From: Alentia gelatinosa
Taxonomy: Eukaryota; Annelida; Polychaeta; Phyllodocida; Polynoidae
Reading direction: 5' to 3'
NCBI GenBank assembly: GCA_950022655.1
Contig: OX465579.1
Location: forward strand, 138,641,118 to 138,705,117
Length of the DNA: 64,000 nt
The translations under genes and the position numbers were made by a program. Shown in pieces: positions 1 through 64,000 of the stretch (its first letter is position 1; every line of letters starts with the position of its first letter). Below the pieces are notes generated by a model. It had not been told where the DNA came from. It made no database searches and saw only the letters and a list, made by a program, of their open reading frames with translations.

Positions 1-3000
1 CCGGAGGTTCCCTTGGGCTCACACCCCACCAAAAATCCCCCTGAGCTGCTCAGCCGTTAACTGCACCAGCCGGTCAAACCAGGAGTCTCCGCAGGTTTTA
101 TTTTTGAGCCGTTGACATCAGGATCAGCCCAGACGGGGGCCACACATGTTCTATCCGCGAACAGTGGAAAGTAAGGATGAGCCGAAACTAAGGGTGGAGT
201 TCCTGCGGCTTTAAAAACCAACAAAGCATTAGATTCTTTATTATTCTGGTGTAACAATGGATATAGACACGTTTAGAATATTCTTGCAGAAGCAACACTA
301 TTCTGCAAATCTACCATCGTTGAAGGTGGCGTTATCAATTTTGTACAATAGCTCAATACAATCAAGATTAAATGATACTGCACCAATCATGTTTTGCTGA
401 CATTCCCGGAATATCTACAATGCATAAGGTGCACGTCTATGACCTATAAGTCATACAATACATATATCTAATGAATGGATGTACACCGTTATCATTCTAT
501 CATAACATGCATACAATACTAACCTTATGGCCTTTCTGGTCACCTGTTCCAACCTCATAGAAGTCATCAGCAATAATGATTCTCATGTGTACCGTCTAAA
601 CTGCGGTCCTTGAGGTAACAATAACCTGGAATACGATGCCAGAATTAACCATACCTGTTGTATTCTGCCTACAATGGGATATGTGCCATGGTTATTAATT
701 ATCTATACCCTGGTGTGAAACTCTTGTAAATGTAACATTAGTGTGTCATGCTCAGACAATAAATACATAAAACGCAGGTGCTGAGTCAGTGAGGATGTAT
801 TAATATAGGGTATGCCAGTGAGGATACATGGCGTTTAGGAAGTAGTAGGTTGAAGGACGTCAATAAGATGGATTAACGATACAAAGAAGCCCCGTGGGTT
901 CGGGTTTCAGAGAGAGGTAATACCGAACTTGAGCTGGTACAAGTATTATTACTTTTACTTAAGTACAGACAAGCCTTCAGGGATACGGCATGGAGCCACA
1001 GCTGGCACTGGGGTGGGGGCACAATGGTGCCTTCCTCTGTCGGCAGGGGACAGACAACACTGATTCACTTAACCCGGGAACAATCTGTGCAGCCGAGATC
1101 CCTCTTCGATGGTTTCCCTAGGGAGTAAGAAGTTCCCGATCGAACTCGTGATGGGCCCATCATTCGCTTCTACCCTGTTGCGCATGAGGGGTATTCCTTC
1201 ATAGAATCCTTTTTGTAATATCTAGATAAGAAGACTACTTTTTACATACATGGGAAGTATTAGGTTTCAGCAATCATATGGCATGATTCAAAATCTAGGC
1301 ACTTGATAGTGTTGCAAGGAATAATGTATTCTCTAATCTGCACAACTATTATTGACATTTATGTTAATGATTTATGTCGAGCGTCCCGAAAACAATATTG
1401 ATATTCAAATCTCTTTCTTATTTTATCTAGTACTTGTTAAATACAATTTGCCCACTATCGTGGTATCCAGGGATACAAAACCAGTTTACCTCAGCAGCAA
1501 CTTATTCACAACCATATTGAAGCAAAATAGATACAGTTTCTTATTCCCTGATATACCTCAGTTCACAGGGACGCAGATTGAACCAGGCCCCATCCATAAA
1601 CAATCCCTACTATCAGTCCGTGATTCAGTAGGAATGAATTAAGAAACAGCAGCACCGGTTGCACAAGGCTGCATCCTTTCACTATTCAACAAGATGTGAG
1701 AGATAATAGTGATGTCTTTGGCGGGCAGTGTCCGGGGAAGTGAAGGCCAGTGACCTTGCAGATTTCCTTCAGACACGTCTTGCTGAATTAAAAGCACGCT
1801 TTAGGAAGGTTGGCGTTGAGACGCAGAAGGCTCCCCTGACTCACACAAAGGTGTTGACGTCGGTGGTCGGCCTGACACCTTTATACCCCCACCCGACACT
1901 CACCCTCACGTCCGCCGCAGGGTCTTTCCTTCTACCTACTGGCTCCACTCTGGGAAATGAAACGGGAGGTACGGCTGCGTCTATATATGGTGGGCTGGCT
2001 TGTTCCGTAGTCATTCTATCAGGACTAAAGTCTAAGGGGGGGGGAGGGGGGTTAGAGTTATTCGAAGCTGCTCGGAGCTGGATTGGGAGGAGATGACACA
2101 GTTTGAGGTAAGATATGATATGGTGGGGTGAGGTGGGGGGACAGGAGGGATGTGTTGGAGGCAGGATTGGTAGATGTGAGGGGGGTCGTTTATGAATATA
2201 TATGCCAGTAAGGCGGGGTTAAGGCAGACGAGGTGGGCAGAACAGAATATTAAAAATCAGGTGAATCTGTTTATGCATTGGTAAACAGCTCGGCTCGAAC
2301 CCGCCTCACAGACGCTAACGTGTTGTGCATGTCGGTCGGGGAGGCGTCTATAATCGTAACAGACAGGGGTATTAACAAGAACCCCACTATCATGGCAAGC
2401 TGAATGCTGATTACCTTCTGGCAGAATGCCGATAGCTTTTTGTCCGTCCTCACCGTTAGACCGAGCACTGCTCTCCCTGGCCGGACCAGGACCTCACCAG
2501 CCGCCACTATGGGGTGTTTTTCAGCTGCCGTCAGTCCCTGGATGAGGCGGGTTGCCAGGTCTCCCGTCGTTTACTCTGGAGCAGGAATGGTGTGCGGCAG
2601 ACGTCAGGCGTAACACCAATCAGGCTCTTTGTTTCCCTCTCTGTCCCTATATCCTCTGTATCTCCCTCCCTCTCCTATTATCCCTCTGCCTCCTCCTCTT
2701 ACCTTCCATTCTCCTCTGTCCTGATATATTTCACTTAGTCTTTACGAAATTGCGACAGACTCAGGAATAATATACCTCAGTCTCATATTTGAGATATATT
2801 AGGACTAGGAAGCAAGCGACTACTTTCATGCACAGTCATAAGCAGTGGACTCGGAGAGGGTGTAGGGCGGAGAGGGTGGTCGAGATGGGAATCAACTCGT
2901 AACTCCAGAACATGCTGATAGCAAACTTAATTTTGGGTTGATCACCAGATCAAGGTCCGGCCACAGACTTGGGAAGTAACCCTGGGTGATAGCCTGTATA

Positions 3001-6000
3001 TTCGGATTGGACAGGTCGAGAGGAAGTGGGGTAAGGGATCTGCACTGTGTGTAGCCTGTGGGCAGGGAGCAACTCGCCATTGAGGTGGTGTTGGTGGTAA
3101 GGGAGGGGATTAGGGGAGGGAGGCATGCAGCTAAGAACGTGTATGTTGGCCACAAGCCAAATGTCAGGGGTGAGGTTGGCTGATGTTCTGGACCAGGTCG
3201 ATTACTCTAATCCCGCTGCCGAGCTGCTCACTTTCCCCGCTAGAGGGCAGGCAATGAGCAGCCTACAGGCAGCGCCGTATTACTACTATTACCAACCCGC
3301 TCAGCACCACTACTACGATCAGCTACCCTCCTACAACACCCCACAAACTACACAACCCCTTCTTACCATGGTAAAACCTCCTTTTCTCCCTCACATTGTT
3401 GACCGTGTCCCTTTATTTGATCTTATTTACACCCTTTATGGCCACTACGTGCTTATTTCCGTACAATTCGTAGATTGCTATTCCCGTCGGTGTCCACAAT
3501 AGCCTCTCCTCCCTCGTACACTGTGATCATATCGCCATGCCTGGTGGTGCCAGTCTGGTGATAGCTGTGTCCCTGGGGAAGGCAGTCGCTTGCAAACCAG
3601 CCAAAGGCCATTCTACTGCAATGCAGGGAATTCCACCATAATGATACAGTATTGTTGAAGGATCACATGGTGTTTCGAGGATTTCGACAATTTTGAATTT
3701 CATATCCCTGAGTTATCGTCAAACCTCAGTTGAGTAGAATTGGGCTGCTTCTTATTCTCGTCCCTGGAGGGGGGAGTGGGTGCAGTCCTGGACAGTTACT
3801 CATGAAGCGTGCCCCGCATGTATACATCCTACTTATATCTTCACCACTCTGTTCTCTATAGGGCAAGAAGCATGGGAATCCGCTCGTCTTATTGTTCATT
3901 CTCTTGGTGAGTTTGCGAATCCGACGGCTAATTTCTATAGAGATTATAATATGGTACATTTTCACTATGGTGCATAACTTTACTACCCTTTTCACGGCAA
4001 AATTGGTGTTTCTGAACCTTTTTTAACCACCGGGTAATTCTCTAATCATTAGGTTATTCAAATAGGATCAAACATGTGTTTGTACATCATACAACCGAAA
4101 TGGGATTGATATTTGTTTACAGGATCAAGCTGTAAGACCGAATTCTGATAATAAAGGGTAGCCCATCTAGATTATGGTATGTTATTCTTTACTTATTATA
4201 TATCCGAAATTGATAATATCCTATCATAAATTGCTCTAGAAAAAATGTTGAAGAGAACCTCAACAATCCGCGAATGTGTCAACATGTCCCATCTAACAGC
4301 GTATGACACCCTCTGCCGTACTCTACAAACGTGGTATAAGGGGCAGCGGTAGGTAATTATAATCCTTCCCCTGTCTCTTTTGAAATTGACTGGCTTGAAC
4401 TGATGCCCCATCATTCCCAAGGTCTGAAGAATAGAAAGGATGTAAGAGAAACTTAAAAGCGGCCTTAGGCGCCTCTGAGCAGCTTAAGGTGGCGGAAAGG
4501 TCAGTCTGTAACGAGAACATGGATCTCAGAACGCTGCAAGGGGTGAGCGATAATGATAAACTACACTGAGGACCACTATCCTGCCCTGCTCCCTCCTCCC
4601 TGCCAGCTGCCCCACCAGATAGACGCATACGCCCGTCATTCACACCACACCACTTGTCTTACGCGGCGCCTCATCGCGGACTCTGAATCATGGGACGATT
4701 ACCACCTCTTCCACCTAGCAGTACATGATACGTTATATCATAGAATACGTCTACGTCATCAATGGACCAGTAAGACCCTTCTCCGAAATATAAAGAAGGA
4801 ATTGATGCAGAATTACAGATTTGTATCATTCTTCTGCAGATATGTATTACTAATGCATTTCAGCGAGGCATGAGTTCACGACAAGTATTATCATTTTATA
4901 CAACAAGGGAATTCAGAATGAGTAACGAAGGATTGCAGCACAAATGATGAGAGGATGCTAGAACGCAGCTGAGAACATATGGATGTCTGGAAGGAGAAGA
5001 TCATAGAAGATATAAATTTGACGGGGGAAGGGTGAGGTCAAAACAGAACGACAGAAAATACATAGAAGGGTGGGAAGAGGAGATAAATGGCGGACACATT
5101 GTCTGCAATAGAGGCAGCTGAATGGAATGGTGTCAACATCCTTCAATTGCATTCGGCTGGTCTCTACCAAGTAATGAATGAATAATTCAAGACACATAAA
5201 TTAAATCATAAGAAACTATGCTGCCTTTAATGACGCGCCTAGGTTTTTGCTGCTGCTATAAAGGTGAAGGAATCTGCCTCTAGAGGCTCTCCCCTTTAAA
5301 ATAATAACTTGTTATCCATCCAACATCCTTCGCTTGTCGCCAGGGGCATTAGAATTCTATTAAGCAGCGCGGGGGAAATAGGTGGTCATAAAAGGGGTGT
5401 TTGGCGGTTATGGTACCCCTTCACCCTGTCACCATCTCCCCAGGCTGCCCGGTGCCAGAAGTATTGATCAGAGCCGCGGATCTGCCATTTGAACATTGGG
5501 ATTAGCTGAGGTTGCATAATGGTGATGGTAGCAGCTGAGGTCTCTAATGTCACCCAAGGGGTGCCGCCAACACTAGCCAGGCTGAAATGTTAGCGACATG
5601 TCGCTTTGTCCATGCCCTACTTCACCCCACTGCACCTCAACCCCTCCTCCAAAGCAATCACCTCACCATCCCTCCAACCTACCCAAAGACCTGACCAGCT
5701 TGCCACTCTAACCACCTCTAGACCATTCCCACATCCACTGCCGTCTGTCATACCCTTTAGCCTCATGGTTTGAACGGATCCAGTGCTGATGGTAAATCCA
5801 CTGTTTTTCTTTCCATACTCACAGCCCCACGTTATCTCTTAAATGTCCAGCTCCAATAAAACCAACTAGATTATACACCAAATCCATTGAGAACCCACAT
5901 CGATAGAACGTCTACATAAATGGCAAGCACACATATGCAATATCATATTTGTCTACAGCAACCCCATGCCTAATTCATGCAAAATAATATATAATTCACA

Positions 6001-7083
6001 TCCTTTATCAGATTAATAGTGTCGTAGTTATTCTCTTCATGCTCATTAAAGTCCCAGATATTTATTCTTATAGAGAAATAACCATTCTACCTGTAACTTT
6101 CTAATTCTATTCCCAGTCGTAGTAACTACACTGCTATGATCCCATCATATAGAGCATCCTCATGTCAGGACGGCAACACCCCTAAATTTTCCACATGCAG
6201 CCCACATCACTCCCTCCTACTAACGCTCACTCCCCTACACGCCAAACAACAACACCCCTGGGACAGTATACATCCCGCATGTCTGCCTCAGGGGTTTCTG
6301 ATTCCCTGACGCCGAAAACGATTAAATAACTCCTAAATTGATAGCTGACTGACCTGTTGGAGAGCTACGATAATTTGCTTTCAATTACAGCCGGCGTTAT
6401 GCTAAATGGGTGGCTATTGCTGCAGATATGATTTGATGAATCCCCTTCGTCATTGCACCCATTTTGTAATTTCCTGGGAATAAGTGCCGAAATGAAATAT
6501 GAGTTCAAGTAGAACACAGTGGGAACTCCACAAGGTACCGCTGATTTGATTTTAATGTGTAAATGTTGTTTCTAGTTTTAATTGATGATAGAAAAACAGC
6601 GGAGACTAATTGGAAAATAGGAGCATCTAGCTCGCTATCATTCTGGATCTCTGCGATGCAAGCCAGCAGCTCCTTCCACCGCACGCTGTAGGTGTCTAGC
6701 ATCCGGACAGTAGGCGTGCGCGCGCCGGTCAATGGTCAGGGGATAGTGATGAAGTGCCCGAGGCGTCTACTGACCAGGACCCCGCCTTGAGCCACCTTTC
6801 CCTCACCCCCACCCTACGAAGCCTCCCCATCATACCCCTCCACCCTTGTCAGGACCTAGAGTAGCTGCTGATGGACAAAGATCAATGAACTGCCCGGTTT
6901 ACCCCCTCCACCCAACCCACTGGCCATTAGATGGTATAACCCCCACACTCCGCACTTCCCATCCCCCATCCCAACCCCCGTGACTGCCGACTCCAGCATC
7001 CCACCTTGCCTTGATGAACACCAACACACCCCCTGACAGTCCTGTCTACTATCAGCGCGGTTATAACCATAGTGAAAAGTGGT
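1..7083. other. Non-coding stretch, no recognisable gene
   Basis: I find no reading frame here that resembles a known protein. All open frames are short, lack homology I can recognise, and several start with non-ATG codons. The stretch contains G-rich runs (for example 2036-2051), C/T-rich tracts near 2630-2740 and 5600-5760, and ordinary AT-rich sequence. One short frame at about 3197-3370 has a coding-like look and is discussed as a finding, not annotated. The region is either the 5' flank of the calcium-channel gene or part of its long upstream intron; the sequence does not decide which. Confidence 0.6.
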
Positions 7084-7165
7084 TCGTTGGAGAGAGAGAG
7101 AAAGAGAGAGGGAGAGGGAGAGACAGACAGACTGGTAGAGAGTAAGAGATAGAGGGAGAGATGGA
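7084..7165. repeat. GA-rich low-complexity tract
   Basis: The + strand is dominated by GAGAGA and GGGAGA runs. It is a purine-rich simple repeat with no coding meaning. Confidence 0.8.
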
Positions 7166-7416
7166 GATTTACAGGGTCAGGCAGGATAATCAAAGGAAGG
7201 AAATAAACGAAAACTCATGTGCTAGATACTGAGAAAGAGAGACACTTCACGAAAAAATCCAATTATTTTATGTATACGCCACCATGTTTTTATATATAAG
7301 TCCATATCTTACGCCAGTGTATGTGGCATATACAAATGTGTTTTTCCATGTATACATACGGAAGTGTAATGGCTGTATTTGCTGCCAAGCCTATATGAGA
7401 AGAAATATCCTGTGCG

Positions 7417-7418
<2 letters not shown>

Positions 7419-7478
<60 letters not shown>
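7419..7478. repeat. (AT)n microsatellite at the left edge of a foldback element
   Basis: About 30 uninterrupted AT units directly abut the left arm of the inverted-repeat element. A second AT run (about 7613-7652) sits just inside that arm. Open frames translated as Ile-Tyr repeats here are artefacts. Confidence 0.95.
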
Positions 7479-7481
<3 letters not shown>

Positions 7482-7606
7482 AAAACGTATATAACATGTA
7501 TATGACTTGCGTATATATACACTGTAAAAAAATTCCCGTGAATTATACGGTATTTCCCAGGCAACTGGGGTGCCAGCGAAATACCGTAAATTGTAATGGC
7601 GACCGT

Positions 7607-7663
<57 letters not shown>

Positions 7664-8024
7664 CACTGTAAAAAATTTCAGTAAAATATACAAGATACTA
7701 CCGTAAACGTGGACGGTACATCACTGTAATCTTATCTACAGTTCCATACCGTATATTTGGTATAAAAAATAACGGTATTAAACTGTACACAAACTTAGGA
7801 CTGTAATCCACCAATGCACGGTCAGTTTACAGTATAAAACTGTAAATATGGATATATTAGAAACACAAATCCAAGAGTTAACTTCATCAAAATGTGTAAT
7901 AGATATTCATTAATCTCCGGTAAAGTTTCTGCCATTTAGAACACATCTATTCTCTGATGAGTATTCTTGAGCAATAGTCTGCACTAATAACATTAGAGTT
8001 GAGAACTTGGATGTCGAAATATCA

Positions 8025-8460
8025 TTAACTCTTTCTGTCCGAGCCTGATTGGAGAGCACAGGCACGATAGGACGAGGCATAATACCTCTATAAACCCCAT
8101 GGGGACGAGACTATCGCCGTATGGTGTCTGTTTGTCGTATGGGCGTCACTTAGCAACCGTTAGATACCAGTTACTATAGTTACTTATCGAATAACCACAA
8201 AGTATAATGATGAACATGGTATTTTTTATTAATTGTGAAAAAATGGTGTAAATCTATTCATTATTTCTCATAAAACATAACGTTTGTGATGGTGACACAT
8301 AAACATGAATATATTTTTAAACAATGCCTGGAGGCATTGCTCGTCCCCTGGGTGGGAATGCCTCCAGGCATTGCTCGTCCCCTGGGTGGGAATGCCTCCA
8401 GGCATTGCTCGTCCCCTGGGTGGGAATGCCTCCAGGCATTGCTCGGACTGAAAGAGTTAA
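8025..8460. mobile_element. Nested piggyBac-like MITE with TTAA flanks
   Basis: TTAA at 8025-8028 and TTAA at 8457-8460 flank terminal inverted repeats: CTCTTTCTGTCCGAGC on the left, and its reverse complement with one mismatch on the right (8441-8456). TTAA target duplication with a CTCTTT- or CCCTTT-like terminus is the hallmark of piggyBac-type elements. The element is about 430 bp, has no coding sequence, and lies wholly inside the larger foldback element, so it inserted later. Its right half is filled by a 34-bp tandem repeat. Confidence 0.75.
8323..8444. repeat. 34-bp tandem repeat, about 3.6 copies
   Basis: Units begin at 8323, 8357, 8391 and 8425 (last one partial). Each starts with the near-palindrome AATGCCTCCAGGCATT followed by GCTCGTCCCCTGGGTGGG. 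The first unit carries GG where the others carry CC in the palindrome centre. The short open frame across it is an artefact of the period. Confidence 0.95.
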
Positions 8461-8593
8461 TAATTATTAATGATACTGATAAGCCAATATGCTGATAGGG
8501 AATGTATTATGGTAGCCCTCTCAAAAAATTCACTTATGTATTTATAATTTGAATATTTCCTAGGGGCCATCCATAAAGTCCAAATGCACTGAA

Positions 8594-8606
8594 GGGGGGG
8601 GGGGGG
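8594..8606. repeat. Poly-G run
   Basis: Thirteen consecutive G residues followed by an A and more Gs; possible sequencing-length uncertainty. Confidence 0.9.
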
Positions 8607-9097
8607 AGGGGCTGGAGGGTCAAGAATTTTGGAAATTCTGCAATCCTTCTTTTTTCTATTGCATATAATATTGGGAGGAGGGGTGGGAGGTTAGAAATTT
8701 CAGAAATTCTGTGTACATACTTTATGGATCGCCTGCTACATATAACAGTTCTCAAGAACCTCAATAACAAGATTCCTGGTAAATGTATATTGAAGGGCTG
8801 TGCATGTAGTATATTTCGTACAGCTTTGCACCTTTATATTTACAGGTTTGATCAGTTTCCAAAGTAGGGTTTATTACAGTGAAAATCTATGGTCTGAAAT
8901 ATATTACAGGTTTAAACCGCTAGCAAAATACAGTTTAGGACAGTTAAAATTTACGGTCAGAAAAATATAACGGTCGCCATTACAATTTACGGTATTTCGC
9001 TGGCACCCCAGTTGCCTTGGAAATACCGTATAATTCACGGGAATTTTTTTACAGTGTATATATACGCAAGTCATATACATGTTATATACGTTTTAAC

Positions 9098-10048
9098 GTA
9101 TATACTTATGTATACTGATAAGTAAATAAATAGAAATGTAAATCAGGTTTTTTCACGCTGTGAGAGAGAGAGAGAGAGAGATTGGCAGCTATATACAGCC
9201 AAGGGGGAACTAGTAAAGAGAGGGTAACATAAGAGATAGAAACGGAAAGGGAGCGACAGAAAGAGTAAATTAGAGACTGAGAAACAGAAAGAGCGAAAGA
9301 GATACCAGAAACCAGACTAAACAGACAGAGAACAATCACTCATGAATACATACATACATGTACATACATCTGTTCGTTACCTGTTTACATTGCTTGATTG
9401 AATATACTGTAAGGGTATTGACTCGGCCAGAGTAAATTGCAGAAAGCCATATAGTTACTGGTTTGCAACAGCTCCTGGCAGTAGGCAGTGATTTGTTAGT
9501 GGGAGTTGGTGTGGGTTAATTAATGACTGGTCCATGGCACTCAGCTCTAGCTGCGGCTAGCTAGCGAGGGGTAGACATCGACTAGTCAATCAGGGCTATT
9601 GTAGACCACATCACTATTAGGGTGATTGTACTGGTTAGTCACTAACTAGTTGATAATGATGGTGCTCGGTACTAACTTAAAAGTAAGAATGGCTATAGCA
9701 CTCATGCAGCAGGACCTCAGGCCGATTGTATATCCAGTGACGAACTAATCAGAGTATGTTACTTTACTGGGGTATTCAGTGACCGGTCAGTGACGTTTAC
9801 TGAGTTCAGTAATGTGTGTACTGTGAAGGAGTGACTAGCTAGTGGACGTGGGTATGCCAGGTATCCCTTGGTTCAGCCAATCTTATCTAGACCAGATTCC
9901 ACGGGTGGGTTTCATGTTAACGTTAGCCTCTTCCGAATTCCTGCTGTAAGTACTGACCATCTTGCTTCCCGTGAATACCCTTATATCTATCTATATCTAT
10001 CTATATCTATCTATATCTATCTAAATATACTTATCTCTCTCTCTCTCT

Positions 10049-10095
<47 letters not shown>

Positions 10096-13000
10096 GTATA
10101 TATGGAGAGAGAGATGAGCTTTAACATACACGCCACACCGCTTTTGAAATACTCTTTGACAAAGCGGACAGACATGTGTAATTGAAGACAAACTGTGTTA
10201 CGTCCCAACTTGGTGGTGAAACGAATATCTGATTGAAGGGATAATACAGATGAAACTACAATGCGGGTATTTAGGTGGAAGGCCAATTTCCTTTATAATT
10301 CCCTTGTGACAAACAACAACGCAGCCTTAGGATCCCAAGTCAATTTGGTATGCAATTACCTTCACTTCCCAGTCACAGTGCTTCTCTTGCGACAGGTACA
10401 CCAATAGCATTCTCCAGCTGCATACTCTCTCCATGCGCTAGTTACCATAGTACTATCATAGTGTAGTGTAGCACACCTGTGCAGGGGAGATCGCTATCTA
10501 AGCCATGGAGGTCGGCGGATTGACCGATGGATGCTGCAGCCATGTACCCATTGATGGCCTCCTTACCATGACACTATGATTGATAAGAGTTGACTACCCC
10601 GCCCCTAGAGGCCAGTTCCCGTGAGCAGGGATCAATGAGCTGGCGAGCGACCCGCCAATACCCCATGAGCTGCTCTCCCTGTGGTAACAAGTCGGGGCAG
10701 CTCTGTAGTCTATTCCAGAGATGTCAGCTGTTAAAGATTGACCATCAAATTAGGTTTAGTTATGACAGAAAGATTAGTAGAAGACCATGATTTTTGATGC
10801 AGGACAGGTATTTGCCTCTCTGCTGAATGATATGACGAAGGTTTTTCTCAGACATCTTAGCAATTGGTTAAACAGAAAATAGCGGGATGTTCATAAGATG
10901 ATGGTGAGCTGCTGATTTTCTCAAATGATATCGAATGTTTTTTTAATCCGTTTATTATACCCTGACTTAAACATCAGTTAACATGACTGATATTCTAGTA
11001 CAGTCACCATTGACTTGTTAGACTCGATTTGTCATATAACAATGTAGTGTAATAATAACAGCTAAATATAGCTGAACCTTCAATGTTTTGCAACATTAGG
11101 TTTTTAGTCGAAATATCTATTCTGCCAAACGTGTTCTATTCTTGCCTACTACGATAACATTTTCATCAAATTCACTCCAGCATTTCATTAAAGTCATGGT
11201 ATGGGTTCCCTTTTGGTATTCTAAGGGTCTGATGTTTGTATAAGTCATGTAAATGCATATCAAGAACTCTCCCTATCCCCAGTGCTACCATTATTCACTA
11301 ATGTTTGGAACTTTACTTGCTGCTGTTGTGATAGCATATAATGCAGAAAATCACTGCATTCTAGCACAGGAATTAGCATATGGTTGACTAGTTTTTGCTG
11401 CTATTTCTGTAATGTAGTACCTGATTTCCTTTAACTCAAACAAATTTAGATTATATTGTTATAATGTTGTTGCAAGCTCAGTTTGTTGTCCAGTAGAATA
11501 TGTAAGTATTCATATTTTTCAACCGCATTCAGTGGGTGTTTTCATATTTTGCATCGATATTTCTTTATTACAGCACAACATAACATTTGCTTTCTTATAG
11601 TTCACTATCAGCTTATTCTTCATTATCTATACTTCTATATTATATAAATCATTTTCCATATAAGTTGTTTATAACAAGAATGACCGACAGATATAACATC
11701 ATGATAAAGCTATTATTACATACAAGTGTAGACTTTTATCAATTTGGGAGTAGTTAAGAAATATACAAATAATAGGATGAGGAATGAGCTTCTAATTAGA
11801 GCAAATTGCAATAGGCCGCCATGGAACTTCTGGACAAAACACAGCTAAATGCGATTGCCGTATTGATGGATTATGGCGCAAAGCTATTGGTCAATCCCAA
11901 GATTATGTATAATTACGTAACTCCTTTCAACCCTCAATTAAATGACTGGGGATAACATGGGGGAAGACATTAGTTAAAAGGGATACAGTATTAACAATAG
12001 CTCAGTGTGAATCATAGATTTAGCCCCTTGGGGATGCAACGTAGTAAAGTAAGACTAAAACCTCTCAGCATTGAATACCTTCTTGACGTGTGCAACGAGT
12101 ATAGAATGCTCGTTGATATGGGCTAAACCTGGTCGCAATATGGAAGAAGGTTGATCTGTATGCTGCTTGATTTTCGAAACGCACTGAATACGAACAGAAT
12201 AATATTCCTCATCGCAGTGCCACTGGAAGACGGCGTGCGAATGTTACAGTCATGGAAGACCACAAAACCATCATGTCCTTCTTTTATGCGAGCGTAATCA
12301 TTTTTACTTTGGGGAAAGGCCCCTGGGGCACAGGTCTTTGTTGTGGCTGGGGAGTGCGTGTGAAGGGTGTGAGGAAGTTGGGGGAGGGGGTAGTAGAGTC
12401 TGCTCTCTGTGTAGTGGAGGCGGTTGCTCCAGGGCGCGTGCTTAAAGTGACGGTTAACCAGTAGCGTTGATAATGGAGTGGATGAAAGAGGTTGAGAGTA
12501 GTATACGTTGAAGGAGGGATGTCGGTGGTATTGCAGAGATGGCATACCTATATGTGTGTGTTGGTAGTGTAGGCTTCTGGGTGTGGAATGTTTATATGGA
12601 GTAGAAGGGGTTGCACCCGGCCCTTCGTAATGATCACAGCCGTTGATGGATCACCTTTCTTGGGGACTACAGAGATATGATGTATCGCTCACAGACTCTC
12701 CTCTGATTTCATGTCCGCTATTGGGATGGCGGACTTAAACAATATGACGGCGCCTCGCATTTTCCCCATTACCCATTTGCCTTCATGGAGCGAGGCATAT
12801 GGGCAAAGACATGGCGGGATTTTACATATAGGTATTGTGGTTGGCGTGGCTCCTGTGTGTCTGGTCCATGGGAGGTGACATGTATAAAACAGGCGCAGAG
12901 ACCCAGTGTTGTTTATTGGTCCTGAGCAGACGATATTTCCCGCAAATCGCATGACTGGGGAGCATAGACTGGACAGCTACCCTCCGTGTCGGAATTCATC

Positions 13001-13249
13001 ATTTCATCTCCATAAACATTGTGCGCTATAACTATATGCTTACACTCAGCATCACTGCTACCATCATCAACACCATCGAGATCAATGCCACAAACAGCAA
13101 CATCATTATAAACAATACCTCCATCATTAGCAACACTTCCAAACATGTCCTTTATGTCCTACAAGGTGGACATTTAATCTTAGAAGGACACATGAAAAAC
13201 TTCTAGAAGAGCCCACTCGAGATCACACCTTGCTGCTCATGCCCAACCC
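9098..13249. other. Non-coding stretch, no recognisable gene
   Basis: No conserved protein or RNA gene is recognisable. A compound microsatellite lies at 9981-10101. The rest is AT-rich unique-looking DNA with scattered poly-purine patches (for example 12350-12420). Confidence 0.6.
9981..10101. repeat. Compound microsatellite
   Basis: Four copies of a 10-bp TATATCTATC unit are followed by (CT)n at about 10034-10050 and then (AT)n to about 10100. Confidence 0.9.
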
Positions 13250-13299
13250 ATCCCTTTTCTACCATTTTATTTTTTTTGTATGTCGTTTGGCGATCAAGC

Positions 13300-13720
13300 A
13301 CCACTCTAGTCGTGATCACCGATCAGCCAATCAGCGGCGAGAACGGTCATTGGTGCCGATCCATCAGGTTCCTGTAATGACGTCACAGGGCGGTGGGTCG
13401 GCGGGTGGTCGGCGGTGGGTCGGCATGGGAGGGCGGCCATGCTCGGTGGCACTCTCTTCGTCTTCATTACCGTGCCTCGACCTTGATTAATCCGACGGGT
13501 CGGGCGATGGAGCAATAAATATCATATTGATGCGCGCTACGACCCGGCAGGCCAGCGATAGGCTGAATTAAGGAGAAAGGCGGGCGGGGGTTCCACCTCC
13601 CTTCCCTCCCTCTCCCACTCGACCCGCTAGTAAACATGGATGCCGGTAGGTCGGGCGAGCCGCGATATGCACGAAGCGGGGTTGGCGGCCGCTGCACCGT
13701 TAGAGTTGGGGATGAGGTGG
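13300..13720. promoter_or_regulatory. CpG-rich, promoter-like patch (tentative)
   Basis: Against the AT-rich surroundings this segment is GC- and CpG-rich. It has a CCAAT box within AGCCAATCAG (near 13324-13333), an inverted CCAAT (ATTGG near 13349), a full cAMP-response-type palindrome TGACGTCA at 13378-13385, and GC-box-like GGGCGGG motifs near 13580. An ATG at 13636 opens a Gly/Arg-rich frame of 72 codons with no recognised homology. The position and strand would suit a 5' end for the downstream channel gene, but no Cav3 N-terminal sequence is visible and no start site can be fixed from sequence alone. Confidence 0.3.
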
Positions 13721-16700
13721 CGATTGGGGCCGATCTAGTGATTGGTGGGGATGGGAATGGGTATTTTAAGGATGGGTCTTCATTTGGGGGTAGGGCTGGG
13801 GTAATGATAGGTCACAGAAGGAGCAGGGCAGGTAGATCTGGGGAAATAATGTAGGTGAGGACACAGCTTGATGGTTAGGTGATGGTGATGGGGTTGGATA
13901 AATATGGAGTCGAGGTACCCAAGGTATGGCTCTGAGGAAAGTGCTAGAGATGATAAGTTGACTATGATAACATGAAGCAGGCCACTGGAATATTAATATG
14001 ATAGAAAGTAATTTTAGCGAAATAGGCGATGTCAGAAAAATGGGGTTAAATGGTGAACTTTAATAGCGGCTACGTTAAAGACTTCATTTCATTGGTTTGG
14101 CAGGGAGCGTTACTTTCAGAGAGGTAAAATAACTGCAGTTTTTAAGCGCAAAGTGTAATACGTGTATTGCTATTTATAAAACGGTCCATCATAATCTCCT
14201 CGGGGTCAACATCTCAGAATGATTTACTGAACACCCACATTTGTTCACAAAGGCGATAATTGTTTTCAATAAAGATTCGTGTTTAATACGTCGTCAGAAC
14301 AGGCAACTTAGACAATTATGTGACTTTTCATATATCGGAGGTCCCATAATATTGATATTTATTGACATGTTCTCTCATTGTTAATTACACCTATTTCTTA
14401 GGTGCCGTTATTGCTAATCTTACGATGCTTTCCATACAAAGGTGTAAACCTTTGAAAAAGTTAGATTAGATTACATACACCAACCTCCACCATCTAAATT
14501 CCCCACTATCTAATAGGTTGAATCTGCGGGCAAATAAGAAACATTATCCAGACATACGGTCTATTCCCTGGCTGAGCGCCATTTCCCATTCGTTCTTTTC
14601 GAGGTCGAGATCTTGGTCAAGCCTTTGCTAATTCTCTCTGAGGGTGGTGAAAACAATTTGTGTAACGATGAGACAGTTTGCTGTGCCACTCCTTGGAAAA
14701 TGGCTCTATCTCAGGTCAGCATGCAGGCGGGGGAGAAATCAGCCTAATTAGGCTTATTAGACGGAGGCAGCGCAGGGGAAGGCCGAAGCAGGGGTCTGGG
14801 AGAAGGCTGCATGGGACAATAAGGACAATACAGGTGTTGGTTATATGTTGTAAGAAGACGAGGAATGCATATGAGCTGTGTACAGCCCTGGGATAAGTGA
14901 ATTTGAGTGGGAATACAAATGGGGTCTTTAAAATTGTGTTTAAATCGCATTATGCATGCATGATATCAATAATATTGTCGAAAGGAACGATTGATACACC
15001 TTTTCAATTGAGGCTTATATAAATTTAAATACGATGTTTTAATTTGATTTGAGGAACTATTTTATGCTATCGCAATAGCTGCGTTCAGGTCAAGGTGCAT
15101 TCAAATCTATGTAATTTGGATGATGCAGATAGTATGGGACAGTAATCTGGAAGAGACTGAAAGTATTATGCTAATAACGGTTCCAACCCGATATGTTTTG
15201 GGGTAGAGGTGTGTGTAGCGAGGCAGTGAAAGGTTGGTGAGGGCAGGGAAAGACGACGCGGGACATATTGATGGCGGCACGACCACTGAGTGCGGAGGCC
15301 GCTCCCGTCTGCTACCGGGCGACCTGTCACCTCAACCCGGGGCCACAACAGGCCCTGGAGACGTTCTCACCTGAATTATTAACTCCAGACACTGGTGGGC
15401 AGGTGGGTGGGCAGGTGGGTGGCCAGGGCGGGACCCCCCCCCCCTCCCCTGTACACTACTGCACCCTCCTTCTTCCCCGCGATACAGTGCCATCTTAAGA
15501 CATACTCCAGAAAACCTTTCCTCACTTTCTCCCACTCTGTATTTTGGACATCCTGTCTAGCACTGTGCCACGCTCCCCCAACCGAGTTAGCCAGCTACAT
15601 GTTGGCTAGATTCGCGAAGAATTTAAACCAGAAAAAAATAAGGACACGGCGAAGGAAAGTTAAGCTGGTGAGTGCTATTGTTTGCCAATTGGGTGTGTTT
15701 TGTCTAAGAGCTAGTCTGGTCGGAGGCGCGTTCAGAGGCTGCTGCTTTACCATACACTCGCCGGCATTCCTTGGCTTTTTAGTCGGCTGCAGAAGGTCAG
15801 TCTAAATCCCTTTTGCCGGCGAAAATGTCAGCGGATTTAAATAGGTTTCCTCGTCAGGCGCGCCGTCCTCAGAACACGGACCCGGTGCCGGGTTAATTTG
15901 GCCCCGGGATAGTACGGGTCCCCACCGCCCGAGAACAATTAACTGAGCCTGGCTCTGCCGTTCTCCGCCCGCCGTTTGCCGCCCGCCGCTCACCGCTCGC
16001 CGCACAACACCTACCGCCCACTGCCCACCGCCTACCGCCTGCCACCCATTGCTGCCACCCACCCGTTGTACGCCCTTTAAATCCCATGCGCTGCCAAATA
16101 CCCGCCGGCCACCGCCAACTGTATGCTGCCCTGTGACCGCCACCCATTCTTGTTACCCACCAATTGCCTGACATCTACTACCCACTACTATGACATGCTA
16201 CCCACTGTTCGCCTCCCATATCACTCCTAACGAATACTGAGTATAAGGCCCCTCAACACGAGTAGATCTTGAGGTAAATACATATAACTCCACCATCTTG
16301 TATAACCTTTCTCAATACACACGGTGGAGGGAGGCATGTGTGTATATGTATGCATGGGGGTGGAGGGTGGGGGAAGGCTTATCATGTCAGACCATAAATA
16401 CATACAAATATGTAAATATATATCACAGACCACTATTTGATCCATCACCATCAATTCACATCTATACCGTGCACGTATACCAGCCAGGTGAGTCTCAAAC
16501 TCAAAATATACAATGCCCACACATGGTGCCCAACGGCGCACTCTGAAGCTCTATGCACCGAGTGGTGAGAAAAGAAGCCACTGGGCACGAGCCCCTTGTC
16601 CCGGCAACAAGGAAAGAAACCATTCCTAATGGTGGAGCAATTGATATTCATCCCGAGCCCAGGGAAGCGGGTCAATATGGACACTAATTTAGCCCTGACC

Positions 16701-19700
16701 TCCAGCTAGGCCACAGCCCTTGGAATCTGGGGTAGGGGGACGTATTCAATGCAGCATGCTAGTGAAAGGTGACAATCTGCCGACTAATTCTCTCCTTGGG
16801 GCCCACGATGGACAGTCCTTTTAGCTGGTGTTTGTCCGAGTATTAGGTATTTTTTTAACATGGGTGTAGATCTCTAGCTATAGAATCATATCTAAAATGC
16901 CTATCCGATGTGATGAAAGCCGTATTTCAAGAAGTAAGATAAAAAGCAAATGCTTGGCTAATATTTAATCATACCAATGGATAAAGATACGAGGGGAATG
17001 TTCATGGAAACTAATCTCGAGAAATGTATCTCATTCAACTCTGTCAACCGAAATATCTGGGTGGTGACAAGTTATCTAATTCTAATTCTAGATACTGATA
17101 TTATTGGATATCATTGACCTCCAGTATGAGTAGCGACAATGTGAGTATTATCATATCCCAAGGCTTTTCTCATGAATCTCCCGTCACGGGACTTAGGACC
17201 TCGGCCAGTATCTAAAATCAGGCTACAAATAGTACAATCGGTCTTCCGCGAATACACAATGGGTAACACTACAACCCCGCTGGCGGTCCTTCTTCCAACT
17301 CCTATTCACCACCTCCTGCCACCTTCTGTCAGCCATATGTACATATATGCGACCAGAGAAATACAAGCGTGGCCAAGATGACGTCCCACTGCCTGGCATC
17401 GATCGGATTGCACTGTTGGTGTTGACAAGCGTCTGTGAGGTGGGGTCGGATGAGGGCGTCGAGATGTGGTGTAGCTATATGGACTTCAGGCATAATTGCT
17501 ACCATGCTTTGGTTGACAAAGCATCACCTCTCTGCGTGGTTAGCGGGTACGTTTGGGGACGCAATATGGCAACATTATAGTACTAACAGTGCCTCAGTGC
17601 AGTAAGCCACTCAGCCATCCGATTGACAATAAATCATATGACTGGGGTGATAAATACGCTATTTCTTATATTCCAAGATGCTACATATCTTCTAAAGTAA
17701 CGGTTAGCCTAATGTGTTCCACAATCATGTCAACTGTAGACACCGACATTGGAAGGATCAGGAAGAATAGTTTGCCAATTCCGTTTCAAAATGGAAGAAA
17801 AAATATACCTGTATATTTTGATTTGTTCAACAGACAGCAAACTGATGTATCACTTTCCTTTGAAATCAATGAAAATGAGTCCCCGATTGCCGCTACAGAG
17901 CTTCTTGAGATGAAGCTTTATGTGATTTATCATGTTATGATTATACTCCCACTACAATCCCAAATCAACCACAATACGAATTACAACCGCAATATAAATA
18001 GAACCACCTCAATGTGAGATAATATTGTAGATATGTACAGGTGTCTGTGTAAAATGGCGCAGACTGTAACATTGTATACCTGCAGTGTAGTGTTGGTCAC
18101 TGTGGACACTGCCCGCGGGCGGCAGGCCCTGAACATGCATTGTGTGCGCCAAATTCATAATACATGTTGGGTGGCGCGATCAGGAGCCTCGCTTTGACGT
18201 GGGCCATTGTGAGGCTCGGCCTTCATTGAGGCCTTGACATGGCGGCTGACTTGGCGCCCCTCCATGCGGCAGTTTTCGTCACAACACCAACGCGTCGAGG
18301 CACTTGGGGCGAACCTGGAAATGCTTTTGGCAGCTTGGTGCTTGTAACCGGCGTCCCTTGGTGTGTTGGTAGGTTGGATCTGTGTTGATGGAGGTGGGGC
18401 ATGGGGGATGGGGCTACTATGGTGAATCAGGTGATGGATTTTAGGGCGTAATGAATTCTAGGTAATTGTAGCAATAAATGTTGACTTCGTATGTCGAAGT
18501 CCTAGGCTTCACCATCCCACAGGATGGATTGCTTTCCTCAAGGAGACCCCTGAATCACCTATTCAGAAATTACGACATGCAAAATCCCATCAAAATTTCT
18601 CCCTAAGAATCAGCAGGTACATCAGTTAATAAAAGAAACACATATACAGAGATGAATACATAGTGGAACCTGACACTCTGTCCTATAAATAGGTAAATGA
18701 CCTATGATAATATAGCAAATGCATGTACACAACCAAATCAATAAACTTCTGTAAATGAATATATGAAGCTTTTTCAAAAATAGTGTCTAACATATCAAAA
18801 GACTAAATTTGTATAGTCTTGATTATGCTGGGGCTATAATTTGCTCACCTTCCTCCTCATACCAATAAAAGTGACATATAGCCTATCCTTTCCCTTCCAT
18901 CCATTGGCACCTGGTGGGAGGGCGCAGTCTCTTAAAGGGTGGACATGTATATGTGAATATATGGCGGGCCCATCCAATGCTCACTCATCGGCAATTGGCG
19001 ACGTAATAACACCAGCAGTGGCGACGGACGGCTGTCGGGAACTGACAGCCAGCGTGACGTATGGGGAAGGAATGGCCACAGTTTAACCCATGACCTAAGT
19101 TCTGTAGACGAACAGGTCGCAGGAGACAGCTGGCAATGGCCACATTCAACCCCTACCCTCCACTATCGCTTCCTCCTCCAACCGCGCCATCTGTTTCCTC
19201 CTCGATAGCTAAGGGTATTCCCGAGACCAGAATCGTCTGGCCTTCTGTGAAGGTGGTTTGCATAATTCGTTCTTACCGTAATGACACTGAGAGCTTGCAG
19301 GGTAGCAGATGTGGGTGGAAATAAGGCGAAAGGGTAGAGCAGATAATAGTGCAGATGCTAGTGGGTAGTATCCAGAATATATGTAATGTAAGGAAACATG
19401 TATGGTAATGGTGCATTTATTATATCATTTGTTCCCCGAATCACAATTATATAGCAATGACTCTTAATGTAACTCAAGGTTTACAGACAGAGGGCAGAAA
19501 GTCATTGGCATAGATGAATGGGTACATGGTGCCATGCCAAGGAGGCTATCACCTAGAGGATGGGTTTGCAGTTAGTCATGAGCAGAGGCGAGTGGGTAGG
19601 ACGTGCTACATAGGCATAAACAAGTTAGAAGGTAGGTATGCAGGTTGCATTTCATTTGAAGCACTCGAGGAGGCACACTCGTCGAGTGGAAAGTAGCAGT

Positions 19701-20660
19701 CTATGCTGTCTGGGGATGTGCTAGGAGAGGTGGAGAGTGTCAATATTAGCGTCCTTTGCTCAGCTGCCGGTGGACAGTGGTCAATGGGGCGGCGCCGGGC
19801 GCGTGTGTGTATGTGTGTAAGAAGGGGGAGGGGATGGCCTGTGGTCGCGCGCCAATGGTCGACCGCAGCGCTGGCACCAGTCCAGCCCGGGAGACAGATG
19901 AAGCACACCTCTGAGTGTCAAACCAGCCTCTCTCACCACCACCAGCAACACCTCCCGGGACTTCTTGGAGTAGCTCTCAGAGCAGCTCGGTCCAAATCTT
20001 TTTTCTTAATTTTTCTCTCCACGGCTGTCTCCATTCTTTTCCCCCTCCTAACACACAATTTGTCTCTGGTAATTTTATTTTAGAACAATTCACCACAACG
20101 TGAGAATATAGATAGCTCCAGTGTCTTCCTGTCGGTAGCGACTGGGACGCTAGCATCGGTGCGAGATGAAAGGTATTGCCAGAAAAGAACCACCATTCAT
20201 TTAAAAGCGACACAGAAAGAAATCAATCAGCGGATGTATGAATAAAAACGTTATCATAATAGGTAAACTAAAAATGCACTTACCGCTTAACCCAATAATT
20301 GTTCCTTTTAAAAGAGCCTTTGGTCATTTTTATCTCACGTTCTATATGTGTATTGCACCATTGGCATCGATAAAAAAACCCGGAGGTCTTCGCTTTGACA
20401 TCGGCACTTGGGAGATTGTTAAAGCCTCATGCTCTGACGCTCTTCGCTTAATCCTAGGACATTGACGCCATTCTGTATCCGTGCCTCCATCTTGTAGCTG
20501 ATAAAACCATGCAGAGCGTTGACAGCGTCATTAGATACTGGCTTTTTATTCAAACAAAAGACAACGTCATAATAATCGAGAGAACAAAGTGGGGGAAGAG
20601 GGATGAGGAAAGGGGCGGGGGGGTAATCAAAGCTGTCCGTCCTTCTACCCCCCATCTTTC
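13721..20660. other. Non-coding stretch, no recognisable gene
   Basis: No exon is supported. The stretch includes a C-rich degenerate minisatellite at 15960-16130 and a relatively GC-rich part at about 18060-18370. The longest open frame (17553-18017, + strand) shows no family motif. Confidence 0.55.
15960..16130. repeat. Degenerate CCGCC-rich minisatellite
   Basis: Repeated variants of CCGCCCG, CCGCTCAC, CCGCCTA and CCACCCA occur at roughly 7- to 9-bp spacing. On the minus strand this gives spurious Gly/Trp/Arg-rich frames. Confidence 0.6.
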
Positions 20661-23617
20661 GCTTTGCCACTATGCGGCGCGCTTAGTGAAGCCTCCCGTT
20701 GCGCCTGCGCACCGCCCCAGACGGAAACGCCTCTCAGTGAGGCGGGCGCGATGGACAAGTTTAACCCTTTCCTGATTACTCAATGTACCATAAGTGTCGT
20801 TAGTTGAAATACCAATTTTCCAATGCGCTGTCAGATAAAGACAACACAGGGACTCCCAAAGATGAACATTAGGATTCGTGATGTATTTCAATATCTTATT
20901 TTGAGAATCGATTCAATTGTGTTAGCCTTTGAGGCGCAGTCGGGTTAGATGAAAGTTCTGATAGAATAAGATACATCTTTTTCTATGAATTCTCAATATT
21001 CCATACATTAGTGCCGTAGATGGAATACCGTATATGACGGAGTCGTGGAGGCATAAAAATGAATAGGACACATAACGGCGAGGGACATGCTCAAGTTCTA
21101 TAAAGCACGATATACCAGGTACAATCTCGTAAACCGATGAAACTAATCTAAATTAGGAAGGAAAATACTGGAAAGGAATGAGGTTTAAAGAACCAATTAT
21201 ATTATACACCCTATTCACGTTTCCAATGACGCTATACTACGGGTGGGGTCAAACCAGGCGACATGATTTTCGTAAACTGGTTGTCACACCTCAGTGATCG
21301 TTGATCATCTCTGCTTAGTATCTGACGGTCGTCCCCAGATGTCACCGAAGACGCATGAGGCATGCAGATCATGACGCCGTGGGATCATAGCTGTGACGTG
21401 CACTGACAAATATCACATCCCTCATAACAAACCAACGCACCCACAGCTGCGTTTAGGGCCAACCACAGCCATATCCGGTCAAGTTGGCGATAAAAGGGTT
21501 GGAGAACAAGACTTCACAGACAGGTAGAAAAAGAGAGGCTGTGCATACTGAAGGTGAAGGACAAGTCTGGTAATGATGGGGCAGGAAAATGAAAGAATAA
21601 ATTAGAGGAATCAGGGGTGAGTCTCTAAGAGATGGATGGGTCATTCTATACATACATATACTCATATTATTAGATATATATATATATATATATAATAAGT
21701 TAGGGAATATATATACAGCTTTTACTGTCATTTCATACCAATTTTGGATTGTTCTGCACAAAGAGTTGTCCTCTATTATGAATAGACAGGCCTGAACAAT
21801 AAGATCACTTTTAGATAACGCAATTACAAGGATATTGTTTGCAAAACAGACATAATGGTAAGCTAATGGTCCACTTACAAATGGAACTGATTATAATTGG
21901 GGGCAGGGACGATATATGCATATAGTCCGATATATAAAAGGCATATATAAAGAATGTAGGAACGGTAATTCACCCATTCGACTAAGTTCATCTGAGAACA
22001 TATGATTGAGCGTAGATGTAACTCAAGGGACGTGTGGCTGGTGATGCCGATGGTACACCAGGCGATTGGTTACACTCAGAGGGGATGATGTCGTGTTCAG
22101 AGGGTGTGCTTACATAGATTTAGACGAACAGTCATGTATAGACAGAAGCATCTGGCCAGGCGAAGGCTAGATCAGAAGTGTGGAGCAGACCAAGCCCCAG
22201 GACTGAATGGGTCTAAAACGCAGCCGACACTGGAGCGACCAGGAAGATCTGCTCGTAAAGAGCTGCTCCACGCTGTTTACTAGACCTTTGGTGAACATAG
22301 AGGCGACGTAAAGACGCCCTTAGTGACCTGTAGAGGGCTAATTCCCAACCCTTAAGCCCCTCCTGTCCACCGGCCCGCCTATCGCTGCCAACACGACCCC
22401 TATGATCAAGCTCAGTGGCCCCTGGGGACGCGGCGCTGAATTAATCCGAGCTGCTCTGCTCGGTAACAAATTTGGTTGGATTTGCTCTATGTGGAAGCGG
22501 GCCCATCTCATACTGCTAATGCCTATGATAGTGCAGCGGAAAATTGTACTGTTACCTACTGAATTTCAATCTTCCTATAGTATATTTAATCATTATTTTT
22601 CTATCAGTTTATACCTTAGACTTTGTCAATGTTTTACATTATTCTCTGACTGCCCGGTCGATGGCAAGGTCGATGGGAGCCCACTCAGCTGATGGTTAAT
22701 TAGTTTTATGGTGGTCGTAAACCATATAGAGGGGAGGATAAGTGGGTATGACACCTTTGTTTTACTGGATCAATCCCACTCTCTGAGTGTCCACATGTGT
22801 CCAATTGTCATACTCCACTTGCTACAAGGGTATGTATGGACTCGACTTGGCGGAACTTAGACAATGTTACGTGGACAGATCCAACACAGGCAATACTGTT
22901 GCTATATAAACCTAAAACTAAAACGTTTCCATATTATTGTATATATTCTAAATCAGAAAGACAATTTGTTTTAGAAATACCAAGGGAATGATTAAAGATA
23001 GTTCAGATTTATATATTATTCAAATATTGTTTGTCTTAATTTGATGTTAGATTCTATATTCATCCATACCATTACTTGATTCTTTGCACGTTGATAAACA
23101 CGTAGACCATATCCATTCTACATATATATGCACAATACCTTTTATTTTCATTATTCTTATTTCAAATTTGGTTACTTATACCATATCCTGTTATGACAGC
23201 AATAAGCAAAGAAGCTAAGATGTTGAAGATAATTCTAAGTGTTGCTAATGAAAGTGAGAAACACTGTCCTTAGAACTGCAGACTAATCAAGGTGGGTCTC
23301 ACTCTTTCAAATGTATGTTTATCCAAAATTCCCAAAGGTCAATACTTGTCATGGTATAGGAAATCATAGTTATCAATTTAGCCGTATAATGTATAAGTGT
23401 GTTGATCGAGCACCATTGCTCTATTAAGTTTCCATGCATATTATATTTTCAGGCTATAATAACTTGTCATATGTACATTGATAATGGACTTATTGAGATA
23501 TTCTATTTCTGAGTTGTTGGTATTGTTTAACATCGCATTGTTTATACAACATTTTTCCATGTCATTTTTCGATCATGATTGATTGTATTGAAAATGAATC
23601 ACACCCAGTGGTGTAAT
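20661..23617. other. Non-coding stretch immediately upstream of the first visible channel exon
   Basis: A short GC-rich patch near 20670-20755 contains TGCGCCTGCGCA, an NRF-1-like palindrome with one mismatch to the usual form. The rest is AT-rich. It is probably the 3' part of the intron that ends at 23635. I looked for the U12 donor ATATCCTT preceded by a Cav3-like exon and did not find one, so the preceding exon probably lies outside the window. Confidence 0.5.
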
Positions 23618-23635
23618 TTCCTTAACCCTTCACAC
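23618..23635 (+). other. U12-type (minor spliceosome) branch site and AC acceptor
   Basis: TTCCTTAAC at 23618-23626 matches the U12 branch-site consensus exactly. It lies about 10 nt before an AC dinucleotide at 23634-23635, the usual spacing for an AT-AC intron. No AG acceptor with a pyrimidine tract lies close to the exon start; the nearest AGs are 23607-23608 and 23644-23645. If the exon starts at 23636 its first base, A, is the third base of a split codon. A preceding exon ending in CC would then give Pro-Trp-Phe-Glu-Arg, the sequence conserved in Cav3 channels. Minor-class introns are known in voltage-gated sodium and calcium channel genes. Confidence 0.7.
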
Positions 23636-23881
23636 ATGGTTCGAGCGATTAAGCATGGGAGTGATTCTCCTGAACTGCGTGACTCTCGGCATGTACCAAC
23701 CCTGCAACGATGACGTGTGTGACACCATGCGGTGTAAAGTCCTCGAAGGATTTGATCACTTCATCTTCGCCTTCTTCGCAATAGAGATGTGCATTAAGAT
23801 CACCGCAATGGGTCTTGCAGGCAAGGAGACATACCTGTCGGAAACGTGGAACAGACTTGATATGTTCATCGTACTCGCAGG
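23636..23881 (+). CDS. Cav3 (T-type) calcium channel alpha-1, repeat I S1-S3 exon
   Basis: The product is the pore subunit of a low-voltage-activated calcium channel in the plasma membrane. This exon gives 81 full codons plus split codons at both ends. It begins Trp-Phe-Glu-Arg-Leu-Ser-Met at the cytoplasmic edge of S1. It continues through S1 ([12 protein letters not shown]), the S1-S2 loop with three conserved Cys ([13 protein letters not shown]), S2 ([14 protein letters not shown]) with the acidic gating-pocket residue, and S3 ([14 protein letters not shown]). Alignment from memory with vertebrate Cav3.1 is close over the whole length. The donor is GG/gtaagt at 23881/23882, phase 2, matching the next exon at 36833. 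The acceptor is best read as a U12-type AC at 23635. An alternative acceptor AG at 23608 would add a non-conserved stretch before Trp, and AG at 23645 would remove the conserved WFE. Confidence 0.95.
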
Positions 23882-26800
23882 GTAAGTGACTAGAACAGCC
23901 ACGTGTGTGTATGCAGACACAGGACATTTTATGATTATGAATTTTCCTTTTATGATTGATGTGTATTTGTTTTTAATGGCAGAATCCATGTTCAACGTTT
24001 ATTTGTGTCCATGTAGCGATTGCCCGATCCAGTCATCAATGTTGGTAGAGCATTGCCTTTCTGAGGCAATTGTCCGTTCTTATTGTTGGTTTTTCTTCTG
24101 CTTCCTGTTGCCGCTGGCCTGCCATGCCTGTCCTGCTGATGTCTCCCCCCAATCAACCCCAGCCTACAGTAATGAATGGCCCTCGTGTGTAACCTACTGA
24201 AAAACGACATTTTAATTAGTCCCTGCTTCCTCATTATGGCTGTGATGTTAATGACATTTCCAGTGGCAGACCAGTGGAATCTATACACCAGTCATTTCAT
24301 TGAAAATACAACCGACAAGAAATAACTACCTCCGGTTCTTATCACAGCTGTCTTATTAGCTCCATATGTTTCTTTTTCTTTAGAGGCGATTCAATAATAT
24401 CAATCGATCACCAGCTGGCTTGTTATGACCATAGAGCTGTAACGTTCCGGTTTTATCAATAATTGCATATCTAACTCAGAAACAGCAAGGACTCTCTATC
24501 TCTAGTTGCCCTCTGGATAATGGAAACTGTAGTCGTAAACTGAAATGCGGAATAAGATATTGCTTGTTTAGATCTTCTGATTTCGATCTAGAATGTCCAT
24601 TCCTAATGAAATGGTGTGGGATATTAAGATCTCTATTTTTTCCTACGAGCAATTTAGATCCATTATTTACCTGTGTACAAGAAACGAGGCCTTCAAAATG
24701 AGATAAATAGTCCTAGGATGTTTGAGCCCAAGGTATGACCTTCAAAGAAAACATTCTAGAATATAAAACGAATAACATTTGACCAAACATCTATGATAAA
24801 TAGCTATGAATGAAACAAAAAATCGCTGTTGCCAAGCAACCTGCTGTTATATGCGACTATTCCATCCATGCACGTTTCATATATGACTTCCGCCTGTAGA
24901 GAAAGTATTAAACGAAAAAGCCACACGCTATATTGGTATCGTGCCAGTATCTAGCATATAGGGATAAAGAGGTTTTATATGATGCGGTCCACAAAATGCT
25001 CTGCGTGAGATAGACGAGGGGCTTCCTCCACCAGCACTCTTATAGCTGCAGGAAAACGCGCCTGGAATCGTATTTTCATGGAAAGTCATTAACGAATCGT
25101 GATAAGAAGTGGCCATAACGAAATGAATCTCTGTAAAAGTTGGGAAATCATTTCTGTTTCTTATGATATGATTCATCTCATCCAGTCCACCTCGAAACAG
25201 TCTCCCATATTCGATTTCCTCGAATAAAACGTGAGAAGGAGGTAATCTTGGTTAATGGTAGGGGTTGTTTTTCCTACCATATTAATCGAAATTACATGTG
25301 GTTTTACAGTCTCGATGATTATCGAAGAACTATGCACTTCACCTCCTTCACAATCATATGATGGATTATGTACTGAATAGGGAGGGTCATGGACAATATG
25401 TTCCAGGCCCACCCAAAGTAGTAGTTCGAATGTGAAGTTATGGAATCGAGAAGTGAATGTATTTACTTTTTGAACAAAAATGTGACAAGTGGAACCCAAG
25501 TTGGATATCATGCTACGTGATGGACTCAGTGATAGCATTGGATGTCATTCAGAGTGCGAATCTGTCGCTTCCACCTCGTTCATCTTATCTAATGACATTC
25601 CTGAGTACCTCCATGCACTTTGCATCAAAAAGCAACCACTCCATGGAGATTGGTACCATTGGGACCTGATTACTCAGCCTTGGCCAAGCGATAAGAGGTT
25701 CTAGCCAACATTACTTCTAACCATACCAATAAAATAGAGAGATCTAGCGGGCGGACTCAGATGGTGGCATACCAATGTGGGATATCATTGCCAGGACCCG
25801 GAGTATAGGTTTTACACTACTCGGACTGGGTCAAACTGCTTCCTGTGGTAATTTTTGTGAAAGTAATAGCATAGTTTTCGTGAAATACGAAAATGTAGTG
25901 ACACCCATTCTGTTGTTAACTAACAGCCAGAGGACATATAAAATGCTAAACAATTCTAAACAAAGATAAAAGTTGTCATTACCATAAGGAGGCTCGTCCT
26001 TCGGCACCATTGTATTATACCGCTAAGGTACTATGGCCAACAATGGAAACTTATTCCCCAATGACACCCCAATGACAACCACTACAAAATTTCTGTAAAG
26101 GCACGAGGGACTGACGGTGGCTTAACATAGATTTGTGGTATAAGGGTTTGGGTGGGGGTATTTCAGGAGTTTCTTGTCAATCTAGGGGTTCTTAAAATGC
26201 ACGTTGATCGAGAGGTGAACATGCTCATTTCCTGGAATTTCTATGACATGGCATATCACCGGAAGTCGTTGGGATGACGAATGAAACTGCCTCAAGTGTG
26301 ACAACGATAAGGGTGAGCAATAAAACCAATGCCAATGTCTTTACAAAACAATAACTCATGCTCTTGGAAATACTAGTAGAGGGCAATAAAACTACTCTGA
26401 TTCAGCCTGTAATAAGTCTTTGTTACAAAGAGCGGTCTTAGATAAAAAGTGCAATGTTACTGCACACCAGTATTGAGCAGCTAAATTGCGGTAGAGTCAG
26501 AGACGAGCACGTGATGGTGCACGTATCACGTGAGAGACGTCTCGTGACTCCTGAGGGCTGGCGTCCCCGCGCCCGTTCCCTCGCGCCCTCTCACCTTTAC
26601 CCAGCTTCTCTTCCACACTCTACATTATGCATAGGACCTATTTCTGAATGATAGCCAGGCAGACTTTGCACTAACTCTGAGAAGACCTGTTTTCACACTG
26701 CACTCCTGTGGCTTTTTTCGGTGGTTCCCGAAAACATCTAGATAGTGTTATATGTGTTTATTCCTATTACCTGTATCTGTGACTGGTAAAGTGGCAATGA

Positions 26801-27146
26801 TCAGATCATATTACAATGAATAAAAAGTGTTGTGGTCGTTTTTTACAGGGGCACTTGGCTCCAATAACTCATTATGAATGAAGTAATTTAAGATGAGCGA
26901 GGGAAAACGGCACAGCAGTTCTTCATAAGCCTCACGTTCGATAAATCATCACTGAGGAAGAAGGGAGCAGGGAGTTGCAAATAGTCAGTTGCTCAAAAGG
27001 GGCCAGGTTAATCTGTGGACCCTTTTTATATTTCTAATATCAGCTACACCTGTCTTTTTCATTTAGATATAAATTAGTCTTGATAGAATCAAATATTGAG
27101 AAAACCATCAAATGATGTAAGTCGGTCATAGGTATGTACGAGCTAA

Positions 27147-27163
27147 CCCCCCCCCCCCCCCCC
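27147..27163. repeat. Poly-C run
   Basis: Seventeen consecutive C residues. Confidence 0.95.
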
Positions 27164-29710
27164 AAACCGAAGCTACCCGAGCAACTACATGATCAGAGGT
27201 GGCCCGCGGCGGAAGGGCCCAGCCATAATATTGATGGTATTAATGCTAACATCAGTAGCCCGGCTCATTGGCGACAACGTCGTTGTCCCTGACAATAGCC
27301 TCCAGTCAGCTGTGAGGCAGGCAGGGAGAAAGTGGGGGCAATATTCTTCTATTATGAGGTTAGTGTCATGTTATCCGGGCCTAGTTCCGACACCACCAGT
27401 TTTTCCTCATCTGAGTCATTGTTTTGGGTCCGGTAAATCTGGAAAGGCGGCAGGGAGGTGGCCATAATCTAGTACGACTGTCAATATTGTCTTTTTTTCG
27501 GGTCGTGTTTTGAGAAATGAAATGTCATCAAGGTCAATTACGAAAGCGAGGTGTCTGAGGTTACGAATCGTTGTGATATGGAATATAGGTCGTAGCACGG
27601 GCCTCCCCCGTATCAGACGCTTTCTTATTGCAGTTTCGAGAGAATTTGCAACTACTTTGGAAAATCTAATTGGCGCTAATAGATCAAATTTTCCACCATC
27701 TCAATTAACAACTATTCGGGCTATATTAGACAGTGATAATTACGTAAGATAAAATCGTCGATGTTCATTCCTATAGAAGATTTCACTATGATACTTCTAC
27801 CCATAAGGAAGAGGATGATTATAATCTAGCAAATGTAGATGGTCTCTTTTGAGGGTTGAATATCATATGATTTCTGAGAAAGATTGCCACTCAGTCAATA
27901 GACTAAAGACTAGACCTTTATTTTTATAGCCCCCATTATTACTAATGTACTCTCCCGAATACTTTTCAGTGAAATCCGTTCTGGAATTGAATAAATGTCC
28001 ATTAGAAATACAAAGTTACTCAAGTAAACGAGCATTAGACATACAATACTAATCTATAAATTTGTCTGCTACATTCAATCGCAGTCCTTTCAAGTCTTCC
28101 ACAACCCTCATAAAATGATTTGGTCATCAAAGATCCATAGTTCCCTGAACGGCAATAAAGGGTGTTCGGTTCTGGCCACGTCAAGATAAGGGACATGTCC
28201 TTTAAGACAACCCCTTTAACAGAGTCAGAACGCTTTGATATCTAAACCCTCCCACTCCTAAGCATTCAAGAAATCCCTGGCAGTGACTCAAATTTAGACA
28301 ACTAATGGAATGGGGCATGCTTTTTGCATAGCATTTTTAAGCCTTCCATGCAAGAGTCCATTTTCAGAGAGGACTTATCTGATACTGCCAATGCCATGCC
28401 ATTAAAATACAACCTTCGGTATTGTAATTGCCTTCAACTGCATATATCCAATTGCCAATAGAGTACTAATTCAGGTTGAGTTGACCGTGTTTGAAAATAC
28501 ACAATACATAGATGTTGCCGAACTGCGAAGGTCTGCGGAGCTATCGTTCATTGCCCAGCAGAGGAAAGTATGAGAATAACCCCTATAAACACCTATCCGC
28601 ACAAAATGTTTTCTAAAAGCAGAAAAACTAATTACTGTACTCCATGTCCGACTAAATGGTAGTGAAGGAAATACAATGCTGGTGATTCTAACCACGAGAG
28701 CTGTCGTTCGGTGGACTTTCTTGGTAAAGGTGCGCTGGTGGTCTGGGCAGGTAGTGGGTGGATGGTGGGTAGGAGTTAGGTGGGGTTGAGGGAGGGTGTG
28801 TGTGTGTGTTCCCATAGGGAGCACCCTGGCGTCAGCTGTCCGCGTGAAGTGCATACTAACGTGATAACACCAGACAGCTGCGCCTGTAGAATCTGCTCTC
28901 CATATCTGTTAGGAGCTGCTCAACAACTGTGTCAATGTGGCCGTGACACGACAGGTGTTAGCGCCTCACTGACTCGCCGACAACCCACCTCCTCCCGCAA
29001 CCCCCAAACCCCTTGCCCTCGGATCCTCATTTGACCACCTCATCATAGAATACCCCAATATTATAGTCGTATCAGGATAGATTCCTCCCTGCTTCCATTG
29101 AAACGAATTGGATATTTGTACATATATATATATATATTCCCAGTTATTTCCAGCCTTCTCATGAATAATTAGATATTCCTATCTCAAGTCCCTCCTGTTA
29201 TTGCCACCACCACACCACCCATTTCCAGCCTCTTCTCGAGTTCTACCCATCACCGAAACTATCATAATCACAAGCCCCACCCATCACAAGCCCAATCCAT
29301 CACACGACCCAACCATCACCAGCTTCACCTCTCACCAGCCCCACCCGCCACTGTTCCCATTCATGACCAGCGCCTCTTATCGTGGTCCATACTCACCTGC
29401 ACGGCCAGCGTAGATCTCTGTAGGGAGGGGACAGGACAGTGATCGGCTGTGACGGCTTAAGGCCGTTGTGGACTTCGCCCTTGAATAATTCACATCATGT
29501 TGCCGCACAGGTCTAGAGGTGCACAGGACACGTGAGGGACACCTCAAGAGGACAGCTTAGGGGGAAGCCTTAGGGAAAAGCATAGGAATATATATGCGCG
29601 GGGTTATGCTACGGAGTGGAAGGATATTCAATTTGATGTTAGTACTTGACGGGAACGTATACCCTATAAAATGTCAATTCCCTGGTTTAATGGAAAATAA
29701 TTTTGACATA

Positions 29711-29815
29711 GGATGGTGGCCGTAAACCTCTCAAGGTTGACTTCGTAATACACTCGCTAGCTCTCGTGTATTACTAGGCGTCGTAGTTTACGGCCGCCTG
29801 TATACAAAACCATCC
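29711..29815. repeat. 105-bp foldback repeat, copy A
   Basis: Outer arms GGATGGT (29711-29717) and ACCATCC (29809-29815), then GGCCGTAAAC (29718-29727) and GTTTACGGCC (29786-29795), then TAATACAC and GTGTATTA around the centre GCTAGC. The middle 60 bp or so is found again, inverted, at 45728-45788, so this is a dispersed family. Confidence 0.8.
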
Positions 29816-31405
29816 ATTGTCTATATATTCCCATACAAAGCCGGCGGAGATGCATGTACTAGATCCCTGCATCAATGTAAATTGTTAATTTGACTTGGGG
29901 ATATATTCTCAAAGCAGAAGCCCATAAGAAATCCGTTGTCAGTATGATATTTAAATTTTGGGATTAGTAGATTGATTATATGTAAGGTCTCTAGAATAAC
30001 CAGGTCTTCAGGTAGCTAGAGTTGCTTAACAGTTCTAGCAATTTGATGAGACCATCAAAGGCACAATTTTAACCTCTAGTCCTGTAAATCCTGAAAATTA
30101 TTGAGCTATCACCTTGGGAATAGTGACTTTCTTGTCTGCCACATTGAGAGGCAAAGTATTCTTGGAAACGGATTCCATTGCCTCAGTCTAGTTTTATTGA
30201 TAACACGATTACGTCATCACCTTTCAGAGATGCTAGGTGTACATCTGTGAAACTGTATGTCAATTAACTTAAAGAAAATTTAATTATAAAGCAGAATGTC
30301 GGGAATTTTGAAGCAGTCTCGTCATTAAGCAAGGTGCCAGGGTGGCTGTTCATGCAGTCTAACTTCTTCTTCTGTTATTCTTCATGTAACATTTGTTTTA
30401 ATTAGTCTAGTAATAGGATTGCGGGGCTGACTAATTAGGGACTGATGAAGGTCTTTCAGACCCCCCTTGTCATAATCCTGTAGCATTTGTAGCAAGTTTG
30501 CCGTATCAGTAAACGTATGGTTTAAATTGCAGAAAGTGTCAGGGACTAGATATATCGTAGACCAGGGCAGATATCATTGTGTATCATGTTAATTAGATAT
30601 ATTCGCTGTTGCACAAGACACATTTGACGCCAAGATTAAAGGGAGTTGTTAAACTAAATATGCCGCATACATTCCCACGATTTTCCCTTATTGAGATAGA
30701 AACCTCAATAATATTTGTTTATGGAAGGATATGTGTTCTTTTACAACAGTACCCTTTGAGTTAGGTCACCTCCCTGCCGCTAATACGGATATTCGTGCGT
30801 CCGTTTATTGTTAATTACCATAGAAAAGGATACGAGATTTACTGATCAAATAATAGAATTTTCCGGAAGATATCGGAATTAGACAGTGAACATTAGCTCA
30901 TGGCCCATTACACGGATTGAGCAGCCTTGAGCAAGGCTGAGCAGTTCGTGCAAGGCTCTCCGTCTTCCCCCGCTGTCTAACCCTGAAAAGGGAGCATGTT
31001 CCCTGGTGAATAAAAATACCATCAAGCAGTCTCATCGTCAGTTTCGTAATTAACACCAATTAGAGACATGACAACGCAATAATAAGGTTGGAGGAGCTGG
31101 CAGAGGGTGAATGGTGTGGAGTTCTAAAGTCTCAGTGTGCTCCTGACTTCAAAACACCAGATACCGTTGTTGTTTCTTCAAACTTGACGAACAGATAATT
31201 ATTCATACACTCGAGCAAGGTGATAGATATAATGTATGATGCTTATCTGGAGTAATTATAATTTAATACTTAACAACGGATGTACGGCTCCGACCATTGG
31301 TACACTGTGGACTACGGGCCTGGTGGGTTAATGTGATCGGAGTAAAGTAGATAACTATAACAATAACGACACGACTGATTCATTGACGCATGTAGCTTGG
31401 TCACC

Positions 31406-31458
31406 ATGGAGCTGTTTCAAAACGTGGGTTAAGTCTATGGTTTTGAAACAGCTCCCAT
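31406..31458. repeat. Short hairpin repeat
   Basis: ATGGAGCTGTTTCAAAAC (31406-31423) is followed after 16 nt by GTTTTGAAACAGCTCCCAT (31440-31458), an 18-19 bp inverted repeat with one unpaired base. It is probably a very short MITE or its remnant. Confidence 0.75.
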
Positions 31459-32236
31459 ATCTGCTAAAATATATGTTTCATTGTTCTTGCCCTTAGCGGG
31501 AGATATCACTCTGGGTGACGTGGTGCTACAATTTAGATATGATTATTGTTATATCAATAAGGCTTCCTTCCAAAAGCCTTCCCTCTAACAACCAGGAATG
31601 TCACATAATGACACTTTCCCAGCTGATCGACCAAGGTGCAGAAGAAAAACACCGCCAAATACAAGTATTACCTCTCTACAGTGGATCCCAAAGGGGGTTG
31701 GGGTGGGATTGGAGGTGTTCGGAGAGATGGTGACTGTGGTAGAAGTTGGGTGGAGTGATGTATAGGAGGGGGCCGGGGTGTGTCCCCAGGACCAATTGAT
31801 TATCGTAACGCTACTGAGGTACTGAGCTGTTTCAAGGGTAATTGAGAGCCGGTTGTAGACTAATCACGGAGGGACTTCCGGTTAAACAGGAAGAAGTGAG
31901 TTCGAGGGTTTAGAGTGTGTACGGTTAAGGGGAGAGGTTGTTAATCAATGCAGCTGTACGATCTGGGTGTCACATGATTCCTTAGAAAACAATATAATAT
32001 ATAAAGGAGATAAAATGGGAACTTGTTTCCCTACCCAGCCATTTGCAGAATTTATACACATGTGTATATCGATATGTGTTAATGCGTTCAATCCGCCCTT
32101 ATTACAGAGTCCGTTCTCATCCCTTGTTTACGTGGTGTGGGAACTAAAGGAACTCTCACCTCATAGATTCGATCACTATCAAATCCAAAGTAATTCTAAT
32201 AGAACATATTGGACGTTAACCTACCCAAACAATGAT

Positions 32237-32293
<57 letters not shown>
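32237..32293. repeat. (AAC)19 microsatellite
   Basis: Nineteen perfect trinucleotide units. The poly-Asn open frame across it is not a gene. Confidence 0.97.
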
Positions 32294-32294
<1 letters not shown>

Positions 32295-35200
32295 TATTGC
32301 AGAGTCAGCAATATGAATTCAGGATCACGGTCAATGAACAAGATTATTAATATTTTTCCTCTTTTGAACCTCTCCCTGTATGTGCTAACCTCTTAAATAC
32401 TACCTCGATTGATTTGTAGCAAATAGTTCTGATGATCTCTCCAAATTCATTCTCTTTGTTTGATTTAAGCTACATTACAATCAAGGCTTACTTGTAATTC
32501 ACTTTCAAATATGATTACCCATTCAGGGCTAGTAGTATTTTAACCGTCGCTGTGTCAGTCTTCTTCATATCCCCGTCCCCTTCCATTGTTCGTTCCCGTC
32601 CGCTCCCTTTCCACACCATTTATTCCTTTCTATATTCTCCCCTTTCCCTATTCTTTGGCACCCTCTCAGCGCAGCCCACCTGACCACCACACATCATATC
32701 TATTTGTCTGCGTGTCATGTATATGAATGTCGCCTACAGTTTACGTCAGGAATCTTGTGTGTATCTACATGCTTATATGTTTGTATGTGTGTAAGTGCCA
32801 AACCTACAAGACCTGATATCTCATCTCTTTCAATCAAGAAAGTGGAAACAGGGTATATGATCATGATCTCATTCCTCGTCTCGGTGCAACATTCTGTTTC
32901 AAGCCTGGGCAACATATATGCCATCCATTACAGACCATCAGGGTCCGTATTGAAGTTCAGATAAAATGACCTTATTTTGGAATTTATGAACCGAACGGTA
33001 AGAAATATCCCGAACTGGAAAATATATGCGTAACCCATGATAGCTTATCTACTATGATTGTCCATCATCGAACAGGTATACCGCTTTATAAGAACGGAAT
33101 GGTCCTCCTTTATCTGATAATACATAATATACATTTTCAGGAAAATATTAATGTATGAATGTTATCTTACTTGTTGCCAGCTGATAATTGTTTTGAAATA
33201 GTTACGACAGCCCATTACTGTCTCAACAATACGCATTTCCAGTCTTATACGTTCGCCGTTATATTACATCAGTCTTCTTCTATGCACTCATCTGTTGTGT
33301 AATCGTTGTTTTCAGCTGCTTGAAATATGTTATAGAGGCAGAAGGATATAGAAAACCTGCACTATCTATTTCACAAGGTCAAGACCTCAGGAATTACTCC
33401 TGTACTTGTTGTTCTGATGTGTAAGTCATAAAGGTGCAGGAGCCTCACAATTGTCTATGGTAGAGGAATGACTAGGATTGTAAAATGGCCACATAGCTAA
33501 CGCTATTCCCCAATATTGTGCCTGGTATACATACACGTCAATGCTATCAATGTTCAATTTCAATGTGTCGTACACAGGAAAACCCTGAGATGCAGCTGAT
33601 GTAATTTTGTTATTCATTAATAAGGGAGGATGCCTTAAAGAGGTGCATTTTCTTGGTATTTACAAACTTTATCTTTTCATTAATTTATAAGAATTTTGCA
33701 TGTTTTTTTTACCTTTGCATTTTTAGGTGGTGACTGCGCAGAAATTCAACATATCTCTCCTATATAACTTATCAAGCGTTTAATATATTTTCTAGACATG
33801 GAATAGTTCAACCTAAATATCATTATTTTCTCCACATCCTTTTGTTTAACGTTTACACAGGGGCGATGTACTTATTTCACAAAGGTGTATTCAAACCATG
33901 TTATTTGCCAATCGGGCGAGAAATGACCAACTGCCCAACAGGCTTGCTTGGCTTCATGTTTTGCTGCACAAGTAGATATCCTTCCCTTTATTAGTCTAGC
34001 TGCTTAATTGTGGTTAAACATCAAACCACATCATTATCATCCAGCAATACCACAGGCCCCATAAAGTGAAGAACACAACACTTCCTACACATTTACAAAT
34101 AAATGATATGGAAAGAGTGGCAATACCTGTTTGCATTATCTTTGTAACATGGAAAACGTTAAGACATATATTTGTTGGTTCCCTTTCCCACTTGGAAAAT
34201 TGGATATATCAAACATGTTACCATGCATCCATGCTGCAGTGTCCGCATGGTGTGGCTAATATCAATCAAATACACAAGATCTTTCGGATATATATCACCT
34301 ACTAGGTGATTGACACAAAACTACAAAAGAAAGCGCACAGCACATACTATCTGCTCATTTATTTCTCTTTGTATACTGTTGCTTATGCATGGAATAGTCC
34401 CCTCTACAATTCTGTCGTGTGGTGCTTCTGGTTCAATATCGTGTCTAACACAAGGGGTTCAGAACAAGACTATAGCATTCTGTATCATGTTGTAATCTTC
34501 CTCTCCAGGTGAGCGCACCGACGAACTATGCCACTGCACCGCTTTATATGGCCTGCGAGGAAGCTCTCTGCAATGTCTTTGAAAGATGAAATTTAGGATT
34601 TGTTTCTCTTGGATGAAAAAAAAGAATAAAACGCCCTCAACCACACATAAAGATTGTTAGCAATCACAATAGGTCCCTAAGTGTGTTTCCGTTCATGTTC
34701 CAGTAAATACCACCTCCCATAACTGTCTATTGTAGATAGGTAAACCCATGCAGACATTTTTGTCCAAATGCCAAACAATAGATTCTACAAACGACTGAAC
34801 TACAAAGCTATTGAAGGCCAACTTTTTCAGTATTCTTCTTCCTCTATTTTCCAAACGCAGAACCATATATGCTTTGCTAGCTCCATAGAGTAGTTGCCAT
34901 ATCTATGTTGTCAGTAGCGTCACCGTTTTGTCTTGCATCCAAAGGCATTACCTCATATCTATCGACGGCCATAGAGAGTGGTAAAAGGTGCATAAGAACT
35001 CTACAATGCCAAAGGCAGTATATAGATACATAATAATTGCTGTACTTAATTTTAAATTAGTACCCTAATGGTTCCGATACTTCCGTTTGAATGCTTCTTG
35101 TTCACTTAGTATTTCCCCTCATGCTCCTTATTCAGTTCTCGCCAGTCATGTAATCCGGGTAGTTCTTATGCAAGTTACGTTTATTTTCTTTTTCCATATT

Positions 35201-35805
35201 GTAGCGTCGCAGAATACATAATGTATTCCAAGTAAGATTTTTGTCATTTTACTATGTTGTTGGGTACTTGGTATAACCTACAACGCTATACAATCTTGCG
35301 AGCATCTATTCCCCCAGAAAAGCACGATCCTCCCCCAATAACGTCAGACGCATATCATTGCCATGGCAACACTGAACGAACAGATCTGTCTTAAACCAGA
35401 AGGAACTCTCATGTCACGAGACTTTTACGACATATGCACTTCGGCTACATTATTTTCATTCATCCTAAAATGAAACAACACAACCACCCCATAGTTGCGA
35501 TGGCAATTGAACGTCTACATTAAGCATCAGCTTGCTAACGGCTTATCTTAATCCAAATACCCCATTTTATCCCCATTACAAAGCCTTGGTGTACACAAAT
35601 ATATATTTATATAACAATTAGGATTATATTTTCTCTATATATTAACATCCTACAGCAAGACATGGTTCTCTGCCCTTTTGCAAGCATTGAATGCAGATGT
35701 AAACAATCATATAACCTCCTTTCTGGTGTTTAACCTACCTGTCTGGTCTACCTATCCTATGACTATGACCCATCATGTACTCTTCCTTCCACCGTCTCCT
35801 ACTCT

Positions 35806-35878
35806 TACTACTACTACTACTACTACAATCCTACTACTACTAATACTACTACTACTACCTACTACTACCTACTACCCT
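35806..35878. repeat. (CTA)n imperfect microsatellite
   Basis: Runs of CTACTA interrupted by ATC, AAT and CTAC variants. Confidence 0.85.
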
Positions 35879-36832
35879 CTATTACGACCAGGGAGTCAGC
35901 CTCCCAGATGCAGTCTGTACACTAGAGACCCAGAACCCAGGTCTCACCTATCTCTTTCTCCATCGCAAGGGCCCCTCGCACCAAGCCATGCCTCTTTCAT
36001 CCAACAGTGGCGCTCTACCGTTGGGCAAAAGTTCCTTTGTTTACATTGGTGGTTACTGGTGTCGAGTATGCAAACATAGCTTTTTTTCATATAGTCTCTG
36101 TCACATGCAGTCCTGGCCAAAGGTGATTGCTAATATTAAGGCTCGCTTTTCTAACCTTGAGATGTGTCTTGTAATGATGAGCTAAGCCTATTGTTAAGCA
36201 AAGCGTAACCGTAATATGGAGGTATTATGCACACTAGAAATTAAGATATTTTAATGGTATACGTGCCTTTATTTAAGAGTCGATGATCTTAATTGTATGG
36301 TCCGATTTTGAATAATAAAAACCTACAATAAAGGTAGTATGTCCTATATAGATCACTAGAAAAAGGATTGCTATATATAAGGATAGTCAGACACACGCTG
36401 ACTGCGTTGGGTTTGGTCTGCTTCAACACATGTCGCTTAGAGTATGTACGTAATAAACACGCTTAACTTGATATAAATAGCAAATCTATGATGCCTTATT
36501 GCGCAGGAAAATGTTCCACCGTATGTATTACATATAGTCTCTGCCTCCTCACACTAACAATGGCTAAACATTTTATGGTAACACCTTGTAACCATAATCC
36601 ACACATATGTTATCTCTCATGTGCTCCTCCATTCCTCATTGCATGTCATTTCCTCAGCGCATTACTTGATAACTGAAAATGCCACCATTTACTAACATGT
36701 ACATATAGTTACATATGCTAACTTCTAACATGTGGGAAAGGGAATTTACAAACATAACTAAATTTTCAGGAGCTTACATTGGCTGATTGGTTGACCTGTT
36801 AATCATTATTGGCATTCTTCCTCTGTTTCTAG

Positions 36833-36930
36833 TGCCGTGGAGTACGGTATGAACAACGAGAATCTAAGCATATCAGCAATCAGAACTATACGAGTGTTGC
36901 GGCCCTTACGTGCTATCAACAGAATTCCAA
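36833..36930 (+). CDS. Cav3 calcium channel alpha-1, repeat I S3-S4 exon (voltage sensor)
   Basis: Ninety-eight nt between a ttctag acceptor and a gtaagt donor. The first base completes the Gly codon begun in the previous exon. The product continues [15 protein letters not shown] and then S4, [15 protein letters not shown], with arginines at every third position. This is the voltage-sensing helix that moves on depolarisation, and it is almost identical to other Cav3 repeat I S4 segments. The exon ends ATT CCA A; the last A joins GT of the next exon to make the Ser of the conserved Pro-Ser-Met-Arg-Ile. Length, phases and sequence leave little doubt. Confidence 0.97.
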
Positions 36931-37004
36931 GTAAGTATGATACATTTTCCATATATATATCTGCCAGGCGGACCAAAATGGCGCAGATATTGGCTGTATT
37001 CTTA

Positions 37005-37470
37005 TGTTGCGTTTTCACCTCCCGATTATGACCACCACTTGTGGTATTTAGCACCGCCGACCGATTATGAGATACTTAAAAAAAAAAAAAATCGTCAGGT
37101 GGAGACGAAAAGGGTTACCGAATTTTCTCTCCAACTTTTCGCAATATTGCGGCGCAAACTGACTTGTTAGGCCACTGACGATATCAAACGAGGTTGAATT
37201 AATCGGTGGCGGTGACTTAAAGTCGGTCAGTGGTCACCTTTTTTTCTTCACGCCACCGATTTCTATGTTAGTTTAGGAAGGGTTAATCCTCAGGCTAGTC
37301 AGGTCCTATGCACATGGGACACATAATAGTTCGCCAGGTGGAAACAGGGTGTGTATTTTGGGGTTAATTATTGTTATCATAGAGAATTTCTCAAGAGGAC
37401 CACCGACCGACCTTTGTAGAAAGTGCACATAATCGGTGGCGTTGTCATCTGCAGGTGGAAAAGCCGCATT
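37005..37470. mobile_element. Probable degenerate MITE with inverted AATCGGTGGCG motifs
   Basis: GCGTTTTCACCT near 37010 and AGGTGGAAAAGC near 37455 form imperfect ends. Inside, CCGATTATG/CATAATCGG and AATCGGTGGCG/CGCCACCGAT occur in both orientations (near 37200, 37248 and 37430). The ends are imperfect and no target duplication is clear. A poly-A run lies at about 37078-37091. Confidence 0.45.
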
Positions 37471-40235
37471 ACCAACACTTAAAGGTGTCATCGGCATGAA
37501 GAAGCCTTGGTGTATTCTCAAATGCATAACAAGACAAGACGCCAGGTTTATGATAGTTGTAGTTGACCTTCCGATTAATGCATCTAAACCGAAAGTGAAA
37601 GTTATGATTCTATGAGCTATTACATACAAATTACATTGTAGTAGCAATAAGAGTTATAACTCGAGAAAATCAAAACCTTTCGTGCGTCTTGCAATAGTTT
37701 TAGTAAAATTGTTGTATTGTATTGCTAATACCAAAGAGAGCAGACAGGGCTAGATCAATAGAGATTATCCTATCGTAAAGATTCGAACTTCAAAAACATA
37801 TAACCCCCTCGATTTGTACAAGGAGAAGTCATTATTGGTTTTTATTATAGTGTTTTTTACTATCTAAGGTGGTATCAGAGCAAGGTCCAATCTATATGAT
37901 ACGGACACCAGGCAAACAGTGACACAACCGAGGCCCGAACTAAAAACCCCGCTATCCGCTAGACGGTGATTTAGTCCAACGTTTGGGGGAAACACTTGTG
38001 CTCTTGACATTTAAACCCGATGCGAAGAAATGCCAAAGTGCGACCCTCCCGGCGCCTTGGTGGGGACAATGGTTCTCCATAGCATGGCAAAGAATTCTCA
38101 GCGTCTCCCTTGATGCTTCTGTGGATGAAACTATGTCAACATTGGCGGGTAACACGATTACTGTGCAACCTTTTTGTCCCCCACGTTATCGCTGAACCAC
38201 CAAACTGAGCTCAGTTCTCGATCCTCGATAGCAGTTACGATTATCGCCACGGAGCACCAAAAATCCTTAGCATTGTTGTGTTTGGATGTTAAGGCTTTTA
38301 TGGCAGATCAAAAATAGGAGTCATATCACAGTGTGGGGAAATCTATGAAATGGGATTGGTAGCAAGCAATAGCAATAACCTTTCTAACTAAAACGCGAAC
38401 CACTGTCCCTCCGGTCCCCGTGCAGGGGCGCTACCTACTGAGATGTCATGCCACCCTGTCAAGAGGTCGTTCGTTCCTTTGCTACCACGCGATACGTCCT
38501 CACCTGAATATACATGCAGAAAGTGTTCTCTGCTCTCTATCTTGAAGCAATGGTTTTCATTTTCTATCCATGGTCAATATTCCAGAAGGTATGTTCAACT
38601 ATTTAGCAAGTATAACATTTAGAGCTTACAAGGAATCATTTCTTTGAAGACACACATGGTGATTGTTGATGCAAGACCAAGTATAAAACATTTTCCATTT
38701 TTTGGTTATTTCAGAAGCTAGTATTGACATTGTATGCATGGACCTTTTCTTGATTAAGGCCATTTGTACCATAGGGCTCTTTCAACTCTATCGCTCTTAG
38801 AAAGAAAGAAATTATCCATGAATTCATTAATGCACCATTTCATTTGGCATATTCATCTGGAAAGTTTACACGTTCTCTTTATGCTACACTTCACTCAGAA
38901 GATAAAACAGTAGTACCAAAACGAACAGTCTTTCTGGGGGACTGAAAGCATTTTCCCCATTTTCTCCACATCAGGTTAAATTGAAATATGAACAAGTAAA
39001 TATCGGTTCAAAGTATTCTGATGTGTGACGATCTGTATGATTTATCATTACACATAATATTACACAACTCTAGAGATACTTACAAGGTGGGTGTCTCGAA
39101 TATGGGTGCACTCTGGATTTCCGTGAGGCTGGCGTACAGTGCCCACAAGTTGGACCCTCAGCACCAGGGGTAATAGAGGCAATATGTCCAGCGGACATTG
39201 GCAGGGCATCTGGGGAGTTGGCATTCGTGTGGCGGGTGAGGATTGTAATGGTGGTGCGTGGGGCATGTCCCACAGAGCCCACCGAGCCGCCCCTCTCTCT
39301 TTACACGCCGACCCAGTGCAGCTATTACTGCCGTAAATCTTACAGGCAGGATGCAACTTATATGCCGACCATGCACGTGGGAACGAGCGGAAATTCCTCT
39401 TCCCGCGAGGGACGATTTAAGCTACCATGATTAAATACCATCATACGGCTCGCCTCCCACCCCTTCCTCCAGACCTGAGAGGGTGGGGGGAGACGGTCCC
39501 TTATGGGTCTTATTAGGCAGAGTGGAGTAGGAGAAGAAGGCGTAGTAGGGGTGCCGTGTGGATAGAAACTTATACGTGTCATTGTATGAACAACAATAGT
39601 GAGACTAAAAGAGAAGGCGAACATCCTATCAAATGATTGTTCGGACATTATTTTGACAGAAAAAAAACAAAGAACTAAAAATAAAAAAATAATAGGGAAA
39701 GACCACTGATTAATGTCTTGGGATCCTCTACTCAACCTTTTCCAATAGGTCATATAATATTGTGAATACTTCATTTGCGATATAGACACTTGTTACCATA
39801 TATATATACACATATATATACACATATATATACATATATGTATTGCAACGGTTTGAACATAATAGCATCGCTAAATCGGAACTATTTTTTTTGACACAAG
39901 AAGCAGGTAGATTGACTCGTGCCCCCTGTTTAAAGCCCTCGTGTCATATGAAATATAGGGTAAGACGTGGCGGTTTAGGTGCTACCCCTATCGCATTTAC
40001 GACCACAAATATTCTCCCAACGCAAACCTCACACGAGGTTACACGAACGGAGAAAACTTACCCTCATGTCATATGAATTTACATAAACGTCTATTATGTG
40101 ATAAAAAGAGGTTAAAACAGTGAAAGGTCTATGAGTTAATATAATACCCAGTACCCAGTATTTGTTGTCAGATATCGATATAGCGCTATCGCGAAGGCCT
40201 CGGGACCATATGGCGAGGGGGCAGAGCATACTATA

Positions 40236-40382
40236 CAGGAAACCCATGAAAGTTTAGGGTCTGAGCTCGTATCCCATCGAGTTTGAATCACATAGTAATT
40301 CACAAGGCGAAGCCGCGTGAATTGCTATGTGATTCAAATGAGATGGGATCGAGCTCTGACCCTAAACTTGAATGGGTTTCTG
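40236..40382. mobile_element. 147-bp hairpin MITE
   Basis: The left arm 40236-40303 and right arm 40317-40382 are reverse complements with a few mismatches or one-base gaps. They run from CAGGAAACCCAT through GTTTAGGGTCTGAGCTCG to TGAATCACATAG. The loop is only 13 nt. Such a nearly loop-less foldback is typical of a non-autonomous DNA element. Confidence 0.85.
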
Positions 40383-42120
40383 AATTTATCTCACCCTTAA
40401 TATTGACTAATGGGCTTACATTTGTGATATTATCCCCCATTGGATATTTTTCCTAAATATCTAATGGGTGTTAGATACGAGTTTCCAATGTTAAGTCTAT
40501 GGAGAAAAAATATCTGGGGTGAGATAAAAGACCCATACATACACTTCCTGGTGCACTATGGCGTGTGCAAGCCAGTTAGGTTTCTATACAGACGCACACT
40601 CCCACAGTCAGCGTTAGATGAAACCAAACGTGTGTTAATGAGAACCACTGCAGCTGGCTGCCGACTGTTTAGTGTGGAGGATTACCTGCGCCCAACATCC
40701 CTACCATATTAGGCTTTGGCAGTCGCAATTCGTTGCTGCTTGAAATGGCTAGAGGGAGAAGAATATGCTCCGCTATAGCTTCATCGAATTACTTTTCTAT
40801 TCGAAATGGGAGTGCTGACTCGATCTGAAAGTGGAAAGGGTATGTGGTTAGGGATGGCAGAGTTGGGGATGTGTATGGGGGAGGGTGGTTAATAACGGTA
40901 CTGTTCACAATCAGTGATGTATTTATTATGACGTCACTGCTGACATTGCCTTCGTAAGGCCGATTGAATTTAAGATAAAAAATATTACCCATAGTGACAG
41001 TACGGAAATTGAAAGAAGGATACAAGCTGAAAAGAATTGTCAGCGAAGGGCAGGTGGTGATGTTGGGGAGGATGGGTAGCTATAAGGTATGGATCGACAA
41101 TACACCATCCAATGATGTGGTTTTCGAGGTTGCCTGCAACGGCAACATTGTGATGCCTCGACAAACGTCGTAACGGGTAGGGAGGGGAGGCAGATGCTTC
41201 TTTCACCTGTGCTTATAGCCAGCCTTGGGTTACATACGAGGCAATCGATGGAGTGCCTTTTCACTCCTGTCACCTGGTAATTAGGGTGTCGTGATAAGGC
41301 AGGAGGCAGACCCGTTGGTCACGTGATTCAAACCGGAAATGACCTCAGGACGCGTGCCTGTTATATAGGGGAAAGGTAAATCTGTTTGCTGCCGTTAGCT
41401 CCGAGTGTACCTAATTAACTTCAAGGTGCCTTTGGGTCCAGTCCCTTCAAAACAATTACTTTTTCGTTACTTCTGACCGTATGAAACTCACTGATATCAA
41501 TACCGACGTTTCATGCAGAGATTTGTCATCTGCGCCTGAAGAACCAACACATCAAGATTTAGAAAAAAGGAACAAAAATAATTACTCAATATTCTGCAGT
41601 TTGGATTCTCAGTAGGTTCCAGGGACGTCTGAATGTGGCTAAAAGACACTTCAATATTTAGGACGGAGAGCTGGAGGGCGTTTAACTACGTGGTCCTAGG
41701 AGAGTTATGCCTGTAGGAAAGGTCCTTGTCTAAGTATGTCCAGAAGTGTTTAACAAAGGAGACTTATATCCTACATACTCTCTTCCACTAATAACAAAGG
41801 ATCCTGGCGGGGATACCTCCTGAGGCGTCCTAGATGATTCAAATTCACAAAGAACAACCGGCAGTGTTGGAGGGGGAGTATCCTGAACATTTAGTTAGAT
41901 TCGTTGATATTAAGAAATGATGAAATTGGTTACTAAAACCCCTCTATGTGGCACTACCTGCAGTTCTTAGCAACCCTCCTCCTGATAGGAATCCCCCTAC
42001 TGTTTCACAGCCTGTTTTGTCCTAGCCAAAGACCTAATTTAGTCCTAGGAGACTAATTATGCAGGATTTCCTTCCATATGGAGACCACCATTAGTTAAAC
42101 GGGAAAGGTATTTCATCCTT

Positions 42121-42467
42121 AAGGCCAACGCACACTTAGCGATATTTTCCCTTGCGATATGCTTGCGATATCGCAAGCATAATAAAGCAACGGGGGGTTG
42201 CGTAAAAACGGTACAATATCTCAAGCAAAAGAATTGACATGTCAATTCCCAAAGTCGCATAGGACTTTCAGCCTTTTGGAGGAAAAATATCGCATGCGAC
42301 TTTGTACCTCAGCGGGGGGTAAAAGGGGGTGCAAAAGGGGTGGTGCAATATCTCAAGGGGTTCAAGGCACACTTAGCGATATTGTACCGGGAAAACATCG
42401 CGAGGGTACTTTTACGGCGACTTTTCGCTTGCGATGTGCAAAAGTCGCTAAGTGTGCGTTGGTCTTT
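42121..42467. mobile_element. MITE-like element with ACATGT-centred palindrome
   Basis: Ends: AAGGCCAACGCACACTTAGC (42121) and GCTAAGTGTGCGTTGGTCTT (ending about 42466). A further partial copy of the end (GGCACACTTAGCGATATTG) occurs internally near 42367, so it is composite. A perfect 18-nt palindrome, GAATTGACATGTCAATTC, lies at 42231-42248. TIRs of this style are seen in PIF/Harbinger-type MITEs, but I could not identify a clean target duplication. The element lies about 230 bp upstream of the S5 exon. Confidence 0.75.
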
Positions 42468-42700
42468 AGATATGTCTTGGATTGTTGGCGTGATCCTTGG
42501 AAGATTCTTCCGCTAGGACCAAAATTCTTAAATGGAGTCCTGAGCCTTTCATGATAAAGAAAATTACAAAACCTTAATGTAATTTCCCACATAGATATAT
42601 GATGTGACTAATTCTACTGTGCATAGAATAGATGTTAATGAAGGTATAATATGTTGTGCACAAGATGATTCATTAAACGTGTCTTTTTCCTTCCCCACAG

Positions 42701-42878
42701 GTATGCGTATTCTCGTCATGCTGTTGCTGGACACCTTACCCATGTTGGGGAATGTGTTGCTGCTGTGCTTTTTCGTCTTCTTCATCTTTGGCATCATTGG
42801 CGTTCAGCTATGGGCGGGACTTCTTAGAAACCGATGCTTCCTTGATATACCAGAAAACATCTCGCACCCGAACCAACT
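42701..42878 (+). CDS. Cav3 calcium channel alpha-1, repeat I S4-S5 linker and S5 exon
   Basis: One hundred seventy-eight nt with consensus acceptor (ccccacag) and donor (gtaagta). GT completes the split Ser codon; 58 full codons follow; the exon ends with CT of a Leu codon. The product begins with the S4-S5 linker [16 protein letters not shown]. It continues with S5 ([17 protein letters not shown]) and the start of the extracellular turret, [21 protein letters not shown], with one Cys and one Asn-Ile-Ser glycosylation sequon. The stretch from LLLDTLPM to LLRNRCF is almost unchanged from vertebrate Cav3 channels. The 3' end joins 54596 in phase. Confidence 0.97.
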
Positions 42879-43237
42879 GTAAGTACAATTCTCCTTACTA
42901 AAATGCTACTGACTGCTAGCGTGACAGATGGCATTCCCAAATATGTTTGAAATGCCAATAAATAATTTTGATTCCATAAGCCACTTTTATTTGGCGTCAA
43001 CCTGTTGGATCAACAATTCTTACAGTCACTATATATGGATACATTCTCATTGAAGGGTTTTAGATATAATTTTAGGTCTATTTCTAGTTTATGAAACACA
43101 CGAAATGCTATTTGATATCATCATTTAGCGAACAAATTAGAGGAAAACATTTTCTGTCGTATAACACGAAATACCTGACGACACGATTTAATCAGACGAA
43201 TAGCACGCGGTTTAGCAAATCATTTGAGGATGATCTG

Positions 43238-43543
43238 GGACCTGTTTCACTAGTTTCGTAACATGTCTAGATGGCGTCTAGATGGTGTGTACGGTTTCAT
43301 AAGAACTAGACATTTGACTTCGTTTTGTCCGTTCTTGCTTGTACTGTTGGTGCCGCTTTCCATGTCTGTCTCACACTTTTGTCACGAAACTAGTGAAACA
43401 GGTCCATGACGTGTAGATTTGTCTAATTCTTATGTTTGGGGTCTGTCTTTACCTAAGGGCAGCTACCTGTGTTGTCACGAAACTAGACAACCCCAAAATC
43501 TGTATGGTGTCACAGACATGTCACGAAACTAGTGAAGCAGGTC
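43238..43543. mobile_element. Composite MITE with three copies of one end
   Basis: GGACCTGTTTCACTAGTTTC at 43238 is matched by inverted copies ending at 43405 (ACGAAACTAGTGAAACAGGT) and at 43543 (one mismatch). A further partial CACGAAACTAG lies near 43477. One left end and two right ends suggest a nested or tandem insertion of the same family. Confidence 0.8.
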
Positions 43544-44221
43544 CCTGGCCATAACTGTGTCACACTAATGCATCAGTTATTACCCTCTCCATTATTTATC
43601 ATATGCCATCAGAAAATGGTCGCTGGTGCGGCCGGAATGATACCTTATATTACACATCCCCTTCCACTCTATGTAATATCAGAGAGGACGAGGGCCTGAA
43701 TAGTCTTCTAACTATGTAAGGCACCGTGTTGGTGAGGGCTGGTTTACTCCGGCGCGGATCCAACCTCTGAGACTCTTTCACTTTTATTTTTTTCCTGTCA
43801 TAGGTTTTTCGATCTTGTTCTTTTAAAACCATAATTTTCCTTTTGTTTCAAAGCTTTTCATCCCCGCATTGAGCCTTTGGTATAATTATTACTGTATACT
43901 GCGTAGTCAGCTAATTCCTAACCTTTAATCTTCCCAATTACGGAGCCATTATAGAGGATTGGGTTGCGTCTAGACAGATACCCTACAGCCAGAGCGATAT
44001 CTATGAAACTGTTTAGCCAAGTACACGCAAAGGGTGCTGGGGGTGGGAGGAGGGGGAGGGGTGACGGAAATGTGATATTTCCTTGTCCTGCACTAATGGG
44101 TGTTGGATTCTCTCTCCTACAGAAAATTGTCAGTATTTGCTGCAAGCCACCACTTCGTCTGGTTTTTTTTCAAACGACATCTATGAAACCTTGGAGGTTT
44201 GAGAGAAAGGATCCTGACTGA

Positions 44222-44262
44222 TTGATTATATCTCTGCTCGCTTTGCACAATGTCACCAGAAT
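44222..44262 (+). repeat. 41-bp dispersed direct repeat, copy 1
   Basis: Starts TTGATTATATCTCTGCTCGC and is repeated at 46446-46486 with a single mismatch, 2.2 kb downstream. The function is unknown. Confidence 0.9.
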
Positions 44263-45727
44263 CAGACCGCTCACATTTGCTGCATTTTATTACCACATGC
44301 ATCTCCCCCTATTTAAAGACATTCTAGGTTGGGATAAGATTTTCTACGTTGTAGACTGAGCAGCTACCAGAGAATGCGATGCTAGTTTAACTTGCCACCG
44401 TTCAGGTTTGTCATCTGGTGAACACACATGGGCGATCGCGGCTTAACAGCTTTCGTGTTGACTCTCGACTCTCTGACGGGGTGATGGGAGAGGAGGGTTC
44501 GCCAACCCCCATGGGTTTGTGACGGAGACCGGGCATGTTAATTAATAACTGTTTTAATTAGAGAACGGTGCCCTGATTGACCCGCCGGCGCTACAATCTT
44601 CCCCCACAGGCGGCGCTGTGGTCGCAGAGGTGGATAAGCACAGATCTCTCCCAGATAATACATCTTTTTCGTTGTAGCCAATTGTGACAAACATGATCAT
44701 GAATTGTCAATTATCATACAATGTGTGTTTCTTGAGGTTTAATAATTTGTAGGAGAGAGGGCCTGTAAATATATATTTAGGGAGTGGCCGATAGATGGCG
44801 AGATATATACATTTAAATACATAGAAACCATGACATAGAAAAAGGCAGACGTAAAAAATGTCAGCAGGAATGAACAGGATACAATACAAGAGATTGAAAG
44901 ATGTAGACGCACAGAGACAAAGACAAATGGAATGACAGACAGAGTATCCAAAGACATACCGGACACACTTACACCCTCTTCTACATACGATCCGGGCGTT
45001 GAAAGGCTGCAGGTGGTGCCCTGAGGTGATACTCCGGTCACTTGTATCACCTGTCTCACCTGTCGTAAATGCATACTCCAGTCAATGCTATCCTATATAC
45101 GCGGGTCATTGGTCGGCCCTTGCCCTCCACCTTCACCCGGGCCTCTCGGCCTGGGGCGCCGGTCGAACTCCAAAGAAGCGGGAGCTGCTCGCCCCCCGCC
45201 TGGGGGTTTAATACGAGGATCGTGTTCCCCGAAACATGCGCCTGTCCTCCCCCTCGCACCATCTCCCCTCCCAGCTAGGTACTCAAGGGACAAAGCGGGC
45301 GAGGTGCGCCCAATGTCGCCTTCCTTCCTCTGCTCCACCTCCGTTGGGAGCAGGGCCTTGTGTTATGCGCATGTTTTAAGACAGTGCTAAGTGCAGGGAC
45401 GGCCCCAGGTGGTTTTCTGAGAAATGTGGGTGGTGCTCAGCCAGTCACGGCCTTAAATAACGTAGGCGCCACGTCGCAGTGCAGTTTCGTTCAGTGAGAT
45501 TATTCGGCAAGAAGGTACATGTTGCGACGTATCCAATAGTAACTATTGAGCTATGTTTTACGAGATTCAAATCATTCATTTTCCAGTCTTCGTACTTACA
45601 GACAGATTTTGAAAGGTATTCCAAGTTTAAATGTGACGTGGATATATCTGCTGCAAGTATTATCAATATTTATTTGCACCTTCTCTATGCATTTGCCGCA
45701 CAAACAACACTTGTCAGTTTAGGGGTA

Positions 45728-45788
45728 GACGCGTAGTAATACACGACCGCTAGCGAGTGTAATACGACGTCAACCTCGAGTGGTTTAC
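45728..45788. repeat. Foldback repeat family, copy B (inverted relative to copy A)
   Basis: Matches the reverse complement of 29711-29815 from GACGCGTAGTAATACACGA to GGTTTAC at roughly 85-90 percent by eye. The centre CTAGCGAGTGTAATAC is shared. Confidence 0.75.
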
Positions 45789-46066
45789 AGAGCCGCCTGT
45801 CCACATAACCATCGTTTGTTGTATTTATTATCCATCTTTTCGAATAGATTAAACCCAGTAATTGCCATATAAAAGGTATAACAATAGCTAGCACTATTTC
45901 TTTGCTCTATTGCACAAAGGGACTTCTTTCCCGTATACCATGGTATTGAGGCTGTATACCACAATTATGAATCCATATACCACAGTTATGGTATCTGACA
46001 GGTTTTATACAATGGGTCGCCAATGAGTCCCAATACACTTTCAATGGAGTCTTTCTATACGATCGA

Positions 46067-46092
46067 AAATAAATAAATAAATAAATAAATAA

Positions 46093-46155
<63 letters not shown>
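46067..46155. repeat. (AAAT)n followed by (AT)n microsatellite
   Basis: About eight AAAT units lead directly into about 29 AT units. Confidence 0.95.
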
Positions 46156-46158
<3 letters not shown>

Positions 46159-46445
46159 TTATACATATTTATAATTTATAGTTATTAGCCAAATAGATGT
46201 ACACTAAACATGGTACGTGTAAGATATTTACCAGACAATTGTCTGTGATGGTAATTTGTAAGCCTAGGATCCAGACGCAGATAGCAATACATTACTCTAC
46301 ATGTTTACAAATTTCCCACCACCTGAAGCGCAGAACGCAGACATAAAAGTGACAGTAACCAGAGGCTCACCTAATAGCATTCCACACGATACATACCTAA
46401 CATGTTGACGGTGCGCCAACTAGAATCTATATTCGTAGTCTACTC

Positions 46446-46486
46446 TTGATTATATCTCTGGTCGCTTTGCACAATGTCACCAGAAT
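46446..46486 (+). repeat. 41-bp dispersed direct repeat, copy 2
   Basis: Forty of 41 bases match 44222-44262; the difference is GGTCGC here for GCTCGC there. Similarity stops abruptly after CACCAGAAT in both copies. Confidence 0.9.
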
Positions 46487-47128
46487 GAGAACAGACAGAA
46501 GATCACAAGTTGTCAGGCAAATAATTGGTCACCCAAACAGCCCTGGTGCGCTGTTGGCGGTAATGCACCTTGCAGCCCGCTTTAGACCACGGCTTCTTAC
46601 ATTTTTGGTCCTTCCCCAACTACACCCCTCCATGCTGAGATACTGACAAGGCCTCCCGCCAATAATTACATCGTTCATACGATCGGATCTTGTTACGGGT
46701 GTGCGTGTGGTGTGCCACCATCACTTTGTCTGCACGGCCCTGGTCGAGGATCCTAATATACCTCATCACCAGTCACCGGGCGAGGGGAAATCAGATCCGG
46801 CCGAGTCCAGCATCCATCGTCTAGGTGAATGCGCTTTTTCAATCACCCTGAGTTACAAGGTTAAAAGCATTTACATGGGTAGTGACTTTTAGATCACCTG
46901 TATCAAACAATGGAGATAATTTCCAGGTGTGCTTCTATATTGTACACATCTCTCTAGAAGGCTTCTTGCAGAGACTACATCAGGCCTAACCCTGCAGATA
47001 TTAATGTTTTTAAGGCGAACCCGAACCTTAAGCAACCAACATGTCATATCTGATTGATCGATATTAATTTCTCACCAACCACCTCACCTGCGTCGGCTGA
47101 AGCTCTCGGGTGAAATTACACTCAGTTA

Positions 47129-47538
47129 GAGGGTTCGTCCACCAACCACGACAAGGCTGCGACATGCGCCGACAAGAAAGTTCCTATCGGCTCCTTGTCG
47201 CAGCCTTGTCGTGAGGAGGGGAGCTGTCGTGAGCCCTTGTCGCAGCCTGTCGGGAAGTGCACGCTCCACCTAAATATTCTATCGTAGACCACTGCGACAC
47301 GCCACGACACGCCACGACACGGCTCCAAAATCGAACATGTTCGATTTTGTCGTAACCTTGTCGGAAGGCCCCTGACAGGCCCCAAACAAGGTTCATGTCG
47401 CAGCCTGTCGTGGCCTTGTCGAAACTGTGGTCCACCAACCACGACAAGGCTACGACAAGGCTTCCTATCGTAGAGCTGTCGTGGACCTTGTCGGAAAGCC
47501 GTTGTCGCAGCCTTGTCGTGGTTGGTGGACGCACCCTC
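47129..47538. mobile_element. 410-bp PIF/Harbinger-like MITE with TTA target duplication
   Basis: The element is flanked by TTA at 47126-47128 and 47539-47541. The ends are GAGGGTTCGTCCACCAACCA and, inverted, GAGGGTGCGTCCACCAACCA, and the similarity continues to about 36 bp. The interior has many CGACAAGG/CCTTGTCG motifs, a second internal end copy (GTCCACCAACCACGACAAGG near 47430) and a perfect 24-nt palindrome centred on GAACATGTTC (47326-47349). A three-base TTA duplication fits the PIF/Harbinger superfamily. No transposase is present. Confidence 0.8.
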
Positions 47539-50500
47539 TTACTCACCTTACAGATTGTCGTGCCCGTTGACGTTCCACGATATTAACCTTTAAATGGAAC
47601 ATGTGAGGCAGGCCGGACTCTTCACGGTTTCTTTCATCAGCATGGCGGCCGTGGTGTCTTTGTGGTACCTCACAGGATAAACCTTCATCACAAGATGAGC
47701 TGGTCTCAGGGCACAGCAGGCCTGCCATGAGCGAGATACATAGAGCCGCTCTGAGGAGTAGTTCAAATATCCCTACAAGCCCTGACGGTACAGAACAACC
47801 TCAAATAAATGTAACGTTTAAATGGGTCTGGGTTCTTTCGAGCAACATTCGGCAGATCAAAGATCCACTCAGATTTCAGGTATAATTAAGAGCCCTTAGA
47901 CCCTAAATTGCGTTCATGATTGTGAACACTTCTCAGTTAAAATCGGTCACAAATCAATATCAAGTATGCTTAAACGGTTAACGGTGTAAACAAGCCCGGT
48001 TTGGCTAGATTTCAACCAGCTCTCATTTAAAGCATATTGGAGTTCAAAGAGATGAAAAGGAATCAAAGATAAACCTATTCTGCGCCCCGCGGATTTCCAC
48101 TAGCATAATGCTATGTACCAGGTGAACGTTTGAATCCACCAGGCGTTTTATCTCTCAATTCTGTTACCCTCTCCTACGCAATACATTTTAGTAAGTAGGT
48201 CTCCACTATCGTTTCCAGACGCATTGATTTAGGTAATTGGAAATCTCCTTCCCCTCTTACTTGAGTCGTCACTGGGTATCATATAACTCCATAACTTTAT
48301 CTAAGGTCTATGGAGAATCCAAGCTCTGTGAAAATCTGAATCTAGGGCAACTTGCAACAAAGACCACAACGGGATATTAGCTCTCGGTACTCTCATCAAA
48401 ACAAACATGGAATTTCCTAGCTCCCCATAGCAGATCAATATAGTTTCAAATTATACTCGGCAAACCCGAGCACATCCAAGGTAGTACGCCTGAGCAGCTA
48501 TGAGCAGCTTCTACTGATTCTGGTATAGAAAGCTGCGTGTCAGGTAGTACCACACGCGACCCTCTCTCCTTCAAAGGCGCCTCCCTAGATGGTGCCATGT
48601 GCTCGTATTCCGGTTGTCAGGTACTCCTCAGCGGGCCTCCCGTCGTGTGCGCCATTGGATGTGGCGCCGACAGGGAAATGGCCTCAAAGGGAAAGAAATC
48701 GTTAGTCACCTAACGAATGCGTCAATGACCTTACCCGTCAATCAGTACTGCTATTGAGGTCAGCAGCATATGGTTGTATTACTGTTCACAGGGTTAGGGG
48801 GGGTCTTGCTGGTATTGGCCTGAAGGGTGGTTTCATTCATCACCTGAGCGATGACACAAGTTGAGTTTTGAAATATTTAAGATTCGATGGTAGTAGATTC
48901 TACCTGAAGGTTCCTGTTAAAGCTTTATTCAATTATCAAATTCGTGATATATACAGCAGATGTATCCTCAGGATAGAGAGATAGTAAATAGATAGGAAAA
49001 AAGGGTAATGAAGCTTCGGTGGTGAAGACCCAATATGGCTGCTTCGTCTCATACTCCCATTCGCCTTCCTTCGCCTTTAATTTCCATCACGGCTTTAACG
49101 GCGTGTTAGATAGGGTACATTCCTTCAAGCCCCTGCTGGCGCACCTACGCGGATTCTGCCTCGCGTTTCTCTCCATTCACCAAAACCTTTTCTAAAGCCA
49201 CATATCGAGGCGCATTAAAGCAAATTGCACCTCGAGGGTAAGAGGAGAGTGAAACCCTAGAGTGGATAGGAATTAGAGCGCTTTTAATTTGCACCCTAGC
49301 GAATAAGTCTGTCCCGCGTGGAGGACATCAGCCCCGCGCACACACATGCGGGCGCTCAAAAAGAGACATAACAAAACACATGGGGACATTACTAAGGAGT
49401 CTGTCATCGATCACGCCCGCTGGATGTTATTCAGCAAATTGTCTTTTTATTGGTAGCCGTCCGGTGAGAAATTGGTGTCGGTACTCCTGGCCGTAGTTGT
49501 CAGCACTGGAACGCCATCTACCGGCGCTCAGTAACACTACCTATATGACACTATCCTCTGGTAGTTTATCTTAAAGTGAAGATATATAGCTGAGGACATT
49601 GAGCCCCATGATCCCCCACTGACGCAGACACTAAGGATGAGACATTTCTATATCACACACACATATGTATATTTAGATATCACTATTGGTACTAAACATT
49701 TATTTTCTGAGAACATACGTATCAACCATCATTGCTAAAAACAACATACACTATACCCTTAAGAAGGCAAACCCGTCTTGGAACGTAGGGCTGAGGACCC
49801 AGAATGACATCAAATGATGATAAGTGAAATGAAGGGCTGAATAGGAAAGGGAAGGGAGAAGGGGAGTGGAACGAAAAGGTTTGAGTGTCAAGGACCGATG
49901 AAACAGAAGAAGAAAAATTGAAGGAAGACTGGAGGGGAGGTCTTCCCTAAGAGGATTGCTCTTAAAATTGAGTGGATTCCTAGTGCCTAGATTTGGTCAT
50001 TATCGGGTGGCACGCTTTGTGAAAGGATCAAGATGTCGGCTGCTTCCTATGTGGCTTCCCATGTGGCTTCTCCTTCCGTCGCCTTGCCGGCGGGTGAGTA
50101 ACTGGGCTCGAAGCCAGATCTGGGTGTGGGGCCTCCGGGCATACTCCGACACCACGAACCTGATCAACCCTCTCGGTCTGGCCCTTACTCTCCTAACTAT
50201 GGCTCCCTTACCTCCCATATTACACTCAGCGAATACATCATTAAAGGTCCACATTAGTGGGAAATTCCCTAGAGCTACGCCATTACAAGCCCTCTCTAGG
50301 GACATCCACCATTACAGTGAAGGATAATAAGCAAACTACCAGTTAATATCACCAGCACGATTACTCGATGGCAAGAGAGAGTTTCTCGGTTTTTGGCTAA
50401 GTGAACTTTTCAACACTGTGGAGATAGACCAGCCAGCAAATATCCGTCCACAGGTTTAGCCAGGTCAAGCAGAATGGGACGGGCACAAAATAAAAAGAAC

Positions 50501-52683
50501 ACTTCCTCAATAGTCGGCTCTGAGTTTTTTCGATGGTACCCTAGCATTTAGTATTGACTAAATATTAGAAAAAAGGAAGGTAACCTGTCAACAACGATTA
50601 CATCCGAGCTTGAAGGTCGGTAACCCACAAATAAATAGGATAACACCTAATATCTTTATCACAACATCGGCAACTGATTCCCTGAGCAAATACATCACTT
50701 TATTTGAAAATCTAGCGAATATATTGAGACTGATAGAATGTTTGGGATCTACCATACCGCTCTATGACAAAGGAAATAAATAGGCGATCAATTACCTTGC
50801 AAACAGATGGCTCTTATTGCGACGGTTCCGTTTCTGTACGTCCTCTTTGTATCAAGTAAAACGCAAAAATAAACCATTAATACTTGTCCGTTTTACCTTA
50901 TCCCTTGTGAAAAGAAGTTCTGAGGCATTTTTCTGAATTTTCCATAGTTTATCTTAGCCCGTCCTTTTTGTAATAGCCTGTGAGTCAAATGAAGTTTAAA
51001 CTAGCGTGCGTTTGTCCTCAATGCTGTATATTTGAATTTCGAAAAGTCGAAATGGAGCTAGTTTAGTCCCTTTACTGTTTCCGACATGCAGTTTTCCTAA
51101 TTCAAGTCAGCACCCAATAACACTCAAAGATGAGGGTAAACATACTAAAATAAGGTATGAACTACCATATGTTAGTAATACAATATCCTTACTGCTCGCA
51201 GGCATTTTTTTCATCAAGGCCCGCAGTCAGGGGTCATTGAAGGTGTCCAGGCTTATCTGAACCCGAAACAATTGTATAGAATGCGGCATTGCCTAGCATG
51301 CTTACCCTCCCCTTTGTGCTGGCCGGGCCTGTAGGTAGACAAGAGGAGGGACTACCAGAGCACCGCCGAGTTTAACAGCTAGAGGCTGTAATATCAGCCT
51401 CACTCTAACGGGTTCCAATGATATCATCTTTGTGTTGCCATGGTAACGGATGTTCCAATATTAGTACAGGAAAGGGAACGTATGGAATTACGCAATAATT
51501 TGTGTCGATAGAGGACACAGTTGGCAAGAGCGTACCTAATCTATCTATAGTTTCCCTGTCTGCACTCCTTCTAGGTTCTAGACAAAACATAAGTCCCACT
51601 TTGTAGGCTACCAATTGAATCTATATATAACTCCTAGTACTAGACTAGTGATTTTTGCTGGTTTAATGCTGTGTCATCAAAAATAATCATATAACCAGAT
51701 AGCTATACCCCACCTGTTTACCTGCAGACTAACGAGTTCAAATTGCTTAATCGACCGAATCACCTGTTGGTTGATTAGATGTGTGCCTATTTAGATTGCA
51801 TGAGTACATACATGTGCATGGCCTAATTGATAGCATAAAGGCTACCTGTGTGACATGGTGAAGCGTGCTCAGACAACAGACTGTTGCCTACATCTGCAGA
51901 GGAGCCTCGCCGTTTCATTTTCACTAATTATCATCCTTTTTTATAGAAAATGTATGAGGTAATTTATAAAAAGCGCCTGAAAAACTAATTGTTTAAGCCA
52001 ATAAATACTGGCAACTCATGACTCTAGACAAAACTCCACACGATTGTATAGGCTGTGCGATATGTTCTAGAACAAATCCAATCAGACTTAGTCAGATATA
52101 TCGATATACCAGTTTGTCAGATGTTAGAAAAATAGGTTAGATATCTTTCAGTAAGGAATCTCATTGATCCGGATACTATAGGAACGAAGTCTGCAGCCAC
52201 ACTTTCGTTTGTGAAGAGAATGGTAGGGGGATATCATACCAAGTTAGGCCATAGTTGGAATATATGCCACTGCTTTTGAGTCATCTTGCATGAGCATGTA
52301 TGCTACCCCCCATCGTGATTTTAGTTACAGTTCTCAATAGACTTATGCACATTATTGTATACCGGGTTGGACGCGGATAGCTTGAGCTACTGCCGAATTT
52401 TTTTTTTCCTACATTATTGTATACCGGTTCATGTATAATTGATATTTAATAACCTCTGCTAAACAAGAAGTAGCTGTAAAATGTTTACAGAGTATTTAAT
52501 AAATAGATATTGCACAATTTGCAATTCGGTGTGCATAAAACCATGAATTTTTGATGCCACATCTATATCATGTCATCAATATCTCAATCTTTGTTCTGTC
52601 CGTTCAGTCCATTCATATACTACTAAAGATGTGCTTGTCTTCTTCAGGCAGATAAACTGTCCTAACTTTTAAGTATATCCGCT

Positions 52684-52755
52684 ATATATATTTATGTATA
52701 TATACATACACATATATATGGATGGTTAGATAGATTGATAGATAGGTAGATGGGC
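52684..52755. repeat. AT/ACAT/GATA low-complexity tract
   Basis: Runs of TATATA, ACACATATAT and GATAGATAGGTAGATG. Confidence 0.85.
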
Positions 52756-53670
52756 CACCCTATTCTCGATATATGTATATGTATGTGTATGGAATAGGCT
52801 AATCATCTCTGCATCTACGGACTTACAGAAGGGCGTGGGTAAAAATTGGTTTTATACGAGGCACTTAAGCTTCTCTGGATTACGACATTTTTGTATGACC
52901 CCTTGAGTATTTCTCACCTGTATGATATTGATCCCTGCCTTACCTGTACAGATCCAAACCGATCATTACAACATGACACATCATTCAATCATCTGTTCGT
53001 ATTGCGGGCCCCAATATATCCTTTGCTTGGGGAGCCATGGCCAACTATACCGCAAGGTCCCCAGCATTAGCGCTGTCCGGCGTTTAGATTTAGTGTGCTG
53101 CGACCTTAAACTGATTTTCGAGTCATTTTGGAAATTCCGGTTTGGTGGTAGAAAGATAGATCCAGGAGGGTGTTCTTCATTCTGCTTTACTTAGTCTACT
53201 CTAGCAGGAATATATATGGTGGTTCACCGTCGCACACAGTAACACTTTCCTAGCCTCAAAAAACTTGTTTCTGCATAACCCGTCTCAGCAATTTTAAAAA
53301 TTATACCACAGGTATGAATCCTAAAAAACAACCATGTTCTATAGAATATATGTCTTACCATATAGCTTTTTACTTTTGCTTCAGGGCGAGAGGATCCTAG
53401 GTTCCATTTAAGGTTATGACTTCTGAATGTCTTACAGTGTAGCGTGGACATAAAACCCTCTAATATGCCTCCTGTAGTGATTCCCTATTCGGAGCAATAC
53501 AAAAGGCTTATAATTGAGATCTGATATGGGCATGCAGGAATAAGTACTATTTATCCGTCATACTTAAACCTCCAAGTCTCGATGGTATTCCAGCCACGTC
53601 CAATTAGCTTTACCGATTTTTGATAAAAGTAAGATTGATGTATGAGCCACTGAATTATTGATGGGACCTG

Positions 53671-53810
53671 GCACCCACCAACGCCGATACACGCCGATAG
53701 ACCTCCCGATACACACCGATACAAAATGACCAAATCGTAGCCTATCGGGAGGTCCATATCGTAGCATATCGGTATGTATCGGGGAGTGTCGTAAGGTTTG
53801 GGGAGGGTGC
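53671..53810. repeat. CGATAC-rich inverted repeat (possible short MITE)
   Basis: Bounded by GCACCCACCAACGCCGATAC and, inverted, GCACCCTCCCCAAACC. Contains a perfect 12-bp inverted pair GACCTCCCGATA/TATCGGGAGGTC and several CCGATACAC/GTATCGG motifs. Related CGATAC/GTATCGG motifs continue at 53831, 54202 and 54325. Confidence 0.55.
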
Positions 53811-54595
53811 AAGATGAAGGTACCAGGGTCCCGATACACCCCGACATGGCTCACGACGGAACCAACATAATCAACCATATGGCTTGAGTTCTCCTTTATA
53901 ATTACGGAAATAATGTATATTTTTAAATACTTTTTCACCTGTAGATACAAAAGAGTATCATGTGATATTTCAGACATTATAAACTCAGTTGCAAGTTAAA
54001 GTATGAATTGATCGAATTGAAACAATTATCTTTAATCGAATTTCACCATATTTGCAGAGAGGCATTATCATTATATATACTAGGTATTCTGAAAATTTAA
54101 TAATTTAATAATTTTTCGATGATTTCCTGTTCAAATGCGTCACCGATACTCATCGACAGGCTAGGACAATAGATACATGTTCCATTGTCGTAGACTCCCC
54201 ACGATACGAGTTTTTTATCAGTGTGTATTGGTAGCGTTATTGTCGAAACCTGACCAACTGTCTCGATATGAGCTAGGATTTTGCTGCGATTTTGATTTTC
54301 TAACGGGATGTAAAAATTGGCATGTATCGGTGTGTATCTGGAGCCCTTTGGATACCCTCCCTTACAATAAACAATGAACAATATTTCTCTAAGCCTCTCG
54401 AATCAATGAATTGATCAAGTGCTTTATCCTCAGCAGCAGTAATAGTTCTACCTAAATCCAAAATTCGAATGATTCTGCATATTTCTATCATTTGCTACTT
54501 TATTCCTTCCACTCTGGCAGACCTTTCTGGCTTTGTATGTGTCTACCAATTTAAAAATGCATTTTTACAAAAGGTATCCTTGCTTGTCCTTTCAG

Positions 54596-54878
54596 AATGA
54601 AGCTCCGGGATTACTATGTGCCCACCAATGAAAAAGACTTCATCTGCAGTCGAGAAGACGATGGGGGGATGATGCAGTGTAGTGACCTCCCCATGTTTGT
54701 ATGGAATGGAATGCGATGCAATGAATCCGCCGCGCCCTGGTCGAACAACACACCCACCAATGACTCATGTGTCAACTGGAACCAGTATTACACTGACTGC
54801 AAAGCCGGTGTTAAGAACCCCTTCTTAGGGGCAATCTCTTTTGATAATATAGGCCTGGCTTGGGTAGCCATATTCCAG
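54596..54878 (+). CDS. Cav3 calcium channel alpha-1, repeat I turret and pore-helix exon
   Basis: Two hundred eighty-three nt, acceptor ccttttcag-type (tcctttcag) and donor gtaagtgg. The first base completes a Leu codon and 94 codons follow, ending in phase 0. The product is the S5-P extracellular turret. It holds five Cys (FICS, MQCS, RCNES, DSCVNW, TDCKAG), three N-glycosylation sequons (NES, NNT, NDS) and the conserved CVNWNQYYTDC motif typical of Cav3. It ends with the first pore helix, AISFDNIGLAWVAIFQ. The selectivity filter follows directly, so either of the two exons at 61505 and 61661 completes the pore loop. The variable middle (DLPMFVWNGM) differs from vertebrate forms, as expected for this loop. 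Confidence 0.97.
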
Positions 54879-56161
54879 GTAAGTGGACACTTACGTATCA
54901 TAATATCAATATCCTATTATTTCATAACTTATTTGGTGGTTTAGCATTCTAAGCTTGGAATTTAACTGTAAAGAGAACTAACCTTTCCTTATTGCGGAAT
55001 TTACTCATTGGTGATTAACTGCTAAGGAACACATAATCTTGCGGGTTCCACTATGCTTTTTCAGATTTCCTCTTCTATAACCTTTAACTATGATATTTGT
55101 AATCACGCGAGAGTGCAAGTTTACATATCGCACAACTCCTGTATATGAATCTTTAAAATCTGAACTCCTTCATTCAACTGGCAAGGCAATATCTCTGCAT
55201 AAGACTTATTTAAGGAAAATAACGCCAGAAGAAAGTAACTATCAGAAAAAGGTGTAAGATGAATCATTGGATGTAATCTTGTAGAAATTTGAGTATCTGT
55301 GAGCCGGTCCCATCCCTCAAGCAAAACAAATGTCATGCCACCTTCTCCAGCAAGCTGCTCCAGTTTAACGCCCTGGAGCACGATGTAATAGGAGGTAATG
55401 GCCCCTGGTGCAGCCCCCAATCTTGGTTTTCCTTTTGCTAGAGGCGGATGAGGGGCGGGTCCTATCACGCGAGGGGCGATGATGAATAATTACAAATTTA
55501 TCATGCGTGTTGCAATGTTTTGTCGTCATTTGGCAAGAGCTTTGTGTTTGGGTAGTTTTATCTGTTATTGTTGGGTTAGGGTTACAGTAGGCGAAGTTCG
55601 GGGTCACCCGAAGGGTGTTATGTGAGAGGATGGATGGTGAAACGTGTAGTGCAATGGGACAATGCGTCTCTAGGGATTGATGGTTGAAATGCTGGAGGTT
55701 ACGGATGTAGTGGTCTATGATTAGATTTTGCTGGATAGAGGGTCCGCAATGTACACAACAGGGTGGGACAGCGGTAGGAATTAGCATCGAAGTGCCTTTT
55801 CTTAATTACATAAAACCGATATGTGTGCTACATGTGCCCCCCACCTTGCACACAGCCCACCACCTTAAAGCTTGAGCCATGGCAACCACGAGTAAAAACG
55901 TGAACTCCGGGGCAGGACAATGATCGCAGTGCAATCAATAATCCGTCCCAGTGTAATAAGGCATGCAGCTCGCAAGATAACTGAACGCCAGCCGCAATTT
56001 CTCCTACAAGGCCTCTTCTAAAAAGCCTTGGTAACGAAAGAAGGAGCCCCGAAGTTTAATTGGACCTGGGACATGAGCGACGGTGATATAGATGTTTGTA
56101 TCGGCGCGAGGCTAGGAGTAGAGTTGAGCATACTGTAGGAAAGAGGGGGGGGGGGGAATAC

Positions 56162-56557
56162 CCTAAAGGCCTTTCTCCACTGTGCGACTGGGGGAGCTTG
56201 CGATCCGGTACCTCCAGTCTGAGACTGGAGGTACCGGCTTGGCGTACCACATGTACCTCGGATCGCAAGGTAACATCGATTCTGTGTGGAGACTATCCCG
56301 CTTGCAACTGGAGCGCTTGTGATTTTAGGTACATAGAATACGCCCAGTCTCAGACTATGCATACCAAATATCAAACATGTTTGATATCTAAAAACGCTTG
56401 CGATCCGGGGTACATGCGGTACCTCCAGTCTGAGACTGGAGGGAAACTTGCAGTATCCACTGTGCGTTTTGCCGAGTTGCGATCTTGAAGGTACACCCAG
56501 TCTCAGGCTGGACGTACCTATGTACCTAAAATCGCACACTGGAGACAGGGCTTTAGG
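56162..56557. mobile_element. 396-bp MITE-like element rich in palindromes
   Basis: Ends CTAAAGGCCTTTCTCCACTG and, inverted, CTAAAGCCCTGTCTCCAGTG. It contains a 33-nt hairpin with 16-bp arms starting CCGGTACCTCCAGTCT (56205-56237), three further CCAGTCT/AGACTGG variants, and a perfect 20-nt palindrome ATATCAAACATGTTTGATAT at 56368-56387. A 12-G-like run lies just outside at about 56148. No transposase is seen. Confidence 0.75.
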
Positions 56558-59405
56558 TGGAACACCCTATGGTACACCCCTTCACTCAAAACAGACCCTC
56601 CTCAATCAGATTGTCACCTCAAGGGCTGATACAAGGCTATCAGCCCTATGGCCCTTCTCCGCCTACCCTCCACCCTTAATCTCACGCTCATCCCTCATTG
56701 AGCCCCACTTTCCCTCCTAGACATTCTACCAATCCAGTCCTTACCTGTTTCCCCGATTTCCTATACTACTGAACTCCAACCCACGAAAACCCTCACTGTA
56801 TCAAGTTACCGGTGCGCAGTGGATGACTTTAAACATGGTTCCCAGGGAGGGCTTCGTCAGCTATTATGCTTTGGATATTTACGAGAGTGTGTGGCTTAGT
56901 AGTATGCTCTCGTTATAAATAGCTCAACTATGGATCTTGGATCTTCTATCGGTAAAATCTATAACATTTACAACCACCATTTCCCTATAAAATTGATCTG
57001 GCCACAGCTTGTTTTCACCACGACTTGCTCCATATGAATCCTCAATAAATTTTCTTTACATCTATCTATTGTTTCTATTGGTTGTGAATAGTAAGCTTAA
57101 TGAATGACTCCAAGGCTTTGTCCCATTACAAGCTTTATTGCTGGTGGTATTGCAATGTGCTACATTGGTTGGACTGATGGGACTGAATAGAATACATCAA
57201 GATGAGGTTTATATGCTGGCTCCGTGTTTATTATGTGAGGCTGACCCTGTTGGTCGTAATCAAGGGGTCGCCTCCTGTGGCGTATTATGTAGAGCCAGCT
57301 TGGTCAGTTTGGCCAAGGGATAGAATCTGTATGTTTCACATACTGATGTTTTGGATCGTAACACTACCTACATAAATAGGCCTACCTACCAACATATCAC
57401 TATATAACTGTGGCCATATGTCGTACATATACCGCCCATTCCTACCCGTGTTGTATTTATGACCGTGCAAAACGTATGTGGCGTACGGGGTAAGTATGTG
57501 GGAAAATGGTTGTTTTCAATTATACAATAATACCAGATCGGGTATACTGTATCTGTACGCGATAAATTGACAATTAGAGGCTCGTTTGAGCGTCAATTTT
57601 ACTGCGTCTTCATTCCTCCTCCCTTCAAGAATGCTGTAAAACAGCGACACTCCTGTTGATATTCCTTCCATCATTCTAATTTACTGCTATATTTAGTTGT
57701 TCCCATATGCCCCTGGCTAGAGTCTTTTGTCATCATCTCTCAGATTCCTTCCCTGTCCAGTCATATCCCTATACGACCTCGCTGTACCCCTCCTTTAAGT
57801 CTCCTCTCCCTCTCCTCTCTACACCAGGCCTAATCTCTGTTCTTGGGCTCGGCCGATAAAGCGAAGCTCATCGATCATCGTCGGTTAAGTCCCATGACCT
57901 GTAGCCTACACTACGCACAATTCAGCCCAAAGTGCCCTTTGATGTGAGGCTCTTTAAAAACGCAGGGCAGAAGGAAGTTATGGTAGTGCATTTAGGTCAT
58001 TTCAATCAACCTCACCTCAGACTGAGGCTTTCATCATTCAGCTACCATTTCAATACAATACATTTCATAGAATTGTGCATGTTTTTGTGCAGCATTTAAT
58101 ACGTGTGTACTCCCGTTACACTACATGGCAAATGTGACTTGCGGTTGGTCTACAATGCCATTGAGATATAGAGAAATAGTGCCAGGTTCGTGTTCACACA
58201 TGTGAAGAAGCACATAATTGTATAGAACCTTATCGAGAATCGTATAAAAAAACAATACTCCGTGAGTATGGCTCCCACTGTAATCATCATTGAGGCTAAG
58301 AAACATACTTATGGATTAATGGAGATCCAAAGTCAGTCAATAATTTCATGGTGAGGTTACTTTGATGTATACTGTAGTAACATGAAACATACGCAAAACT
58401 GTCTACGTTCACTTTTTAACGAAATGTGGCACACAGTAGTTAGCTGTATAGTCGACTTCACGACAATAAGATGAATGGTTCAGTTGATGATGGATTTCAA
58501 AAGTCCCTTAAATAAAGAACAGTTCGATTCTTCAAAGAAAATGTCAACCCTGGAGGACCTCCGAGAAGCCTTATTATATGTGATTATGAAAGGGGTGGAT
58601 ATTACTATATCATTCCTTGTGATCTGGAGGTGGGCTTTTGTCACTCACCATCAGCGACTTTTAACCTGATTCCTGCGTGCTCTATTAGATAGGTGATACC
58701 TGATTGTGTGTGATTTTCTCACAAAAATGTAAGAAAACAACTAATCCAATTCCCCTAGCGTTTAGAGCGGGAAAACGCGAATACACAATATTGTGTACCT
58801 AGGATGTTAAGTAATATCCACGTGCTATTTACTCAAATAACAGGTACCTCAAACTAAGAACAATTGAAATTAGATGTCAGAATATTTTGATGCGGATCCC
58901 AGTATTTTCAGTGGTGAAAGGGTTCCATAGAACGAAGTCAGTAGGGATTAGACGTTAAATATACAATCAAGCTTGTTTGGAACCATGAGGATTTTGGTCC
59001 TGACGCAATGTACAATACGTTAAGTCAGTAAGACAACCATCAACGTGCTCCCCTCTTGTGTTAGGTCCATGGTTTCTGCCGGAGATTTGGTTCTTTACGG
59101 TGTAACTAGCTTCAGGAGATTGACACTACGTATTTCAACAATACTCACTGAGCCTTAACGAGCTCGCACCGAGTCTAGCACACTGTTCACGTCAGCAAAG
59201 GGGCTCTCAGTTACTCATGGCAGTGCTGAGTATTCTCATAAGAGCTCTGAACCAACACCTAACAGCTCTCAACTAACCGATATATCCTTGCAAGAATTGG
59301 CATTACGGGTTTGACCTTTATACCTGGAATGTCGATTGCCTCTCAACGACATTAGTAGAGCAGAGATAGGAGTTATGGATTTACATGGCTTTTGAAACTA
59401 CCACA

Positions 59406-59600
59406 AGGCTCGTTTCCATTGGCCGACAAACACGGTGTAGATTTTCTGTGTTCTTCTAATAGCCTATTTCCATTTTGCATCAGCAGTGCTAAGGTCCGTC
59501 GGTAGTTCCTTACTGTATAGCGGTGATTCCAATGGAAATAGGCTATTAGGAAAACACAAAAAAATCTACACCGTGTTTCTCGGTCAATGGAAAAAGGCCT
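59406..59600. mobile_element. 195-bp MITE with GGCTCGTTTCCATTG-type ends
   Basis: The left arm begins AGGCTCGTTTCCATTGGCCG; the right arm, read inverted, begins AGGCCTTTTTCCATTGACCG. Arms of about 70 bp pair through CACGGTGTAGATTTT and CTAATAGCCTATTTCCATT. The unpaired centre is about 50 bp. TIRs of this type are common in PIF/Harbinger-like MITEs, but I cannot fix the target duplication. Confidence 0.8.
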
Positions 59601-61504
59601 AGAGGTTCCTCAAATCCATACCCATGAGGATAAGGGATAAGCACAAGAAATTTACAAGTTTGTTGTCATACATCTTATTGCTGCTACTTGTAAGTAATTT
59701 TGATGTTAATGTAACTTATGTATGTGGTATGAGCAATGCTTATCATTCTGGAAGTTATATTTCATAATGGGTTCGTAATATTGATAATAGCAATCAAAAC
59801 TTTCTATTGTTTACTGTGTTCCTCTAGTTCTTCCTGTTTATTGATAAACGTCCGTTTCTGCTAATTGGGATATCGATTTGGGAAGGTTTTTTTTGCAAAA
59901 CAACGGTAGCACCTCAATTTAGGGTAATAATGGCATTGGCAGCAACCCATTAATAAACACCATCTCTGGGACCCAGACAAACAGCAGAGGAGTAGGACCG
60001 GCTCAAAGACATTTGGTATGATGTTCCATGTCCTTGTCTATATCATACAAATATGCGAATCATTTATTTGGAATTTTCATTTCTGCATTTGATGTTGATA
60101 TTTTACATGGTTTTATCAAATGTTCTATTGAAAATGTAGCATTTTCACTTGCAGTATTTGTGGATCTTTTCCAGCGTTTCTGCGCTGTTCGGAAATACAT
60201 TTTGAATTCGCATCAATATGATTACTCCATGTTTCAAACGTATTTTGGCCATTTTGTTTCCTTTTTACATCGTTCAAATATTGGCAATCCATTTATGCAT
60301 GGGTATTGTGGGGATGCATATATTGCGATTTTTCTGCATGAATCTTACTTTCATTGTTTAAACGATTCCCGTGGTCACTGTTACCTTCCTGTAATGCACC
60401 ATTCCACTAGACAAGCGGTGGTACTCCTATATAACTCAGCCTCATATTCCAATCCAAAGTAAAACAGACATCTATATTCCAACTGTTTAGCATAGAAATG
60501 TGCCAATCATTCCCATATAAATTGCATCCTCGGAATACAGTGCAAAACAAATGCAATAGCAATAGAAAAAGTCCATGTTCAGGAAGCTTCCAATAAAAAT
60601 GGTTATTATACCAGTAAACCATTGTCTAATAGGAAGGTGCATAGGGGGATCATTTGATTACAATGTGGTACATATATCTGTTACCCTGGTGATGGACTGT
60701 TTCTATACTTTTACCCTTTCTTTCTGTCCTTTGCTACTGACCCTTCTTCCTTACAGAGCAACTCGGAAGGTAAGCCACCAGCCTACATTTTTAACTGTGG
60801 GAAGTTGGTCAATCATTGATTCCTTTTATTTTCCATTGGACTTTGTCCTTTTGTCCTTTGACCTTTCAGTTGCCATTGGTGAAGTGGGCAGGTGTCCCGA
60901 TCATGGCAAAACACTGGCAGGTCTGATCGCACCAGTTCGGGCTACACTGAGTGTCCAAACTGAACTCTTATCTCACTACTTTACCCTCATTACAACTCTT
61001 TATCTAACATATCTATATTTGGTAAAGCTAGTCGTTTACTTATCTCTTTCTACTAACATATGGAACCTTTAGATGATACAGGATAAAAAAAGGTTGATGG
61101 GAAAACAATCGTTTACTCAACTAGATCGACGATGAATAATTATTTATCAATTAAAAGGAATGGCACCCTATGAATATTAATCATTGGACTCTATATTCTA
61201 GCTAAAGTATTATATCAGCGATTGTCAGACGAATTATGCGATTACACGAAAGAAATCTGCAAAGGCTACTCTATATGAAATGAAATAAAGAACAATATCT
61301 CACGCAAAAAAGACGGTTATACTGAATGATTTTAAAATACTTGATAAATAATTATGCAGTTATGGAATTAGCCACAACTTTTGCGATCAGGAGGTGCAAT
61401 GTTTTTCAATGATCAACGTCTAGGAGTAGTGGAATGGATCTCTTACCTACCTGACTACATGACTTCATTACCTCATCACGATGCTCTTTTTGTCTATTTT
61501 TCAG

Positions 61505-61597
61505 GTCATCAGCCTAGAAGGTTGGGTTGATATCATGTATTTTGTCCAGGATGCTCACTCATTCTGGGATTGGGTATATTTTGTCGCACTTATTGTG
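61505..61597 (+). CDS. Cav3 calcium channel alpha-1, repeat I selectivity-filter exon, form a (Glu)
   Basis: A 93-nt, phase 0-0 exon of 31 codons with a strong pyrimidine tract and cag acceptor, and a gtaagtacc donor. It encodes [15 protein letters not shown], the selectivity filter and second pore helix, then DAHSFWDW and the first part of S6. Glu-5 of the exon is the repeat I glutamate of the EEDD ring that gives T-type channels their calcium selectivity. Asp-9 is also conserved in the family. This is the canonical form. It follows the pore helix exon at 54596-54878 in frame. The rest of S6 (normally Gly-Ser-Phe-Phe-Met-Ile-Asn) is not in the window. Confidence 0.97.
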
Positions 61598-61660
61598 GTA
61601 AGTACCCCACGCAATAGCATCGTTTTTTCATCGATTTCTATTCACTTTTCTGTTTTTCAG
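61598..61660 (+). other. 63-nt spacer intron between the two filter exons
   Basis: Runs gtaagt to tttttcag. The best branch-point candidate is TTCAC with A near 61644, about 47 nt from the donor and 16 nt from the acceptor. A donor-to-branch distance this short normally prevents U1 and U2 from binding together, which would stop exon a from being joined to exon b. All other introns of this gene in the window are several kb. Some animals do splice introns of about 60 nt efficiently, so the effect is inferred. Confidence 0.85.
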
Positions 61661-61753
61661 GTCATAAGCCTAGCGGGCTGGGTAAATATTATGTATTATG
61701 TACAGGATGCACACTCTTTCTGGGATTGGATATATTTTGTTTCACTAATTGTG
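61661..61753 (+). CDS. Cav3 calcium channel alpha-1, repeat I selectivity-filter exon, form b (Ala)
   Basis: The exon has the same length (93 nt), the same phase (0-0) and the same strong splice sites (ctgtttttcag / gtaagtaag) as form a. It encodes [15 protein letters not shown] and then DAHSFWDW and the start of S6. Five of 31 residues differ from form a: Glu5Ala, Asp9Asn, Phe13Tyr, Val24Ile, Ala28Ser. Seventy-eight of 93 bases are identical; nine differences are silent third-base changes. The family-invariant filter glutamate is gone and the neighbouring acidic residue is neutralised, while the structural Gly-Trp, aromatic and S6 residues are kept. I infer a mutually exclusive alternative exon giving an AEDD filter with altered calcium selectivity. 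It is not a decayed copy: no stop, no frameshift, intact splice sites. Confidence 0.92.
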
Positions 61754-64000
61754 GTAAGTAAGGTCCCATGGCATGGTTCTACTGCATCCTGTCTATGGAG
61801 CCCCCCCAGTACTTCATTCGTGTTTAACAGCACAGACTAGAGCTATAGATCTAGAAGCCTTTCAACTCAAACATATGAGCATTGGGAAGATGCTCATGTC
61901 TATACCTCTCTTTCTGACCGCCCTTGAGCCAGAGCCGACCCAGCATACAGGCTGCTCCCTATGGCTGAACTTTCCACCCCCGCTTGTGGTAACCCATACT
62001 GACGGCGGCTTCTCATTACCAGAAGTCCGTCACCACACAAGCCGGAGGGTGGAGGCGACGAGGGCCCTGCAAGTTGGTTTGATAGACACCCACCCATCAT
62101 CCCTGAATGTGGGGTGGTCGTCGCTTCACACACACAGCCAGTAGATGCCTTACGTTTTGGTTCTCGTTTGTGGACTGTTTTCGAATGATATGCACAAACC
62201 TCCCGTTATTATACGTCCCCAATATTAAGTCCACACTGGCGGGCGGGCCATAGAATAGCTTGGGTGGCCTCGTTTACCCGAACCCCCATTACCACCGCCT
62301 CCCTCCTTTGCTTGCTGTGTTATCCCGTTAGCTTTTGTACACCAGTAGCTGATGCCCCCTTCGTGTCACCTTAGCGACCCCTGTTGTCATATAGAGTTTG
62401 CTTACCTTCAGCGTCCAACGCATCATGATGTGCTCCCAATGAAACTCTCGTTTTAGAATACACCTTCTTTCTCATCTGTAAAAAATTCTAGTACCATAAT
62501 TGCAAATTTCTCCAGTCGATAGCCATCTCCTAAATGTCTCTATACAATTCTCTTTTCGTTTGCGTCCGATTTGAATCAAACATTATGGTATCATGCAAAT
62601 GGGTTTCCGTGATGAAATATTTTGTCACAGAAACCTTTTATTTCATGGATCAATAATGGCACAAAATATTAACAGAATAGTCGGAAAGTAGAGGGTAATG
62701 AGAAACATCATATGATTGGTACGACTTCCCGCTTGCGGTAGATATTTTAGATTTGGGTTGCAACCCCTTGGTCTGTCAACCGCATCTTGCTCTTTACCGG
62801 TATTGCATGAACTATCTGCCATGCTGCCCATTCCGTGACCTTGATGACTGCTGTCTTGACCTTGTACATGATGACCTTGACATTGGCCTCGCTCTACAGC
62901 CATTCTAGGATGATCTGACTACCAGCAGGTGTATCCTTTGAAAATGGGAAACCGTGTATATATATATATACTTATATATGTACATGTATACGCATCCTTG
63001 GTTGGCGCAATACCTGCAGCACATTACTCCCCCAAACACTTCGTTTCTTGCAGCAAAATTTGACTGGGACATTCTACACGTTTAAAGGCGTGTGGGTTTC
63101 ATGTCAAATTTTACAATCTTTGACTGTCGTTATCGGTCCCCAATCTTGCACCGTATCCACATGCTAGTAAATCTTTGGTTCCTTCCCTTTGGACTTTGCC
63201 CCCCCCCCCTCCCCCAGCATTGCACCCACTTTGACCTTTGACCTGGCTGACCTTTCGTGACCTTTTGACCTTGACATTTCTGTGAAGCTCTTTTCATGCA
63301 TATCTGAGGAACAGTCCACTTGAACTAGCCTAATCGTCGTGAAGTTTCATTTTTACCTAACTTTTGAAACATTTTTTGACGCCTACGTTTTTGACCTATA
63401 TTAGCCTGATAACCTTGGGTGCATGGCCGGTTCCGGTTCCGGTCCTTTTTTGTGAACCCCTTGACCTTTTGTGACCTCTGGTGACCTTTGATCTAACTGG
63501 TGAGATTGAATATTGTCGACGTCCTTGTGCTAAGATAAATACGACCAGCTATACGTACGTTTGTGGAGGGTTTCCAATAGTGATTTTCCTGTATCGGCAG
63601 TATTCCGCCGGAAATTATCAGTGCTCATAACAAAACCCATCCAGCACATGGGTTTTGCTCAGAAGGGTGAACAGTTGATGTGTTGGTCTATTGGTAATCC
63701 CGAGGTTATACGGAGGCGTATGGTGGTGATTCTTGATGTTAGCAGGATAATCTGACTGTATTAGTAGACATGGAAAGATCCTATGCTCGAGACAGGTCAT
63801 TGGACTTGAATCTATGTTGACCCCTCTGTTACTATAACAACGCATGCGACCATCCCCGCCCCGGACGCAAACACCGATAAGGTTCTCAAGGAGACCAGAG
63901 AGTTGCGCATGCGTGCACAAACACACAGATGACGTCACACATGGCGTCTGAGATGACATGTCAAGCCACGTATGTGTGTTATTGTACACTTGTATATATA
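61754..64000 (+). other. Start of the intron after the filter exons
   Basis: Begins gtaagtaag at 61754 and does not end in the window. I searched all frames for the expected S6 continuation (SFFMINLCLVV-like) and did not find it. It holds an AT microsatellite (62956-62990), TGACCTT-rich repeats (62838-62890 and 63220-63500), a C-run (63199-63215), and near the end TGCGCATGCG plus TGACGTCA motifs. Confidence 0.85.
63220..63500. repeat. Degenerate TGACCTT repeat
   Basis: TGACCTTTGACCT, TGACCTTTCGTGACCTTTTGACCTTGAC and similar units recur, with an earlier cluster at 62838-62890. It is a low-order degenerate repeat that includes DR1-like AGGTCA half-sites on the opposite strand. Confidence 0.7.

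Follow-up and report, generated by a model that had tools for sequence, protein, structure and literature searches.

The Cav3 (T-type calcium channel) gene of the polynoid annelid Alentia gelatinosa contains a tandem duplication of the exon encoding the repeat I selectivity filter and P2 helix, the second copy being without both acidic filter residues. The pair lies in a stretch of 64,000 nucleotides (the window; C1:138641118-138705117, in a genome of 1.23 Gb and 101 contigs). The reading we favour, at a probability of about 0.58, is that the two copies, exons a and b, are mutually exclusive in the annelid Cav3 and that splicing sets the calcium-to-sodium ratio of the T-type current, the b form being the less calcium-selective.

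Exon a (61505..61597) and exon b (61661..61753) are both on the + strand, are each 93 nt long and of phase 0-0, and encode the same segment comprising the repeat I filter, P2 and the start of S6. Exon a has the motif Leu-Glu-Gly-Trp-Val-Asp, with the filter Glu and the Asp at +4 both present, whereas exon b has Leu-Ala-Gly-Trp-Val-Asn, so that the filter Glu has become Ala and the +4 Asp has become Asn. The intervening sequence (61598..61660, +) of 63 nt runs gtaagt...tttttcag, and both exons alike are preceded by the acceptor tttttcag and closed by the donor GTG/gtaagt. Pyrimidines occupy 17 of the 20 positions (85%) from -23 to -4 upstream of each acceptor, and the two donors score equally, within the top 0.44% of the 3,674 + strand GT sites in the window when scored with simple weights. 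The repeat I turret exon upstream (54596..54878, +) ends in ...AWVAIFQ with the donor CCAG/gtaagt at 54878 and is predicted to splice to either a or b; the exons before it cover IS1-IS3 (23638..23881, 5' end approximate), IS4 (36833..36930) and IS5 (42701..42878), all on the + strand. When 25 coding segments were compared with 164 kb of sequence, a and b matched each other with E = 6e-17 and 84% amino-acid identity, and chance similarity was rejected on that value. Both also align without gaps to repeat I of human Cav3.1-3.3 (6kzo residues 350-380). The pair thus consists of neighbouring, homologous exons whose lengths and phases agree and whose splice sites are intact, as is expected of a mutually exclusive pair. 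The first-pass annotation had described two adjacent 93-nt exons of phase 0-0 with intact splice sites that encode one pore segment; its coordinates, translations and the 54878 junction were all exact, and the gapless alignment bears out the shared pore segment.

The gene was followed by tblastn with a human CACNA1G sequence as the query, through the window and the next 100 kb on its 3' side (extended coordinates, in which the window is 1-64000; 164 kb in all). The part traced lies between the termini of the gene, with the N- and C-terminal ends outside it. Repeat I matches were found at 23637-23882, from 36825, at 42703-42870 and at 54588-54881, followed by both pore exons. The next exon begins at extended coordinate 65951 (contig C1 138707068), past the window, and joins a and b alike in phase 0; IS6 and the gating-brake region start there, and the stretch after IS6 that aligns to Cav3.1 is taken by us to be the gating brake. 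Repeats II, III and IV follow, starting at about extended 79446, 113830 and 122748 respectively, and the pore of repeat IV lies at about 131548. The repeat I protein with exon b scored 392-407 bits against four Cav3 PDB chains, with the next family at 112 bits among the best 60 of 108 matches, and Pfam found Ion_trans in the a form and the b form. Identity as Cav1, Cav2, Nav or NALCN was rejected, the best non-Cav3 channel reaching 112 bits as against 407 to Cav3.1, and the same figures uphold the earlier assignment of the gene to the T-type Cav3 channels. No second Cav3 repeat I pore was found in a genome-wide search with the exon b protein, in which the five best candidates were scored and two of them matched, exons a and b themselves.

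The filters of repeats II, III and IV read TQEDW, SKDGW and TGDNW. With exon a the four filters are accordingly LEGWV, TQEDW, SKDGW and TGDNW, an EEDD ring with an additional Asp at repeat II +1; with exon b repeat I becomes LAGWV and the ring AEDD, which departs from the EEDD by which Cav3 is recognised. The repeat I Glu, equivalent to E357 in human Cav3.3, belongs to the EEDD quartet (PMC9019099). An EEDD/AEDD switch through an exon that removes the repeat I filter Glu had been predicted from the window, and at the level of motifs it stands, repeats II-IV reading E, D and D 3' of the window.

The two exons differ at 15 of 93 bases, 10 differences being synonymous and 5 nonsynonymous, and 10 of the 15 lie at third codon positions. 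This gives a dN/dS of 0.075 with a dS of 0.94 on 18.7 sites, values that carry a large error with so few sites. Of 100,000 simulations in which 15 substitutions were placed at random on exon a, 0.04% gave so small a number of amino-acid changes without a stop codon, while 52% created a stop. A test for the b branch separately is weaker: if b were neutral and 6 of the 15 changes had fallen on its branch, three or fewer amino-acid changes without a stop would be expected with P = 0.13, falling to P = 0.05 with 7 changes and P = 0.017 with 8. The low dN/dS speaks against free decay of b, although the constraint could come from the a branch alone. The earlier description of a and b as duplicated exons is supported, and their dN/dS is low. 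It is very unlikely in our view that exon b is a vestige or enters transcripts only through splicing noise; constraint on the b branch would be indemonstrable if few changes fell there, but b has no stop or frameshift, its splice sites are intact and the dN/dS of 0.075 is reached at a high dS (0.94 on 18.7 sites).

The five amino-acid differences between a and b are at positions 5, 9, 13, 24 and 28. Exon b matches the Ile24 of all three human Cav3 channels and the Tyr13 of two, whereas exon a matches the Glu5 of all three and the Asp9 of two, human Cav3.3 having Glu at filter +4. Since b keeps Ile24 and Tyr13, what sets it apart is above all the loss of the two acids. Seven residues unlike human Cav3.1 are common to a and b, which suggests that the exon was duplicated after this lineage had parted from the human one. 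The intron flanks of the two exons are dissimilar (14 of 25 bases identical before the acceptor and 7 of 10 after the donor). This dissimilarity, together with a DNA identity of only 84%, the 10 of 15 differences at third positions and a contig that spans 181 Mb, makes it scarcely credible that exon b is an assembly artefact derived from another haplotype of exon a, a reading in favour of which nothing was found.

The spacing of the two exons bears on how they are chosen. The gap between them is 63 nt, compared with at least 300 nt in the 15 other gaps between coding segments (some of which span further segments), and within it branch-point-like yUnAy motifs lie 33 and 47 nt in from the 5' end, at distances of 30 and 16 nt from the 3' end. 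By the steric constraint described for tropomyosin exons 2 and 3, so short a gap would splice poorly, which would force a choice. As 63 nt would be too short for efficient splicing, each transcript probably takes either a or b, and because the lengths and phases are equal the reading frame is kept with either exon. The gap itself amounts to 21 codons with no stop in frame, so its retention would leave translation running. Inclusion of a and b together, or retention of the gap with a lengthened repeat I pore loop, would in fact be in frame at both joins (a single open frame, 61463-61840, covers a, the gap and b), but two successive filter segments would be expected to break the pore and there is splice consensus at both ends of the gap, and the chance of either outcome is considered negligible. 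TGCATG is a splice-factor site; it showed no intronic excess at 54879-65950, with five matches (58076, 60296, 60335, 62804 and 63420) against a background of 0.43 per kb over the 164 kb.

The consequences of a choice between a and b were considered by analogy with channels of known behaviour. Form a would be a conventional calcium channel, EE(D)DD. Form b would be AE(D)DD, with a ring charge of -4 rather than -5 and one vestibule acid fewer, and would be predicted to bind calcium more weakly and to pass relatively more sodium with its low-voltage gating machinery unchanged, so that a cell might tune the calcium-to-sodium ratio of its T-type current through splicing. In register with Cav1.1, residue 2 of the query is 289 and hence residues 5 and 9 are 292 and 296; exon b neutralises both acids of repeat I, at the filter position (Glu) and at +4 (Asp). 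Cav1.1 D296, at repeat I +4, belongs to the divalent cation selectivity locus (PMC8184209). Neutralisation of the +4 Asp was visible in the first-pass annotation's own reading of the motif, where it was left undiscussed.

Support for a shift towards sodium comes from repeat II. Changing the +1 Asp to Asn raised the sodium effect from 2.32-fold to 8.56-fold in a snail Cav3 and from 1.32-fold to 6.53-fold in human Cav3.2 (both PMC9694082), and the authors of that study attributed the sodium permeability to a ring that carries a charge of -4. With exon b the ring charge would also be -4, at another site, and we accordingly favour reduced calcium binding and a larger sodium current. Charge alone, however, is insufficient to determine selectivity on the analogies available, and in a bacterial concatemer with a charge of -5 the conversion to calcium selectivity was incomplete (PMC7764494). 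The three-acid ring proposed earlier for form b has stood, being read directly as AEDD, whereas the attached consequences (lower calcium affinity with more sodium current, or a reduced or dominant-negative channel) stay predictions.

The main rival to this reading is a form b that gates without passing inward calcium, acting as a voltage-sensing or dominant-negative channel that would lower T-type calcium entry with the gene dose unchanged. In teleost slow muscle the Cav1.1 repeat I Glu is Gln, and in higher teleosts the repeat I +4 Asp is Lys, and each change abolished the inward calcium current when placed in rabbit Cav1.1 (PMC8184209). Both of these positions are altered together in exon b, and as the teleost Cav1.1 channels lost their calcium current at exactly these two positions a non-conducting form is a serious rival, although we regard it as distinctly the less probable of the two. 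The residues of b are neutral and small or polar, never Lys, for Glu to Gln in repeat I of cardiac Cav1.2 no more than a twofold rise in the calcium IC50 is cited (in PMC8184209), and a Cav3 with one outer-pore acid neutralised still passes sodium (PMC9694082). The twofold effect in Cav1.2, set beside the loss of current in Cav1.1, makes the size of the effect of exon b unpredictable. That same minor effect in Cav1.2 could also be read as pointing to an exon b that is used with nearly the same calcium selectivity and that alters gating, inactivation, divalent block or drug binding instead. This appears improbable, as the loss of both repeat I acids from an otherwise conserved exon suggests an effect on the ion pathway, and as the +4 charge is kept even in human Cav3.3 (as Glu). 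A less calcium-selective form b, selected by splicing, is the preferred reading.

Other pore-exon switches were sought in the gene and in the genome. At E <= 1e-3, the comparison of these 25 segments with the 164-kb sequence yielded 16 rows other than self-matches, of which four were the pair a/b and a second pair, 12a/12b, and the remaining 12 were matches between equivalent segments of different repeats, about 30-46% identical. No tandem pair beyond these two was found among the 25 coding segments. The second pair is the alternative repeat II turret exon, in which 12a (extended 90028-90145) has three cysteines, CxxC...C, in a segment of 39 aa and 12b (extended 91281-91434) has five cysteines, C...CxC...CxC, in 52 aa. 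R-K-N-F-D follows the last Cys in 12a and 12b alike. In the snail Cav3 a lysine difference between 12a and 12b sets the sodium preference, and with Lys before NFD in both exons here the snail Lys/Ala rule may not apply. The cysteine patterns of the two exons are as published (PMC7382465).

Elsewhere in the genome a pair of tandem NALCN filter exons was found on C4 at 27.116 Mb (extracts L034 1501-1644 and L033 1501-1653), of E-type and K-type with SQEGW and TQKGW, and judged by these motifs it is the published NALCN E/K pair 15a/15b. Both known switches were thus recovered by the method, and a/b resembles them. The earlier parallels drawn with NALCN and with the gastropod turret exon were well chosen, and both types of switch are also present in the A. 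gelatinosa genome itself. Sodium-channel-like exons were found on C3 at 71.2 Mb (repeat I TQDYW, repeat IV TSAGW) and on C5 at 46.7 Mb (repeat I TLDFW, repeat III TFEGW), and from their filters the two genes are read as Nav1 and Nav2. With Nav1-like and Nav2-like exons in the genome a sodium splice switch in Cav3 is, as far as gene content goes, not forced here, and the idea that the b form is a surrogate for missing Nav genes was rejected.

Comparison with known systems places a/b between several of them. The mammalian Cav1.2 exons 8 and 8a are mutually exclusive and adjoin the repeat I filter, as a and b do, but they begin past the filter Glu. In NALCN, exons 15a/15b give EEEE/EKEE in repeat II and 31a/31b give EEEE/EEKE in repeat III (PMC3557258, PMC4436565). 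These tandem exons, like a/b, swap the selectivity-ring residue itself, and 31a/31b are restricted to the pore helices, as are a/b; in the NALCN pairs, however, Lys replaces an acid in another gene and repeat, that of a leak channel, whereas in a/b Ala replaces Glu in repeat I of Cav3. The ring residue is thus changed by alternative exons in the manner of a NALCN-type switch in a host gene that is Cav3, not NALCN. The 12a/12b exons of invertebrate Cav3 belong to the same gene family and are a splice switch between calcium and sodium preference (PMC9694082, PMC7382465, PMC4436565), but their effect is on the turret of repeat II, with the EEDD ring intact, whereas a/b alter the ring in repeat I. 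Teleost Cav1.1 lost acids in nature at the same two structural positions (PMC8184209), but there the change is fixed per gene or lineage in a Cav1 with loss of calcium conduction, whereas a/b are a splice choice in Cav3. A cnidarian Cav3 paralogue with Asp to Asn at repeat II +1 has, like b, a Cav3 filter minus one acid (PMC9694082); unlike b, it is a separate gene, altered in another repeat, and its ring is still EEDD.

Several further observations were made on the window and the assembly. A 34-nt unit is repeated 3.6 times with 97% matches at 8323-8445, on the 5' side of the earliest repeat I exon identified, and scans of the 64-kb window with Rfam (at gathering scores) and for tRNAs gave no match. 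One contig, C101 (15,368 bp), is the mitochondrial genome, with all of its identified genes on one strand and 21 tRNAs found; the order is cox1, cox2, atp8, cox3, nad6, cob, atp6, nad5, nad4L, nad4, rRNAs, nad1, nad3 and nad2, where atp8 and the rRNAs were placed by the gaps between tRNAs and the other genes were named from reading frames. This is presumably the conserved annelid order, and the sequence was placed among the annelids on the strength of it. The positions of tRNA-Gly, flanked by Cys and Met, and of tRNA-Leu(taa), flanked by cob and Trp, are taken to be shifts from the usual annelid order, and an ATGT/TACA-rich repeat lies at about 4460-4755. A relatively conserved single-strand mitochondrial order has been described in many annelids (PMC8245539, PMC4866719).

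The Cav3 ring has been described as 'always EEDD', from choanoflagellates to humans (PMC10120453), EEDD was reported in the Cav3 of all species known in 2015 (PMC4436565) and it is given for the Cav3 of the early-branching phyla reviewed in PMC5095125. For the wider channel family eight pore configurations were recognised, almost without exception, and AEDD is not among them in the account consulted (PMC3557258). The first-pass annotation knew of no described Cav3 gene with an alternative exon removing the filter Glu, and nothing comparable came to light: no Cav3 with an alternative filter exon was found among the titles and abstract openings listed for open full-text papers. It is possible that an unremarked b-type exon is present in some automatic annotation.

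Taken with the turret exons, the pair suggests, tentatively and at somewhat less than even odds, that one annelid Cav3 gene has two independent tandem-exon pore switches, EEDD/AEDD in repeat I and the 12a/12b turret in repeat II. These could specify up to four channels with an outer-pore charge from -5 to about -3, a graded calcium-to-sodium dial that would include the first Cav3 in nature with a ring other than EEDD; the scale of four forms is offered as a hypothesis. If true, an AEDD Cav3 would be an evolved exception to EEDD inside a working gene, and a natural test of the parts played by the ring acid and its +4 partner in calcium selectivity in an otherwise near-identical channel. It would also mean that annelids, like snails and nematodes, tune the sodium against the calcium of their T-type current through splicing, and do so by a second route at the filter.
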